Below, one piece after another: positions 1 through 64,000 of a stretch of DNA of 64,000 bases; within the stretch, counting starts at the first letter, position 1, and each line of letters starts with the position of its first letter. The notes beneath the pieces were generated by a model. That model saw only the letters and a program-made list of their open reading frames with translations. It ran no database searches and was not told where the DNA came from. Where the stretch lies: assembly GCF_003601925.1 (NCBI RefSeq), contig NZ_QZWH01000022.1, positions 1 to 64,000 on the forward strand. The letters run 5' to 3'. The stretch is from Buttiauxella izardii. Lineage in GTDB: Bacteria > Pseudomonadota > Gammaproteobacteria > Enterobacterales > Enterobacteriaceae. Position numbers and translations under genes: made by a program.

Positions 1-77
1 AGAGGGACTTGAACCCTCACGTCCGTAAGAACACTAACACCTGAAGCTAGCGCGTCTACCAATTCCGCCACCTTCGC
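1..77 (-). tRNA. tRNA-Leu(CAG), 3' end cut by window edge
   Basis: Read on the minus strand, the sequence starts GCGAAGG at 77 and carries a class II leucine D-loop region, an anticodon arm with CAG in the loop, the long variable arm and most of the T arm; the acceptor 3' side and CCA lie outside the window. It decodes CUG leucine codons. In E. coli the tandem leuQPV tRNA-Leu genes lie beside rsmC in the same orientation, so further copies are likely just outside. The copy seen is promoter-proximal, because a strong promoter lies directly upstream of it. Confidence 0.95.
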
Positions 78-108
78 ATACCCACAACACCGAAGTATTG
101 TAACCACG

Positions 109-143
109 GAGGCGCATTCTAGATGTTTTCTGCGCGTCGTCAA
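109..143 (-). promoter_or_regulatory. stable-RNA promoter of the tRNA-Leu operon
   Basis: On the minus strand a TTGACG -35 box (138-143) is separated by 16 bp from a TAGAAT -10 box (116-121). It is followed by a GC-rich stretch, GCGCCTCC, at the start site. A short spacer and GC-rich discriminator are typical of rRNA/tRNA promoters under ppGpp control. Start-site position and stringent control are inferred. Confidence 0.75.
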
Positions 144-154
144 CAGTTAATTTG

Positions 155-188
155 GTGCCGCTTTTCTAATCGCTGTAAAAAGCGGCAC
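155..188. other. hairpin between rsmC and tRNA-Leu promoter
   Basis: An 11-bp perfect inverted repeat, GTGCCGCTTTT (155-165) and its complement (178-188), lies just downstream of rsmC. There is no U-tract after the stem in the rsmC direction, so it may act as a 3' end processing or weak termination structure for rsmC rather than a standard terminator. Confidence 0.5.
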
Positions 189-209
189 TATGCGAAGAAA
201 GCAGCGAGG

Positions 210-1241
210 TTAGCGCTTCTTCACTCCACGCATTACAACAGAGCGGTAAACTTTGAAACGGCCTGTTTGCGCGATAACTTCGTGGTTGCCGAAGGTTTCA
301 TCCAACACGTCCGGATACGCCAGGAAGGCGTTTGCCACGATACGCAATTCACCACCCATATTCAGATGACGAACCGCACCACGAATCAGCTGATGCGCGG
401 CATCCAGGCTGGTTTGCAGGCCATCATGGAACGGCGGGTTGGAGATAATCATGTCGAAACGGCCATTCACTTCGGAATAGACGTTGCTGGCGATGACTTC
501 GCCTTCGATTTCATTGGCGGCAAGCGTTGCGCGGCTTGCTGCAACGGCAGGGGCCGAAACATCACACAGAGTCAGACGGACTTTCGGAGAATGTTTCGCC
601 AGCGTCACTGCCAGCACACCTGCGCCACAACCGACATCCAGCACTTTGCCTTTGGTATGCGGAGTGAGCGTGGAAAGCAGCAATTTACTGCCGGTGTCCA
701 GGCCATCACGGCTAAACACGCCCGGCAGAGTTTTGATGGTCATATCGTTGTGCTGATACTCATCCCACCAGGAATGCTCATCAAACTGCGGTTGTTTTTC
801 CAGTTGACCATGATAGAAGCCGCAACGACGCGCGCTGTCGATTTTATTGAGCGGGCAGAATTCGGCGAGCATTTGCTCAGCGCTACGTACACCGCTACGG
901 TTTTCACCGACCACAAAAATATCGGAGCCAATCGGCATCAACGACAGAATGTTCATCAACTGGAACTGAGCTTCTGGCTTGTTCTTCGGCCAGTAGTAAA
1001 TCAGGGTATCGCAATCGCCCAAGGTGCTGGCATCAGCCACCAGGCCATATTGCGCGTCTTCGCCCATCTGTGCGCTCAAAACCTGCCAGTGGTGATATTG
1101 TTGTGTGTGAACGCGACTGACAGCCGTTTCGAAACGGGCTGGCAGGTCGTCTTGTAAATCACCGGCAAACAGCACGCGGCTCTCGGTAAAATCATCGCTA
1201 TGGCGCAGCAGCACTTCACTTGCCGGGGTTAACGCAGTCAT
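210..1241 (-). CDS. rsmC: 16S rRNA m2G1207 methyltransferase RsmC
   Basis: RsmC methylates N2 of G1207 in 16S rRNA within the 30S subunit, using S-adenosylmethionine. The 343-aa protein has the family's two-part layout: a degenerate N-terminal methyltransferase-like half (with [14 protein letters not shown]) and a catalytic C-terminal Rossmann half. SAM motif [11 protein letters not shown] lies near residue 200 and the catalytic ISNPPFHDG motif near residue 265. I chose ATG at 1241, with an AGGAG ribosome site, over a TTG one codon upstream; this gives the E. coli length. It is divergent from holD across an ERIC element. Confidence 0.97.
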
Positions 1242-1280
1242 CAAATTACTCCTGGGAAATCAGAACCGGGATTATACACT

Positions 1281-1402
1281 TCTTACTCGAAGTTGCAGCG
1301 GCGTTCACTGCACTCATTCACCCGAATCACTTACTCAAGTAAGCTCATCGGGATGACTTCGTTTGTTGCCTTGCTGCCACTCCGATTAATTCGTGTAATC
1401 GA
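1281..1402. repeat. diverged ERIC (enterobacterial repetitive intergenic consensus) element
   Basis: About 122 bp between divergent rsmC and holD has the ERIC core: TCACTTACTCAAGTAAGCTC flanked by CCCGA and TCGGG arms. The arms differ from the consensus CCCCAG/CTGGGG but still pair with each other. A closer-to-consensus copy is at 10393-10518. ERICs are non-autonomous inverted repeats found mainly in enterobacterial intergenic DNA, often transcribed within mRNAs. Confidence 0.85.
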
Positions 1403-1472
1403 GCTTTAATGGCGCATATTCGATGAATTTGCTATATTTGCGCCCCAATTGGCACTCTCAACAGGTTTCGCT

Positions 1473-1895
1473 ATGCCTCAAATACCTTTGCGACGTGACT
1501 GGTTGTTACAACAACTGGGCATTACCCAATGGGAGCTGCGACGCCCGGCCGCGTTAAAGGGCGAAATTGCTGTCTCACTGCATGAAAACGTCAAATTATT
1601 GATGGTTGCCGAAGACCTTCCAGACTTAAGCGATCCGTTGGTTAACGATGTTTTGCGCAGTCTGAATCTGAGCGCACAGCAAGTGATGCAACTGACGCCT
1701 GAACGAGCCGCGATGCTGCCAACTGACAGCCGCTGTAATAGCTGGCGATTGGGTGTGAGTGAACAACTCCCCATTCCCGGTGCACAGTTGGCGACTCCCG
1801 AATTAAACGAGCTTTATGAAAATGGCGCGGCACGACAAGCGCTGTGGCAGCAAATTTGCGAACATGAAAACGATTTCTTCCCTCACCACCAGTGA
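1473..1895 (+). CDS. holD: DNA polymerase III psi subunit HolD
   Basis: Psi (140 aa here, 137 in E. coli) binds chi (HolC) and the tau/gamma clamp loader, linking it to SSB on the lagging strand. The N-terminal RRDWLLQQLGITQWELRRP segment (residues 7-24) and the C-terminal ALWQQICEHENDFFP tail are diagnostic. ATG at 1473 gives the family N-terminus; a TTG eight codons upstream is rejected. The 3' end overlaps rimI by 32 bp, as in E. coli, which couples the two genes. Confidence 0.95.
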   Translation: MPQIPLRRDWLLQQLGITQWELRRPAALKGEIAVSLHENVKLLMVAEDLPDLSDPLVNDVLRSLNLSAQQVMQLTPERAAMLPTDSRCNSWRLGVSEQLPIPGAQLATPELNELYENGAARQALWQQICEHENDFFPHHQ

Positions 1896-2307
1896 CTTGA
1901 GCTCGGCTTACGCCATTGAACTTCGCAGCCATGCTTTCCCATGGAGTGAAAAAACCTTCGCCAGTAACGAAGGTGAACGCTATTTGAATTTTCGTCTCGA
2001 CGTAGACGGCAAAATGGCGGCGTTTGCGGTGACACAAGTCGTGTTGGATGAAGCGACATTATTTAATATTGCGGTCGATCCTGATTTTCAACGTCAGGGT
2101 TTGGGCCGTCAGTTGCTGGAGCATTTAATCAGCGAACTGGAAAAGCGTGATGTGTTTACCCTGTGGCTTGAAGTGCGCGCGTCAAATACGGCTGCGATTG
2201 CACTTTATGAAAGCCTGGGCTTTAACGAGGCGACGATTCGCCGCAACTATTACCCCACAAAAGAGGGTCGCGAAGATGCCATCATCATGGCATTACCGTT
2301 AGGCTAA
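1864..2307 (+). CDS. rimI: ribosomal protein S18-alanine N-acetyltransferase RimI
   Basis: RimI is a GNAT-fold enzyme that acetylates the N-terminal alanine of ribosomal protein S18. The 147-aa product shows the acetyl-CoA loop RQGLGRQLLEHLI (about residues 77-89) and the late GNAT motif with ALYESLGF and the conserved NYYP. The start at 1864 lies inside holD (out of frame) and yields the E. coli-like N-terminus MKTISSL; upstream in-frame starts would add non-family residues. It is cotranscribed with holD and yjjG (18-bp gap). Confidence 0.95.
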   Translation: MKTISSLTTSDLSSAYAIELRSHAFPWSEKTFASNEGERYLNFRLDVDGKMAAFAVTQVVLDEATLFNIAVDPDFQRQGLGRQLLEHLISELEKRDVFTLWLEVRASNTAAIALYESLGFNEATIRRNYYPTKEGREDAIIMALPLG

Positions 2308-2325
2308 TTTGAAAAAGGTGTGTTG

Positions 2326-3003
2326 ATGAACTGGGACTGGATTTTATTTGATGCTGACGAAACGTTGTTTACTTTTGACGCGTTCGGCGGCTTGCAGCGG
2401 ATGTTTCTTGATTATAGCGTGACGTTTACCGCTGAAGATTTCCAGGATTACCAGGCTGTTAACAAACCTTTGTGGGTCGATTATCAGAACGGTGCCATAA
2501 GCGCTCTTCACTTACAGCATCAGCGTTTTCAGGGTTGGTCAGAAAGACTGGCAGTGCCTGCGGGCGATTTAAATGCCGCGTTTCTTAACGCCATGGCGGA
2601 GATTTGTGTGCCATTGCCGGGCGCGGTGTCGTTGCTTAATGCTCTAAAAGATAAAGTCAAAATCGGCATTATCACCAATGGCTTTACGGCGTTGCAGCAA
2701 ATTCGCCTCGAGCGCACCGGCCTGCGCGACTACTTCGATTTGCTGGTGATTTCCGAGCAAGTCGGTGTCGCGAAACCTGATAGTAAAATTTTTGACTATA
2801 CCTTTGAGCAAATGGGCCATCCACCGCGTGACCGCGTATTGATGGTTGGCGATACCGCCGAGTCCGATATTTTGGGCGGCATGAATGCAGGAATCGCCAC
2901 CTGTTGGCTCAATGCTCACGCAAGAAGCTTGCCGGAAGGCATTATGCCAACCTGGGAAGTGGCCTCACTCAATGAACTGGAGCGATTGTTGTGTAATTCA
3001 TGA
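2326..3003 (+). CDS. yjjG: HAD-family pyrimidine nucleotidase YjjG
   Basis: YjjG is a house-cleaning 5'-nucleotidase of the haloacid dehalogenase superfamily that dephosphorylates dUMP, dTMP and non-canonical pyrimidine nucleotides. HAD motif I is FDADETLF (residues 7-14), motif II is IITNGF near 113, motif III lysine is in VAKPDSKIF, and motif IV is [12 protein letters not shown] near 178. Start ATG 2326 follows AAAAAGG and gives 225 aa, the E. coli length; GTG and TTG immediately upstream are ignored. Last gene of the holD-rimI-yjjG unit. Confidence 0.95.
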
Positions 3004-3109
3004 TTATCGACACCGATTGTTAAACCTGACCTGATGGGTAAAATAGCCGCCAGGTAATGTTCATTTGCCGCACAGCAACCTCTGTGCGCAATTCACAGAA
3101 GATTTCATT

Positions 3110-4699
3110 ATGACTTTGTCTCCTTTTTTGCAAGAAGTGGGGAAACGCCGCACTTTTGCGATCATTTCTCACCCGGATGCCGGTAAAACGACCATCACTG
3201 AAAAAGTGTTGCTGTTCGGACACGCCATCCAAACCGCAGGTACGGTAAAAGGCCGTGGCTCCAGCCAGCATGCTAAATCTGACTGGATGGAAATGGAAAA
3301 GCAGCGTGGTATTTCGATTACCACATCGGTCATGCAATTCCCGTATCACGATTGCCTGGTTAACCTGCTCGATACCCCAGGGCACGAGGACTTCTCCGAA
3401 GATACCTATCGTACTCTGACCGCCGTCGACTGCTGTTTGATGGTTATCGACGCCGCGAAAGGTGTAGAAGATCGTACCCGTAAGCTGATGGAAGTTACCC
3501 GTCTGCGCGATACGCCAATCCTCACCTTTATGAACAAACTCGACCGCGATATCCGCGATCCGATGGAAGTGATGGACGAAGTTGAACGTGAGCTAAAAAT
3601 CGCCTGTTCGCCAATCACCTGGCCAATCGGCTGCGGCAAATTGTTCAAAGGCGTTTATCACCTTTATAAAGACGAAACCTATCTCTACCAGACCGGTAAA
3701 GGTCACACCATTCAGGACGTGCGCATTGTTAAAGGGTTAAACAACCCTGATTTAGATGCCGCTGTCGGTGAAGATCTGGCCGCGCAATTGCGTGACGAAC
3801 TGGAACTGGTTCAGGGTGCTTCCCACGAATTTGACCGTGAATTGTTCCTTGAAGGCGAGCTGACGCCGGTATTCTTCGGTACAGCATTGGGCAACTTTGG
3901 TGTTGACCATATGCTCGATGGCCTGGTTGATTGGGCGCCAGCACCAATGCCGCGTAAAACGGATTCCCGCGAAGTGAAAGCGGAAGAAGATAAGTTTACC
4001 GGCTTCGTATTTAAGATTCAGGCCAACATGGACCCGAAACACCGTGACCGCGTGGCATTTATGCGTGTGGTTTCCGGTAAATACGAAAAAGGCATGAAGC
4101 TGCGCCAGGTTCGTACCGGTAAAGATGTGGTGATTTCTGACGCGTTGACCTTTATGGCGGGTGATCGTTCTCACGTTGAAGAAGCGTATCCGGGCGACAT
4201 CATCGGCTTGCACAACCACGGCACCATCCAGATTGGTGATACCTTCACGCAAGGCGAGATGATGAAGTTCACCGGTATTCCGAACTTCGCACCGGAACTG
4301 TTCCGCCGTATTCGTCTGCGTGATCCGCTCAAACAGAAGCAGTTGCTCAAAGGTCTGGTGCAGCTTTCTGAAGAAGGCGCGGTGCAGGTGTTCCGTCCAA
4401 TCGCTAACAACGATCTGATTGTTGGCGCGGTCGGTGTGCTGCAGTTTGATGTGGTTGTGGCGCGTCTGAAAAGCGAATACAACGTGGAAGCGATTTACGA
4501 ATCCGTCAACGTATCCACGGCGCGCTGGGTTGAAAGCACCGACGTGAAGAAGTTTGAAGAATTCAAACGGAAAAACGAAATGCAGTTGGCTCTCGATGGC
4601 GGCGACAACCTCGCTTATATCGCTCCAACCATGGTCAACCTGAACCTGACGCAAGATCGTTACCCGGAAGTGACCTTCCGTAAAACTCGCGAGCACTAA
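3110..4699 (+). CDS. prfC: peptide chain release factor RF3
   Basis: RF3 is a translational GTPase that recycles RF1/RF2 from the ribosome after peptide release. It has 529 aa, the same as E. coli. G1 is SHPDAGKTT (residues 19-27), G2 lies in the RGISITTS segment, G3 is DTPGHEDFS, and G4 is NKLDRD near 142; domains II and III follow. The chosen ATG starts [10 protein letters not shown] and is in the family position; an earlier in-frame start would add 15 unrelated residues. Apparently monocistronic. Confidence 0.97.
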
Positions 4700-4709
4700 T
4701 CGTCTCTCA

Positions 4710-4742
4710 GGGCGCGGCAGCCGTCGCGTCCTGCTACTTTTC
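4710..4742 (+). terminator. possible prfC terminator
   Basis: GGGCGCGGC (4710-4718) can pair with GTCGCGTCC (4723-4731) with two G-U pairs and a 4-nt loop. It is followed by a pyrimidine-rich stretch with only a short T-run, so termination strength is uncertain. Confidence 0.45.
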
Positions 4743-5041
4743 CCATCTTATTAATCCCTTACGGATTGTTCTTAATTTCCTGCTTTTCCCTCATGTTCAT
4801 CCCATTCCGCCATGCAATTCCGTGATTGTTGTCTATATTTAACAAACCAGTGACAAATTAGGTGGTCGAATATGCCGGGGTAACGAAGGTTTCTGGCAAC
4901 TTCTTTCACAATGATTTTAATTGGCGTTATTAAAAACTGAACGGAAAATTTTTAGGCCGTATCACTTGGCCTGATGTTTAAGGAAAGCCGTTACGTAAAG
5001 GCTTGTGCTCAAATTGTGAGCAAAACTATAGGAATTAATCG
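4743..5041 (+). promoter_or_regulatory. osmY upstream region and long leader
   Basis: This AT-rich stretch holds no gene. It ends in GGAATT just before the osmY ATG. In E. coli osmY is strongly RpoS-dependent and modulated by Lrp, CRP and IHF. A CTATATT element at 4833-4839 is a plausible extended -10 for sigma-S/sigma-70, which would give a leader of about 200 nt. Start site and regulators are inferred; the sequence alone does not prove them. Confidence 0.4.
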
Positions 5042-5659
5042 ATGACTATGACTACGACTAAGATTTCTAAAACTCTGTTAGCTGTTGTTCTTGGCTCAGT
5101 TCTGGCAAGCGGAAGCGCTTTTGCTGAAGACACTATGCTTAACAAGACAGAATCCACAGCGGACACAGCAGGCCAAAAAATTGATAGTTCTGTAAAAGAC
5201 GTCGGTAATTTCATGGATGACAGCTCTATCACTGCGAAAGTGAAAGCCGCGCTGGTCGATCACGACAATATCAAAAGCACCGATATCTCAGTGAAAACCG
5301 ACAAAAAAGTGGTGACGTTAAGTGGATTTGTCGAAAGCCAGGCTCAGGCTGAGCAGGCGGTAACTGTCGCTAAAGGCGTGGAAGGGGTTTCTTCCGTGAG
5401 CGACAAACTTCATGTCCGTAACGGGACTGACAAATCCGTAAGCGGTTATGCAGGCGATACTGCAACCACTAGCGAAATTAAAGCTAAACTTTTAGCAGAT
5501 GACATCGTTCCTTCACGAAATGTGAAAGTGGAAACCACTGAAGGTGTTGTGCAACTGTCCGGTACTGTGGAATCGAATGCACAGTCTGCACGAGCTGAAA
5601 GTATCGCTAAAGCAGTTGATGGCGTGAAAAGCGTCAAAAACGACCTGAAAGTGAAGTAA
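5042..5659 (+). CDS. osmY: periplasmic osmotically inducible chaperone OsmY
   Basis: OsmY is a periplasmic stress protein, described as a chaperone, made in stationary phase and high osmolarity. Residues 1-28 form a Sec signal peptide ([22 protein letters not shown], cleavage after AFA). Two BON domains follow, about residues 57-125 and 137-204, each with a central LSG(F/T)VES turn and the repeated [10 protein letters not shown]-type helix. Length is 205 aa against 201 in E. coli, the extra residues lying just after the signal peptide. ATG 5042 is preceded by AGGAAT. Confidence 0.96.
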
Positions 5660-5677
5660 CAGTAATATCGAAACTTT

Positions 5678-5700
5678 CTCCTCCGGCGGCGCCGGGGGAG
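5678..5700 (+). terminator. GC-rich hairpin after osmY
   Basis: CTCCTCCGGC (5678-5687) pairs with GCCGGGGGAG (5691-5700), one G-U pair and a 3-nt loop. No T-run follows, so it may protect the osmY mRNA 3' end or allow read-through into ytjA. Confidence 0.6.
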
Positions 5701-5796
5701 TAGGTCAGCAGCACCGTTACTCAAATATCGCCAATGAGTGCGCATCTGGCACTCATCCAGAAGCGATTCGGGTTCATTATGGTTAAGGAGAAGCTT

Positions 5797-5958
5797 ATGT
5801 TTCGTTGGGGCATTATTTTTCTGGTCATTGCGTTGATTGCAGCAGCACTGGGTTTTGGTACTCTCGCGGGTACTGCGGCAGGTGCAGCAAAAATTGTCTT
5901 CGTGGTAGGTATTATTCTGTTCCTGGTTAGCCTGTTTATGGGTCGAAAGCGCCCATAG
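5797..5958 (+). CDS. ytjA: small DUF1328 membrane protein YtjA
   Basis: A 53-aa inner-membrane protein of unknown function (UPF0391/DUF1328). It consists of two hydrophobic helices, [20 protein letters not shown] and [19 protein letters not shown], joined by a Gly/Ala-rich turn and ending in a basic RKRP tail. ATG 5797 is placed 6 nt after AAGGAG (5785-5790), which decides the start over an upstream in-frame ATG. It lies directly downstream of osmY, as in E. coli. Confidence 0.93.
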
Positions 5959-5994
5959 CGATTTTTACGTGCTATAACCATTAGAGACAGACCA

Positions 5995-6023
5995 GAGAGC
6001 CAGTCTAATTTAGACTGGCTCTC
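5995..6023 (+). terminator. strong hairpin after ytjA
   Basis: A perfect 13-bp stem (GAGAGCCAGTCTA, 5995-6007, with 6011-6023) and a 3-nt loop separate ytjA from yjjU. The following sequence is only moderately T-rich. Confidence 0.75.
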
Positions 6024-6081
6024 GCGTATTTGATCGACCAATAATAAATAACAAATATTCTTTAGATTAAGGAAGAGCAGG

Positions 6082-7155
6082 GTGGGACAGCGAATACCCG
6101 TAACGCTCGGCAACATTTCGCCGCTGGCGTTAAAAGCGTTTCGTCCCGGTAAACTCGCCATTGTTTGTGAAGGCGGCGGGCAACGTGGGATCTTTACAGC
6201 CGGCGTGCTGGACGAGTTTATGCGCGCTAATTTCAACCCCTTCGATCTCTTCTTAGGCACCTCAGCCGGTGCGCAAAACCTTTCAGCTTATGTCTGCAAC
6301 CAGCCGGGTTACGCCAGAAGAGTCATTACCCGATTTACCACTACACGTGAATTTTTCGATCCTCTGCGCTTTGTGCGCGGCGGGCATCTCATCGATCTTG
6401 ACTGGCTAGTGGAATCGACATCGGCAAAAATTCCCCTTTCAATGGGCACGGCGGAAAAACTGTTTGAATCGGGCAAAGCGTTTTACATGTGCGCCTGCCG
6501 CAGTGATGACTACTCGCCGGGCTACTTTTCGCCCAATAACACCAGCTGGCTAAATATCCTCAAAGCTTCAAGCGCTATCCCTGGTTTTTACCGCACCGGC
6601 GTCGAAATTGAAGGCATTGGCTACCAGGATGGCGGCATCAGCGATGCGATTCCGGTGCGTGAAGCGGTACGTTTGGGAGCCGACACGCTGGTGGTGATCC
6701 GCACCGTACCGTCGCAAATGTATTACACGCCTGAATGGTTTAAACGCATGGAGCGCTGGCTTGGCGACAGCAGCCTGCAACCGCTGCTCAATCTGGTGAA
6801 TCATCATGAAGCCAGCTACCGCGAGATTCAGAGCTTTATTGAAAAGCCGCCGGGTAAGCTGCGCATCTTCGAAATTTACCCGCCGAAAGCGCTGATGAGC
6901 TCAGCGTTAGGGAGTCGCTTACCGGCGCTGAACACCGACTATAAAACGGGGCGTTTATGCGGGCGTTATTTCCTCGCCACCGTTGGCAAACTGCTCACGG
7001 ATAAACCGCCGATAAAACGCCATCGCCCGCGCATTGTGGTGCCTGGCCCGCTGGTGGTTCCATCTGCGATTATCACGCAAGAGCCGTTGTCTAAAGCGGT
7101 GATTGAAACACCTGAAGCTAACGATTCAACGTTTAATAATGAGGATACGGCGTGA
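6082..7155 (+). CDS. yjjU: patatin-like phospholipase family protein YjjU
   Basis: Predicted serine hydrolase of the patatin/RssA group. The oxyanion motif GGGQRGIFTAGVL (about residues 31-43), nucleophile elbow GTSAG near 60-64 and the catalytic Asp in YQDGGISDAIP near 193 form the Ser-Asp dyad. It has 357 aa, as in E. coli. Start is GTG at 6082 after AAGGAAGAG. Its stop overlaps the start of yjjV (GTGA), indicating translational coupling. The physiological substrate is unknown. Confidence 0.94.
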   Translation: MGQRIPVTLGNISPLALKAFRPGKLAIVCEGGGQRGIFTAGVLDEFMRANFNPFDLFLGTSAGAQNLSAYVCNQPGYARRVITRFTTTREFFDPLRFVRGGHLIDLDWLVESTSAKIPLSMGTAEKLFESGKAFYMCACRSDDYSPGYFSPNNTSWLNILKASSAIPGFYRTGVEIEGIGYQDGGISDAIPVREAVRLGADTLVVIRTVPSQMYYTPEWFKRMERWLGDSSLQPLLNLVNHHEASYREIQSFIEKPPGKLRIFEIYPPKALMSSALGSRLPALNTDYKTGRLCGRYFLATVGKLLTDKPPIKRHRPRIVVPGPLVVPSAIITQEPLSKAVIETPEANDSTFNNEDTA

Positions 7156-7931
7156 CGATGACTTTTTACGACACCCATTGTCACTTCGATTTCCCGCCGT
7201 TTAGCGACGATGAAGCCAACAGCCTGGCGCTTGCTGCCCATGCTGGTGTTGAAAAGATCATTGTTCCCGCCATTGAAGCAGACCGGTTTAACACTGTTCT
7301 TGCGCTGGCAGAAAACTACCCTGCGCTGTACGCCGCGCTGGGTTTACACCCGATAGTTATTCATCAGCATAATGATTTGTCTCTGGCTTTGCTTGAACAC
7401 CACTTACAGCAGCGCCCAAAAAAACTGGTCGCCATCGGTGAAATTGGCCTCGACCTGTATATGGAAAATCCGCTGTTTGATAAACAAGAAGCTATGCTGG
7501 ATGCGCAGCTAAAACTGGCAAAACGTTACGACTTGCCGGTGATCCTCCATTCACGCCGTACCCACGATAAACTTGCCGCTCATCTCAAACGCCATGATTT
7601 GCCGCGCACGGGCGTGGTGCATGGCTTTGCAGGCAGCCTGCAACAGGCCGAACGGTTTGTGGCGCTGGGTTACAAAATTGGTGTGGGTGGAACGATAACG
7701 TACCCGCGTGCCAGCAAAACGCGTGACGTGATGGCGCGTTTGCCACTGAGCGCTTTGGTGCTGGAAACTGATGCTCCCGATATGCCAATTAATGGCTGGC
7801 AGGGGCAACCCAATCGCCCGGAACGTATCGCAGACATTTTTCAAACGCTTTGTACTCTACGTTCGGAACCTTCAGATATTCTGGCAAATGCTTTCATTCA
7901 TAATTGTCATGAATTATTCCAACTGAAATAG
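7152..7931 (+). CDS. yjjV: TatD-family metal-dependent hydrolase YjjV
   Basis: TIM-barrel hydrolase of the TatD family (likely DNase/phosphodiesterase). Metal ligands are visible as DTHCHFDFPPF (residues 7-17), GEIGLDL (Glu near 97), HSRRTHDK (near 133), VHGFAG (near 156) and ETDAPDMP (near 207). GTG at 7152 overlaps the yjjU stop and gives 259 aa, the E. coli length; ATG two codons later is an alternative. In E. coli yjjW-yjjI follow; here they are absent. Confidence 0.94.
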   Translation: MTMTFYDTHCHFDFPPFSDDEANSLALAAHAGVEKIIVPAIEADRFNTVLALAENYPALYAALGLHPIVIHQHNDLSLALLEHHLQQRPKKLVAIGEIGLDLYMENPLFDKQEAMLDAQLKLAKRYDLPVILHSRRTHDKLAAHLKRHDLPRTGVVHGFAGSLQQAERFVALGYKIGVGGTITYPRASKTRDVMARLPLSALVLETDAPDMPINGWQGQPNRPERIADIFQTLCTLRSEPSDILANAFIHNCHELFQLK

Positions 7932-7940
7932 TCAGTAACA

Positions 7941-8037
7941 AAATGTGACTTAGCTCACTATATAAGATAAACGTTTCTCTGGATTTGTAGAAATACGTGA
8001 TTGCCATAGCATTTGGCAGGCGGGGTGACGTTATAAT
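7941..8037 (+). promoter_or_regulatory. CRP/CytR-type promoter of the nucleoside transporter gene
   Basis: A strong CRP-like site, TGTGACTTAGCTCACT, lies at 7944-7959. A weaker one (CGTGA-N6-TAGCA) is at 7996-8011, 52 bp apart centre to centre. A TATAAT -10 box sits at 8032-8037 with no good -35. With a start near 8044 the two sites centre at about -92.5 and -40.5, the same geometry as E. coli deoP2, where CytR binds between tandem CRP dimers. CRP and CytR control are inferred from this arrangement. Confidence 0.65.
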
Positions 8038-8098
8038 CCCGCCCGTTGTAGATTTTTAGCTTGGTTGTCTCTTTTCAAACAATACACAGGGATTCTGT

Positions 8099-9376
8099 AT
8101 GCAACTACTCATGGGTTTGATCGGCATGATCGTTCTATTGCTGATCGCGGTTTTGCTTTCCAGTAATCGCAAAGCGATTAATCTGCGCACGGTTATTGGC
8201 GCCTGGATCATTCAAGTTGGTATCGGGGCGTTAATTCTGTATGTCCCGGTCGGCCGTAAAGTTCTGCTGGCGATGTCTGAAGGGGTCGCGAATGTTATCG
8301 GTTACGGTAACGCGGGTATTTCCTTCCTGTTCGGTGGCCTGGTTTCGGACAAAATGTTCGAAGTCTTTGGCGGCGGTGGTTTTGTTTTCGCACTGCGCGT
8401 TCTGCCAATTATCGTCTTCTTCTCCTCACTGATTGCGGTGCTGTATTACCTCGGCATCATGCAGTTTGTGATTCGTATTCTCGGCGGTGGTCTGCGTAAG
8501 ATTCTGAAAACTTCGCGTACCGAATCTCTGTCGGCAACAGCGAATATCTTCGTTGGCCAGACCGAAGCTCCGCTGGTGGTTCGTCCTTATATCGCAACCA
8601 TGACGCGTTCAGAATTGTTCGCGGTAATGTGCGGTGGCCTGGCATCTGTGGCGGGTTCTGTTCTGGCGGGTTACGCGCAAATGGGCGTACCACTGGAATA
8701 CCTGATTGCCGCTTCCTTCATGGCAGCACCTGGCGGCTTACTGTTCGCCAAAATCATCCTGCCGGAAACTGAAACTCCCAACGATGCGCCTGAACTGGAA
8801 TCAATGAAAAACGATCCAGACCGCCCGGCAAACGTGTTGGATGCAGCGGCATCTGGTGCAGCGTCTGGTATGCAACTGGCTCTGAACGTAGGCGCAATGC
8901 TGCTGGCGTTTGTGGCGTTGATTGCCTTGCTGAACGGTATGCTGTCTGGCATCGGCGGTTGGTTTAACTACCCGCAACTGTCTATGGAACTGATTCTGGG
9001 CTGGGTGTTCTCGCCTCTTGCGTGGGTTATCGGTGTGCCATGGAGCGAAGCGAATGTCGCGGGTTCCTTCATCGGCCAGAAACTGATCATCAACGAATTT
9101 GTTGCGTATCTGAACTTCGGCGAATACCTGAAAGATGATGCCACCGTTGCGGCGGCTGGCCTGCAAGTTCTGTCAGATCACACCAAAGCAATTATCTCCT
9201 TCGCCCTGTGTGGTTTTGCTAACCTTTCTTCTATCGCCATCCTGATTGGTGGCCTGGGAAGCATGGCGCCAAACCGTCGCCATGACATTGCACAGCTTGG
9301 CCTGAAGGCCGTAGCCGCAGGTACGTTATCGAACCTGATGAGTGCAACTATTGCCGGTGTCTTCCTGTCAATGTAA
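8099..9376 (+). CDS. concentrative nucleoside transporter (CNT/NupC family, Vibrio CNT-like)
   Basis: An inner-membrane nucleoside symporter of 425 aa, hydrophobic throughout. It has N-terminal helices, a gate and core region, hairpin 1 with [13 protein letters not shown] (base-contacting Gln-Thr-Glu), NEFVAYLNF with the ribose-contacting Glu, and [11 protein letters not shown]. By recall it is closer to Vibrio cholerae CNT, whose structure is known, than to E. coli NupC or NupX. Its position directly before deoC suggests it supplies deoxynucleosides to the Deo enzymes. A terminator separates it from deoC. ATG 8099 is close to an AGGGA site. Symport with sodium rather than protons is possible but undetermined. 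Confidence 0.9.
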
Positions 9377-9384
9377 TAAGGTGA

Positions 9385-9400
9385 TGTTAAAATTATAACA
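9385..9400 (+). promoter_or_regulatory. upstream DeoR-like operator
   Basis: TGTTAAAATTATAACA differs at one base from the perfect palindrome at 9561-9576 and keeps the TGTTA/TAACA half-site ends of the E. coli DeoR operator (TGTTAGAATTCTAACA). It lies 176 bp upstream of the promoter operator, suited to DNA looping by the octameric repressor. Confidence 0.75.
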
Positions 9401-9414
9401 TCCCTGTGAAATCA

Positions 9415-9449
9415 ATGGCTGGCGCCTGCGCCGGCCATTTTTTATTTTT
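9415..9449 (+). terminator. rho-independent terminator of the transporter gene
   Basis: ATGGCTGGC (9415-9423) pairs with GCCGGCCAT (9430-9438), extended by one G-C pair, and is followed by TTTTTTATTTTT. It isolates the transporter gene from the deo promoter. Confidence 0.9.
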
Positions 9450-9525
9450 GAAGCGCATTTTTACGTTATCCAACGTTGTTAAATCACATATACTGTACAA
9501 AGACTGTAATTTCACCTTTGGCTTT

Positions 9526-9541
9526 TGTGATGCTATACACA
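9526..9541 (+). promoter_or_regulatory. CRP-like site of the deo promoter
   Basis: TGTGATGCTATACACA fits TGTGA-N6-TCACA with one mismatch. It centres about 42 bp before the predicted start downstream of the TATAAT box at 9564-9569. A TCACA half-site at 9484-9488 could be the second CRP position, 53 bp upstream, again as in deoP2. Confidence 0.6.
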
Positions 9542-9560
9542 AAACCATCATCATTGTGAA

Positions 9561-9576
9561 TGTTATAATTATAACA
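9561..9576 (+). promoter_or_regulatory. DeoR-like operator overlapping the deo -10 box
   Basis: TGTTATAATTATAACA is a perfect 16-bp palindrome that contains a consensus TATAAT -10 box (9564-9569). Bound DeoR repressor would block RNA polymerase directly. DeoR itself is encoded elsewhere; deoxyribose-5-phosphate is its known inducer. Confidence 0.85.
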
Positions 9577-9612
9577 TCGCAACTGATTCACTATCTTTTG
9601 TTGGAGAGTGTT

Positions 9613-10392
9613 ATGACCGATTTAACTGCAAGCAGCTTGCGCGCCCTGAAACTGATGGACCTGACCACCCTGAACGACGATGACACTAATGAAAAAGTCA
9701 TCGCACTTTGCCATCAGGCCAAAACAGCGGTGGGTAATACTGCGGCGATTTGTATTTATCCGCGCTTCATTCCTGTTGCGCGTAAAACCCTTAACGCGCA
9801 AGGCACGCCAGATGTGCGCATTGCGACCGTGACTAACTTCCCGCATGGCAATGACGATATCGACATCGCGCTGGCAGAAACCCGTGCAGCTATTGCTTAC
9901 GGTGCCGACGAAGTTGACGTGGTGTTCCCGTACCGTGCGCTGATCGCCGGTAACGAGCAAGTGGGTTTTGAGCTGGTGAAAGCCTGTAAAGAAGCCTGTG
10001 CGGCGGCAAACGTTCTGCTGAAAGTGATCATCGAAACCGGCGAGCTGAAAGAAGAAGCGTTGATTCGTAAAGCGTCTGAAATCTCTATCAAAGCCGGTGC
10101 CGATTTCATCAAAACTTCTACCGGTAAAGTGCCGGTTAACGCTACGCCAGAAAGCGCTCGCATCATGATGGAAGTGATTCGTGATATGGGTGTTGAGAAA
10201 ACCGTTGGTTTCAAACCTGCGGGCGGCGTGCGTACTGCTGAAGATGCCGCGCTGTTCCTGTCAATTGCAGACGAACTGTTTGGTGCTGACTGGGCTGATT
10301 CCCGTCACTACCGTTTTGGCGCATCCAGCCTGCTCGCGAGCCTGTTAAAAGCGCTCGGTCATGGTGACGGCAAAAGCGCAAGCGCTTACTAA
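9613..10392 (+). CDS. deoC: deoxyribose-phosphate aldolase
   Basis: Class I aldolase cleaving 2-deoxyribose-5-phosphate into acetaldehyde and glyceraldehyde-3-phosphate, the last step of deoxynucleoside breakdown. The 259-aa TIM barrel keeps the E. coli length and numbering: Schiff-base Lys167 in FIKTSTGK and Lys201 in GFKPAGGV, plus Asp102 in the DEVDVVFP strand. ATG 9613 follows GGAGAG; longer in-frame extensions run through the promoter and operator and are rejected. First gene of deoCABD. Confidence 0.97.
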
Positions 10393-10518
10393 TTACTCGT
10401 CATACTTCAAGCTGCAGGTGCGTTGGCTGCGCTCTCTCACCCCAGTCACTTACTCGTGTAAGCTCCTGGGGATTCATTCCCTTGCCGCCTGCCTGCCACT
10501 CGAATTATTTTGAGTAAT
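10393..10518. repeat. ERIC element inside the deo operon
   Basis: About 126 bp between deoC and deoA matches the ERIC core well: CACCCCAGTCACTTAC followed by GTAAGCTCCTGGGGATTC, and the outer arms (ATACTTCAAGCTGCAG and CTGCCACTCGAATTATTTTGAGTA). It should be transcribed within the polycistronic mRNA and fold into a long hairpin, possibly affecting stability or deoC-deoA stoichiometry. Confidence 0.93.
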
Positions 10519-10574
10519 ATTTATTCGCGGCGGGTTCCCCGCCGCATTTAACCTGATGAAATCAGGGGGTTACC

Positions 10575-11894
10575 TTGTTCCTCGCTCAAGAAATTATTCG
10601 TAAAAAACGTGATGGTCATGCTCTCAGCGATGAGGAAATTCGTTTCTTCATTAATGGTATTCGCGATAACACCATCTCCGAAGGGCAGATTGCCGCACTG
10701 GCAATGACCATTTTCTTCCACGACATGACTATGCCAGAACGCGTATCACTGACCATGGCGATGCGAGATTCAGGAACCGTGCTGGACTGGAAGAGCCTTA
10801 ATCTGAACGGCCCAATCGTTGATAAACACTCAACGGGCGGTGTGGGTGATGTGACGTCCTTAATGCTCGGCCCAATGGTGGCGGCATGTGGCGGTTACAT
10901 CCCAATGATCTCTGGCCGTGGTTTAGGCCATACCGGCGGTACGCTCGATAAACTCGAAGCGATCCCTGGTTTCGATATTTTCCCGGACGATAACCGTTTC
11001 CGCGACATCATCAAAAATGTCGGCGTGGCGATTATCGGCCAGACAAACTCGTTGGCTCCTGCTGACAAACGTTTCTACGCCACGCGTGACATTACCGCGA
11101 CCGTAGATTCCATTCCGCTGATCACAGCGTCAATTCTGGCGAAGAAACTCGCCGAAGGCCTGGATGCGCTGGTGATGGACGTGAAAGTCGGCAGCGGCGC
11201 ATTTATGCCAACGTATGAACTTTCTGAATTACTCGCCGAAGCGATTGTTGGCGTGGCGAACGGCGCGGGCGTGAAAACCACTGCGCTGCTGACTGACATG
11301 AACCAGGTGCTGGCTTCCAGCGCCGGTAACGCGGTTGAAGTGCGTGAAGCGGTGCAGTTCCTGACCGGTGAATACGTTAACCCGCGTCTGCATGAAGTCA
11401 CCATGGCACTGTGCGTGGAAATGTTACTTTCCGGCAATCTGGCGAAAGATGACGCCGAAGCCCGCCAGAAACTGCAAGCGGTGCTGGATAACGGCAAAGC
11501 GGCAGAAGTCTTCGGACGCATGGTCGCGGCACAAAAAGGCCCGGCTGACTTCGTCGAAAACTACGCGAAGTACCTGCCAACAGCGGTGATGAGTAAAGCG
11601 GTTTACGCCGATCGTGCTGGTTTTGTTAGTGAAATGGACACCCGTGCGTTAGGCATGGCGGTGGTTTCCATGGGCGGCGGTCGTCGTCAGGCTTCTGACA
11701 CCATCGATTACAGCGTGGGCTTTACCGATATGGCTCGCCTGGGCGACAGCGTAGATACCTCCCGTCCGTTAGCCATTATTCATGCAGCAAATGAAACCCA
11801 ATGGCAGGAAGCCGCTCGCGCGGTGAAAGCGGCAATCAAAGTTAACGATACGAAGGCCGCAGAAACGCCTGTCGTGTATCGCCGTATTAGTTAA
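10575..11894 (+). CDS. deoA: thymidine phosphorylase
   Basis: Converts thymidine and phosphate to thymine and deoxyribose-1-phosphate in the cytoplasm. The 439-aa protein (440 in E. coli) has the helical domain, then the phosphate-binding [12 protein letters not shown] motif (near residue 84), the glycine-rich [16 protein letters not shown] signature (near 115) and the [15 protein letters not shown]-terminal motif. The start is TTG at 10575, directly after AGGGGGT (10564-10570), giving the family N-terminus [14 protein letters not shown]. It is separated from deoC by an ERIC element. Confidence 0.96.
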
Positions 11895-11925
11895 ATGCTG
11901 GCATACTGATCTGATCACTTTTTGA

Positions 11926-13191
<1,266 letters not shown>

Positions 13192-13198
13192 TTTCGTC

Positions 13199-13218
13199 GG
13201 GCGGTGGAATCACCGCCC
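13199..13218 (+). other. intercistronic hairpin between deoB and deoD
   Basis: GGGCGGTG (13199-13206) and CACCGCCC (13211-13218) form a perfect 8-bp stem with a GAAT loop. No T-run follows, so it probably stabilises or processes the mRNA between the two cistrons rather than ending transcription. Confidence 0.7.
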
Positions 13219-13250
13219 GCGCTGAACCTCTTAAAATAAGGAATAAAAAG

Positions 13251-13970
13251 ATGGCAACGCCTCATATTAACGCTGAGATGGGTGATTTCGCTGACGTCGT
13301 ACTGATGCCAGGGGACCCACTGCGTGCAAAGCACATTGCAGAAACTTTCCTCGAAGACGTACGTGAAGTAAACAACGTGCGCGGCATGTTGGGCTTCACC
13401 GGTACTTATAAAGGCCGCAAAATTTCCGTCATGGGTCACGGCATGGGCATCCCATCCTGCTCCATCTACACCAAAGAGCTGATCACTGACTTTGGCGTGA
13501 AGAAAATCATTCGTGTGGGTTCATGTGGCGCGGTACGTGCTGATGTGAAACTGCGTGACGTCGTTATCGGCATGGGCGCTTGCACCGACTCCAAAGTGAA
13601 CCGTCTGCGTTTCAAAGACCACGACTTCGCGGCTATCGCTGACTTCGACATGGTTCGCAACGCGGTTGATGCGGCAAAAGCGCTGGGCGTTGACGCTCGC
13701 GTAGGCAACATCTTCTCCGCAGATCTGTTCTACACCCCAGACCCAACCATGTTCGATGTCATGGAAAAATACGGCATCCTGGGTGTGGAAATGGAAGCAG
13801 CGGGTATCTACGGCGTGGCAGCAGAATTCGGCGCGAAAGCACTGACCATTTGCACCGTGTCTGACCATATCCGTACTCACGAGCAGACCACGGCTGAAGA
13901 GCGCCAGACCACCTTTAACGACATGATCAAGATTGCTCTTGAATCTGTGTTACTGGGCGACAAAGAGTAA
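13251..13970 (+). CDS. deoD: purine-nucleoside phosphorylase DeoD
   Basis: Hexameric enzyme that phosphorolyses purine (deoxy)nucleosides to free base and (deoxy)ribose-1-phosphate. The 239 aa match E. coli length, with His5 (MATPH), Arg25-type phosphate contacts in PGDPLRAK, the [14 protein letters not shown] motif, VEMEAAG binding ribose near residue 180, and catalytic Asp in [11 protein letters not shown] 13251 follows AAGGAAT. Last gene of deoCABD, closed by a terminator. Confidence 0.97.
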
Positions 13971-13977
13971 GAATTTA

Positions 13978-13999
13978 AAAGGGTGCTTCGGCACCCTTT
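13978..13999 (+). terminator. deo operon terminator
   Basis: AAAGGGTGC and GCACCCTTT form a 9-bp stem around a stable UUCG tetraloop just after deoD. The T-tract is short. Confidence 0.85.
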
Positions 14000-14048
14000 A
14001 TCCTTCAAAGTATCTATTCACCTTTCCCCCCACTTTATTTTTATCCGC

Positions 14049-14077
14049 TTTACCTTTCAAATATATAGCGCTATAAA
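14049..14077 (+). promoter_or_regulatory. yjjJ promoter
   Basis: A TTTACC -35 box (14049-14054), a 17-bp spacer and a TATAAA -10 box (14072-14077) predict a start near 14084, only about 27 nt before the ATG. A 12-bp palindrome, TATAGCGCTATA (14064-14075), overlaps the -10 box. Confidence 0.6.
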
Positions 14078-14109
14078 TCTATTCAAGTATCTATTCACGA
14101 ATCTATTCA
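14078..14109 (+). repeat. three direct TCTATTCA repeats with 12-bp period over the yjjJ start
   Basis: TCTATTCA occurs at 14078, 14090 and 14102, exactly 12 bp apart, from the -10 box to the ATG; a fourth copy is at 14013-14020. Because YjjJ carries its own N-terminal helix-turn-helix, these are candidate autoregulatory operators. The repeats also replace any recognisable ribosome-binding site. Confidence 0.7.
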
Positions 14110-14110
14110 T

Positions 14111-15439
14111 ATGAGCGCGTTGACTGATTTACTCCTGCACGGGCCACAAACTGCAAACGCATTGCGGCAACGTTTGGGTGTCAGCCAGGCGACTTTTTCA
14201 CGTCTTGTGAATGCGGAAAGTCATGTGATTAAAGCTGGGGCTGCCAGAGCGACACGTTATGCTTTGCTCAGGCCTGTGCGTCAGATTCGGCATTTTCCGT
14301 TATGGCAAATTGATGACTCAGGGAAAGCATGGCGCTTTGGTGAGTTGTATCCCATTTGGCCGCAGGGCAGTTGCCTGGTGATCCTGAATAATGGCACCGC
14401 GCAGTGGTTTGACGGTGTTCCGTGGTATTTAACCGACCTTCGCCCACAGGGCTTTCTGGGCCGGGCGTGGGGAAGGCGGCTGGCGCAGCAAGCCGGTCTT
14501 CCTGAAGATATTCGCCTATGGCAAGAAGAAGATGTCCTGCTGGCTTTGTCGCAGCAGCCATCAGAAAATCTTGGCGGTTGGTTAGTGGGCGAGGAGAGTT
14601 ATCGCCGCTGGTTTGATACGCCATTGCTACAGGCCATTACTGAGGCGGATAAATTATCCGTTTATAGTGAACTGGCGAGTAGCGCGCTGGCGGGTGACAT
14701 TGTGGGATCGTCAGCGGGTGGAGAGCAGCCAAAATTTACCTGCTACGCACAAACTGCTGATGGCCCGGCGCACGTCATCGTCAAATTTACCCCGCCGCTG
14801 AATAATGAAAACAGCCAGCGATGGGCTGATTTACTGCAAGCGGAAGCCATTGCGCTCAACATTCTTAGCGAGGCCCAGTTCCCCGCATCCAAAGCCAGAA
14901 CACTCGTCGCTGAAACCCGGCAAACGTTCCTTGAAGTGGTTCGTTTTGACTGCGTAGGCGCGCAAGGCCGCAAGGGAATTGTTTCTCTGGAAGCGGTGCA
15001 AAGTGAATATGCTAGCGGGCCACAGAACTGGCCGACAGTGATGGCGGAGTTGCTTTCTCAGAAAGCTGTTGAGCCTGCGACATTGCGTCTGACTCAGTGT
15101 ATCTGGGCGTTTGGGCGGCTGATTGCGAACAGCGATATGCACGCAGGGAATCTGTCTTTCTATCTTTCCGATATGCCGCTGAAATTAGCGCCGGTCTACG
15201 ACATGCTGCCTATGGCTTTTGCGCCGAACAGTGCCGGGAGCATGCGCAGGGAGCCGATAGCACCACAAATTGATCCGATTGTCCCACAAGAAGTTTGGTT
15301 GGAGATGCTGCCGTTGGCGCGCCGATTCTGGCTTGAGGCAAGCCAGAATCAGGGAATAAGCGAAAGTTTCCGCGAACTGAGTTGTGCGATGGCATCTGAA
15401 CTGGATGCGGTTGAAGCCAGCGTCAAGCGCCTTGCTTAA
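14111..15439 (+). CDS. yjjJ: HipA-family serine/threonine kinase YjjJ
   Basis: A solo HipA-like kinase of 442 aa. HipA toxins phosphorylate tRNA synthetases and promote persistence; the YjjJ target is not known to me. Residues 10-35 look like a winged helix ([19 protein letters not shown]) fused to the kinase, replacing a separate HipB antitoxin. The kinase has the [10 protein letters not shown] loop near 200, catalytic NSDMHAGN with Asp342, and the metal-binding PVYDMLPM after it. No antitoxin gene is adjacent. It starts at ATG 14111 without a clear Shine-Dalgarno. The stop overlaps the convergent lplA stop (TTAA). Confidence 0.9.
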
Positions 15440-16452
15440 CGCACCGTCTGCGCAATCCACGCACTTAATTCACGCAGTTCCATTTCTTGCTCGGGGAAAT
15501 CGGCAATCAGCGTTTCGCACTGTTGTTGCAGCATGTCGCTTCGATACACACAACCCTGCAAACGGGCAGCCAGTGCTTCCAGGGGCGCTGGATTCAGGCT
15601 GTCGGTGAAAATCTGCGTGCGGGTGATATGGCCTTTTTCGACATCGAAATGCAGTTCAACATCGCCCCAGGTAAAGCGTTGATCTAACAGATGACTAAAC
15701 GCAGGAGCCTGGCCGAAGTTCCATTCCCAACTGCTTTGGCGGGCAAAGGTTTCGGCAAAACCCGGTAAGTCGGGCAGGGCGTCTGGTGAGATGTGTTCCG
15801 CTTCCACGCGTTCGCCGTAGTAATCAAAGAAGGATTCGCGCACCGCATCACAAATTTGTTCATGAGTCAGGCCTGGCAAGATGTCGCTCAGGTTAGTCAC
15901 ACGCCCACGAACTGAAGTAATTCCTTTGGCTTGTAGCTTTTTCTCATCGGGATTCAGGTAATTTGCCAGGCGGCTTAAATCTGCATTGAGCAGCAAAGTG
16001 CCGTGGTGGAAACCGCGATCCATGGTTTCTTTATAAGCCGAACCAGAAACTTTACGCGCGCCTTCAGGCGTCGCCACTTCCAAATCGTTGCGCCCGGAAG
16101 CTGTCGCATTGATGCCCAGAGAGTTAAGCGCATTCACCACAATCGCCGTGGAAACGCTTTTGTCGTACTCGGGTTTGCCAGCCATAAACGTGAAACAGGT
16201 GTTGCCCAGATCGTGGAACACCGCGCCACCACCGCTGCTGCGCCTCGCCAACCGCACGTTGTCCTCTTCCATACGGCGAGTGTTGCACTCTTTCCATGGG
16301 TTTTGCGCCCGGCCTATGACCACCGTATCTGCATTGCGCCACAAAAAAAGGACGCGCTGCGTGGCGGGCATCTGGCGGAAAATACACTCTTCCACGGCGA
16401 GGTTGAACCACGGATCGTAGGAGTCGGAAATCAGTAGCCGTAACGTGTTCAT
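15436..16452 (-). CDS. lplA: lipoate-protein ligase A
   Basis: Activates free lipoate with ATP and attaches it to lipoyl domains of pyruvate and 2-oxoglutarate dehydrogenases and GcvH. It has 338 aa, as in E. coli. The large N-terminal domain shows [18 protein letters not shown] (about residues 69-86) and the adenylate-binding KVSGSAYKE with catalytic Lys near 133; the small C-terminal domain starts near 250. ATG 16452 follows AAGGAA. It lies 15 bp downstream of smp on the same strand. Confidence 0.97.
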
Positions 16453-16467
16453 CGCAGAATTCCTTTC

Positions 16468-17118
16468 TCAGGGTTTGTTGGCACTCTGTTCTTCTTCATC
16501 TTCTTTCACTTCGGCATTCGCCGTAAGAAGGAAAGGCGACTGCTGCCAGCGAGTGCGTTTGCCTTGCAAAAGTGTACGCGTCAGCACGATGCCAATTGCC
16601 AGCGCCAGCAGCATCATCAGACGCAAAATATTGGTGGTGTTATCCACCTGCTTGGCTTCGGTCGCGAGAGTGTGCGTATCGAGCGTGATACGCAGATAGC
16701 CAACCGGGCCATCTTTATCTTCAATGGGTTGCACGATTTGCTGATTGAAATAGCTGCCCGCTTTTTTACCATCCAGCGCTAGTCTGTCGCGCACGCCGAT
16801 TCCTTCACCGGCACGGGCGATTTGGTCGCCGTCATCGTCATAAACTCCCGCGTCCAGAATGCGGCTGTCCTGAGTGAGTAACGTCAGAACGGCGGAGATC
16901 TTTTTTTCATCCGGGTTTTCAGATTTCATCAGCGGCGTCAGGTTATAACTCACCTGGCGCGCCAGCGTTCTTGCCAGCTCTTCAAGCTGCACATTACGCG
17001 CTTGCTGATGCCCCTGGCTAAACCACGATGCTCCCTGCATCAGCGCGACTAAAAGTGCGAGGCAGATAAGCACAATCACTGCACGATGCAGCCTGAATTT
17101 CATTTTTGCCCGAGCCAT
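16468..17118 (-). CDS. ytjB: membrane protein Smp/YtjB
   Basis: Inner-membrane protein of unknown function, 216 aa. A basic N-terminus is followed by a transmembrane helix (AVIVLICLALLVALMQGASWF, residues 14-34), a periplasmic domain to about 160, a second helix (ILRLMMLLALAIGIVLTRTLL) and an acidic cytoplasmic tail. The layout resembles the sensory half of a two-component sensor without a kinase. ATG 17118 gives the family start MARAKMKFRLHR. It is divergent from serB, with about 120 bp shared upstream DNA. Confidence 0.92.
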   Translation of the reverse strand: MARAKMKFRLHRAVIVLICLALLVALMQGASWFSQGHQQARNVQLEELARTLARQVSYNLTPLMKSENPDEKKISAVLTLLTQDSRILDAGVYDDDGDQIARAGEGIGVRDRLALDGKKAGSYFNQQIVQPIEDKDGPVGYLRITLDTHTLATEAKQVDNTTNILRLMMLLALAIGIVLTRTLLQGKRTRWQQSPFLLTANAEVKEDEEEQSANKP

Positions 17119-17237
17119 AATGCACCTTAGAAAAATTGCCGGTTTTACTGCGCACTTTAATGTTGCCAGAAGCCGCACTGACAAGGTAGCCTCATGCGAT
17201 CTTTTACTCTGGCCTTTATCTTTTTTCTGGAGCTGTG

Positions 17238-18215
17238 ATGCCAAATAGTCTGACTTGGTGCGACCTGCCGACCGATGTCTCTCTCTGGCCTGGGTTGCCA
17301 CTATCGTTAAGTGGTGATGAAGTTATGCCACTCGATTACCGTGCTGGCCGTAGCGGCTGGCTTCTGTATGGTCGGAATCTGGATAAACAGTGCCTGAATC
17401 GCTACCAACGTAAGCTGGGCGCGGCGATGGTGATTGTGACCGCGTGGTGTGTTGAAGACTATCAGGTTATCCGCCTGGCGGGTTCATTAACACCTCGAGC
17501 CACCAAACTGGCCCACGAAGCCGGGCTGGACGTCGCGCCGCTGGGTAAAATCCCACATCTGCGCACGCCAGGCCTGTTGGTGATGGATATGGACTCCACC
17601 GCCATCCAAATCGAATGTATCGATGAGATTGCTAAACTGGCGGGAACCGGCGAAATGGTAGCCGAAGTTACCGAACGTGCGATGCGTGGCGAGTTGGATT
17701 TTGCCGCCAGCCTGAAACAACGCGTGGGAACCCTCAAAGGAGCGAATGCTTCGATTCTGCGCCAGGTGCGTGATGAATTGCCGTTGATGCCTGGGCTGCC
17801 TTCGCTGGTGCTGAAGCTGCAATCACTGGGCTGGAAAGTCGCGATTGCGTCCGGCGGTTTCACCTTCTTTGCCGAATATCTGCGTGACAAACTGCATCTG
17901 GATGCGGTGGTGGCGAACGAGCTGGAAATTTGCGATGGCAAGCTGACCGGTGAAGTGATTGGTCAAATTGTCGATGCGCAGTTCAAAGCCGTGACGCTCC
18001 AGCGTCTGGCGGATAAATATGAAATTCCTACGGCGCAAACTGTTGCCATCGGTGACGGAGCCAATGATTTACCGATGATTCAGTCGGCTGGCCTGGGCAT
18101 CGCTTATCACGCAAAACCTAAAGTAAATGAGAAAACAGAAATCACCATCCGTCACGCTGACCTGATGGGCGTATTCTGTATTCTTTCAGGCAGTCTTATC
18201 CAGGAAGAACGCTAA
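17238..18215 (+). CDS. serB: phosphoserine phosphatase
   Basis: Final step of serine biosynthesis, hydrolysing phosphoserine. It has 325 aa: an N-terminal ACT-like region, then a HAD domain. HAD motif I is DMDST (Asp117 nucleophile, Asp119 acid), motif II is IASGGFTFF, and motif IV is GDGANDLPMI. ATG 17238 is preceded by GGAG; the GTG one codon earlier is less likely. Its stop overlaps the radA start by one base (TAATG). Confidence 0.97.
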   Translation: MPNSLTWCDLPTDVSLWPGLPLSLSGDEVMPLDYRAGRSGWLLYGRNLDKQCLNRYQRKLGAAMVIVTAWCVEDYQVIRLAGSLTPRATKLAHEAGLDVAPLGKIPHLRTPGLLVMDMDSTAIQIECIDEIAKLAGTGEMVAEVTERAMRGELDFAASLKQRVGTLKGANASILRQVRDELPLMPGLPSLVLKLQSLGWKVAIASGGFTFFAEYLRDKLHLDAVVANELEICDGKLTGEVIGQIVDAQFKAVTLQRLADKYEIPTAQTVAIGDGANDLPMIQSAGLGIAYHAKPKVNEKTEITIRHADLMGVFCILSGSLIQEER

Positions 18216-19606
18216 TGGCGAAAGCTCCGAAACGCGCATTTGTCTGTAATGAATGCGGTGCAGATTATCCTCGCTGGCAGGGGCAATGCAGCGCCTGTCA
18301 CGCCTGGAACACGATCACCGAGGTGCGCATTGCCGCGTCTCCGACCGTTGCGCGTAACGAGCGTTTGTCCGGTTATGCTGGCAGTGCTGGCGTCAGTAAA
18401 GTCCAAAAACTTTCCGATATCAGCCTTGAAGAACTGCCGCGTTTTTCCACTGGTTTCAAAGAGTTTGACCGCGTGTTAGGCGGCGGCGTGGTGCCGGGTA
18501 GCGCGATTCTGATTGGCGGTAACCCGGGCGCGGGTAAATCTACATTGCTGCTGCAAACGTTGTGCAAACTCAGCGAACAGATGAAAACGCTGTACGTCAC
18601 GGGTGAGGAATCCCTTCAACAAGTGGCGATGCGCGCCCACCGTTTGGGTTTGCCGACCAATAACCTGAACATGCTTTCGGAAACCGGCATCGAGCAAATT
18701 TGCATGATTGCTGAAGAAGAAGCGCCGAAGCTGATGGTTATCGACTCCATACAGGTGATGCACATGGCGGATGTTCAGTCATCGCCGGGCAGCGTGGCGC
18801 AGGTGCGTGAGTCAGCCGCTTACCTGACGCGCTTTGCTAAAACGCGCGGCGTGGCGATTATCATGGTTGGGCACGTCACCAAAGACGGTTCGCTTGCCGG
18901 GCCAAAAGTGCTCGAACACTGTATCGACTGCTCGGTGATGCTCGACGGCGATGCCGATTCCCGCTTCCGCACCTTGCGCAGCCATAAAAACCGTTTTGGT
19001 GCGGTGAATGAGCTGGGCGTATTCGCCATGACGGAACAAGGTTTGCGCGAAGTGAGTAACCCTTCCGCCATCTTCCTGAGCCGTGGTGATGAAGTGACGC
19101 CCGGCAGTTCGGTGATGGTAGTTTGGGAAGGCACGCGTCCGTTACTGGTAGAGATTCAGGCGCTGGTGGATCAATCCATGATGTCGAATCCGCGCCGGGT
19201 TGCGGTGGGCCTTGAGCAAAATCGTCTCGCTATTTTGCTCGCTGTTTTACACCGTCACGGCGGTTTGCAAATGGCGGATCAGGATGTGTTTGTTAACGTG
19301 GTCGGCGGCGTGAAAGTCAGCGAAACCAGTGCCGATTTAGCATTGTTACTGGCGATGGTTTCCAGCCTGCGAAATCGCGCTTTGCCGCAGGATTTAGTGG
19401 TGTTTGGTGAAGTGGGGCTGGCTGGCGAGATTCGCCCGGTGCCAAGCGGCCAGGAGCGTATTTCAGAAGCGGCAAAACACGGCTTTAAACGCGCCATTGT
19501 TCCGCAGGCGAACGTGCCAAAAAAACTACCGGAAGGGATGCAGGTGTTCGGTGTGAAAAAACTGGCCGATGCGCTGTCGGTGTTTGACGACTTACAAGAC
19601 TTATAA
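18215..19606 (+). CDS. radA: DNA repair and recombination ATPase RadA
   Basis: RecA-like branch-migration helicase processing recombination intermediates. Domains: C4 zinc finger (Cys11-x2-Cys14 and Cys25-x2-Cys28), RecA core with Walker A GGNPGAGKST (near 101), Walker B LMVIDSIQVM, the RadA-specific KNRFG motif near residue 255, and a C-terminal Lon-protease-like domain with GEVGLAGEIRPV. It has 463 aa against 460 in E. coli, with three extra residues at the C-terminus. Translationally coupled to serB. Confidence 0.97.
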   Translation: MAKAPKRAFVCNECGADYPRWQGQCSACHAWNTITEVRIAASPTVARNERLSGYAGSAGVSKVQKLSDISLEELPRFSTGFKEFDRVLGGGVVPGSAILIGGNPGAGKSTLLLQTLCKLSEQMKTLYVTGEESLQQVAMRAHRLGLPTNNLNMLSETGIEQICMIAEEEAPKLMVIDSIQVMHMADVQSSPGSVAQVRESAAYLTRFAKTRGVAIIMVGHVTKDGSLAGPKVLEHCIDCSVMLDGDADSRFRTLRSHKNRFGAVNELGVFAMTEQGLREVSNPSAIFLSRGDEVTPGSSVMVVWEGTRPLLVEIQALVDQSMMSNPRRVAVGLEQNRLAILLAVLHRHGGLQMADQDVFVNVVGGVKVSETSADLALLLAMVSSLRNRALPQDLVVFGEVGLAGEIRPVPSGQERISEAAKHGFKRAIVPQANVPKKLPEGMQVFGVKKLADALSVFDDLQDL

Positions 19607-19638
19607 TTGAATATTCGCCCAATTTTGCAGGAGGCAGC

Positions 19639-20871
19639 ATGTCGTCTTTCGAGTACCTGAAGACCGCTATTCGCCAGCAGAGCGTGACGCTGCAACAGGT
19701 TGCAGAATCCTGCGGCATGACCAAAGGCTATCTTAGCCAGTTACTGAACGCCAAAATCAAAAGCCCAAGCGCGCAGAAACTGGAAGCATTGCATCGTTTT
19801 TTAGGCCTGGAATTCCCGCGCCGCGAGAAAAAAGTCGGGGTAGTTTTCGGTAAGTTTTACCCGCTACATACCGGCCATATCTATTTGATTCAGCGCGCGG
19901 CAAGCCAGGTTGATGAACTCCACATCATTATGGGTTATGACGAAACCCGCGACCGTTTGTTGTTTGAAGACAGCGCCATGTCGCAGCAACCGACGACGGG
20001 CGACCGACTGCGCTGGCTGTTACAGACATTCAAGTATCAGAAAAACATCCGCATTCATTCGTTTAACGAAGAAGGGATGGAGCCTTATCCGCACGGTTGG
20101 GATGTCTGGAGTCGCGGCATCAAAGCCTTTATGGAAAGCAAAGGCATCAATCCTGACTGCATTTACACCTCGGAAGAGGGCGATGCGCCACGGTTTAATG
20201 AACAGCTCGGCATTGAAACGGTGCTTATCGATCCGAAACGTACATTCATGAATATCAGCGGTGGGCAGATTCGCGAAAACCCGTTCCACTACTGGGAATA
20301 CATTCCGACCGAAGTTAAACCGTTCTTTGTCCGCACCGTCGCTATTCTCGGCGGCGAATCGAGCGGTAAGTCGTGGATGGTGAATAAGCTCGCCAACATT
20401 TTCAACACCACAAGTGCGTGGGAATACGGGCGGGATTACGTCTTTTCCCACCTCGGCGGCGATGAGATGGCGCTGCAATATTCTGACTACGATAAAATTG
20501 CGATTGGTCACGCACAGTATGTTGATTTTGCGGTGAAATACGCCAATAAAGTGGCGTTTATCGACACCGATTTTGTCACTACGCAGGCATTCTGCAAAAA
20601 GTATGAAGGGCGTGAGCATCCGTTTGTGCAGGCGTTGATCGACGAGTACCGGTTCGATCTGGTGATTTTGCTTGAGAACAACACGCCATGGGTGGCAGAC
20701 GGCTTGCGCAGTTTAGGCAGCGATACCGACCGGAAGTCTTTCCAGAATTTGTTGGTGTCGATGCTGAACGAGAACAACATCAGTTATGTACACGTTGAAG
20801 AGTCGGATTACGATTCGCGTTTCTTGCGCTGTGTGGAATTGGTGAAGAATATGATTGGCGAGCGGGGATAA
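19639..20871 (+). CDS. nadR: trifunctional NAD regulator NadR
   Basis: NadR represses NAD biosynthesis genes and also acts as NMN adenylyltransferase and nicotinamide riboside kinase. The 410-aa protein shows an N-terminal helix-turn-helix (VTLQQVAESCGMTKGYLSQLL, residues 16-36), a nucleotidyltransferase domain with GKFYPLHTGH (about 71-80), and a kinase domain with Walker A GGESSGKS near residue 239. ATG 19639 follows AGGAGG. It is the last gene of serB-radA-nadR. Confidence 0.97.
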   Translation: MSSFEYLKTAIRQQSVTLQQVAESCGMTKGYLSQLLNAKIKSPSAQKLEALHRFLGLEFPRREKKVGVVFGKFYPLHTGHIYLIQRAASQVDELHIIMGYDETRDRLLFEDSAMSQQPTTGDRLRWLLQTFKYQKNIRIHSFNEEGMEPYPHGWDVWSRGIKAFMESKGINPDCIYTSEEGDAPRFNEQLGIETVLIDPKRTFMNISGGQIRENPFHYWEYIPTEVKPFFVRTVAILGGESSGKSWMVNKLANIFNTTSAWEYGRDYVFSHLGGDEMALQYSDYDKIAIGHAQYVDFAVKYANKVAFIDTDFVTTQAFCKKYEGREHPFVQALIDEYRFDLVILLENNTPWVADGLRSLGSDTDRKSFQNLLVSMLNENNISYVHVEESDYDSRFLRCVELVKNMIGERG

Positions 20872-20874
20872 GAA

Positions 20875-21058
20875 CCCTCACCCCGGCCCTCTCCCTCAGG
20901 GAGAGGGAGAAAACCGTCAATTCCCTCGCCTGATGGAAAGGGAGAAAACCGTCAATTCTCTCGCCTGATGGAAAGGGAGAAAACCGTCAATTCCCTCGCC
21001 TGATGAAAGGGAGAAAGTCGTTAATCCCCTCTCCTGGGGGAGAGGGTTAGGGTGAGGG
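20875..21058. repeat. 35-bp tandem repeats inside an inverted-repeat frame
   Basis: Between convergent nadR and ettA, a unit containing AAAACCGTCAATT-CCTCGCCTGATGGAAAGGGAG recurs with 35-bp period (the CCGTC core at 20914, 20949 and 20984) plus a degenerate fourth copy. The block is bounded by CCCTCACCCC (20875) and GGGTGAGGG (21050-21058), with nested CCCTCTCCC/GGGAGAGGG arms. CCCTCACCC...GGGTGAGGG palindromes occur between genes in many Gammaproteobacteria; here one appears internally expanded. Confidence 0.85.
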
Positions 21059-21068
21059 CAATTTAAAG

Positions 21069-22736
21069 CTACTTAGTAACGCGCTTGTACTTAATACGCT
21101 TAGGTTCCAGCGCATCCGCACCCAGGGTGCGTTTCTTGTACTCTTCGTACTCAGTAAAGTTACCTTCAAAGAACTCCACTTTGCCTTCATCCTGGTAATC
21201 CAGAATGTGCGTGGCGATACGGTCAAGGAACCAACGGTCGTGCGAGATAACCATGGCACAGCCTGGGAATTCCAACAGGGCGTTTTCTAACGCGCGCAGG
21301 GTTTCGATATCCAGGTCGTTGGTTGGTTCATCGAGCAGCAATACGTTACCGCCAACTTGCAGCAGTTTCGCCAGATGCAGACGGCCACGCTCACCACCGG
21401 ACAACTCGCCAACACGTTTACCCTGGTCAACGCCTTTAAAGTTAAAGCGGCCAACGTACGCACGGCTTGGCATCTCGGTGTTACCGACACGCATGATGTC
21501 CTGGCCGCCGGAAACTTCTTCCCACACGGTTTTGCTGTTGTCCATCGCGTCACGGAACTGATCGACAGAAGCCAGCTTCACGGTTTCGCCCAGCTCGATG
21601 CTGCCACTGTCAGGTTGTTCCTGACCAGACATCATACGGAACAGCGTTGATTTACCCGCGCCGTTCGGGCCGATGATACCCACAATCGCGCCTTTCGGTA
21701 CGGAGAAGCTCAGGTCTTCAATCAGCAGGCGGTCGCCGTAGGATTTACGCAGGTTGGTAACCTCAACGACTTTATCGCCCAGACGTGCGCCTGGTGGAAT
21801 AAACAGTTCGTTGGTTTCGTTACGTTTCTGGTATTCGGTGCTGTTCAGTTCTTCAAAGCGAGCCAGACGTGCCTTGCCTTTAGACTGGCGGCCTTTAGCG
21901 CCCTGACGAACCCACTCCAGTTCCTTCTCAATGGATTTACGGCGAGCCGCTTCCGTTGAGGCTTCCTGAGCCAGACGAGCGTCTTTTTGCTCAAGCCAGG
22001 AAGAGTAGTTACCTTCCCACGGAATACCTTCGCCGCGGTCCAGTTCCAGAATCCAGCCTGCAACGTTATCGAGGAAGTAACGGTCGTGGGTAATCGCCAC
22101 AACGGTGCCTTCGAAGTCGTGCAGGAAGCGCTCGAGCCATGCCACGGATTCCGCATCCAGGTGGTTCGTTGGTTCGTCGAGCAGCAGCATGTCTGGCTTT
22201 TCGAGCAGCAGGCGGCAAAGTGCCACGCGGCGGCGCTCACCACCAGACAGGTTAGCAATTTTCGCATCCCAGTCTGGCAGACGCAGTGCATCAGCAGCAC
22301 GCTCCAGTTGCACGTTCAGATTATGACCGTCATGCGCCTGAATGATTTCTTCAAACTTACCCTGTTGGGCTGCCAGTTTGTCGAAGTCAGCATCTGGTTC
22401 AGCATATTTGGCATAGACTTCGTCGAGACCTTTCAGAGCATTAACTACTTCGGCTACGGCTTCTTCAACGGACTCGCGAACCGTGTGCTCAAGATTGAGC
22501 TGTGGTTCCTGCGGCAGGTAGCCGATTTTCAGACCAGGTTGTGGACGGGCTTCGCCTTCGATGTCGGTATCAATGCCGGCCATAATGCGCAGCAGCGTGG
22601 ATTTACCGGAACCGTTCAGACCCAGAACACCAATTTTGGCGCCAGGGAAGAAACTCAGCGAAATGTTTTTCAGAATATGGCGTTTCGGCGGAACAACTTT
22701 GCCGACACGATGCATGGTATAAACGAATTGAGCCAC
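21069..22736 (-). CDS. ettA: energy-dependent translational throttle protein EttA
   Basis: ABC-F ATPase that binds the ribosomal E site and gates the first peptide bond according to the ATP/ADP ratio. The 555 aa match E. coli. It has two nucleotide-binding domains with Walker A GLNGSGKST and GPNGAGKST, signatures LSGGERRRVAL and LSGGERGRLHL, Walker B LLLDEPTNHLD and LLLDEPTNDLD. The arm lies in domain 1, and a helical linker (about 240-320) separates the domains. No membrane segments. GTG start at 22736 with a GAGG site upstream. Confidence 0.97.
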   Translation of the reverse strand: MAQFVYTMHRVGKVVPPKRHILKNISLSFFPGAKIGVLGLNGSGKSTLLRIMAGIDTDIEGEARPQPGLKIGYLPQEPQLNLEHTVRESVEEAVAEVVNALKGLDEVYAKYAEPDADFDKLAAQQGKFEEIIQAHDGHNLNVQLERAADALRLPDWDAKIANLSGGERRRVALCRLLLEKPDMLLLDEPTNHLDAESVAWLERFLHDFEGTVVAITHDRYFLDNVAGWILELDRGEGIPWEGNYSSWLEQKDARLAQEASTEAARRKSIEKELEWVRQGAKGRQSKGKARLARFEELNSTEYQKRNETNELFIPPGARLGDKVVEVTNLRKSYGDRLLIEDLSFSVPKGAIVGIIGPNGAGKSTLFRMMSGQEQPDSGSIELGETVKLASVDQFRDAMDNSKTVWEEVSGGQDIMRVGNTEMPSRAYVGRFNFKGVDQGKRVGELSGGERGRLHLAKLLQVGGNVLLLDEPTNDLDIETLRALENALLEFPGCAMVISHDRWFLDRIATHILDYQDEGKVEFFEGNFTEYEEYKKRTLGADALEPKRIKYKRVTK

Positions 22737-22967
22737 AGTGCGACTTCGCCTCTTTTTCGTGATTTAAGATGGTTCGTATCAAAGGCGAAGTGTAGCCGTT
22801 TTCAGTGGGTAATCCCAGCAGGGGAAGTGGGATGTGTTACCGGAAACAGCCTGAATGTCTATATAGGTAAAATAACGCCCTCTCACGTGGCGAAACCGCG
22901 GTTCGAGAGTTAGCATGAAGTAACTAATGGCGGCATGATGCTGCCTGTGAATATGTGAGGAGAACTT

Positions 22968-24902
22968 GTGGGGAAAGCCAAACAAGCCGTGGGACAATTG
23001 CTGGTGGCGATTGTAGGCCTTGCGGCATTAACTCATGCAGTTCGCGCCGATTCGCTCGACGAGCAGCGCAGCCGATATGCACAAATCAAACAAGCGTGGG
23101 ACAGCAAGCAAATGGACGTGGTGGCGCGAATTATGCCCACGTTGCAGGATTACCCGCTTTATCCCTATCTTGAATATCGCCAGATTACCGATGACTTAAT
23201 GAACGAGCCAACGCTCGTCGTCAGCCGCTTTATTGAAGCGAACCCAACACTTCCACCTGCACGGGTGCTGAAAAACCGCTTTGTGAATGAACTGGCGCGT
23301 CGTGAAGACTGGCGCGGTTTGCTGGCATTCAGCCCAGAACAACCGGGCACGACCGAAGCGAAGTGCAATTATTACTACGCCAAATTTAATACCGGCCAGG
23401 CAGATGCTGCGTGGGCGGGCGCTAAAGACTTGTGGCTGACAGGCAAAAACCAGCCGTCGAGCTGTGACCGTTTATTCTCGGCCTGGCGTTCATCCGGCAC
23501 GCAAGATCCGCTGGCCTATCTGGAACGTATTCGCCTGGCGATGAAAGAGGGTAATACTTCGCTGGTTAATAACTTGGCGAGCCAAATGCCAGCCGAGTAC
23601 CAGACCATCTCCAGCGCGCTGATTAGCCTGCAAAACAATCCTAATTCCGTGCTGACATTTGCCCAAACCGTGGGGGCAACCGACTTCACCCGTCAGGCCG
23701 CAGCCGTGGCGTTTGCCCGTGTGGCGCGTGACGACGTCGAAAATGCGCGCTTGTTGATTCCGGCATTAATTCAAGCGCAGCAACTTAACGATTCACAGGC
23801 GCAAGAGCTAAGAGACACCGTGGCCTGGCGTTTGATGGGTAATGATATTACCGCTGAACAAGCCGCCTGGCGCGATGATGCCATTATGCGTTCTGAGTCG
23901 ACGACGTTGGTGGAACGCCGCGTGCGCATGGCGCTGGGAACGGGCGACCGTGATGGGCTGAATACCTGGCTTGCGCGTTTGCCAATGGAAGCCAAAGAGA
24001 AAGACGAATGGCGCTACTGGCAGGCGGATTTGCTGATGGAACGTGGCCGCGAAATAGAGGCTAAAGAAATCCTCCATTCCCTCATGCAGCAGCGCGGATT
24101 CTACCCGATGATTGCGGCGCAGCGTTTAGACGAAGAATATCCGTTGCGCGTCGACAAAGCGGTGGCGGTTAATCCAGCGTTGGTATCCGGGCCAGAAATG
24201 GCGCGTGTTCGCGAGTTGATGTACTGGAATCTCGATAATACTGCGCGCAGCGAATGGGCAAACTTGATAAGCAGCCGTAGCAAACCGGAGCAGGAAGGGT
24301 TAGCGCGTTATGCGTTTGATCAAAACTGGTGGGATCTTAGCGTACAGGCGACGATCGCCGGGAAGCTTTGGGATCATCTCGAAGAGCGTTTCCCGCTGGC
24401 GTATAAAGATATTTTCGCTCGCTATGTGAATGGTAAAGATATCTCGCAAAGCTACGCGATGGCGATTGCCCGCCAGGAAAGTGCCTGGAACCCGAAAGTG
24501 CGTTCACCGGTTGGTGCGAGCGGCTTAATGCAAATCATGCCGGGCACGGCGACGCACACCGTGAAGATGTTTAATATTCCAGGTTACTCCAGTACGAACC
24601 AATTGTTGGACCCGGAAACGAATATCAACATCGGCACCAGCTATTTGCAGTACGTTTCCCAACAGTTTGAAAATAACCGTATTTTCGCATCCGCGGCGTA
24701 TAACGCAGGGCCGGGGCGCGTCAGAACCTGGCTGGGTAACAGCGCCGGGCGCATTGACGCAGTGGCGTTTGTTGAGAGTATTCCTTTCTCAGAAACGCGC
24801 GGATATGTGAAGAACGTGCTGGCTTACGATGCCTACTACAGCTATTTCATGGGCAAATCTAAGCCGTTGCTGACCGATGGCGAATGGCAACGCCGTTATT
24901 GA
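22968..24902 (+). CDS. slt: soluble lytic murein transglycosylase Slt70
   Basis: Periplasmic exo-lytic transglycosylase that cleaves peptidoglycan to 1,6-anhydromuropeptides. Residues 1-27 are a signal peptide (cleavage near AVRA-DSL). A long alpha-superhelical U-domain (about 28-385), linker, and C-terminal lysozyme-like domain follow, with catalytic Glu504 in ARQESAWNP, the GASGLMQIMPGTA motif and AAYNAGPGRV. It has 644 aa against 645 in E. coli. GTG start at 22968 follows AGGAGA. It precedes trpR on the same strand. Confidence 0.96.
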   Translation: MGKAKQAVGQLLVAIVGLAALTHAVRADSLDEQRSRYAQIKQAWDSKQMDVVARIMPTLQDYPLYPYLEYRQITDDLMNEPTLVVSRFIEANPTLPPARVLKNRFVNELARREDWRGLLAFSPEQPGTTEAKCNYYYAKFNTGQADAAWAGAKDLWLTGKNQPSSCDRLFSAWRSSGTQDPLAYLERIRLAMKEGNTSLVNNLASQMPAEYQTISSALISLQNNPNSVLTFAQTVGATDFTRQAAAVAFARVARDDVENARLLIPALIQAQQLNDSQAQELRDTVAWRLMGNDITAEQAAWRDDAIMRSESTTLVERRVRMALGTGDRDGLNTWLARLPMEAKEKDEWRYWQADLLMERGREIEAKEILHSLMQQRGFYPMIAAQRLDEEYPLRVDKAVAVNPALVSGPEMARVRELMYWNLDNTARSEWANLISSRSKPEQEGLARYAFDQNWWDLSVQATIAGKLWDHLEERFPLAYKDIFARYVNGKDISQSYAMAIARQESAWNPKVRSPVGASGLMQIMPGTATHTVKMFNIPGYSSTNQLLDPETNINIGTSYLQYVSQQFENNRIFASAAYNAGPGRVRTWLGNSAGRIDAVAFVESIPFSETRGYVKNVLAYDAYYSYFMGKSKPLLTDGEWQRRY

Positions 24903-24927
24903 TTTTGAGGGGGCTATGTTATGCTTT

Positions 24928-24947
24928 CGTACTAGTTGAATAGTATG
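24928..24947 (+). promoter_or_regulatory. trp operator before trpR
   Basis: CGTACTAGTTGAATAGTATG matches the E. coli trp operator (CGAACTAGTTAACTAGTACG) at 16 of 20 positions and retains the CTAG half-site. It lies 10 bp before the trpR start, consistent with the known autoregulation of trpR by tryptophan-bound TrpR. Confidence 0.8.
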
Positions 24948-24957
24948 GTGACATAAC

Positions 24958-25287
24958 ATGACTCAGCACTCTCAATACTCGGCCGAGCACGCCGAACAAA
25001 GCAATCAAGAGTGGCTCCGCTTTGTGGAGTTGCTCCAGCAATCATTCGATAAGCAACTGCATATGCCGTTGCTTATGTTGCTGTTGACGCCAGACGAGCG
25101 CACTGCGCTGGGGACGCGGGTCAGAATTATTGAAGAGTTATTGCGTGGTGAGATGAGCCAGCGAGAGCTTAAAAACGAGCTTGGTGCGGGGATTGCGACG
25201 ATTACGCGTGGCTCCAATAGCCTGAAATCTGCTCCACCTGAGCTACGCGCCTGGCTGGAGCAGGAATTATTATCCGCTAAAAACTAG
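24958..25287 (+). CDS. trpR: trp operon repressor TrpR
   Basis: Tryptophan-activated dimeric repressor of trp, aroH, mtr and its own gene. It has 109 aa. The helix-turn-helix [23 protein letters not shown] (about residues 69-91) is unchanged in type from E. coli, as is [27 protein letters not shown] before it. The N- and C-termini are more divergent, as usual. ATG 24958 lies just after the operator. The stop codon overlaps that of convergent yjjX (CTAG). Confidence 0.96.
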
Positions 25288-25799
25288 CGATAGACTTCGT
25301 TATGGAACGGGCTTAAGGCCAGAATAACGGCCTGATGATAAACGCTACTGCGCGTCAGCTTCCCGGCGGTAAACACACCAATTGCCCCTTCTTTATTACC
25401 AATCTTATCAATCCCGGTATAGGCCGACATCACCGGCCCTAACGCTTCACCTGCGCGAACTTTTTCAAGAATCGTGGCAGGCAACGGAAGCGTTGCCGAG
25501 CGGGCTTCACCGCGCTGCTTCTGATCTTCAATAACGACCCAGCTAAACGTGCTGTCATCATCAATTCCTGCTTCTACCGCCACCCAAAAATCAGCTTCCG
25601 GGCGAACCTGGCGAGCATTCATGATCCGGCATCGTGCGCCAGTTCGCGTTTCATGGTTTCCGAATGGCTGTTCAGGCACGCCACTATCGACGGCAACGGG
25701 GTCAATATGGCAGCATCCCTCACCATAGATATCGTCGAATGCCTGGAGAATTGCCTGAATTTTGGCAGGATTGGTTGTTGCGCAGACGACATGGTACAT
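25284..25799 (-). CDS. yjjX: inosine/xanthosine triphosphatase YjjX
   Basis: House-cleaning pyrophosphatase acting on ITP and XTP to keep damaged purine nucleotides out of nucleic acids. Its 171 aa begin [14 protein letters not shown], the P-loop-like start of the NTPase fold; [10 protein letters not shown] and [15 protein letters not shown] are also diagnostic. ATG 25799 gives the family start MYHVVCATT; an in-frame ATG six codons upstream is rejected. Divergent from gpmB. Confidence 0.95.
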
Positions 25800-25850
25800 A
25801 ATCAGTGAAACTCTCAAGAAATTGTTGCCGCAGTATAACGGAAAAAACGC

Positions 25851-26498
25851 ATGTTACAGGTATACCTTGTTCGCCACGGCGAAACGCAGTGGAATGCGCA
25901 GCGCCGCATTCAGGGCCAGTCAGACAGTGCGCTGACTGAAAAAGGGGAACGCCAGGCCGAGCAGGTGGCTGAGCGTGTCAAAACGTTGGGTATTACGCAC
26001 GTGATCGCCAGTGATTTGGGGCGTACTCGCCGCACCGCTGAGATTATCGCAACCGCGTGCGGTGTGGATGTCACGCTGGATGCGCGTTTACGCGAGCTGG
26101 ATATGGGCGTTCTGGAACGTCGTAATCTGGATACGCTGAACGAAGAAGAAGAGGGCTGGCGTCGTCAACTGGTGAATGGCACGGCTGATGGTCGAATTCC
26201 AGACGGCGAAAGCATGTTAGAGATGAGCGAACGTATGCACTCCGCTCTCAATGCTTGCCTGGATTTGCCTGAAGGGAGTCGTCCGTTGCTGGTGAGCCAC
26301 GGTATGGCACTGGGCTGCCTGGTGAGTACGATTCTGGGCTTACCGGCCTGGGCTGAACGCCGCCTGCGTTTAAGAAACTGTTCGATTTCCCGCGTTGATC
26401 ACCAACAAAGTCCGTGGTTGGCTTCTGGCTGGGTGGTTGAAACGGCAGGGGATATCTCACATCTGGACGCCCCTGCGTTGGACGAATTACAGCGTTAA
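25851..26498 (+). CDS. gpmB: phosphoglycerate mutase-like histidine phosphatase GpmB
   Basis: Histidine phosphatase superfamily member annotated as phosphoglycerate mutase 2; the E. coli protein has phosphatase activity and its true role is debated. The 215 aa include the VRHGETQWN motif with phospho-acceptor His9, Arg58-type [11 protein letters not shown], acidic ELDMGVLE near 82, and SHGMALG with the second His near 150. The stop directly abuts that of convergent rob. Confidence 0.94.
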
Positions 26499-27368
26499 TT
26501 AACGACGTACTGGAATCAGATATTCACATCTGATCTGCATTGGTCGGTCCTGAACACGCGCTTCTTCCTGCGGGAAGAAGCGTTCGATATCCTGACCTTT
26601 ACGACGAGTCAGATTCAGCGATGGCATACAGGTGCCGTAAATCGTCAGGATAAACTCCTGCAAACCGGTGCCTGGACCTTCGTAGTCAAACTGCACGTAT
26701 TCGCCGCCTTCCAGCCTGACCGGATGCGAATCTGGCAAGAACCCGTTCGCCATTTCTGGCGCCAGTGCCGTGGTATAAAACACTTCCTGTTCGTCATCGC
26801 GCTCAATGCTTGGGCGTGGCTCATGCAAACCGTAAAGCACGCGTGGCAATGTTGGAGAGTTCCCAAGGAACTGCGTCCAGAACTGAATGCGCATTTCGTT
26901 ACGGAAATCAGAGATTTGTTCGAGCGTGCAGCTATAGCTTTGCGTGACACCTACCAGATGCGTTTCTGGAAGCGTGACAAACTGCGCCTGCGGCAGAGGG
27001 TACTCATCTAAACGCAGCGGCGGACGCATACCGAAAGCGCTCCAGTCTGGGGAACGGCGGTATAATGCTGGCGTTTGGGTAAACTGCTTTTTGAAGGCGC
27101 GAGTAAAAGTTTGTTGCGAATCAAAACGATACTGCAAGGCAATATCAAGAATGGGACGCGCGGTTAACCGCAACGCAACGGCAGATTTAGATAAACGACG
27201 TGCACGAATGTATGCGCCAATGGCATGACCCGTAACATCTTTGAACATCCGTTGTAGATGCCACTTGGAATAACCTGCCTTTGCCGCCACATTATCCAGT
27301 GACAGAGGCTGATCCAGATGGCCTTCTAGCCAGGTTAATAGATCGCGAATGATCCCTGCCTGATCCAT
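26499..27368 (-). CDS. rob: right origin-binding transcription factor Rob
   Basis: AraC/XylS-family activator of the marA/soxS/rob regulon (efflux, solvent and antibiotic tolerance), first found binding oriC. The 289 aa consist of an N-terminal pair of helix-turn-helices (NVAAKAGYSKWHLQRMFKDVTG and the second near residues 70-90) and a C-terminal GyrI-like effector domain starting around residue 120. Domain order is reversed relative to classic AraC. ATG 27368. It is convergent with gpmB, without a terminator between them. Confidence 0.96.
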   Translation of the reverse strand: MDQAGIIRDLLTWLEGHLDQPLSLDNVAAKAGYSKWHLQRMFKDVTGHAIGAYIRARRLSKSAVALRLTARPILDIALQYRFDSQQTFTRAFKKQFTQTPALYRRSPDWSAFGMRPPLRLDEYPLPQAQFVTLPETHLVGVTQSYSCTLEQISDFRNEMRIQFWTQFLGNSPTLPRVLYGLHEPRPSIERDDEQEVFYTTALAPEMANGFLPDSHPVRLEGGEYVQFDYEGPGTGLQEFILTIYGTCMPSLNLTRRKGQDIERFFPQEEARVQDRPMQIRCEYLIPVRR

Positions 27369-27576
27369 ATAATATCCTCATCCTGACACGGTGAGTGCCG
27401 TTAATGTGGGCGATGATAGCACTTTTTGTTGTTATGACATTCAGAGTTTTTTTTTAACAACTCGTGCCAAAATCAGTTACTCATTCCGACAATTTTATTA
27501 ATAACGTGATATTAAACGAGTTTTTGGCCAAAAGTGTTAATAGTCCCTTTAGGTAATCTTAACCAATGGTAACAAT

Positions 27577-28050
27577 ATGAAATATAAAGTTTTAGTCGCA
27601 CTGGGTTCTTTGCTGTTCATTTCACTGGGTGCAAAGGCCGAACAAATCGGCTCCGTTGATACGGTTTTCAAGATTTTTGGCCCTGACCATAAAATCGTCG
27701 TTGAGGCCTTTGATGACCCGGATGTTAAAAACGTGACTTGCTACATCAGTCGTGCAAAAACGGGCGGCATTAAAGGCGGTTTAGGCCTGGCTGAAGACAC
27801 TTCTGATGCGGCGATTTCTTGCCAGCAGGTCGGGCCGGTTGAACTGAGCGAGAAAATAAAAGCCGGTAAAACTCAGGGTGATGTAGTGTTCCAGAAACGA
27901 ACCTCGCTGGTGTTTAAAAAGCTGCAAGTAGTGCGCTTCTATGATGCGAAACGTAACACGCTGGCCTACCTGGCTTACTCCGATAAAGTGGTCGACGGCT
28001 CACCGAAAAATGCCTTGAGTGCCGTGCCGATTATGCCCTGGAGTAAATAA
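27577..28050 (+). CDS. creA: CreA family protein
   Basis: Small secreted protein of unknown function, 157 aa as in E. coli. The first 21 residues are a signal peptide ([18 protein letters not shown]). The conserved core has [40 protein letters not shown] and a C-terminal [20 protein letters not shown]. Two conserved cysteines (near 54 and 86) may form a disulfide. It is 10 bp before creB and probably cotranscribed. Confidence 0.94.
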
Positions 28051-28060
28051 GGAACGGATT

Positions 28061-28756
28061 ATGAGTCAGGCCACTATCTGGTTAGTCGAAGATGAAGCCA
28101 GTATCGCCGATACGCTCATCTACACCTTGCAGCAGGAAGGCTTTGTGGTGCGCGGGTTTGATCGCGGATTGCCGGTACTGGAGGCGGCGCGTGAAGCGCG
28201 TCCGGATCTCGCTATTCTGGATGTTGGCCTGCCGGATATTAATGGCTTTGAGTTATGCCGCCGTCTGCTGGCGGACTACCCGGAGTTGCCGTTGCTGTTT
28301 CTGACGGCGCGTAGTGAAGAGGTCGATCGCCTGATTGGCCTCGAAATTGGCGCAGATGACTATATCGCCAAGCCTTTCTCTCCGCGTGAGGTATGTGCGC
28401 GGGTGCGCACCGTGTTGCGCCGTTTACAAAAACAGCAGAAAAACCCTGGTGCCAGCATTCAACGTATTGGTTTGTTTGAACTTAACGAAATGGCGGCGCA
28501 GATAAACTGGTGCCATCAGCCTTTGCTGCTGACTCGCTATGAATTCCTGATGCTCAAGACGTTTTTGCAGTGGCCGGGGCGTGTGTTTTCGCGCCAGCAG
28601 CTGATGGAACTGGTCTGGAGCACGGCGGAAGAAAGTTTTGACCGCACCGTTGATACTCACATTAAAACCCTGCGCGCCAAACTTCGCGCCATTAACCCAG
28701 AACTCTCGCCGATCAATACCCATCGTGGCCTCGGTTACAGCCTGGGAGTGAGCTAA
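28061..28756 (+). CDS. creB: response regulator CreB
   Basis: OmpR/PhoB-type response regulator of the CreBC system, responding to carbon source and fermentation state. The receiver domain has the acidic pair Glu10/Asp11 and phospho-acceptor Asp54 in LAILDVGLPD, with Lys near 104 in AKPFSPREV. The C-terminal winged helix (about 130-231) ends THRGLGYSL. ATG 28061 follows AAGGAA. creC begins within its stop codon (TAATG). Confidence 0.96.
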   Translation: MSQATIWLVEDEASIADTLIYTLQQEGFVVRGFDRGLPVLEAAREARPDLAILDVGLPDINGFELCRRLLADYPELPLLFLTARSEEVDRLIGLEIGADDYIAKPFSPREVCARVRTVLRRLQKQQKNPGASIQRIGLFELNEMAAQINWCHQPLLLTRYEFLMLKTFLQWPGRVFSRQQLMELVWSTAEESFDRTVDTHIKTLRAKLRAINPELSPINTHRGLGYSLGVS

Positions 28757-30183
28757 TGCGCATCGGCATGCGCTTGTTGCTGGGTTATTTTCTCATTGTG
28801 GCGATTGCCGCCTGGTTTGTGCTGTCGATTTTTTTACAGGAAGTGAAGCCTGGCGTTCGGCGTGCAACCGAAGGGACGCTCATTGATACCGCAACGCTGC
28901 TCGCCGAGTTTGCGCGTGAGGATATGCTGGCTGGAAATGCGCAAAACGGGCAACTGGCGCAGGCATTCTCCCGCCTGAATCAGCATAACTTCCAGGCCAA
29001 CATCGGCGGCATTACCAAATCCAGAAACGAATATCGTGTCTATCTCACGGATGCGAAAGGCATGGTTTTATTCGATTCCGGCGGCAAAGCAATAGGCCAG
29101 GATTACTCGCGCTGGAATGATGTGTGGCTGACGCTACAGGGGAAATACGGAGCGCGTAGTACGCCAGTCAATGCCAATAACCCGGAAAGCACGGTGATGT
29201 ATGTGGCTGCTCCGGTGCGTGACGGGGCCAATATCATTGGCGTCCTGAGCGTAGGGAAACCCAATAGCGCGTTGGAACCTGTGATTCGCCGCAGCGAGCG
29301 CCGTATTTTGTGGGCGGGCGTTGCTCTGCTGGGTATCGCACTGATGATTGGCTTCGGGGTGGTGTTATGGATTAACCGCTCGATTGGCGCGCTTGTGCGT
29401 TACGCCGATTCAGTCACCGAAGAACATCCTTTACCGTTGCCAAAACCGGGCAGCAGCGAATTGCGCAAACTGGCGTTAGCGCTCGAAAGTATGCGTCTGA
29501 AACTTGAAGGCAAAACTTATATCGAACAATACGTTCATGCGTTGACGCATGAGCTGAAAAGCCCGCTGGCCGCGATTCGCGGAGCGGCAGAAATTCTGCG
29601 TGAAGGGCCGCCGCCGGAAGTGGTGGAGAAATTCTCGGTGAATATTCTCCAGCAAAATCTGCGCATGCAGCAGCTGGTGGATAACCTCTTGCGCCAGGCA
29701 AAACTGGAAAGCCGAGCAGAAATCACGCCGCAGCCGATTAACCTGGCTGCACTCTTTTCCGCGTTATGTGATAACCGCGAAGTGGTTGCGCATAACAAGC
29801 AGATTTCATTACGCATTGATGAAAACAGCGTGAAGGGCGGCACGGCAGAAGGCGACGCTGCGTTGCTTGAGCAGGCTATCGGGAATCTGCTGGATAACGC
29901 GCTCGATTTCACTCCACCAGGCGGGGAGGTTTCACTAAGCGTTGAGCATTCAGAAGGGGAGATCGCCATCCTGGTGACTGATACCGGCAGCGGTATTCCT
30001 GAATACGCCCAAGACCGTGTGTTTGAACGTTTCTATTCACTACCCCGCCGCAACGGGCAAAAGAGCAGTGGGTTAGGGCTGGCTTTTGTACGCGAAGTGG
30101 CGCGGCTGCATCGCGGAACCATAACGCTGGAAAATCGCCTACAGGGTGGGGCGCAAGCCACGCTGACACTGCCCGGAAAATAA
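28756..30183 (+). CDS. creC: sensor histidine kinase CreC
   Basis: Inner-membrane sensor of CreBC, 475 aa. It has an N-terminal transmembrane helix (LLLGYFLIVAIAAWFVLSIF), a periplasmic sensing domain to about residue 180, a second helix (ILWAGVALLGIALMIGFGVVL), and a HAMP-like linker. The dimerisation domain has His265 in ALTHELKSPLAAIRG. The ATPase domain follows, with NLLDNALDF, DTGSGIP and GLGLAFVREV. Translationally coupled to creB. Confidence 0.96.
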   Translation: MRIGMRLLLGYFLIVAIAAWFVLSIFLQEVKPGVRRATEGTLIDTATLLAEFAREDMLAGNAQNGQLAQAFSRLNQHNFQANIGGITKSRNEYRVYLTDAKGMVLFDSGGKAIGQDYSRWNDVWLTLQGKYGARSTPVNANNPESTVMYVAAPVRDGANIIGVLSVGKPNSALEPVIRRSERRILWAGVALLGIALMIGFGVVLWINRSIGALVRYADSVTEEHPLPLPKPGSSELRKLALALESMRLKLEGKTYIEQYVHALTHELKSPLAAIRGAAEILREGPPPEVVEKFSVNILQQNLRMQQLVDNLLRQAKLESRAEITPQPINLAALFSALCDNREVVAHNKQISLRIDENSVKGGTAEGDAALLEQAIGNLLDNALDFTPPGGEVSLSVEHSEGEIAILVTDTGSGIPEYAQDRVFERFYSLPRRNGQKSSGLGLAFVREVARLHRGTITLENRLQGGAQATLTLPGK

Positions 30184-30192
30184 TTTCACCAC

Positions 30193-30208
30193 TTCACCGT
30201 CTCTTCAC
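30193..30208 (+). promoter_or_regulatory. cre tag (CreB binding site) upstream of creD
   Basis: TTCACCGTCTCTTCAC fits the CreB consensus TTCAC-N6-TTCAC exactly. Additional half-sites, TTCAC at 30185 and TTCAT at 30214, extend it into a four-copy array. creD is a known strongly CreBC-induced gene, so activation from here is expected. Confidence 0.85.
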
Positions 30209-30271
30209 ATAACTTCATTTAGCCCCCACATACGCTCGCTATCCTCACCACATCAAAAAATGGAGGGGATT

Positions 30272-31630
30272 ATGTTGAAATCTGCGTTGTTCTGGAAAGT
30301 GATGACCTTGCTCGGTTGCATGCTGTTGTTGCTCATTCCGCTGAGTATGTTGAGTTCGTTAATTGATGAGCGCAGCAGTTATCGCGATGATGTTGAGCAG
30401 TCGCTGCGCCAAAGCACCAGCGGCCCACAAACCATTATCGGCCCGCTCATTGCCATTCCTATTACCGAGCTGACGACCGTTCTGGAAGATAATAAAGAGG
30501 TTAAAAAAGAGCGTCGTTTCATTCGCTACTATTTACCAGAAAACCTCAATATTGTGGGAAAGCAGACCGTTGAGCCGCGTCATATCGGCATTTACGAAGG
30601 ACAAATCTGGCGCACATCCGTCACGCTGGATGCCACGTTTAACCGCCAACAGCTCGATAGCGACACCAGCGGTGATGCTCAAATTGGCACACCGTATGTG
30701 GTGATGGCGGTGGGAGATTCTCGCGGTATCGGTAAAGTGGGCGAGCTGGATATCAACGGGAAATCTTATCCGATTGAACCCGGCACCAATCTGCCTGGTG
30801 TTGAACAGGGGCTGCACGCCATTCTTCCAGTGGAACGCCTTAAGGATGAAAAGCTTACGCTGCGTTTTAACCTGGATTTAATGGGCACCAAACAGCTTGC
30901 CGTGGTGCCGCTTGGGCGGAATAGCCAGTTCAGCTTAACCAGCAATTGGCCGCATCCGAGCTTTATTGGCGATTTCCTTCCGCAACAGCGCACGGTTACG
31001 GAAAGTGGTTTTACCGCGAATTGGCAGAGCACCTGGTTTGCCAACAACCTGAACACCAGTTTCTATGACGGGCAGATTATGGATGTTGCTCGCTTGCCGG
31101 CATTTAGTGTGACGGTGGCAAATCCGGTTGATCAATATCAACTCACTGACCGCGCCGTGAAATATGCCATCTTGCTGATTGGTCTGACGTTTATGAGTTT
31201 CTTCTTGCTGGAAACGCTGACGGGTTTACGCGTTCACCCGATGCAATATTTGCTGGTTGGACTGTCGCTGGTGATGTTCTATCTCGTTCTACTGGCGGTT
31301 TCGGAACATATTGGTTTCGATAGCGCGTGGCTACTGGCGAGCCTGATTTGTGCGGGGATTAACGGCTTCTATCTTAAAGCGGTTCTGAATAGCTGGAAAA
31401 CAAGTTTGATGTTTACGACTGGGTTGCTGGTGCTCGATGCCGTGCTCTGGTTGCTGCTTCAGTCTGAGGACAGCGCTTTATTGCTTGGCACGGGAGTCCT
31501 GTTTGCGGCACTTTCGGCGATTATGCTGCTAACGCGCCACACTGACTGGTACGGCATGAGTAAAAAGGTGCAGACGCAGGAAACGACTGACGTAGAGAAA
31601 GATCCTGAACGGTTCCGCTTGTGGAAATAA
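30272..31630 (+). CDS. creD: inner membrane protein CreD
   Basis: Multi-pass inner-membrane protein of the CreBC regulon, 452 aa. CreD overproduction alters colicin E2 sensitivity and beta-lactam response in relatives; its molecular function is unknown. It has an N-terminal helix (residues 6-25), a large periplasmic domain to about 285 with TSNWPHPSFIGDFLP, then about five helices to residue 430 and a cytoplasmic tail. ATG 30272 follows GGAGGGG. It has its own cre-tag promoter. Confidence 0.94.
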   Translation: MLKSALFWKVMTLLGCMLLLLIPLSMLSSLIDERSSYRDDVEQSLRQSTSGPQTIIGPLIAIPITELTTVLEDNKEVKKERRFIRYYLPENLNIVGKQTVEPRHIGIYEGQIWRTSVTLDATFNRQQLDSDTSGDAQIGTPYVVMAVGDSRGIGKVGELDINGKSYPIEPGTNLPGVEQGLHAILPVERLKDEKLTLRFNLDLMGTKQLAVVPLGRNSQFSLTSNWPHPSFIGDFLPQQRTVTESGFTANWQSTWFANNLNTSFYDGQIMDVARLPAFSVTVANPVDQYQLTDRAVKYAILLIGLTFMSFFLLETLTGLRVHPMQYLLVGLSLVMFYLVLLAVSEHIGFDSAWLLASLICAGINGFYLKAVLNSWKTSLMFTTGLLVLDAVLWLLLQSEDSALLLGTGVLFAALSAIMLLTRHTDWYGMSKKVQTQETTDVEKDPERFRLWK

Positions 31631-31651
31631 GGGCTTAATCAGAGCAAAAGA

Positions 31652-31678
31652 AAAGGGCGGATTAAAAATCCGCCCTTT
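31652..31678. terminator. bidirectional terminator between creD and arcA
   Basis: AAAGGGCGGAT (31652-31662) and ATCCGCCCTTT (31668-31678) form an 11-bp stem with A and T runs on either side, serving both convergent genes. Confidence 0.9.
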
Positions 31679-31700
31679 CATGTTCAAGTTGATTACAGGT

Positions 31701-32417
31701 TTATTCCTGTAAATCGCCGCAGAAGCGATAACCTTCACCATGGATAGTGGCGATGATTTCAGGTGTATCTGGAGTCGATTCGAAATGCTTACGAATACGA
31801 CGAATTGTGACGTCAACGGTACGGTCGTGTGGCTTAAGCTCACGGCCTGTCATTTTCTTCAGCAATTCAGCGCGAGACTGAATTTTCCCTGGGTTTTCGC
31901 AGAAGTGCAGCATCGCGCGGAATTCGCTACGCGGCAACTTGTACTGCTCGCCATTAGGGCTGACCAGTGAACGGCTGTTGATATCCAGTTCCCAACCATT
32001 GAACTTGTAGCTTTCAACAGAACGACGTTCTTCGCTGATAGCACCCAGGTTCATAGTGCGCGACAACAAGTTGCGTGCACGGATAGTCAATTCACGTGGA
32101 TTGAATGGCTTAGTGATGTAATCATCTGCGCCGATTTCAAGGCCAAGAATTTTATCGACTTCGTTGTCGCGACCGGTCAGGAACATCAATGCCACATTGG
32201 CTTGCTCACGCAATTCACGCGCCAGCAATAGGCCGTTTTTACCAGGCAGGTTGATATCCATAATGACCAGATTGATGTCATTATCGGAAAGGATCTGATG
32301 CATTTCAGCGCCATCAGTCGCTTCAGAAACATCATAACCTTCAGCTTCAAAAATGCTCTTTAACGTGTTGCGTGTTACTAATTCGTCTTCGACGATAAGA
32401 ATGTGCGGGGTCTGCAT
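31701..32417 (-). CDS. arcA: aerobic respiration control response regulator ArcA
   Basis: OmpR-type regulator phosphorylated by ArcB under oxygen limitation; it represses TCA-cycle and aerobic respiratory genes. The 238 aa match E. coli: receiver domain with Asp54 in [13 protein letters not shown] and Lys in TKPFNPREL, and a C-terminal winged helix with [14 protein letters not shown] and HGEGYRF. The 5' region is long (over 600 bp to the next rightward gene), contains yjjY and an FNR-type box. Confidence 0.98.
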
Positions 32418-32513
32418 GTTTGCTACCTAAAATTGCCAACTAAATCAAAACAGGAAGTACAAAAGTCCCTGACCTGCCTATTACATGCCATAAATTAACA
32501 TGCTGGGCGTAAC

Positions 32514-32645
32514 ATGACTAAAGTACGTAATTGCGTTCTTGATGCACTTTCCATCAACGTCAACAACATCATTAGCTTGGTCGTGGGCACTTTTCCCTCT
32601 GGACCCGACGGTGTCAAAAACGGTTGTTATCCTATACCATTTTAA
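32514..32645 (+). CDS. yjjY: YjjY-like short ORF in the arcA upstream region
   Basis: A 43-codon frame divergent from arcA. Residues 1-28 (MTKVRNCVLDALSINVNN...) match the recalled E. coli YjjY start, but after GTFP the frame differs. The E. coli-like DPTVSKT continuation is present one frame over, and a further single-base shift restores its end. Nucleotide sequence is therefore more conserved than the protein, which suggests that this region is arcA regulatory or leader DNA rather than a real gene. No good ribosome site is seen. Confidence 0.4.
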   Translation: MTKVRNCVLDALSINVNNIISLVVGTFPSGPDGVKNGCYPIPF

Positions 32646-32697
32646 CAGCAACATAACAGGCAGGACCGCTTTAGACATCTGATAAAACTACGCTTCG

Positions 32698-32711
32698 TTG
32701 ACATATATCAA
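32698..32711. promoter_or_regulatory. FNR-type box upstream of arcA
   Basis: TTGACATATATCAA matches the FNR consensus TTGAT-N4-ATCAA at 9 of 10 defined bases. It lies about 280 bp upstream of the arcA start. FNR is a known anaerobic activator of E. coli arcA, so it fits an FNR-dependent distal arcA promoter. It could also serve yjtD. Confidence 0.6.
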
Positions 32712-33058
32712 ATTCAATTGTAGCACGTTAACAGTTTGATGAAATCATCGTAGCGTTTTGCCACCTTTCGTCACAATATTTTAATAATATAGATAGTTAC
32801 GCGAATTGATTAGTAAAGAATGTAAATCAGATTGCCGATGGCACTTTTATGGCTTTTTTGTTATATAAAACAAATAGATAGTATTCTTTGTGGTCTGTGT
32901 TAGCGCTGGTCAAACCACCGAAAAGCATTTGTGGTACTTATGATTCGCATTCATGCATTTTATATATCAATGTTACCTTAATGTAAATTTTTGATGCGTA
33001 TTATCATTTGTATTTTGTGAATGTCCGAAAAAAGACAAATTTTTTAAAGAGAGTTTGA
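32712..33058. other. AT-rich intergenic region before yjtD
   Basis: No coding frame or clear hairpin is seen in these 347 bp. The stretch is markedly AT-rich (for example 32760-33050), consistent with promoters for yjtD and distal arcA promoters or a nucleoid-protein binding region. An AGAGAG site lies just before the yjtD ATG. Confidence 0.5.
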
Positions 33059-33760
33059 ATGCGTTTTTTAATTATTTTGGTCGCTCCCGCCAGAGCTGAA
33101 AATGTCGGTGCCGCAGCCCGCGCCATGAAGACCATGGGCTTTGCCGAATTGCGTATTGTTGACAGTGAAGCTGACCGTCAGCCGGAAGCCCGCTGGGTCG
33201 CGCATGGATCTGGTGATGTGCTGGATAACGCGCAGCATTTCAACACTCTGGAAGAGGCGTTGCATGATGTGGATTTCACGATTGCCACCACCGCCCGCAG
33301 CCGTGCGAAATTCCATTACTACGCCACGCCACAGCAACTGGTGCCGTTGCTTGAAGAAAAGCGGCAATGGGTAGGGACGGCGGCGTTAGTCTTTGGTCGC
33401 GAAGATTCCGGGCTGACCAACGAAGAGCTGGAACTGGCGGATGTGTTAACCGGTGTGCCGATGGTGGCGGATTATCCTTCGCTTAATCTTGGGCAGGCCG
33501 TGATGGTTTATTGCTACCAACTTTCCGCGCTGATGCAACAACCTGCCGCTGAACATGATGTAGTTGATGCGAAACAATTAGTTGCTTTGCGCACGCGTAT
33601 CTCCGATTTGCTAGAACGCGTGGATGCCAGCGATGACCAAAAAATGGTCGACTGGTTACAACAGCGACTGGGCATGTTAGCGCAACGCGATACGGCAATG
33701 TTGCACCGTTTGCTCCACGATATTGAAAAAAAACTGCCAGAGAAAAATGCTGGAAACTGA
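33059..33760 (+). CDS. yjtD: SpoU/TrmH-family RNA methyltransferase YjtD
   Basis: Predicted SPOUT RNA 2'-O-methyltransferase, close to TrmJ (LasT family); the substrate is not established. It has 233 aa. SPOUT motif 1 is PARAENVGAAARAMKTMGF (residues 9-27), motif 2 LVFGREDSGLTNEE near 114, and motif 3 PSLNLGQAVMVYCYQL near 143, which together form the knotted SAM site. A C-terminal helical extension (about 165-233) includes QRDTAMLHRLLHDIEK, as in TrmJ. Confidence 0.94.
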   Translation: MRFLIILVAPARAENVGAAARAMKTMGFAELRIVDSEADRQPEARWVAHGSGDVLDNAQHFNTLEEALHDVDFTIATTARSRAKFHYYATPQQLVPLLEEKRQWVGTAALVFGREDSGLTNEELELADVLTGVPMVADYPSLNLGQAVMVYCYQLSALMQQPAAEHDVVDAKQLVALRTRISDLLERVDASDDQKMVDWLQQRLGMLAQRDTAMLHRLLHDIEKKLPEKNAGN

Positions 33761-33880
33761 ATTAATAGCAGTGAAGATGGGGTGCGTTCCCTCCTCTTTT
33801 TCAGCGGAATAAGGGCATTTTGTGATGATTTATCAGCGTGCAATCGTCATGTCACAGACAGTGGTAAAATTAAAAATAAA

Positions 33881-33909
33881 TTGACTTAGCTTGCCGGATA
33901 CTTTAGTCA
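33881..33909 (+). promoter_or_regulatory. thr operon promoter
   Basis: A TTGACT -35 box (33881-33886) sits in the same context as the E. coli thr promoter, with a weak -10 in the TTTAGTCA stretch (33902-33909). The -10 assignment is approximate. Confidence 0.6.
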
Positions 33910-33944
33910 ATATAGGTAAATCATATTACGAGCACACAACATCC

Positions 33945-34013
33945 ATGATTCGCATCAGCCCAATGACCACAATTATTACAACCACCATTACAACAGGTAA
34001 CGGTGCGGGCTGA
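33945..34013 (+). CDS. thrL: thr operon leader peptide ThrL
   Basis: A 22-residue attenuation peptide, MIRISPMTTIITTTITTGNG plus AG, containing 7 Thr and 5 Ile codons. When charged tRNA-Thr or tRNA-Ile is scarce the ribosome stalls here and the downstream terminator does not form, so thrABC is expressed. E. coli ThrL has 21 residues with 8 Thr and 4 Ile as I recall, so the two sensors are slightly rebalanced here. It ends 25 nt before the attenuator stem. Confidence 0.95.
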   Translation: MIRISPMTTIITTTITTGNGAG

Positions 34014-34037
34014 CGCATACCAGGAAAACGAAAAAAG

Positions 34038-34067
34038 CCCGCACCTAACCAGTGCGGGTTTTTTTTT
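34038..34067 (+). terminator. thr attenuator terminator
   Basis: CCCGCAC (34038-34044) pairs with GTGCGGG (34052-34058) and is followed by nine T residues, a classic attenuator just before thrA. Confidence 0.95.
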
Positions 34068-34094
34068 GGACTAAAAATACAAGGGTAATAACAA

Positions 34095-36557
34095 ATGCGA
34101 GTGTTGAAATTCGGTGGTACTTCAGTGGCAAATGCGGAGCGTTTCCTCCGTGTTGCCGATATCCTGGAAAGCAATGCCAAACAGGGGCAGGTCGCAACCG
34201 TGCTGTCTGCCCCGGCAAAAATTACCAATCACCTCGTTGCCATGATTGAAAAAACCATTGGCGGCCAGGATGCCCTACCGAATATCAGTGACGCAGAACG
34301 CATCTTTAGCGAACTTCTCAATGGCCTGGCAGAAGCCCAGCCCGGTTTTCCTCATGCGCAACTCAAAGCTTTTGTTGACCAGGAATTTGCTCAGTTAAAG
34401 CATGTTCTGCATGGTATCAGTCTGTTGGGGCAATGCCCGGATAGCATCAACGCCGCCATCATCTGCCGGGGTGAAAAGCTCTCAATCGCGATCATGGCTG
34501 AATTGCTCAAAGCGCGTGGGCACAACGTAACGGTGATCAATCCGGTCGAGAAACTCCTCGCCGTCGGGCATTACCTTGAGTCCACTGTCGATATCGCTGA
34601 ATCCTCACGCCGCATTGCCGCCAGCCGCATCCCGGCTGACCATATGATTTTGATGGCGGGCTTTACTGCCGGCAACGACAAAGGCGAGTTGGTGGTGTTA
34701 GGGCGTAACGGTTCTGACTATTCCGCCGCCGTATTAGCCGCCTGTTTACGTGCTGACTGTTGTGAAATCTGGACTGACGTTGACGGCGTTTATACCTGCG
34801 ACCCGCGCCAGGTCCCGGACGCCAGGTTGCTGAAATCGATGTCGTATCAGGAAGCGATGGAGCTTTCTTACTTCGGCGCTAAAGTTCTGCATCCACGTAC
34901 CATTTCTCCTATCGCTCAGTTCCAAATCCCTTGCCTGATTAAAAACACCGGAAACCCACAAGCGCCGGGAACGCTGATTGGCGCGGAAAGTGACGAAGAC
35001 TCTCTGCCGGTGAAAGGCATCACCAACCTGAATAATATGGCGATGTTTAACGTCTCAGGCCCAGGCATGAAGGGAATGGTCGGCATGGCTGCGCGTGTGT
35101 TTGCCGCGATGTCCGGTGCCGGGATTTCGGTTGTGCTGATTACTCAGTCGTCGTCTGAATACAGCATCAGCTACTGCGTGCCGCAGGCGGATTGCGCCCG
35201 TGCGCGTCGTGCGATGGAAGAAGAGTTTTATCTGGAGCTGAAAGAAGGCCTGCTCGAACCGTTGGCCATCATGGAGCATCTGGCGATTATCTCGGTTGTC
35301 GGTGACGGTATGCGCACACTGCGCGGTATTTCGGCCAAGTTCTTCGCCGCTCTGGCTCGCGCCAATATCAATATCGTCGCCATCGCGCAGGGTTCTTCCG
35401 AGCGTTCCATCTCGGTCGTCGTCAGTAATGACGATGCGACAACGGGCGTGCGTGTGACTCACCAGATGCTGTTCAATACCGATCAGGTTATCGAAGTGTT
35501 CCTGATTGGCGTGGGCGGCGTCGGTGCGGCATTGGTTGAGCAAGTGAAACGCCAGCAAGCGTGGCTCAAGCAAAAACATATCGATTTGCGCGTCTGCGGT
35601 ATCGCGAACTCGAAAGCCTTGCTGACCAATATTCACGGTCTGGATTTGAATAACTGGCAGGCAGAACTGGCGGCGGCGAAAGAGCCTTTCAACCTTGGGC
35701 GGTTGATTCGCCTGGTGAAAGAGTACCACCTGCTCAACCCGGTTATCGTTGACTGTACTTCCAGCCAGGCGGTGGCCGATCAGTATGCCGATTTCCTCGG
35801 CGAAGGTTTCCACGTGGTGACGCCGAACAAAAAGGCGAATACCTCCACCATGAATTACTACCATCAGATGCGTAATGCGGCGGCGAAATCACGCCGTAAA
35901 TTCCTTTACGACACCAACGTGGGCGCGGGTTTGCCCGTTATCGAAAACCTGCAAAACCTGCTGAATGCGGGTGACGAATTACAACGTTTCTCCGGCATTC
36001 TTTCTGGTTCGCTGTCGTTTATCTTTGGCAAACTGGATGAAGGCATGAGCCTGTCAGAAGCCACCAAAGTGGCGCGTGAAATGGGTTATACCGAACCCGA
36101 TCCGCGTGATGACCTTTCCGGCATGGATGTGGCACGCAAGCTGTTGATCCTCGCCCGTGAAACCGGCAGCAATCTTGAGCTTTCCGATATTGTTATCGAG
36201 CCCGTCTTGCCCGAATCATTTGATTCCACCGGCGATGTCGAGTCATTTATGGCGCGTATCCCACAGCTTGATGACGAGTTTTCAGCGCGCGTGGCTCAAG
36301 CCCGCGACGAAGGCAAAGTGTTGCGTTATGTTGGCGTGATTGAAGCAGACGGTAGCTGCAAAGTTAAAATTGATGCCGTCGATGGCAACGACCCGTTGTA
36401 TAAAGTTAAAAACGGCGAGAACGCCCTGGCGTTTTACAGCCATTATTATCAGCCGCTGCCGCTGGTACTTCGCGGTTATGGTGCAGGAAACGATGTCACT
36501 GCCGCCGGTGTTTTCGCCGACTTATTGCGCACTTTGTCATGGAAGTTAGGAGTTTAA
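34095..36557 (+). CDS. thrA: bifunctional aspartokinase I / homoserine dehydrogenase I
   Basis: Phosphorylates aspartate and later reduces aspartate semialdehyde to homoserine; feedback-inhibited by threonine. It has 820 aa, as in E. coli. Aspartokinase domain: [15 protein letters not shown] (residues 3-17) and [13 protein letters not shown] near 203. Central tandem ACT domains (about 315-460) include the threonine-sensing region. The dehydrogenase begins with the NAD(P) motif [12 protein letters not shown] near 473 and contains [18 protein letters not shown] near 665. First structural gene after the attenuator. Confidence 0.98.
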
Positions 36558-36558
36558 G

Positions 36559-37488
36559 ATGGTTAAAGTATATGCCCCGGCTTCCAGCGCCAATATGAGC
36601 GTCGGGTTTGATGTGCTGGGCGCGGCAGTTTCGCCGATTGATGGTTCGCTGCTTGGCGATTACGTGACTGTCGAAGCGGCAGACACATTCAGTTTAAAAA
36701 ACATTGGACGCTTCGCCAGCAAGTTACCTGACGAGCCGCGTGAAAATATCGTGTACCAGTGCTGGGAGCGTTTCTGCCAGGAAATCGGCAAAAACATTCC
36801 GGTAGCGATGACGCTGGAAAAAAGCATGCCGATTGGTTCTGGTCTGGGTTCCAGCGCGTGTTCAGTGGTCGCAGGCTTAATGGCGATGAACGAATATTGC
36901 GGCAAACCACTTAGCGATACCCGCTTGCTGAGCCTGATGGGTGAGCTGGAAGGGCGCATTTCGGGCAGCGTTCACTATGACAACGTTGCGCCGTGCTTCC
37001 TTGGCGGTATGCAATTGATGATTGAAGAAAATGGCATCATCAGCCAGTCTGTACCGGGCTTTGATGAATGGCTTTGGGTGCTGGCGTATCCGGGAATTAA
37101 AGTCTCGACCGCCGAAGCCCGCGCAATTCTCCCGGCGCAATATCGTCGCCAGGATTGCATCAGCCACGGTCGCCATCTGGCGGGCTTTATTCACGCGTGC
37201 CACACCCGCCAGCCACAGCTTGCGGCAAAACTGATGCGTGATGTGATTGCCGAGCCTTACCGCGCAAAACTGCTGCCGCGCTTTAACGAAGCACGCCAGG
37301 CCGCAGCGGATATTGGTGCGGTGGCGAGTGGTATTTCGGGCTCCGGCCCCACTCTTTTTGCACTGTGCGATAACACTGATACCGCACATCGCGTGGCTGA
37401 CTGGCTCAGCCAACACTATTTGCAGAACCAGGAAGGTTTTGTACATATTTGCCGTCTGGACACGGCGGGCGCACGAGTTCTGGGATAA
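36559..37488 (+). CDS. thrB: homoserine kinase
   Basis: GHMP-family kinase producing O-phosphohomoserine. It has 309 aa (310 in E. coli). The ATP-binding motif [17 protein letters not shown] lies near residues 91-107; the N-terminal [18 protein letters not shown] and C-terminal [12 protein letters not shown] complete the three GHMP motifs. It begins one base after the thrA stop and ends 3 bp before thrC, so the operon is tightly coupled. Confidence 0.98.
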
Positions 37489-37491
37489 CGC

Positions 37492-38778
37492 ATGAAACTG
37501 TATAACCTTAAAGATCATAACGAGCAGGTCACTTTTGCCCAGGCGATTGTGCAGGGGTTGGGTAAACAGCAGGGGCTGTTTTTTCCACACGATTTGCCGG
37601 AATTTGAACTGACCGAAATCGACGAAATGTTGAAGATGGATTTCGTTTCCCGCAGCAGCAAGATTTTGTCTGCGTTTATCGGTGATGAGATCCCGCAAGA
37701 ATTACTGGAAGAGCGCGTGCGCGCGGCGTTTGCTTTCCCCGCGCCAGTGAAAAATGTTGAACCAGATATCGGCTGCCTTGAGCTGTTCCACGGCCCGACG
37801 CTGGCGTTTAAAGATTTCGGCGGTCGTTTTATGGCGCAGATGCTGACGCATATCAGTGGCGACAAACCGGTAACGATTCTGACTGCGACATCCGGTGACA
37901 CCGGTGCGGCGGTAGCCCACGCGTTCTACGGACTGAAAAACGTGCGCGTGGTGATTCTGTACCCGCGCGGCAAAATCAGCCCGCTGCAGGAAAAACTGTT
38001 CTGCACACTCGGCGGCAACATTGAAACTGTGGCAATCGACGGCGATTTCGATGCCTGTCAGGCGCTGGTGAAACAAGCGTTTGATGACGAAGAGCTGAAA
38101 GTGGCGCTGGGCTTAAACTCCGCCAACTCCATCAACATTAGCCGTTTGCTGGCGCAGATTTGCTACTACTTTGAAGCGGTGGCACAACTGCCACAAGAAG
38201 CGCGCAATCAGTTGGTGGTCTCGGTGCCAAGCGGCAACTTTGGCGATTTGACTGCCGGTCTGCTGGCAAAATCTCTTGGCTTACCGATTAAGCGTTTTAT
38301 CGCCGCGACCAACGCCAACGACACCGTTCCACGTTTCCTGACCAACGGCGAGTGGGCACCGAAAACCACCGTGGCGACGCTGTCTAACGCGATGGATGTC
38401 AGCCAGCCAAACAACTGGCCGCGCGTGGAAGAGTTGTTCCGCCGTAAGATCTGGCGCTTGACCGATCTCGGTTACGCGACCGTGACGGACGAAACCACTA
38501 AAGCGACCATGAAAGAGTTGAAAGCGGTGGGCTACGTTTCTGAACCTCACGCGGCGATTGCTTACCGCGCGCTGCGTGACCAGCTCCAACCGGGCGAATA
38601 CGGCTTGTTCCTCGGAACGGCGCATCCGGCGAAGTTTAAAGAAAGCGTGGAAGAGATCCTCGGCGAAACGCTGCCGCTTCCTGCTGAGCTTGCGGAACGC
38701 GCTGATTTGCCGCTGCTTTCTCACAATCTGCCAGCCGATTTCGCGGCGCTGCGTGCATTGATGATGGCGAAAGCGTAA
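37492..38778 (+). CDS. thrC: threonine synthase
   Basis: PLP-dependent enzyme that converts O-phosphohomoserine to threonine. It has 428 aa, as in E. coli. The pyridoxal lysine lies in HGPTLAFKDFGGRFM (Lys107). The phosphate-binding SVPSGNFGDLTAGLLA loop is near 244, and TATSGDTGAAVAHAF near 127 binds substrate. Last gene of thrLABC, followed by a terminator. Confidence 0.98.
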   Translation: MKLYNLKDHNEQVTFAQAIVQGLGKQQGLFFPHDLPEFELTEIDEMLKMDFVSRSSKILSAFIGDEIPQELLEERVRAAFAFPAPVKNVEPDIGCLELFHGPTLAFKDFGGRFMAQMLTHISGDKPVTILTATSGDTGAAVAHAFYGLKNVRVVILYPRGKISPLQEKLFCTLGGNIETVAIDGDFDACQALVKQAFDDEELKVALGLNSANSINISRLLAQICYYFEAVAQLPQEARNQLVVSVPSGNFGDLTAGLLAKSLGLPIKRFIAATNANDTVPRFLTNGEWAPKTTVATLSNAMDVSQPNNWPRVEELFRRKIWRLTDLGYATVTDETTKATMKELKAVGYVSEPHAAIAYRALRDQLQPGEYGLFLGTAHPAKFKESVEEILGETLPLPAELAERADLPLLSHNLPADFAALRALMMAKA

Positions 38779-38796
38779 TCGTTGCTACACTTTAAG

Positions 38797-38822
38797 AAAC
38801 CACTCTTCGGAGTGGTTTTTTT
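38797..38822 (+). terminator. thr operon terminator
   Basis: AAACCACTC and GAGTGGTTT form a 9-bp stem with a UUCG loop followed by a T-tract. Confidence 0.93.
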
Positions 38823-38833
38823 ATCACTGAATC

Positions 38834-38872
38834 ATGGAGGAAATGTGCAGGAAACAAGGAGGGAAAATGTAG
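38834..38872 (+). other. possible very short leader ORF upstream of yaaX
   Basis: ATGGAGGAAATGTGC... reads MEEMCRKQGGKM and stops at TAG 38870. Two GGAGG-type sites lie in or before it, the second (AAGGAGGG) directly before its last ATG-TAG. It could be a start-stop regulatory leader, but there is no evidence that it is translated; chance is a real alternative. Confidence 0.2.
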
Positions 38873-38993
38873 GAATTCCCATTAAATGCGGGCGCTTAGA
38901 GATTAGGATTGCGGAGAATAACAACCTTGTGTCATTCGGCCTATTCTCTCTTCAACGACCCATTTGGGGCATGAATGCAGTAAGGAGTTACTT

Positions 38994-39293
38994 ATGTTGA
39001 AACCAATTATTCTCGCGTTATCGATGCTGGTCATCGCTCCGTTAGCTGCGCAAGCTTCAGAAATTACGCTCGTTCCGGCAGTGAAATTGCAGATTGGCGA
39101 TCAGGATAATCACGGCAACTATTGGGATGGCGGTAACTGGCGCGACCATGGCTGGTGGAATGATCACTACGAATGGCGCGATAACAGATGGCATCCGCAC
39201 GATCATCATGATGATCACCATGATAAAGGCAAGGGCAAAGACAAAGACCATCACGATAATGGCAATCACTACGGCCAAAACAAACATCACTAA
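38994..39293 (+). CDS. yaaX: YaaX family (DUF2502) periplasmic protein with His-rich tail
   Basis: Small exported protein of unknown function, 99 aa. Signal peptide is residues 1-22 (IILALSMLVIAPLAAQA). The conserved part is EITLVPAVKLQIGDQDN followed by YWDGGNWRDHGWWNDHYEWRDNRW. The last 33 residues are almost wholly His, Asp, Lys and Gly (HDHHDDHHDKGKGKDKDHHD), suggesting metal binding; the E. coli tail is Pro/His-rich instead. ATG 38994 follows AAGGAG. Confidence 0.85.
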   Translation: MLKPIILALSMLVIAPLAAQASEITLVPAVKLQIGDQDNHGNYWDGGNWRDHGWWNDHYEWRDNRWHPHDHHDDHHDKGKGKDKDHHDNGNHYGQNKHH

Positions 39294-39296
39294 ACG

Positions 39297-39323
39297 AAAA
39301 CGCCAGCATTGCGCTGGCGTTTT
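39297..39323. terminator. bidirectional terminator between yaaX and yaaA
   Basis: AAAACGCCAGC (39297-39307) pairs with GCTGGCGTTTT (39313-39323) and is followed by GTTTT, serving both convergent genes. Confidence 0.92.
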
Positions 39324-39326
39324 GTT

Positions 39327-40100
39327 TTACTGTTCGTGGCGCTTGAACACCAGTTCATGTTTGCCGGATGCGGCTTCATCGAAAAAGTAGCCGTCGGTAT
39401 TAAAACCGGTCAGTTGCTCAGCTTTAGTCAGGCGATTTTCAATGATGTAACGGCTCATCAGCCCACGCGCTTTCTTGGCGTAGAAGCTGATGACTTTAAA
39501 CTTGCCGTTCTTCTCGTCGAGGAAAACGGGCTTAATGATCTCAGCATTAAGTTTTTTCGGTTTGACCGATTTGTAATATTCATCGGAAGCCAGATTCACC
39601 ACGATGTTGTCGCCCTGAGCCGCCAGGGCCTGGTTCAGTTTCTCGGTGATGGTGTCACCCCAGAACTGATACAGATCTTTGCCCTTCGGGTTCTCAAGTT
39701 TAATGCCCATTTCCAGACGATACGGCTGCATCAAATCCAGCGGACGTAACACGCCATACAAGCCAGAAAGCATACGTAAATGCTGCTGCGCGAAATCGAA
39801 ATCCGCATCGCTAAACTCTTCGGCCTGCAAACCGGTATACACATCGCCTTTGAATGCCAGAATCGCCTGACGCGCATTTTGTGGCGTGAAATCCGGCTGC
39901 CATTCATGAAAACGGGTTTCGTTGAGCGACGCCAGTTTGTCGCTGATATGCATCAGCGACGAAATTTGCGGGGCGCTGAGTTTGCGTGCGACAGCAATCA
40001 GCTGCTGTGAATAATCCAGCAGCTCCGGTTGCGTGTAACGATCGGTCGGCAAATCGCTTTGATAATCCAGGGTTTTTGCAGGTGAAATTAGAATTAGCAT
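39327..40100 (-). CDS. yaaA: peroxide stress protein YaaA
   Basis: DUF328/UPF0246 protein that lowers intracellular free iron and protects DNA during hydrogen peroxide stress; OxyR-induced in E. coli. It has 257 aa. Conserved blocks are [13 protein letters not shown] (residues 3-15), FKGDVYTGL, the [25 protein letters not shown] region near 100-124, and [21 protein letters not shown] 40100 gives the family start [10 protein letters not shown]. Confidence 0.95.
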
Positions 40101-40169
40101 ATTTGTTCCTTGCTCACTTTTACCGCCTACTTTAACAAATTTACCGAAAGTATCTGCCAATGGCTGCGA

Positions 40170-41615
40170 TTAGCGTTTGGTTTCAGGCGGCTTGGGATTG
40201 TCCCAAATACCCGGTGCCAGCTGGCTTTTAATCTCGGGAAAACGGTTTGGGTCGAATACTGGCGTCTCGCCCAGCTTCAGCTGGCGCAGGTAATCCTTAC
40301 TGAGATCGCGTGCAATCGGCGAAAGCAGCAGAATCGCCGTGAGATTCGTCACCGCCATAAACGCCATCGCCGTGTCCGCCATTTGCCAGACCAGCGTCAG
40401 CGGCGAAAGGGTGCCAAACATCACCATCATCAGCGCCAGGCAGCGGAATAAAACCGTCGCAAAGGGGCTTTTTTGCTGCAAAAAGAAAAGATTATTTTCC
40501 GCATACGCATAGTTGGCGACAATCGACGTGAAGGCAAAAAGCATCACGATAAACGCGATAAAGCCGGTTCCCCACGAGCCAACCATGCTGCTCAGCGCTT
40601 GCTGTACCAGCGTAATGCCATTCATGCTGGGATTGGCGGTATCGAGAATCCCAGAAAACAGAATGATGCCAGCGGTGGCAGTGCAAATAATAATGGTGTC
40701 GATCAGTACGCCGAACATCTGCACCAACCCTTGCGACGCAGGGTGTGGAGGCCATGCCGCTGCAGCCGCCGCCGCGTTCGGTGAAGATCCCATACCCGCT
40801 TCGTTGGAGAACATGCCGCGCTGAAAACCGGTGGTAATCGCCTGGCTGATGGTGAACCCTATTGCGCCTGATGCCGCTTCTTGCCAGCCAAATGCACTTT
40901 TGAACACCAGCGAAACCACTTCTGGCAATCGCTCGATGTTCATTGCCATCACCACCAGGCTCATCAACACCCAGATAAACGCCATAAATGGCACCAGCCA
41001 TTGCGCAATACGCGCGGTGCCGCGCATGCCGCCCCAGATAACGCCCGCCGTTAAAACGACTAGCCCGATGCCAATCCAGGTTTTAGGGATGCCAAAAGCA
41101 TGGTTTACCGCGTTGGCGATAGAATTGGCCTGTACTGCGTTGAAAATCAAACCGAAAGCGATCATCAGGAAAATGGAGAACATCACGCCCATCCAGCGCA
41201 TTCCCAGCCCGCGCTCCATGTACCAGGCCGGGCCGCCGCGATAATTACCTTCATCGTCGCGCGTTTTATAAAGCTGGGCGAGGGTGCATTCGGCAAAGGA
41301 TGTCGCCATGCCAAGCATCGCCACGACCCACATCCAAAAAATCGCGCCGGGGCCGCCGAGTGTCAGGGCGAGTGCGACGCCGGAAAGATTACCGCTGCCG
41401 ACACGAGCGGCAAGGCTAGTACACAGCGCCTGAAATGAGGAAAGTCCGGAAGAATCGCCGCTTTTGTTCGACAAAATGATGCTGCGAATTTGGGTCAGGT
41501 AGCGGAATTGCACAAAGCCGCAGCGCCAGGTGAACCACAGGCCCGCGCCGACTAATAAATAAATGAGGACGGAGCCCCAAAGTATCTCATTGATAAACAG
41601 AAAAAAATCTGCCAT
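40170..41615 (-). CDS. yaaJ: alanine/glycine:cation symporter family protein YaaJ
   Basis: AGCS-family inner-membrane transporter, predicted to import alanine or glycine with sodium or protons. It has 481 aa and about 11 helices. Diagnostic segments are SSFQALCTSLAARVGSGNLSGVALA (near 60-84), FAECTLAQLYK, and the AGCS signature GFQRGMFSNEAGMGSSPNAAAAA near 280. The second of two ATGs (41615) is chosen because the GAGGG site is only one base from the first. It is 69 bp upstream of yaaA on the same strand. Confidence 0.94.
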   Translation of the reverse strand: MADFFLFINEILWGSVLIYLLVGAGLWFTWRCGFVQFRYLTQIRSIILSNKSGDSSGLSSFQALCTSLAARVGSGNLSGVALALTLGGPGAIFWMWVVAMLGMATSFAECTLAQLYKTRDDEGNYRGGPAWYMERGLGMRWMGVMFSIFLMIAFGLIFNAVQANSIANAVNHAFGIPKTWIGIGLVVLTAGVIWGGMRGTARIAQWLVPFMAFIWVLMSLVVMAMNIERLPEVVSLVFKSAFGWQEAASGAIGFTISQAITTGFQRGMFSNEAGMGSSPNAAAAAAAWPPHPASQGLVQMFGVLIDTIIICTATAGIILFSGILDTANPSMNGITLVQQALSSMVGSWGTGFIAFIVMLFAFTSIVANYAYAENNLFFLQQKSPFATVLFRCLALMMVMFGTLSPLTLVWQMADTAMAFMAVTNLTAILLLSPIARDLSKDYLRQLKLGETPVFDPNRFPEIKSQLAPGIWDNPKPPETKR

Positions 41616-41829
41616 TAACATCCCTCGTTTGCATGCAGTACGTGCACAGCTAATGCGCAGCTTGCGCGCATGCTCCTTTAGATTGCAGGCGAATAATACA
41701 TAGAATATATCAGTTTCGCGTTCAGTTATTACCGATGTATCACTGCGGTTGCACCTGAATTGCGTCGTGATATCATCAAGCCAGACCGGTTACATCCCCC
41801 TAACAAGTTCTACCAAACGAGAAACTATC

Positions 41830-42783
41830 ATGACGGATAAATTGACCTCCCTGCGTCAGCTAACCACAGTTGTTGCGGACACCGGGGATATTGCGGCAAT
41901 GAAGCTGTATCAACCGCAAGATGCGACCACCAACCCATCTCTGATTCTGAACGCTGCGCAAATTCCTGAATACCGCAAACTGATTGATGATGCGATTGCC
42001 TGGGCGCGTGAGCAGAGCAGCGACCATGCACAACAAGTTGTGGATGCGACTGACAAGTTGGCGGTGAATATTGGTCTGGAAATCCTGAAACTGATCCCAG
42101 GTCGTATCTCTACTGAAGTGGATGCGCGTCTGTCTTATGACACCGATGCCAGCATCACTAAAGCAAAACGTCTGATCAAAATGTATAACGATGCGGGCAT
42201 CAGCAATGACCGTATCCTGATCAAACTGGCTTCTACCTGGCAGGGCATTCGTGCTGCTGAGCAGTTAGAGCAAGAAGGCATCAACTGTAACCTGACTCTG
42301 CTGTTCTCCTTCGCTCAGGCTCGTGCTTGTGCAGAAGCGGGCGTGTTCCTGATTTCTCCATTCGTAGGCCGTATCCTCGACTGGTACAAAGCCAATACTG
42401 ATAAGAAAGAGTACGCACCGCAGGAAGATCCAGGTGTGGTTTCTGTTTCTGAAATCTACCAGTACTACAAGCAACACGGCTATGAAACCGTGGTGATGGG
42501 CGCAAGCTTCCGTAACCTGGGCGAAATCATCGAACTGGCTGGTTGTGACCGTCTGACTATCGCTCCTGCGCTGCTCAAAGAGCTGGCAGAAAGCGAAGGC
42601 GCTGTTGAGCGTAAACTGTCTTACACCGGCGAAGTGAAAGCGCGTCCAGAGCGTATGACTGAATCCCAGTTCCTGTGGAGCCACAACCAGGATCCAATGG
42701 CCGTTGATAAACTGGCGGATGGCATCCGTAAGTTTGCAATCGACCAGGAAAAACTGGAAAAAATGATCGGCGACCTGCTGTAA
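41830..42783 (+). CDS. talB: transaldolase B
   Basis: Non-oxidative pentose phosphate enzyme transferring a dihydroxyacetone unit between sugar phosphates. It has 317 aa, the E. coli length. Schiff-base Lys132 lies in [21 protein letters not shown] near 31-40 carries the second transaldolase signature, and catalytic Asp17 lies in VVADTGD. ATG 41830 gives the known start [10 protein letters not shown]. Followed by a terminator. Confidence 0.98.
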
Positions 42784-42792
42784 TCATTTATT

Positions 42793-42825
42793 AGCGTGGC
42801 CGGAGCTTTCCGGTCGCGCTTTTTA
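42793..42825 (+). terminator. talB terminator
   Basis: AGCGTGGCCGG (42793-42803) pairs with CCGGTCGCGCT (42810-42820), with two G-U pairs, followed by TTTTT. Confidence 0.9.
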
Positions 42826-42895
42826 GTGTTTCACCCTGTCTGCAACGCCTTTCGCCGTGTATCATTCCGTAAAGTTTTGACTGTCCAGGAATGAT

Positions 42896-43483
42896 ATGAA
42901 TACCTTACGCATTGGCTTAGTTTCCATCTCTGACCGCGCTTCAAGCGGTGTCTATCAAGATAAAGGCATTCCGGCGCTGGTTGACTGGCTGGAGAAAACC
43001 TTAACCACTCCTTTTCAGATTGAAACGCGCTTAATCCCTGACGAGCAGCCGCTGATTGAACAAGCGCTGTGCGAGCTGGTGGATGAAATGGCGTGTCATC
43101 TGGTTTTGACTACCGGCGGCACTGGCCCGGCGCGACGTGATGTGACACCTGATGCAACACTGGCGATTGCCGATCGCGTAATGCCTGGTTTTGGCGAGCA
43201 AATGCGCCAGATAAGCCTGCAGTTTGTGCCGACGGCGATTCTTTCCCGCCAGGTGGGCGTTATCCGCAAGCAGGCGCTAATCCTGAATTTGCCGGGGCAG
43301 CCGAAATCCATTCAGGAAACGCTTGAAGGCGTGAAAGATGCGGATGGCAAAGTGGTGGTGCCAGGTATTTTTGCAAGTGTACCGTATTGTATACAGTTGC
43401 TTGATGGCCCTTATATCGAAACTGATAGCACTGTAGTAGCAGCTTTTCGCCCCAAGAGTGCGATTCGCGATATAAACGCCTAA
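42896..43483 (+). CDS. mog: molybdopterin adenylyltransferase Mog
   Basis: Adenylates molybdopterin before MoeA inserts molybdate, in molybdenum cofactor synthesis. It has 195 aa, as in E. coli. Active-site features are DRASSGVYQDKG (near 13-24) with an acidic residue contacting molybdopterin, TTGGTGPARRDVTPD near 71-85, and LPGQPKSIQE near 139. It lies downstream of talB with its own short upstream region. Confidence 0.97.
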   Translation: MNTLRIGLVSISDRASSGVYQDKGIPALVDWLEKTLTTPFQIETRLIPDEQPLIEQALCELVDEMACHLVLTTGGTGPARRDVTPDATLAIADRVMPGFGEQMRQISLQFVPTAILSRQVGVIRKQALILNLPGQPKSIQETLEGVKDADGKVVVPGIFASVPYCIQLLDGPYIETDSTVVAAFRPKSAIRDINA

Positions 43484-43608
43484 AGATAGATTGTTTGTGA
43501 CATAAGATGTAGTGACTCTGGTATGTGAATGAGGGTTGGTTATAGTAAGTTTTGCTTTACAGCAAAATGGAAACTAAAAACCACACTCTATTGAATACGC
43601 AGGTTCTT

Positions 43609-44934
43609 ATGTCACAACAATTAAATTCTACACAACGCACAAGACCTCTGAATCGTCAGGATTACAAAACCCTGACCCTCGCCGCTCTGGGTGGCGCGCT
43701 CGAATTTTACGACTTCATCATCTTCGTGTTCTTCGCCACCGTCGTCGGCGCACTCTTTTTCCCTGCGGATATTCCCGAATGGCTACGCCAGCTACAAACC
43801 TTCGGCATCTTTGCGGCGGGTTATCTGGCGCGTCCGCTGGGCGGCATTATCATGGCGCACTTCGGCGATTTGGTTGGGCGCAAGAAAATGTTCACCCTGA
43901 GCATTTTGCTAATGGCGTTGCCGACGCTGGCAATTGGTATGTTGCCGACTTACGAAACGTTGGGTATCGCAGCCCCCGTATTACTCCTTTTGATGCGCGT
44001 GCTTCAGGGCGCGGCAATCGGTGGGGAAGTGCCCGGCGCGTGGGTGTTCGTGGCGGAACATGTTCCTTATAAACGTATTGGCATCGCGTGCGGCACGTTA
44101 ACGGCGGGCTTAACCGCGGGTATTTTGCTGGGTTCCGTGGTCGCCACCATTATCAATACTTCAATGACGCAAGAAGCGATTCACAACGGCGGCTGGCGTA
44201 TTCCGTTCTTCCTCGGCGGTATTTTCGGCCTGGTGGCGATGTATCTGCGCCGTTGGCTGCAAGAGACGCCAATTTTTATTGAGATGCAGCAACGCAAAGC
44301 ACTCGCCGAAGAGATGCCGTTGAAATCTGTGGTCGTGAACCATAAAAAAGCCGTGGTGGTTTCCATGCTGCTGACGTGGTTGCTGTCGGCGGGAATTGTG
44401 GTGGTGATTTTGATGGCACCAACCTGGCTGCAAAAACAGTTGGGCTTCGCGCCAGCTTTGACGCTTCAGGCAAACAGTATCGCCATCGTTATGCTGTGCA
44501 TTGGCTGTATTGTGGCGGGGTTGGTCATCGACCGTATTGGTGCCAGTAAAACCTTTATTGTCGGCAGCTTGATGCTGGCGGTCTGTAGCTGGATGTTCTA
44601 TCACCTGACGGCCAGCCATCCTGAATATCTGTTCTTCTTATATGGTCTGGTCGGTTTAAGCGTTGGCGTGGTGGGCGCGGTGCCGTATGTGATGGTCAGA
44701 GCGTTCCCGGCGGAAGTGCGGTTTACCGGCATCTCGTTCTCTTACAATATGTCGTACGCTATTTTCGGTGGCCTGACGCCGATATTTGTGACGATGTTAT
44801 CGGCAATATCACCGATGGGGCCGGCGTGGTATGTGCTGGCGTTAGCGATGGTGGGTTTAGGGCTGGGGATTTGGTTGCGAAACGACTTAACGCCGGAAAG
44901 TAAAATGGTTGAAAGGCCGTTGCAACACTCATAA
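43609..44934 (+). CDS. MFS transporter, metabolite:H+ symporter (MHS) family
   Basis: A 12-helix major facilitator of 441 aa. MHS features: LGGALEFYDFIIFVFFATVV in helix 1, HFGDLVGRKKMF between helices 2 and 3, and a helix-4 region RVLQGAAIGGEVPGAWVFVAEH. The family (ShiA, YhjE, ProP, citrate and dicarboxylate carriers) imports organic acids or osmolytes with protons; the substrate here is unknown. ATG 43609 is preferred to upstream starts because residues after it fit the family. It is absent from this spot in E. coli and converges on satP. Confidence 0.85.
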   Translation: MSQQLNSTQRTRPLNRQDYKTLTLAALGGALEFYDFIIFVFFATVVGALFFPADIPEWLRQLQTFGIFAAGYLARPLGGIIMAHFGDLVGRKKMFTLSILLMALPTLAIGMLPTYETLGIAAPVLLLLMRVLQGAAIGGEVPGAWVFVAEHVPYKRIGIACGTLTAGLTAGILLGSVVATIINTSMTQEAIHNGGWRIPFFLGGIFGLVAMYLRRWLQETPIFIEMQQRKALAEEMPLKSVVVNHKKAVVVSMLLTWLLSAGIVVVILMAPTWLQKQLGFAPALTLQANSIAIVMLCIGCIVAGLVIDRIGASKTFIVGSLMLAVCSWMFYHLTASHPEYLFFLYGLVGLSVGVVGAVPYVMVRAFPAEVRFTGISFSYNMSYAIFGGLTPIFVTMLSAISPMGPAWYVLALAMVGLGLGIWLRNDLTPESKMVERPLQHS

Positions 44935-44938
44935 AAAA

Positions 44939-44964
44939 ACGCGGAGCCAGGCTCCGCGTTTTTG
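44939..44964. terminator. bidirectional terminator between MHS gene and satP
   Basis: ACGCGGAGC (44939-44947) pairs with GCTCCGCGT (44951-44959), preceded by an A-run and followed by a T-run. Confidence 0.92.
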
Positions 44965-44989
44965 TTTCTATCTACAGTGACTGCGGGAA

Positions 44990-45559
44990 TTAGTGTTTTT
45001 CACCAATCGGCAGCACGGTACGGCCAAACTGCTCGTTGATCACTTCGCCCATTGCCAGGTAAATGGCGCTTGCGCCACAAACCAGACCAATCCAGCCCGC
45101 GATGCGAACGATGCCTTCGTTGTCAGCCAGGTGGCCGATAGCCAGCAGGGCAAACAGTACGGTCAGGCTTGCAAACACGAACTGCAGCATACGTGGCGCA
45201 GAAGCCAGGGTGCCGAAGAACATGAACAGTGTGAAGACGCCCCACAGACCGAGATACGCGCCGAGGAAGTGTGCGTTTGCTGCATCTGCAAGACCCATCT
45301 TAGGCATGATCAGAATGGCGACAAGAGTCAGCCAGAAAGAGCCATAAGAAGTGAATGCTGTCAGGCCGAAAGTATTACCTTTCTTAAATTCCAACAGGCC
45401 GGCAAAAATTTGTGCGATACCACCGTAGAAAATGCCCATTGCAAGGATGTTGACATCAAAAGGGAAGATGCCGGTGTTATGCAAGTTGAGCAGAATGGTG
45501 GTCATGCCGAAGCCCATCAAGCCCAGGGGAGCTGGATTAGCCAACTTAGTGTTGCCCAT
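44990..45559 (-). CDS. satP: succinate-acetate/proton symporter SatP
   Basis: Six-helix AceTr (GPR1/FUN34/YaaH) family carrier for acetate and succinate. It has 189 aa. The family signature NPAPLGLMGFGMTTILLNLHN is at residues 8-28, and the pore-lining FKKGNTFGLTAFTSYGSFW segment near 58-76. ATG 45559 gives the start MGNTKLANPAP; an in-frame start 15 codons upstream is rejected. Divergent from dnaK across about 300 bp. Confidence 0.96.
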   Translation of the reverse strand: MGNTKLANPAPLGLMGFGMTTILLNLHNTGIFPFDVNILAMGIFYGGIAQIFAGLLEFKKGNTFGLTAFTSYGSFWLTLVAILIMPKMGLADAANAHFLGAYLGLWGVFTLFMFFGTLASAPRMLQFVFASLTVLFALLAIGHLADNEGIVRIAGWIGLVCGASAIYLAMGEVINEQFGRTVLPIGEKH

Positions 45560-45706
45560 AGTTCCTCTAAAATTCGTCTGAAAATGAATATATGTAGTCG
45601 CCACACAACTGCGAAAGGGCAGCGGGGCGCGGCATCATAATCAGGTGAGGGGTTCGAGTCTATGATCTAAACAGGTGTGAAGATGAAAATTTTTTTTGCC
45701 TTGCCC

Positions 45707-45734
45707 CTTGATGACGAGCCGAGCGACCCCATCT
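45707..45734 (+). promoter_or_regulatory. sigma32 heat-shock promoter P1 of dnaK
   Basis: CTTGATG (45707-45713), a 13-bp spacer and CCCCATCT (45727-45734) match the RpoH consensus CTTGAAA-N13-CCCCATNT. Expected start is about 110 bp upstream of dnaK. Confidence 0.88.
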
Positions 45735-45782
45735 TGTATGCAACCGCAGTTGTTGAGCCTGTAAAAAATCGTGTTTGGGCAG

Positions 45783-45809
45783 TTGAAAGACTCTTGTTTG
45801 CCCGCATAA
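45783..45809 (+). promoter_or_regulatory. sigma32 heat-shock promoter P2 of dnaK
   Basis: TTGAAA (45783-45788) and CCCGCATAA (45801-45809), 12 bp apart, resemble the E. coli dnaK P2 in sequence and place. Confidence 0.75.
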
Positions 45810-45856
45810 CAGGTTCACGACCATATGACGAACAAATTTTAAGTGGAGACGTTTAG

Positions 45857-47776
45857 ATGGGTAAAATTATTGGCATCGACTTGGGTACAACCAACTCTTG
45901 TATAGCAATTATGGATGGTACTACCGCTCGCGTTCTTGAAAACGCCGAGGGTGATCGCACCACTCCTTCAATCATTGCTTATACGCAGGATGGTGAGATT
46001 CTGGTTGGTCAGCCGGCTAAACGTCAGGCAGTGACTAACCCGCAGAACACATTGTTCGCGATCAAACGCCTGATTGGCCGTCGCTTCCAGGACGAAGAAG
46101 TGCAGCGTGATGAAGCTATCATGCCGTACAAAATCATTGCAGCCGACAACGGCGATGCGTGGATTGACGTTAAAGGTCAGAAAATGGCACCTCCGCAGAT
46201 CTCTGCTGAAGTGTTGAAGAAAATGAAGAAAACCGCTGAAGATTACCTGGGCGAACCAGTAACTGAAGCTGTTATCACCGTTCCTGCATACTTCAACGAT
46301 GCACAGCGTCAGGCAACTAAAGATGCTGGCCGTATCGCAGGTCTGGAAGTAAAACGTATCATCAACGAACCAACCGCAGCGGCTCTGGCCTACGGTCTGG
46401 ATAAAGAAGTTGGCAACCGTACTATCGCGGTTTACGACTTGGGTGGTGGTACTTTCGATATCTCTATTATCGAAATCGACGAAGTTGATGGCGAAAAAAC
46501 CTTCGAAGTTCTGGCAACCAACGGTGATACCCACCTCGGTGGTGAAGACTTCGATAGCCGTCTGATCAACTACTTAGTGGAAGAGTTCAAGAAAGATCAA
46601 GGTATCGATCTACGTAACGATCCACTGGCTATGCAGCGTCTGAAAGAAGCTGCTGAAAAAGCGAAAATTGAGCTGTCTTCTGCTCAGCAGACCGACGTGA
46701 ACCTGCCGTACATTACAGCAGACGCGACCGGTCCAAAACACATGAACATCAAAGTGACTCGTGCAAAACTGGAATCCCTGGTCGAAGACCTGGTCAACCG
46801 TTCTATCGAGCCGCTGAAAGTTGCACTGCAAGATGCTGGCCTGTCTGTATCTGATATCCAGGACGTTATCCTGGTTGGTGGTCAGACTCGTATGCCAATG
46901 GTTCAGAAGAAAGTGACTGAGTTCTTCGGTAAAGAACCACGTAAAGACGTGAACCCGGACGAAGCGGTTGCAATCGGTGCTGCTGTTCAGGGTGGTGTGC
47001 TTGCTGGTGATGTGACTGACGTACTGCTGCTGGACGTTACCCCGCTGTCTCTGGGTATCGAAACCATGGGCGGTGTGATGACTTCACTGATTAACAAAAA
47101 CACCACTATCCCGACTAAACATAGCCAGGTGTTCTCAACTGCTGAAGATAACCAGTCTGCGGTAACTATCCATGTTATCCAGGGTGAGCGTAAACGTGCA
47201 GCTGATAACAAATCTCTGGGTCAGTTCAACCTGGATGGTATCAGCCCAGCACCGCGCGGCATGCCGCAAGTTGAAGTCACCTTCGATATCGATGCTGATG
47301 GTATCTTGCACGTTTCCGCGAAAGACAAAAACAGCGGTAAAGAGCAGAAGATCACCATCAAGGCTTCTTCTGGTCTGAACGAAGAAGAGATCCAGAAAAT
47401 GGTTCGCGATGCAGAAGCTAACGCCGAAGCTGACCGTAAGTTCGAAGAACTGGTTCAGACTCGCAACCAGGGCGACCATTTGATGCACAGCACTCGCAAG
47501 CAGGTTGAAGAAGCAGGCGACAAACTGCCAGCTGATGACAAAACTGCAATCGAGTCTGCGCTGACAGCGCTGGAAACTTCTCTGAAAGGCGAAGACAAAG
47601 CTGACATCGAAGCGAAAATGCAGGAGCTGGCGCAAGTTTCTCAGAAACTGATGGAACTGGCTCAGGCACAGCATGCTGAACAGCAAGCTGGCAACGCGAC
47701 TGATGCTGGCAAATCTGCTGGCAAAGACGACGATGTTGTTGACGCTGAGTTCGAAGAAGTTAAAGACAAAAAATAA
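45857..47776 (+). CDS. dnaK: molecular chaperone DnaK (Hsp70)
   Basis: ATP-driven chaperone that folds and disaggregates proteins with DnaJ and GrpE and restrains sigma32. It has 639 aa. The nucleotide-binding domain starts [11 protein letters not shown] (residues 4-14), with [13 protein letters not shown] near 193 containing the autophosphorylation Thr and VGGQTRMP near 341. The linker [13 protein letters not shown] near 388 joins the substrate-binding domain. The C-terminal lid ends in [12 protein letters not shown], the EEV-containing tail. Confidence 0.99.
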
Positions 47777-47800
47777 TCGCCCTTTGAGCGGTTGGTAACT

Positions 47801-47836
47801 GGCACGGGCGTCGAGGTTTTCCTCTGCGCCCGTGCC
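47801..47836 (+). other. strong hairpin between dnaK and dnaJ
   Basis: GGCACGGGCG (47801-47810) pairs with CGCCCGTGCC (47827-47836), extended internally by GAGG/CCTC around a TTTT loop. No T-run follows. It probably lowers dnaJ relative to dnaK or stabilises the upstream mRNA. Confidence 0.8.
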
Positions 47837-47861
47837 CGCATGTTAGGGGCAGACAAAAAAG

Positions 47862-49001
47862 ATGGCGAAGAGAGACTATTACGAGGTTTTAGGCGTTCCG
47901 AAAAACGCGGAAGAGCGTGAAATCAAGAAAGCCTATAAACGCCTGGCAATGAAGTTCCACCCGGATCGTAATCAGGGTGACAAAGAAGCCGAAGGCAAAT
48001 TTAAAGAAATCAAAGAAGCCTACGAAATCCTGACCGACGACCAAAAACGTGCCGCATACGACCAATATGGTCATGCCGCGTTTGAGCAAGGCGGGATGGG
48101 CGGTGGCGGTCACGGCGGATTTGGCGGTGGCGGTGCTGACTTTGGCGATATCTTTGGCGACGTATTCGGTGACATCTTCGGTGGTGGCCGCCGTCAGCGT
48201 GCTTCCCGCGGGTCCGATTTGCGTTACAACATGGACTTAACGCTGGAAGAAGCGGTTCGTGGCGTCACCAAAGAGATCCGTATCCCAACGCTTGAAGAGT
48301 GTGGCGTTTGTCACGGTAGCGGCGCGAAAGCAGGCTCCAAGCCACAAACTTGCCCGACTTGTCATGGACAAGGCCAGGTGCAAATGCGTCAGGGCTTCTT
48401 CACGGTGCAGCAAAGCTGTCCACACTGCCAGGGTCGCGGTTCGATTATTAAAGATCCGTGCAACACCTGTCATGGCCATGGCCGTGTAGAGAAAACTAAA
48501 ACGTTGTCGGTAAAAATCCCGGCAGGCGTTGATACCGGCGACCGTATTCGTCTTGCAGGCGAAGGCGAAGCGGGCGAGCATGGCGCACCATCAGGTGATT
48601 TGTACGTTCAGGTTCAGGTTAAACAGCACCCGATCTTCGAGCGTGAAGGCAACAACCTGTATTGCGAAGTGCCAATTAACTTCGCGATGGCAGCGCTCGG
48701 CGGTGAAATTGAAGTCCCAACGCTTGATGGTCGTGTGAACCTGAAAGTGCCTGGCGAAACGCAAACGGGCAAATTGTTCAGAATGCGTGGCAGAGGGGTG
48801 AAATCCGTACGTGGTGGTGCTCAGGGCGACCTGCTATGCCGTGTGGTGGTGGAAACGCCAGTCAGCCTGAACGAAAAGCAGAAGCAGCTGCTGCGTGATT
48901 TGGCTGAAAGCTTTGGTGGGCCAAGCGGTGAAAAGAACAGTCCGCGTTCAAAGAGTTTCTTTGACGGCGTAAAAAAGTTCTTTGATGATTTGACTCGCTA
49001 A
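47862..49001 (+). CDS. dnaJ: chaperone protein DnaJ (Hsp40)
   Basis: Co-chaperone that delivers substrates and stimulates DnaK ATPase. It has 379 aa (376 in E. coli). J domain residues 1-70 contain the HPD motif in [10 protein letters not shown] Gly/Phe-rich stretch (about 75-110) follows. The zinc-binding region has four CxxCxGxG repeats ([32 protein letters not shown]; about 147-205). The C-terminal substrate-binding domain completes the protein. ATG 47862. Confidence 0.99.
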
Positions 49002-49024
49002 ACGCAATTTCCCTTTAGCAGTAC

Positions 49025-49062
49025 AAAAGCCTGAATCGTTTGTTTTTGATTCAGGCTTTTTT
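49025..49062 (+). terminator. dnaKJ operon terminator
   Basis: AAAAGCCTGAATC (49025-49037) pairs with GATTCAGGCTTTT (49048-49060), a 13-bp stem with a T-tract. Confidence 0.95.
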
Positions 49063-49221
49063 ATTCCCTAAAAACGTATTAATTCTGCAAGTGATACGTT
49101 TCGTTATTTCCGATTGTTTGATGCTATATAATCTACTTTTCTCGATGTGTTAGACAGGCTATGCTTAATACATATTAATGCCCTAAATGATTTAAGGCAG
49201 TCGAAAAACCGGGATGACAGA

Positions 49222-50400
49222 ATGACAAAAAAACTAAAACACTTTTTCCATAGCGATGCCTCAAGCGGCATCTTTTTAATCCTTGCCGCTGTGCTGGCAA
49301 TGGTTCTTGCTAACCTGGGTTCCACCAGTGAGTTGTATCAATCGTTTTTGAACACGCCGGTCGAAGTGCGTATCGGTTCTCTGGATATCAGTAAAAACCT
49401 GCTGTTGTGGGTGAACGATGCACTGATGGCCATCTTCTTCCTGATGATTGGCCTGGAAGTAAAACGTGAAATGGTGAGCGGCTCGCTTGCCAGCATGCGT
49501 CAGGCCTCGTTCCCTGTGATTGCAGCGTTGGGCGGCATGGTTGTACCGGCGGCAATCTATTTGCTGTTTAACTTCCAGGACCCAATTACCCGTGAAGGTT
49601 GGGCGATTCCAGCGGCGACGGATATCGCTTTCGCACTGGGTATTCTGGCCTTGTTGGGCAACCGGGTTCCGGTCGCGCTGAAAGTGTTCCTGATGGCGCT
49701 GGCGATTATTGATGACCTGGGCGCGATTGTGATCATCGCCTTGTTCTACACCAGTGACCTTTCCATTCTGTCGCTGGCTGTTGCGGCGGGTGCCATCGCT
49801 GTTCTGGCATTACTGAATATCTGCAACGTTCGCCGCACCGGGTTGTATATTCTGGTGGGGGTCGTGTTGTGGACTGCGGTACTGAAATCGGGTGTCCACG
49901 CCACGCTTGCTGGCGTGATCATCGGTTTCCTGATCCCGCTTAAAGAGAAAGACGGTCGTTCCCCGGCAAAAGAACTGGAGCATGTGCTTCACCCTTGGGT
50001 CGCGTTCCTGATTCTGCCATTGTTCGCTTTTGCCAATGCGGGCGTGTCGTTAAGCGGCGTGACGTTTGCTGGTTTAACTTCGCTGTTGCCGATGGGGATT
50101 ATGGCGGGCCTGTTTATCGGTAAGCCACTGGGTATTAGCCTGTTCTGCTGGGCTGCCTTGAAATTTAAACTAGCAACCTTGCCTGAAGGGACAACGTGCA
50201 AGGAAATTATGGCGGTGGGCGTGCTGTGTGGCATCGGCTTTACGATGTCGATTTTCATCGCTTCTCTGGCGTTTGACGGCGCGGACCCGGCACTTATTAC
50301 CTGGGCGAAACTGGGTATACTGTTGGGGTCACTGCTTTCTGCGGTGGTGGGTTATTGCATGCTGAGAAGCCGTTTCAGCCCACAGTTAAAGCATCATTAA
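49222..50400 (+). CDS. nhaA: Na+/H+ antiporter NhaA
   Basis: Electrogenic inner-membrane antiporter exporting one sodium for two protons, active at alkaline pH. It has 392 aa and 12 helices. The ion-binding aspartate pair lies in [12 protein letters not shown] (Asp164/Asp165, one residue later than E. coli), with Asp134-type [11 protein letters not shown] and the Lys300-type region near GLFIGKPLG. The [11 protein letters not shown] motif is present. ATG 49222 gives the start [12 protein letters not shown]. NhaR is encoded downstream. Confidence 0.96.
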
Positions 50401-50407
50401 TATTCCA

Positions 50408-50432
50408 TTAACGGCTCCTCTGGAGCCGTTAA
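50408..50432 (+). other. hairpin between nhaA and nhaR
   Basis: TTAACGGCTCC (50408-50418) and its complement (50422-50432) form a perfect 11-bp stem with a 3-nt loop. No T-run follows, so it may allow nhaR read-through while stabilising nhaA mRNA. Confidence 0.65.
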
Positions 50433-50465
50433 TCAATGGATTGTTTATCAGGGAGAGAACAACAC

Positions 50466-51359
50466 ATGTCACACATCAATTACAACCATCTCTACTATTT
50501 CTGGCACGTCTGCAAAGAAGGTTCGGTGGTCGGTGCCGCAGAAGCTCTGTATCTGACACCGCAAACTATTACCGGCCAAATCAAAGCATTAGAAGAGCGC
50601 CTGCAAGGGAAACTCTTCCGTCGCCAGGGGCGTGGTCTGGTGCCTTCTGAGCTGGGCCAACTGGTATTTCGTTATGCGGACCGCATGTTCACGTTAAGCC
50701 AGGAGATGCTGGATATCGTCAACTACCGCAAAGAATCGAGCCTGCTGTTTGATGTCGGAATTGCGGATGCGTTATCAAAACGTCTGGTCAGCGGTGTGCT
50801 CGATGCAGCCGTTGTTGAAGATGAGCAAATCCATCTGCGCTGCTTTGAATCGACACACGAAATGCTGCTCGAACAATTGAGCCAACATAAGCTGGATATG
50901 ATTATCTCTGATTGCCCGATTGATTCGACTCAGCAAGAAGGGCTGTTCTCGGTGAAAATCGGCGAATGCGGGATTAGCTTCTGGAGCCAGAATCCGGTGC
51001 CTGATTTGCCATTCCCGGCCTGTCTGGAAACCCGACGCTTACTGATTCCAGGTCGTCGTTCAATGTTAGGGCGCAAAATCCTTAACTGGATTCATGGACA
51101 GGGGCTGAACGTTGAGATTCTCGGTGAGTTTGATGATGCGGCACTGATGAAAGCTTTTGGCGCGGCACATAATGCGATATTCGTCGCACCGACGCTTTAT
51201 GGCGAAGACACTTACAACGATGAGAATATTGTTGAAATCGGGCGCATTGAGAACGTGATGGAAGAGTATCACGCGATATTTGCCGAACGTATGATTCAGC
51301 ATCCGGCGGTGCAGCGCGTGTGTAACCGTGACTATTCGGCTCTGTTCAAAGAAGCCTGA
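50466..51359 (+). CDS. nhaR: LysR-type transcriptional activator NhaR
   Basis: Sodium-responsive activator of nhaA (and in E. coli of osmC and pgaABCD). It has 297 aa, with the N-terminal helix-turn-helix [20 protein letters not shown] (residues 13-32) followed by [16 protein letters not shown], then a periplasmic-binding-protein-like effector domain. ATG 50466 follows GGGAGAG and gives the family start [12 protein letters not shown]. Convergent with rpsT. Confidence 0.95.
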
Positions 51360-51383
51360 TTCAGAAGCTCAAATTTTAGATAT

Positions 51384-51412
51384 AAAAAAACCGGCAGAAG
51401 CCGGTTTTTTTT
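51384..51412. terminator. bidirectional terminator between nhaR and rpsT
   Basis: An A7 run, ACCGGC, AGAA loop, GCCGGT and a T8 run make a strong symmetric terminator for both genes. Confidence 0.95.
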
Positions 51413-51434
51413 CAAGCTAACAACAAGTTGGCGA

Positions 51435-51719
<285 letters not shown>

Positions 51720-51745
51720 CTATGTGGACAATTCAAAGGCCGAGG

Positions 51746-51774
51746 AATATGCCCTCTTAGCCTTCTTTTGTCAA
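51746..51774 (-). promoter_or_regulatory. rpsT promoter
   Basis: On the minus strand a perfect TTGACA -35 (51769-51774) is 17 bp from CATATT (51746-51751), giving a leader of about 40 nt. E. coli rpsT has a second promoter further upstream; a TAGAAT at 51835-51840 could mark it. Confidence 0.7.
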
Positions 51775-51966
51775 TGGATTTGTGCAAATAAGCGCCGTTA
51801 AATTTCCGGTGCCTCTTACGTTGTGATGGCGCGGATTCTACCAGCTTCACCGCCATGAATACAGCCTTTAGCAACAAAAATCGTCCAGTGATGCGCATCT
51901 GCATAGAATCCTGACCCCAGCGCGATGAAATCCTTAACGCTTTATGTCAAAGGGGGCAATCGCTGG
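51775..51966. other. rpsT-ribF intergenic DNA without a gene
   Basis: The E. coli yaaY frame is not maintained here: similar nucleotides are recognisable around 51828-51900 but frames are interrupted by stops within about a dozen codons. I see only promoter-like elements. Confidence 0.5.
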
Positions 51967-51995
51967 TTAACCTTCACCGTGGTAATTGATATAAT
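51967..51995 (+). promoter_or_regulatory. promoter of the ribF-ileS-lspA-fkpB-ispH operon
   Basis: TTAACC (51967-51972), a 17-bp spacer and a perfect TATAAT (51990-51995) lie 30 bp before the ribF ATG. Confidence 0.7.
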
Positions 51996-52024
51996 CCGCC
52001 GATTTCCACTGTCTTGAGCCAGCC

Positions 52025-52957
52025 ATGAAGCTGATACGCGGCATACATAATTTACGCCAGAACCACCACGGTTGTGTTCTCACCATTGGTAATTTCGACG
52101 GTGTTCATCGAGGCCACAAGTCCCTGTTGAAAGGGCTGTGTGCAGAAGGACGTGCGCGCAATCTGCCGGTGATGGTCATGATTTTCGAGCCACAACCGCT
52201 TGAGCTGTTTGCGGGTGATAAAGCCCCAGCGCGTCTGACACGTCTGCGCGAAAAGCTGCGTTATCTGGCCGAGTGTGGAGTGGACTACGTATTGTGCGTG
52301 CGATTTGATCGCCGTTTTGCTGCGCTCACGGCGCAGAACTTCGTCAGCGATCTGCTGGTTGACCGCCTCGGGGTAAAATTCCTCGCGGTGGGTGATGATT
52401 TCCGCTTTGGTGCTGGTCGCCAGGGGGATTTCTTGTTATTACAGAAGGCGGGTCTGGAATATGGCTTTGACGTCACCAGTACGCAAACTTTCTGCGAAGG
52501 CGGCGTGCGCATTAGCAGCACTGCGGTGCGTCAGGCTTTGGCTGATGACGACTTAGCGCTGGCCGAAAGTTTACTGGGCCATCCGTTTATCATCTCCGGG
52601 CGCGTTGTCCACGGTGATGAACTTGGGAGAACCATTGGTTTCCCAACGGCGAATTTACCGCTGCGTCGCCAGGTTTCCCCGGTAAAAGGGGTGTTTGCGG
52701 TAGAAGTCGCAGGCCTGGGTGACAAACCCCTGCCAGGCGTTGCCAACATTGGCACGCGTCCTACTGTTGCGGGGATTCGCCAACAGTTAGAAGTCCATCT
52801 GCTGGACGTTGCAATGGACTTATATGGGCACCATATAGATGTGGTGCTGCGCAAGAAAATACGAAATGAACAACGGTTTGCTTCGCTTGATGAATTGAAA
52901 GCGCAAATCGCCAAAGATGTGGTAACCGCCCGCGAATTTTTTGGGTCTAATACCTGA
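52025..52957 (+). CDS. ribF: bifunctional riboflavin kinase / FAD synthetase
   Basis: Converts riboflavin to FMN and then FAD. It has 310 aa (313 in E. coli). The N-terminal nucleotidyltransferase has [16 protein letters not shown] (residues 21-36) and [14 protein letters not shown] near 122, and the [10 protein letters not shown] motif near 159. The C-terminal kinase has the GFPTANLPL metal/ATP motif near 206. First gene of a five-gene operon that leads into ileS. Confidence 0.97.
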
Positions 52958-52998
52958 GCTGGCTTTCCTCAAAACCGAAATACGGAACCGAGAATCTA

Positions 52999-55815
52999 AT
53001 GAGTGACTTTAAATCTACCCTGAACTTACCGGAAACAGGGTTCCCGATGCGTGGCGATCTCGCTAAACGTGAACCGGGCATGCTGGCTCGCTGGAATGAT
53101 GATGACCTGTACGGCATCATCCGTAATGCAAAGAAAGGCAAAAAATCCTTCATTCTGCATGATGGCCCTCCATACGCGAACGGCAGCATTCACATTGGTC
53201 ACTCAGTAAACAAGATTCTGAAAGACATTATCGTGAAGTCCAAAGGGCTGAGCGGTTTTGACTCACCGTATGTTCCAGGTTGGGACTGCCACGGTCTGCC
53301 AATCGAGCTGAAAGTAGAGCAACTCATCGGCAAGCCGGGTGAGAAAGTGTCTGCGGCAGAATTCCGTGCAGCTTGCCGTAAATATGCGGCAGAGCAGGTT
53401 GACGGGCAGCGTGAAGACTTCATCCGTCTGGGTGTGTTGGGCGACTGGTCACGTCCGTACCTGACCATGGATTTCAAAACCGAAGCGAACATCATCCGCG
53501 CGCTGGGTAAAATTGTCGGTAATGGCCACCTGCATAAAGGCGCTAAGCCTGTGCACTGGTGCGTGGACTGCCGTTCAGCACTGGCTGAAGCAGAAGTTGA
53601 GTACTACGACAAAACGTCACCATCCATCTTCGTGAACTTTAAAGCCGTTGATGCTGACGTGGTCAAAGCGAAGTTTGGCGCAACACAAGTTAACGGCCCA
53701 GTTTCCATGGTTATCTGGACCACCACGCCGTGGACTTTGCCAGCAAACCGCGCCGTTTCTCTGAATGCCGAATTCGAATACGTGTTGGTTCAGGTTGATG
53801 GCCAGGCGCTGATCGTGGCTAAAGACTTGCTCGAAGGCGTAATGAAGAGCGCGGGCATCACCGAGTGGACAGTGCTTGGCGAAGCCAAAGGTGCTGACCT
53901 TGAGTTGACTCGCTACAAGCACCCATTCTTAGATTTCGACGTGCCAGCTATTCTTGGCGACCACGTTACGCTGGAAGCCGGTACCGGTGCGGTTCACACC
54001 GCAGGCGGCCACGGCCCTGACGACTACGTCATCAGCCAGAAATACAATCTTGAAATCGCCAACCCCGTTGGCCCGGACGGTTGCTACCTGCCTGGGACTT
54101 ACGAAGGTCTGGACGGCGTTCAGGTATTCAAAGCGAACGATCTCATCGTTAACATTCTGCGTGATAAAGGCGTTCTGCTGCACGTTGAAAAACTGCTGCA
54201 CAGCTACCCGCACTGCTGGCGTCACAAAACGCCAATCATCTTCCGTGCTACTCCGCAGTGGTTCATCAGCATGGATCAAAAAGGACTGCGCGCGCAGTCT
54301 CTGAAAGAGATCAAAGGCGTGCAGTGGATCCCTGACTGGGGCCAGGCGCGTATCGAATCGATGGTAGCGAACCGTCCGGACTGGTGTATCTCGCGTCAGC
54401 GTACATGGGGCGTGCCAATGTCCATGTTCGTGCACAAAGACACTGAAGAGCTGCACCCGCGCACGCTGGAGCTGATGGAAGAAGTTGCTAAACGCGTTGA
54501 GCAAGATGGTATTCAGGCGTGGTGGGATCTCGACCCGCGCGACATCATGGGCGACGACGCTGACAACTACACCAAAGTGCCAGACACTTTAGACGTGTGG
54601 TTTGACTCAGGTTCAACGCACTCTTCTGTTGTTGATGTGCGCCCTGAATTCAGCGGCCACGCGGCAGACATGTATCTGGAAGGTTCGGATCAGCACCGCG
54701 GCTGGTTCATGTCTTCACTGATGATTTCGACGGCGATGAAAGGCAAAGCGCCTTACCGCCAGGTACTGACTCACGGCTTCACCGTTGATGGTCAGGGCCG
54801 CAAAATGTCCAAATCCATCGGTAACACCGTTTCTCCGCAAGACGTGATGAACAAACTGGGTGCGGACATCCTGCGTCTGTGGGTGGCATCGACCGATTAC
54901 ACCGGCGAAATGGCAGTTTCTGACGAAATCCTGAAACGTGCTGCTGATGCTTATCGTCGTATCCGTAACACCGCGCGCTTCCTGCTGGCGAACCTGAACG
55001 GCTTCAACCCAGAAACCGATATGGTCAGCCCGGAAGAGATGGTGAAACTGGACCGTTGGGCAGTTGGCTGTGCGCAAGAAGCACAGGCCGATATCCTTGC
55101 AGCGTATGAGAACTACGATTTCCACGAAGTGGTGCAACGCCTGATGCGTTTCTGCTCCATCGAAATGGGCTCGTTCTATCTCGACATCATCAAAGACCGT
55201 CAGTACACCGCGAAGTCCGATGGCATTGCGCGTCGTAGCTGCCAGACCGCGCTGTTCCACATCGCAGAAGCGCTGGTTCGCTGGATGGCACCAATCATGT
55301 CCTTCACCGCTGACGAAATCTGGGCTTACCTGCCAGGTGACCGCGAGAAGTACGTGTTTACTGGCGAGTGGTACGAAGGTCTGTTCGGCCTGGCTGACAG
55401 CGAAACCATGAACAACGATTACTGGGACACCCTGTTAACCGTGCGTGGCGAAGTGAACAAAGTCATCGAACAAGCGCGTGCTGACAAGCGTGTGGGCGGT
55501 TCACTGGAAGCGGCAGTCACTCTGTACGCCGACAGCGATCTGGCTTCTAAGCTCAACAGCCTGGGCGAGGAATTACGATTTGTCCTGTTGACCTCCGGTG
55601 CTGAAGTTGCCGATTATGCGCAGGCTGGCGAAGACGCTCAACAGAGCGAAATCCTGAAAGGATTGAAAGTCGCCTTGCGTAAAGCCGACGGTGAGAAGTG
55701 CCCGCGTTGCTGGCATTACACCACCGACGTCGGTCAGGTAGCGGAACACGCAGAAATCTGCGGCCGCTGTGTCACCAACGTAGCCGGTGACGGCGAAAAG
55801 CGTAAATTTGCCTGA
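52999..55815 (+). CDS. ileS: isoleucyl-tRNA synthetase
   Basis: Class Ia synthetase charging tRNA-Ile with editing of Val. It has 938 aa, the E. coli length. HIGH motif is in [16 protein letters not shown] (about residues 58-73). The CP1 editing domain spans about 200-390 with [19 protein letters not shown] is in [12 protein letters not shown] near 602. A C-terminal zinc finger has CPRCWHY and CGRCVTNV (near 901-925). Its stop overlaps the lspA start (TGATG). Confidence 0.98.
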
Positions 55816-56321
55816 TGAGTAAATCGATAAGTTCGACCGGCCTGCGCTGGCTGTGGCTTGTAGTGGTGGTTCTGATTGTCGACTTGGGCAGCAAATACCT
55901 GATCCTCCAGCATTTCATGCTGGGGGACACCGTATCCCTGTTCCCGTCGCTGAATCTGCACTACGCCCGTAACTATGGTGCCGCGTTCAGTTTCCTGGCG
56001 GATAAAGGCGGCTGGCAGCGCTGGTTCTTCGCGGGTATCGCCATCGGTATCTGTGTGATTCTGGCGGTGCTGATGTACCGCGCTAAAGCCACGCAGAAGC
56101 TGCATAACATCGCCTATGCTTTAATCATTGGCGGCGCGCTCGGCAACCTGTTCGACCGTTTATGGCACGGCTTCGTGGTCGACATGATTGATTTCTATGT
56201 CGGCGACTGGCACTTCGCCACGTTTAACCTGGCCGATACGGCAATCTGTATCGGTGCGGCGCTGATTGTGCTGGAGGGATTCTTTGTCTCCTCCGACAAG
56301 CCCGCAAAAGAAAAAGGGTAA
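55815..56321 (+). CDS. lspA: prolipoprotein signal peptidase (SPase II)
   Basis: Inner-membrane aspartyl protease that removes signal peptides from diacylglyceryl-modified prolipoproteins; the target of globomycin. It has 168 aa and four helices. Catalytic aspartates lie in [13 protein letters not shown] and [13 protein letters not shown]. Also conserved are DLGSKYLI (helix 1) and [11 protein letters not shown]. Starts within the ileS stop codon; fkpB begins 3 bp after it ends. Confidence 0.97.
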
Positions 56322-56324
56322 CCC

Positions 56325-56795
56325 ATGGCTGAGTCTATCCAAGCCAATAGCAGAGTTTTGGTGCATTTCACGCTGAAACTTGAAGATGGCTCCACCGCCG
56401 AGTCGACCCGCAATAACGGCAAACCGGCACTCTTCACGCTGGGCGACGAAACACTGTCGCCAGGCATGGAAGACCAGCTAGTCGGCTTAAAAGCAGGGGA
56501 CAAAAAAGCGTTCTCTCTGGCACCGGAATCCGCGTTTGGTATTCCAAGCCCGGACATGATCCAGTATTTCTCGCGCCGTGAATTTATCGACGCGGGCGAA
56601 CCGGTTCCGGGTGCCATTATGCTGTTCACTGCAATGGATGGCAGCGAGATGCCAGGTGTTGTGCGTGAAGTTAACGGCGATTCCATCACCGTTGACTTTA
56701 ACCACCCACTCGCCGGGCAAACCATTCATTTTGATATCGAAGTACTGGAAATTGACCCGGTACTGGAGGCGTTGAATGCAGATCCTGTTGGCTAA
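56325..56795 (+). CDS. fkpB: FKBP-type peptidyl-prolyl isomerase FkpB (SlpA)
   Basis: Cytoplasmic isomerase and chaperone with an inserted IF (SlyD-like) domain in the FKBP fold. It has 156 aa against 149 in E. coli; the additional residues are a C-terminal LNADPVG tail. Key segments are [18 protein letters not shown] (residues 11-28), [27 protein letters not shown], and [20 protein letters not shown]. The 3' end overlaps ispH by 20 bp, so the tail extension may reflect the coupling. Confidence 0.95.
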
Positions 56796-57726
56796 CCCAC
56801 GCGGCTTTTGTGCCGGGGTCGACCGCGCTATCAGCATTGTTGAAAACGCGCTGGCGATTTACGGCGCACCGATTTACGTCCGTCACGAAGTGGTGCATAA
56901 CCGCTACGTGGTCGATAGCCTGCGCGAACGCGGGGCGATTTTCATCGAGCAAATCAGCGAAGTGCCAGACGGCGCAATCCTGATTTTCTCCGCACACGGG
57001 GTTTCCCAGGCGGTGCGTAACGAAGCCAAAGGCCGTGATTTAACGGTGTTTGATGCAACGTGCCCGCTGGTTACCAAAGTGCATATGGAAGTGGCTCGTG
57101 CCAGCCGCCGTGGTGAAGAATCCATTCTGATTGGCCACGCAGGCCACCCGGAAGTGGAAGGCACCATGGGCCAGTACAGCAACCCGAAAGGTGGCATGTA
57201 TCTGGTTGAATCACCGGAAGATGTCAGCAAGTTGGACGTCAAAAACGAAGGCAAACTTTCGTTTATGACGCAAACCACGCTCTCGGTTGATGACACCTCT
57301 GACGTGATTGACGCGCTGCGTAAACGTTTCCCGAAAATCATCGGCCCGCGTAAAGACGACATTTGCTACGCCACCACCAACCGTCAGGAAGCGGTGCGAG
57401 CACTGGCTGACGAAGCGGATGTGGTGTTGGTCGTTGGCTCGAAAAACTCGTCTAACTCCAACCGCCTGGCAGAGCTTGCCCAGCGCATGGGCAAATCCGC
57501 ATATCTGATTGATGATGCGGCGGATATCCAGGAAGAGTGGGTAACCGGTGCCGAATGTGTGGGTGTGACAGCAGGGGCGTCAGCGCCAGATATTCTGGTG
57601 CAAAACGTTCTGGCTCGCCTGCGTGAACTCGGCGGCAGCGAAGCCCGCGAGCTAGTCGGCCGCGAAGAAAACATTGTTTTCGAAGTGCCGCGTGAGCTGC
57701 GAGTGGATGTGAAAGAAGTCGAGTAA
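56776..57726 (+). CDS. ispH: HMBPP reductase IspH (LytB)
   Basis: Last enzyme of the MEP isoprenoid pathway, reducing HMBPP to IPP and DMAPP with a 4Fe-4S cluster. It has 316 aa, as in E. coli. Cluster ligands are Cys12 ([10 protein letters not shown]), Cys96 ([10 protein letters not shown]) and Cys197 ([11 protein letters not shown]); catalytic Glu126 lies in the [14 protein letters not shown] segment. The start is inside fkpB. Last gene of the ribF operon; a terminator follows. Confidence 0.98.
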
Positions 57727-57749
57727 GCTCGCACTTTGGAATGAATGAA

Positions 57750-57775
57750 ATGGGGAGCTTAGGCTCCCCATTTTT
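57750..57775. terminator. bidirectional terminator after ispH
   Basis: TGGGGAGC (57751-57758), loop TTAG and GCTCCCCA (57763-57770), with A-run before and T5 after, lies between ispH and the convergent SDR gene. It marks the boundary between core genes and the accessory operon. Confidence 0.92.
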
Positions 57776-57779
57776 ACAC

Positions 57780-58562
57780 CTAAACGTCATCCTCGTCCTG
57801 CATAATCGCGCTGCGCCCGCCGTCCATCACGATGGTGGTTCCGGCAATAAAACCGGCTTTATCGCTTGCCAGAAACAGGCACAAATCGCCTACTTCTTCT
57901 GAACGGCCAATACGCCCAACGGGATGTTTTTTGATAGTTTTCTCGCGAGCGATCTTCCCATCGGTATGCGAATCAAACCATGCCTGATTACCATCAGTAT
58001 CAATAAAACCTGGCGCGATACCGACGGTGCGGATTTCCGGCCCCCATTCGATGGTCAGACTTTGCACCAGCGATAGTAACGCTCGCTTGCTGATGTTATA
58101 CGGCGCACAACCCGGCATGGTTGAAAATGCATGATTGGAGGTGATCACCAGGATCGTTCCTTTGTTTTTTTGCAGTGCCGGACGGGCGCATTTCGCCAGA
58201 TACCAGTGGGAGCGCAAATTCAGATCAAAGTTATGCGCCCACTCGCTCTCTTCGCAATCAATGCCTTTAAACACATTTTTGCCCGCGTTGGACACCACCA
58301 CATCGATGCGCCCAAACAGCTTTTCAGCCTCTGCCACGAATTGTTTAATTGATTCGGTTTGGGTGACGTCGACGGAAAAATAGAAATAGCGCTCGGGATA
58401 TTCAGCCAGCATTTTCTGAGCATTTGGCGCATTTTCGAGTGCTGAAAAGGCGCAGCCGATAACAATATCGCCATTCATCAGGAAGGTTTTGGCGATAGCC
58501 TGGCCGATACCCTGACTGGTTCCCGTCACAATAACGACACGAGCAGATTGTTGGGTTTTCAT
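57780..58562 (-). CDS. SDR-family NAD(P)-dependent oxidoreductase
   Basis: Classical short-chain dehydrogenase of 260 aa. Rossmann motif TGTSQGIGQAI (residues 13-23), SNAG (91-94), Asn115, and the catalytic Ser142, Tyr155 and Lys159 (YNISK) are all present, followed by PGFIDTD and a C-terminal FIAGTTIVMDGG. In this operon it could oxidise a sugar to its lactone or a keto-deoxy sugar acid; the substrate is unknown. Start ATG overlaps the aldolase stop by 4 bp (ATGA). Last gene of the leftward operon. Confidence 0.88.
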   Translation of the reverse strand: MKTQQSARVVIVTGTSQGIGQAIAKTFLMNGDIVIGCAFSALENAPNAQKMLAEYPERYFYFSVDVTQTESIKQFVAEAEKLFGRIDVVVSNAGKNVFKGIDCEESEWAHNFDLNLRSHWYLAKCARPALQKNKGTILVITSNHAFSTMPGCAPYNISKRALLSLVQSLTIEWGPEIRTVGIAPGFIDTDGNQAWFDSHTDGKIAREKTIKKHPVGRIGRSEEVGDLCLFLASDKAGFIAGTTIVMDGGRSAIMQDEDDV

Positions 58563-59461
58563 AATAAGTCCCTGATGAAATGATCGATAAGCTGACTATC
58601 CTCTGGCGTCAATTGCCAGCCAGGTTTACGGCAATAATCGGTGGCGATAATTCCACGCCGCATCAAAATCGTTTTCTCAACCTGAATGATGTATTCACAG
58701 TGCGTCATCCAGCGTTGAATATAAGGTAGCAGCGCCTGATGCAATGCCTCGGCCTGCGTGTGCTCACCCTGTTGCCAGTGCTGATAAATCCGCACATACA
58801 CCTCGGTAAACGAGCAACCCGGCATTACGCCTTTGCCTCCCGCCGCCAGCATTTGCAGCATATACAAACCGGCGTAGCCATTGAGCACGCTTGCCTGGGG
58901 CGCGAGTTTCAGAAACTCGCGAGTGTATTCCACAGGGGGATTACACTCGATTTTGAATACCGCATGCGGGTAGCGAGCGGCGACCGCTGCCAACTGTTCC
59001 GGTGAAATCGCCAGACCCGTTTCACCCGGCGCGTATTGCACCATCACCGGAATATCGACCGCTTCCAGTACGGCAAAAATGTGTTCCTGAATGGCCTGTG
59101 GATTAGGGCTAAGGAAAAACGGCGGCAGCAACATCAGCGCATCGGCACCTAATTTTGCGTAATAACGCGCACGTTTCACCGCCAGTTCGGTGCTGTGATC
59201 GGTGACCGACATCGCCCGGTAAAGTGGGCTTCCTGCGAGAGTTGAAACAAACATCTGCGCCAGTCGGTCACGCTCCTGGTCATGCAGTTTCGGGAACTCG
59301 CTGGCGATGCCAAATAGCGTGGTGCCTTGCGCGCCGCTGTTAGACAAGTGTTCCAGCAGGCGCACAAAACTGCGTTCATCCAGTTCACCCGCAGAGGTAA
59401 AAGGCATCGCGGTAATCGGATTCACACCGCCAATATCCTGCGCCGTATAATGCTTGTTCAT
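58559..59461 (-). CDS. DapA/N-acetylneuraminate lyase-family aldolase
   Basis: Class I TIM-barrel lyase of 300 aa. Schiff-base Lys170 (AVFKIECN) and Tyr143 (VQYAPGETGLAIS) are spaced as in DapA. The usual GTTGE loop is GIASEFPKL here, which departs from dihydrodipicolinate synthase and fits aldolases cleaving 2-keto-3-deoxy sugar acids to pyruvate and an aldehyde (YagE/YjhH-like role). True DapA is unlikely given the context. Starts within the dehydratase stop (TAATG). Confidence 0.85.
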   Translation of the reverse strand: MNKHYTAQDIGGVNPITAMPFTSAGELDERSFVRLLEHLSNSGAQGTTLFGIASEFPKLHDQERDRLAQMFVSTLAGSPLYRAMSVTDHSTELAVKRARYYAKLGADALMLLPPFFLSPNPQAIQEHIFAVLEAVDIPVMVQYAPGETGLAISPEQLAAVAARYPHAVFKIECNPPVEYTREFLKLAPQASVLNGYAGLYMLQMLAAGGKGVMPGCSFTEVYVRIYQHWQQGEHTQAEALHQALLPYIQRWMTHCEYIIQVEKTILMRRGIIATDYCRKPGWQLTPEDSQLIDHFIRDLL

Positions 59462-61167
59462 TAATCTTCCTCCCGGTCAGTCAGCACCGCGCCTTGCGCG
59501 GCAGGCAATGCCCAACGGCGATACAAACGCAGGAAACCACGCGGCACTTCTTTGTTCACCGGCTGCCAGTTTTCACGGCGCGTTGCCAGAACGGTTTCCG
59601 CGACATGCAGCGTCAGCGTGCGGGACGGGATATCAATCGAGATTTCATCGCCATTTTCCACTAGCCCAAGCTCTCCGCCATCTACCGCTTCCGGGGAAAT
59701 ATGGCCGACGAACAGCCCGCGGTTGGAACCCGAAAAACGCCCGTCGGTAATCAGTGCGCAGGTATCAGAAAGCCCCATGCCTTCCAGCGATTTCATTGGC
59801 TTATACATTTCCGGCATACCCGGCCCGCCTTTCGGCCCTTCGTAGCGCAGAACCAGCACGCTGCCCGGTTGAATCTGGCCGGACATAATCGCCGCCACAG
59901 ATTCCTGCTCGCTGTTAAACACCACCGCCGGGCCACGGAACACCATCAGGTTTTCCGGCACCGCAGCAGGTTTCACTACGCATCCAAGTGGCGAAAGATT
60001 GCCATGCAACACCGCGACACCCGCTTCATTGCGCACTGGAATTGCCAGCGTATGAATCACTTCCGGGCGACAGCTACGTTTGCCTTTGGCAAGTAATTGA
60101 GCTTTGGTTTTACCGGCAACGGTCAGCGCGTCGAGGTGCATTAATTTGCTGATTTCAACTTCCACCGCCTGCACGCCGCCCGCTTCCCAGAAGTCGATCA
60201 TGTCGTGTTCGGAAGCCGGATACAGCGAGGCGACCAGCGGCACTTTGTGGCTGAGTTCATCAAATGCCGACAGCGGCAAATGGCCGAGTTCGGCTTCGTA
60301 GTAAATCGCCTGGAGATGCAGAATTGCGTTAGTCGAGCCGCCCGTTGCCAGCAGATAAACCATCGCGTTATGAATGGATTCTTTAGTAATAATCTGGCGC
60401 GCATTCACGCCGCTCATAACCAGTTCCACGGCCTGGCGACCGGTTTCTACCGCGCAATCACGGCGCTCTTTTGAAACCGCAGGTAGCGTGCTGCTGCCCG
60501 GCAAACTCATGCCGAGCACCTCACCGATACAGCACATGGTGTTCGCCGTACCGTACATGGTGCAGGAGCCAGGGCCAGGCTCGGCAATATTTTCTATGTG
60601 CGCGAACTCTTCCTCGCTGATTTCACCGCGCATCTTCCAGCCGATGGCTTCGGTCACGATATTGCCATCCCAGTGTTTGCCTTTATATTCCGCGGGATAC
60701 ATCGGCCCGCCGTTGACCATAATCGCTGGGATATCTAAACGCGCTGCTGCCATCAACATCGCCGGAACGATTTTGTCGCACGAACCGAGCAGCACCATGC
60801 CGTCGAAACGGTGGGCGCGCATCATCACTTCGATTGATGCGGTAATCACTTCGCGGGCGGCAAGGATATAGCGCATTCCTAGATGCCCTTCGGCGATGCC
60901 GTCACACGGTGCGATGGTGCCGAACACCATGCCGACGCCGCCTGCTTCGTCGATGCCTTCCAGCACTTTTGCCGTCAGTTCGTTCAGGTTGGCATGCCCC
61001 GCCGTGGCATTGGTGTAACTGTTTACCACCGCAATCACTGGCTTGCGCAGTTGCTCATCGGTATGCCCCATGGATTTATATAGCGCACGTTTCAGTGCGC
61101 CGTCGTCACCTTCGAGGATCGGGTTGAAATGCGTGCCACAGCTGGCACATCCGCCACATCCACTCAT
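59461..61167 (-). CDS. IlvD/Edd-family sugar-acid dehydratase with N-terminal Cys motif
   Basis: Iron-sulfur dehydratase of 568 aa, probably converting an aldonate to 2-keto-3-deoxy-aldonate. Cluster cysteines are Cys88 (IAPCDGIAEGH, as in Edd), Cys130 (GSCDKIVPAML) and Cys202 (PGSCTMYGTAN). The TAGHANL motif is of the IlvD 4Fe-4S type, not the PCN of 2Fe-2S enzymes. ALITDGRFSGSNRG carries the catalytic Ser. The extreme N-terminus has Cys4, Cys7 and Cys10 (GCGGCASCG), unusual for the family. ATG 61167 is favoured over GTG 61173. True IlvD is possible but the operon argues against it. Confidence 0.85.
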   Translation of the reverse strand: MSGCGGCASCGTHFNPILEGDDGALKRALYKSMGHTDEQLRKPVIAVVNSYTNATAGHANLNELTAKVLEGIDEAGGVGMVFGTIAPCDGIAEGHLGMRYILAAREVITASIEVMMRAHRFDGMVLLGSCDKIVPAMLMAAARLDIPAIMVNGGPMYPAEYKGKHWDGNIVTEAIGWKMRGEISEEEFAHIENIAEPGPGSCTMYGTANTMCCIGEVLGMSLPGSSTLPAVSKERRDCAVETGRQAVELVMSGVNARQIITKESIHNAMVYLLATGGSTNAILHLQAIYYEAELGHLPLSAFDELSHKVPLVASLYPASEHDMIDFWEAGGVQAVEVEISKLMHLDALTVAGKTKAQLLAKGKRSCRPEVIHTLAIPVRNEAGVAVLHGNLSPLGCVVKPAAVPENLMVFRGPAVVFNSEQESVAAIMSGQIQPGSVLVLRYEGPKGGPGMPEMYKPMKSLEGMGLSDTCALITDGRFSGSNRGLFVGHISPEAVDGGELGLVENGDEISIDIPSRTLTLHVAETVLATRRENWQPVNKEVPRGFLRLYRRWALPAAQGAVLTDREED

Positions 61168-61190
61168 AATCACAATCTCTTTTTTGTTCG

Positions 61191-62591
61191 TTAACGGCGG
61201 CTAGCCGCATTGATATGATGAGCAGCATCAGGCTGCGCATCGCTGTATTCAGGTTCAACGGTCATTTTTTTAGGGTTTGCCAGGCGTGCGGGCAGGGTGA
61301 GGATCAGCGGCACGCAAAGCAGCAGGAAGCCCGCCAAAATGTACAAACCCACGTCGGTGCGCCCGGTGGTGTCTTTCAGCCAGCCGAGAACCGTTGGGCC
61401 GAAGAAACCGGCCAGGTTGCCGATGGAGTTCACAAACGCGATACCCGCAGCCGCTGCGGTGCCAGAAAGCAATGCGCCGGGCAGGCTGATATAGGTAGGA
61501 ATTAATGCCAACGTGCCGGACATCGCCACGCAAATCCACGCCATCATCCAGAAGGTGGAACCGCTGCAATACGCGCTTAATGTCAGGCCAATACAGCCAA
61601 TTAGCGCCGGAATCGCGATATGCCAACGGCGTTCTTGCTTGAGGTCAGAATGGCGACTGTTCCACACCATAAATGCCGCGCCGAAGACATACGGCAGCGC
61701 TGCCAGCAGGCCGATATAGAAATCGTCGTTAACGCCTGAGCTTTTAATGATCGATGGCAGCCAGAAATTAATGCCGTAGTAGCCGATGTTGAAGCTGAAA
61801 AACACCAGTGCCAGCAGCCAGACGTAGCCGTTTTTCAGCATCCCTTTCAGGCTGCTATCCACTTTGCCTTTATTGGCACGCGCACGGTTGGCGGCATCTT
61901 TTGCCAGGTCGTCGACAACCACCTGTTTTTCGGCATCGGTCAGCCATTTGGCTGATTTCACATCGTTATCGAGATAACGCAGCACCACAAACGCCAGCAC
62001 AAACGAAGGAATCGCTTCGACCAAAAACAGCCACTGCCAGTTATGCAGGCTGCCGACACCTTCAAACATTTTCAGGATCAGGCCGGAAAGTGGGCTGCCG
62101 ATAATCGTCGACAGCGGCGTGACAAGAATAAACAGTCCGAGCGTGCGGGCGGAGCGCCACGACGGGAACCACAGCGTGAGATAAAACACGATGCCAGGGA
62201 AGAAGCCCGCTTCCGCCACGCCGAGTAAAAAGCGTACGACGTAAAATTGGGTCGGCGTGGTCACGAACATCATGCCTGCGGAAAGTACCGCCCAGGTCAC
62301 CATGATTCGGGCAATCCAGAAACGCGGCCCAAACTTCTGCATCAACAAGTTGCTCGGCATCTCAAACAGGAAATAGCCGATGAAGAAAATCCCTGCGCCA
62401 AGGCCGTAAACCGTGTCGCTAAAACTCAGCGCATCCTGCATATGCAGTTTGGCGAACCCCACGTTCACGCGGTCGAGATAGGCAAAGAAGTAACACAGAA
62501 TTAAAAACGGAATCAGTCGCCGGGTAATCTTGCTGTAGACCCGTGATTCAGCGGTGGAATCCGCTGATTTTCTCTCGATTAAGTTACTCAT
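61191..62591 (-). CDS. MFS transporter, anion:cation symporter (ACS) family
   Basis: A 466-aa 12-helix carrier. The N-terminal FAYLDRVNVGFAKLHMQ motif and the EAGFFPGIVFYLTLWFP helix-4/5 segment identify the ACS family (D-galactonate, glucarate, tartrate, phthalate and rhamnonate carriers). Import of a sugar acid with protons is the natural role beside the dehydratase and aldolase. ATG 62591 is 6 nt from GGAG; the ATG two codons earlier abuts it. It ends 23 bp before the dehydratase. Confidence 0.87.
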   Translation of the reverse strand: MSNLIERKSADSTAESRVYSKITRRLIPFLILCYFFAYLDRVNVGFAKLHMQDALSFSDTVYGLGAGIFFIGYFLFEMPSNLLMQKFGPRFWIARIMVTWAVLSAGMMFVTTPTQFYVVRFLLGVAEAGFFPGIVFYLTLWFPSWRSARTLGLFILVTPLSTIIGSPLSGLILKMFEGVGSLHNWQWLFLVEAIPSFVLAFVVLRYLDNDVKSAKWLTDAEKQVVVDDLAKDAANRARANKGKVDSSLKGMLKNGYVWLLALVFFSFNIGYYGINFWLPSIIKSSGVNDDFYIGLLAALPYVFGAAFMVWNSRHSDLKQERRWHIAIPALIGCIGLTLSAYCSGSTFWMMAWICVAMSGTLALIPTYISLPGALLSGTAAAAGIAFVNSIGNLAGFFGPTVLGWLKDTTGRTDVGLYILAGFLLLCVPLILTLPARLANPKKMTVEPEYSDAQPDAAHHINAASRR

Positions 62592-62644
62592 AGTCATCTC
62601 CAGAGGTAGGGGGCCTGAGTTCCAGCCTCAGGCCTGTTGTTGTT

Positions 62645-64000
62645 TTATTCTGTTGTGATGGCCTTACCGGTTTTGCCTTGTGGCGGCTGCCCGATATGGC
62701 GTAGAGGATTGCCGCACATCAAATTGCGTTCGATATGTTCCAGGGAAATGTTTTTAGTCTCAGGGACAAACAGGAGGGTCAGCACAATACAAACCACGTT
62801 CAGCACGCCATAAAGCCAGAACGTGCCGGAGCTGCCGATGGTGTCGATAAGCGTCAGGAACGTCGCGCCAATAATCATATTGGCTATCCAGTTCGCCATA
62901 GTGGAGCAGGTCACGCCAAAATCGCGGCCAGCAAGCGGCTGGATTTCAGAACACAGCACCCAAATCAGCGGGCCTGCGCTCATGGCAAAACCGGTGATGA
63001 AAATCAGCAGCACGATAACGGCGGCGTACTGCTCGGTCGGGTTAGAAATCCCGCTGTGGAACATGTAGCCGAGAATCCCCATGCAAACCGCCATCCCTGA
63101 AAAACCGAGCTTCAGGATAGGTTTACGCCCCCAACGGTCGACGAGTGCAATGGCAATAAACGTCGCCAGCACGTTGGTTAAACCGGCGATCACCGTGCCC
63201 CACATTTGCTCACGGGTGGTGGCGAAACCGGCAATTTCGAAGATCTTCGGCGCGTAGTACATGATCACCGTCATACCGGTGAACTGCTGCATAAACTGGA
63301 GTAACACGCCGAGATAAGTGGAGCGGCGAAAGTGCGCGTTGTGACGAAAAAGCTGCAAACCGCGCTGCTTCATTTTCACGCTTTCGCGGATTTGATTCAG
63401 CTCGTCCTGCGCTTCTTTATCGGAGTTACGCAGCAGTTTCAGCACTTTTCCGGCAAGCTCATGCTTGTCTTTCATTGCCAGCCAGCGCGGGCTTTCCGGG
63501 AGCGTCAGCACGCCGATAAAAAGAACGATGGCTGGGAAGGTAATAACACCGAGCATCCAGCGCCAGTGGCCGCCTTCACTCAGGGCAGTGTCAGATAAAA
63601 ACGCCGCCAGAATCCCGATGGTGATCATCAACTGATAAAGCGAAATCATGCTGCCGCGAATACGCTCTGGCGCGATTTCTGACAGGTACAGCGGGGCAGT
63701 GAAAGAAGCAACGCCGACGGCCAGGCCAAGGATAAAACGTGATACCGCGAGGACTTCCATGCTATGCGCCACGGCGCAGCCGATGGAGCCGATGATAAAC
63801 AGCACCGCTCCCAACAGCAGGCTTTTCTTGCGCCCAAGGCTTGAAGACATGGGGCCGCTGCACAACGCGCCAAGTGCCGCGCCTAACATCATGATGCTGA
63901 CGACAACTTCCTGATGATGGCTACTGAGATTAAATTCATTAGCAATAAAGGGCAGTGCGCCCGCGATGACGCCCATATCCAGGCCAAACAACAGCCCGGC
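62645..64000 (-). CDS. sugar porter (GalP/AraE-like MFS), N-terminus beyond window
   Basis: Sugar:H+ symporter, partial; the frame is open to the right edge ([18 protein letters not shown]) and roughly the first 20-25 residues are missing. Features: [39 protein letters not shown], the [17 protein letters not shown] sugar site, [10 protein letters not shown] and [13 protein letters not shown]. It reads closer to E. coli GalP than AraE. A C-terminal tail past the usual end adds about 12 residues. It is the first visible gene of the operon, 53 bp before the ACS gene. Confidence 0.9.

Follow-up and report, generated by a model that had tools for sequence, protein, structure and literature searches.

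A nine-gene operon adjoining ispH in Buttiauxella probably encodes an oxidative (De Ley-Doudoroff) route for galacto-configured sugars and their aldonates, which would be regulated in the manner of DgoR and have two exits. The window analysed here is 64,000 nucleotides long, positions 1-64000 in a contig of 216,630 bases, and the open reading frames of the contig show that the operon continues past its edge (Table 1). The first-pass annotation had described five leftward genes in the window; all of these open reading frames and their family matches hold, as do the overlaps of 1-4 bp among the last three genes (1 bp between the dehydratase DHT and the aldolase-superfamily gene ALD, 4 bp between ALD and the SDR gene), and the idea of an accessory sugar or sugar-acid operon is borne out by the gene set. 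The five genes were thought to stand after ispH in place of rihC and dapB, the E. coli K-12 order being ispH-rihC-dapB. They are indeed present, but rihC has been kept and lies beyond the operon. Likewise, the lack of a kinase and a regulator is correct within the window, but only because the window edge cuts the operon. Following the contig to the right, as the same annotation had advised, brought up both DgoK and a DgoR-like GntR regulator, as well as a lactonase and a DgoA-type aldolase.

Table 1. Features of the operon and its surroundings (C22, contig positions)
Feature	Position	Direction	Remarks
SDR oxidoreductase	57780..58562	(-)	260 aa; final operon gene
ALD, DHDPS/NAL-superfamily enzyme (DapA-type)	58559..59461	(-)	300 aa
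DHT, IlvD/Edd-family dehydratase	59461..61173	(-)	570 aa
ACS-type MFS transporter	61191..62597	(-)	468 aa
GalP-like sugar porter (SP)	62645..64000 in window	(-)	gene end at 64069
SMP-30 lactonase	64096-64965	leftward	PF08450, PDB 7plb; beyond window
DgoA-type aldolase	64969-65652	leftward	NF006600; beyond window
DgoK kinase	65613-66575	leftward	PF05035; likely ATG at 66515; beyond window
GntR regulator, DgoR-like	66613-67371	leftward	beyond window
rihC	67429-68346	divergent	beyond operon, after GntR gene
Palindrome TTGTATTACAA	66540-66550		35 bp before likely DgoK ATG
Weaker palindrome copy TTGTATTACTT			starts 22 bp beyond TTGTATTACAA
CRP-like TTCGA-N6-TCACA	66580-66595		

The regulator is 34.5% identical to E. 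coli DgoR, the effector of which is D-galactonate. Ahead of the first enzyme gene lies a palindrome, TTGTNNNACAA, which is present in 45 of 52 loci; in the seven loci that do not have it there is no GntR of at least 44% identity beside DHT. IR1 of E. coli DgoR includes TTGTAGTACAA (PMC12288454). The E. coli operator and the operon palindrome have the same form, and a DgoR-type palindrome ahead of the operon, a trait of the DgoR regulon, is present. Scanning the genome for exact TTGTANTACAA sites gave four: one before dgoR, one before this operon, and two inside open reading frames, which leaves dgoR and this operon as the only places outside them. It is worth pointing out that the palindrome is not over-represented genome-wide (four sites vs. 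six for a reversed control), and this counts against the proposal. The CRP-like site, which resembles the CRP consensus, is exact in eight of the ten stretches compared upstream of DgoK; in L045 and L062 it differs by one or two letters. We infer DgoR-type regulation of the operon, and the direction of that regulation. A simple scan of L004 10400-11500 gave no consensus promoter and two terminator-like sites, vs. 1.1 in shuffles, and no terminator was found by a simple scan after the SDR gene.

In the proposed route the free sugar would be imported by the GalP-like porter, oxidized at C1 by the SDR, and the resulting lactone opened by the SMP-30 lactonase; alternatively, the aldonate would enter directly through the ACS transporter. 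The porter is 69% identical to E. coli GalP, 58% to AraE and 32% to XylE, and its being nearer to GalP favors galacto-configured sugars; a second GalP (91%) sits elsewhere in the genome. The ACS-type transporter, a probable aldonate importer, scores 317 bits against TIGR00893, the model for D-galactonate transporters, under the cut-off of 395. The SDR carries Pfam domains PF13561/PF00106, and its top NCBIfam models, an unspecific SDR model followed by one named “glucose 1-dehydrogenase”, are both under cut-off. Its placement reaches superfamily level only, which counts against the proposal; the oxidation step suggested for it in the first-pass annotation is retained as likely, and it may be a galactose-type sugar 1-dehydrogenase. 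The lactonase matches PF08450 and PDB 7plb. Both the KDGal kinase and the KDPGal aldolase genes of a De Ley-Doudoroff operon are present: DgoK matches PF05035 above cut-off and is 36% identical to its E. coli namesake, and the DgoA-type aldolase reaches 271 bits against NF006600 (cut-off 207), with 44% identity to E. coli DgoA. These two genes and that of the lactonase, standing in line with the five in the window, count for oxidative galactose use. They also rule out the purely non-phosphorylative breakdown that had been supposed from the window.

The next step, from aldonate to 2-keto-3-deoxyaldonate, would be the work of DHT, which would occupy the slot of DgoD. The motifs of DHT are mixed, some Edd-like (CDGI, GSCTMYGT) and some IlvD-like (YEGPKGGPGMPEM, TDGRFSG), so its earlier description as an IlvD/Edd “hybrid” holds. 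In a quick tree of 72 rows, which carries a long-branch warning, the 27 rows of the DHT clade (SH-aLRT 99) stand apart from an IlvD group of 27 rows (98), and fall outside both the IlvD and the Edd rows; the tree kept 72 of 106 rows, 34 near-identical ones having been dropped, and omitted L067, L081 and L084, which are without a full-length DHT reading frame. The tree therefore does not place the dehydratase inside the IlvD clade, yet DHT passes the cut-off of the NCBIfam ilvD equivalog TIGR00110 by about 20 bits (638.8 vs. 618.15), a point against our reading. This score, and the RefSeq label of a plasmid copy (ilvD, “dihydroxy-acid dehydratase”), could make DHT a second dihydroxy-acid dehydratase of valine and isoleucine synthesis in a mixed operon. 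We regard this as very improbable, as the genome's own IlvD scores 893 bits with the same model, DHT is only 41% identical to E. coli IlvD and lies outside the proteobacterial IlvD rows, it has the Edd-type GSCTMYGT where IlvD has GSCSGMFT, and at least one other operon gene adjoins it in 46 of 51 loci. We would rather see it as an aldonate dehydratase, in a clade of its own within the IlvD/Edd family.

ALD appears to act on the product of DHT, as a 2-keto-3-deoxyaldonate dehydratase or an aldolase. It had been taken for a “GIASE-loop aldolase”; its catalytic signature is instead that of L-2-keto-3-deoxyarabinonate (L-KDA) dehydratase, or AraD, with Gln for Tyr, and K-x-E. Gln142, Lys170 and Glu172 are invariant in an alignment of 15 of 15 relatives, and the Gln and K-x-E recur in all 16 of the more distant relatives found; the position of Gln142 holds the catalytic Tyr in all four E. 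coli proteins compared (YagE, YjhH, NanA and DapA). A review ties Gln143, Lys171 and Glu173 to the dehydratase, and the Gln and K-x-E are the dehydratase signature (PMC9795676). Among PDB sequences the best match of ALD is L-KDA dehydratase (97.6 bits vs. 62 for YagE). A profile built without the E. coli paralogues ranks 3dz1 (named DHDPS) at 113 bits and L-KDA dehydratase at 110, above DHDPS (at most 100) and YagE (93). With the AF2 model of ALD (pLDDT 90.5), the nine best Foldseek matches are all L-KDA dehydratase chains, a likeness in predicted fold.

Glu200 in AraD is the base for the C5 proton. This residue of the Azospirillum L-KDA dehydratase aligns with Ala197 in ALD, and the enzyme cannot be given that name with Glu200 missing. 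The replacement, together with an invariant Tyr143 (15 of 15 relatives) beside Gln142, counts against a dehydratase branch. Tyr143, adjacent to the usual Tyr position, could take on the role that Tyr has in aldolases, and the same operon might then contain a Tyr-less aldolase, DHT and ALD forming a non-phosphorylative exit to pyruvate and an aldehyde, like the yjhGH/yagFE annotation for xylonate. The absence of an aldehyde dehydrogenase from the operon would suit this, as would the minimal operons L055 and L075, for which a dehydratase and an aldolase alone would account. Given the matches to L-KDA dehydratase in sequence, profile and modeled fold, the Gln and K-x-E signature, and an identity of just 25% to YjhH and 22% to YagE, we find a Tyr-less aldolase somewhat unlikely. 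The AraD-like enzyme is most likely a dehydratase, which would yield, for example, alpha-ketoglutarate semialdehyde. More tentatively, ALD may stand for a clade of hydro-lyases that is new within the DHDPS/NAL superfamily, with the Gln-Lys-Glu core of AraD, another base replacing Glu200, and a six-carbon or 6-deoxy 2-keto-3-deoxyaldonate as substrate, in which case one dehydratase product would have two chemically different exits under DgoR-type control. ALD has the Gln and Glu173 but no Glu200, so that the two residues put forward as catalytic bases could be told apart with it; if our reading holds, the enzyme would be well suited to testing how the fold of a Schiff-base aldolase turns into that of a dehydratase. 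Automated labels would mislead twice, with DHT as a dihydroxy-acid dehydratase and ALD, in RefSeq's words for the plasmid copy, as a “dihydrodipicolinate synthase family protein”.

Taken as a De Ley-Doudoroff route with two exits, hexonates would leave through DgoK and DgoA, and products without a 6-hydroxyl, from a pentonate or 6-deoxyhexonate, through the AraD-like enzyme; the sources of the latter could be L-arabinonate or D-fuconate, identical in their C2-C4 configuration. The genes and their order, their conservation, the palindrome, the family placements and the active-site letters are observed directly, whereas every substrate named is a prediction from sequence, and so is the chemistry assigned to the AraD-like enzyme. 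The first-pass annotation had found no pathway to name, but De Ley-Doudoroff with an extra branch fits. The operon shares with that route DgoK, DgoA, a galactose porter and DgoR-type regulation, and its putative sugar dehydrogenase, lactonase (SMP-30-type) and aldonate dehydratase would match the other steps; it differs in that an IlvD/Edd-type dehydratase replaces the usual DgoD, an AraD-like enzyme is added, and the host belongs to Enterobacterales. For Halomonas, one paper predicts dgo loci that include a COG3386 lactonase (DgoL) along with a galactose porter under the same regulation, and it gives the Leloir route for galactose in Enterobacterales (PMC5507952). If our reading is true, some enterobacteria hold an oxidative galactose route alongside the Leloir route. 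A search of the literature, by titles and beginnings of abstracts, found no description of such an operon.

Three other systems share parts of this gene set. E. coli dgoRKADT has a GntR/FadR regulator, the same form of palindrome, DgoK, DgoA and an MFS transporter (identities of 34% for GntR, 36% for DgoK, 44% for DgoA, and 24% over partial length between ACS and DgoT), but it has nothing that corresponds to the sugar porter, the SDR, the lactonase or DHT-ALD. The Azospirillum-type L-arabinose pathway II has the lactonase, the IlvD/Edd dehydratase and an AraD-like DHDPS-family enzyme with Gln/Lys/Glu; unlike it, the operon is without an aldehyde dehydrogenase (a point against our reading, with 13 Aldedh matches elsewhere in the genome), ALD is without Glu200, and DHT is far under the cut-off of the L-arabinonate dehydratase NCBIfam model (397 vs. 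882). In E. coli yjhGH/yagEF, annotated as D-xylonate dehydratase and keto-deoxy acid aldolase, an IlvD/Edd dehydratase gene also adjoins a DHDPS-superfamily gene, but DHT is 31% identical to YjhG/YagF, and ALD, at 22-25% to YagE/YjhH, is without their Tyr. Sulfo-Entner-Doudoroff, which uses an SDR, a lactonase and an IlvD-type dehydratase, was set aside, as there is no further dehydrogenase among the operon genes and DgoK requires a 6-hydroxyl.

Also counting against the proposed route, the genome already has a separate dgoRKADT-like operon, galK, araB and GalP. The presence of that dgo operon could mean that another hexonate is served, gluco-configured or a rare epimer (talonate, gulonate, idonate), with DgoK and DgoA recruited; by stereochemistry, D-talonate, D-gulonate and D-idonate would yield the same keto-deoxy acid as galactonate. 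The same could be said of DgoD and DHT occurring together in five Vibrionaceae loci, and of the clostridial relative L080, where DHT, as judged by eye, is joined with PfkB-type kinases. The GalP-like porter, the DgoR-type palindrome and the DgoK and DgoA families all indicate a galacto configuration, and we consider another hexonate unlikely. DgoD lies beside DHT-ALD in all five Vibrionaceae loci, so a function beyond that of DgoD is to be expected of DHT-ALD, and the idea of DHT as a simple DgoD substitute is weakened.

The galacto route with two exits is also favored by a comparison of 51 relatives, where the commonest set is GntR-DgoK-DgoA-ACS-DHT-ALD; at least one other operon gene lies beside DHT in 46. 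All nine operon genes are found in 13 loci and the SMP30 gene in 17. The porter and the SDR are mostly gained or lost together (both in 18, SDR only in 5, SP only in one, L067, a locus that breaks off within DHT). The minimal operons L055 and L075 have neither DgoK nor DgoA, and both hosts have DgoK elsewhere; this counts against our reading, and it equally weakens these operons as proof that DHT-ALD is self-sufficient. No DgoK match was found in 12 of the 15 distant AraD-like loci read, again a point against. A point in favor is L182, from another proteobacterium, where an L-arabinonate dehydratase above the NCBIfam cut-off accompanies an AraD-like gene, DgoK and DgoA, with weaker matches to aldehyde dehydrogenase (25-28%) and SMP30 (24%). 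DHT itself occurs at an identity of at least 83% in 25 of 295 sampled genomes of the family.

The five leftward genes called in the first-pass annotation, namely a sugar porter (SP), an MFS transporter (ACS), an IlvD/Edd-family dehydratase (DHT), a DapA-type enzyme (ALD) and an oxidoreductase (SDR), are all present and overlap by 1 and 4 bp. The window makes up bases 1-64000 of contig C22 (216,630 bases, in a 4.77 Mb genome). Extending the contig rightwards, as had been advised, brought in a regulator along with a lactonase, an aldolase and a kinase; the remark that no kinase or regulator was visible thus holds for the window but not for the operon. The resulting nine-gene set is firmly supported. 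The operon had been placed where rihC and dapB lie in E. coli K-12, whose order is indeed ispH-rihC-dapB, but rihC is retained here, divergent from an operon that sits between it and ispH. The operon is not categorically new, and its role is probably a galacto-configured oxidative pathway.

Operon genes beyond the window and other located features
Feature	Position	Match
SMP-30 lactonase (SMP30)	right of window edge	PF08450
DgoA-type aldolase	right of window edge	NF006600, 271 bits (cut-off 207)
DgoK	right of window edge	PF05035
GntR regulator	right of window edge	34.5% identity to DgoR
Core on E. coli plasmid NZ_AP022088.1	L036 8832-14607	
Clostridial DHT locus	L080 7979-18653	
Third dgoK-dgoA pair	L088 4022-5474 (contig C14)	
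Accessory sugar cluster right of rihC	C22:68412-74304 (L004 12413-18305)	

A DHT search of 295 genomes of the same family matched 28 at 1e-150, 25 of them (own genome included) at no less than 83% identity and three at 46%; among named relatives, Buttiauxella species come nearest, at 95-98%. Named genomes gave 50 DHT loci, from Enterobacterales, Vibrionaceae, Colwelliaceae, Silvimonas, Propionivibrio, Anaerobiospirillum and some Bacillota, and these were tabulated with one E. coli plasmid copy, a gene being counted from 44% identity and 60% coverage upwards (for SMP30, from 28% identity). Across the 51 loci, DHT was found in 51, ALD in 45, GntR in 44, DgoA in 42, DgoK in 40, ACS in 38, SDR in 23, SP in 19 and SMP30 in 17, with ispH in 13. 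ALD was found together with DHT in 45/45 cases, and DHT without ALD in six (L073, L074, L080, L082, L085, and L067, which ends inside DHT). The commonest sets were the core alone (14 loci), all nine genes (13), the nine without SMP30 (5), a Vibrionaceae set without ACS (5) and DHT alone (5). SP and SDR were both present in 18 loci, SP only in L067 and SDR only in five, two of which retain an SP remnant; because the two mostly co-occur, the operon resembles a core for aldonates to which a front end for free sugars may be added.

The predicted conjugative plasmid NZ_AP022088.1, the sole record covering most of the query among E. coli genomes and the sole PLSDB record at 1e-150, carries the core DgoK-DgoA-MFS-DHT-ALD, with a complete dgoRKADT about 3 kb from it. 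In the L079/L084 pair, a polysaccharide lyase family 8 protein comes next after the Pseudocolwellia cluster and a sulfatase is present in the Colwellia locus, hinting at a diet of sulfated polysaccharide. The clostridial locus, read by eye, lacks ALD; its DHT is accompanied by ABC sugar uptake, an SDR, an SMP-30 gene, a mutarotase-like gene, two PfkB kinases and a KDPG-type aldolase. Propionivibrio L073 and L074 have DHT at 69% and none of the partner genes, the L073 copy lying (by eye) downstream of an alaS-like gene.

The palindrome TTGT-N3-ACAA, a candidate regulator site, is firmly supported before the operon. It lies 30-46 bases upstream of DgoK in 43 of the 44 loci with a placed start, L086 being the exception. 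Scanning whole loci found it upstream of the first enzyme gene in 45/52 (the window's own included); it precedes a DgoK remnant in L046 and ACS in L055 and L075, and is absent in L059, L073, L074, L080, L082, L085 and L086. This genome has four TTGTANTACAA sites (before dgoR on contig C8, before the operon, and two inside ORFs) and six of the reversed control. A CRP-like TTCGA-N6-TCACA lies upstream of the operon and is exact in 8 of the 10 DgoK-upstream stretches printed. Simple scans returned no consensus promoter, and no terminator downstream of SDR. In PMC12288454, TTGTAGTACAA is contained in E. coli DgoR IR1 as printed, and the DgoR effector is given as D-galactonate.

DHT is 41% identical to E. 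coli IlvD, 36% to Edd and 31% to YjhG/YagF. It passes TIGR00110 (638.8 against a cut-off of 618.15), as three relatives do (624.8-673.5), while the genome's own IlvD scores 893. A quick 72-row tree, weak in its deeper order and with long branches flagged, places DHT and its relatives in a 27-row clade (SH-aLRT 99). This clade is separate from 27 IlvD-type rows (SH-aLRT 98), from Edd and YjhG/YagF, and from a group of nine rows containing lower-scoring IlvD/Edd homologues. The description of DHT as a hybrid is supported by Edd-like CDGI and GSCTMYGT alongside IlvD-like YEGPKGGPGMPEM and TDGRFSG. Since it lacks a first cysteine of the PCN type, it is probably a 4Fe-4S enzyme. In one other genus of the family, three genomes (L033-L035) have dehydratases that are only 46% identical to DHT; those of L033 and L035, used in the tree, group with a Lachnospiraceae protein.

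When ALD was compared with the PDB, phmmer put L-2-keto-3-deoxyarabinonate (L-KDA) dehydratase first (97.6 bits; next kind DHDPS 80.4, YagE 62), and a profile of 15 ALD sequences put 3dz1 first (named DHDPS, Rhodopseudomonas; 113 bits), followed by L-KDA dehydratase (110), DHDPS (at most 100) and YagE (93). For an AlphaFold2 model (14 rows, pLDDT 90.5), the nine best Foldseek matches were L-KDA dehydratase chains (TM 0.87-0.88), then DHDPS (0.84-0.88), values too close for fold alone to decide. Gln142, Lys170 and Glu172 are invariant in 15/15 ALD, whereas DapA, NanA, YagE and YjhH (4/4) have Tyr at the Gln142 position and no K-x-E. According to PMC9795676, L-KDA dehydratase has Gln143 in place of the aldolase Tyr and uses Glu173 and Glu200 as bases, Glu173 not being conserved in other family members. 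Gln and K-x-E recur in all 16 of the more distant relatives that a search of 398 genomes gave at 1e-30, so that ALD, by its residues, falls within a wider Gln/Glu branch of which AraD, the L-KDA dehydratase, is the sole member examined with an assigned reaction. The GEE of Glu200 is found in 11 of the 16 and is absent from five and from ALD. Dehydratase is somewhat the more likely reading; a firm call is held back because Glu200 corresponds to Ala197 and Tyr143 is invariant. DHDPS/NAL members other than ALD with Gln/K-x-E and without Glu200, some like 3dz1, occur in L165, L167 and L175-L177, and those of L165 and L167 adjoin DgoK and an enolase-superfamily gene.

The five Vibrionaceae loci have DHT and DgoD in tandem (DgoD 55-59% to E. 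coli; 2/2 tested pass NF010624). This arrangement speaks for DHT-ALD acting on an acid that DgoD does not handle. Among 15 of the 16 distant AraD-like loci, DgoK was matched in three (L181, L182, L183), DgoA in two and aldehyde dehydrogenase in five; the DgoK association is thus recurrent but a minority. L182 holds an L-arabinonate dehydratase (NF009559, 943 bits against 882), an AraD-like gene, DgoK and DgoA, with weaker matches to aldehyde dehydrogenase (25-28%) and SMP30 (24%), and by gene content is a joint arabinose/galactose set. Arabinose enzymes of Burkholderia are reported to turn D-galactose into D-KDGal (PMC11219438), and AraA/AraB are named as galactose enzymes too (PMC6927180). 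Together with L182, this leads us to propose two exits: hexonates would leave through DgoK-DgoA, and pentonates or 6-deoxyhexonates through ALD. The aldehyde dehydrogenase needed for a pentose exit is not in the operon; the genome has 13 Aldedh matches.

SP shares 69% identity with E. coli GalP, against 58% with AraE and 32% with XylE, and as the genome has its own GalP elsewhere (91%), SP is a second, dedicated porter. With galK, araB and a dgoRKADT-like operon (by ORF order and a DgoK match) also encoded, the operon either duplicates existing capacity or widens it. The third dgoK-dgoA pair adjoins, by eye, a sodium-solute-type transporter and a D-aminoacylase-like gene, suggesting a further keto-deoxy acid source. 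The accessory sugar cluster right of rihC, also read by eye, has two cupin-like genes, which matched no NCBIfam family, and a mannose-family PTS (IIA, IIB, IIC, IID) with a ManA-like fusion.
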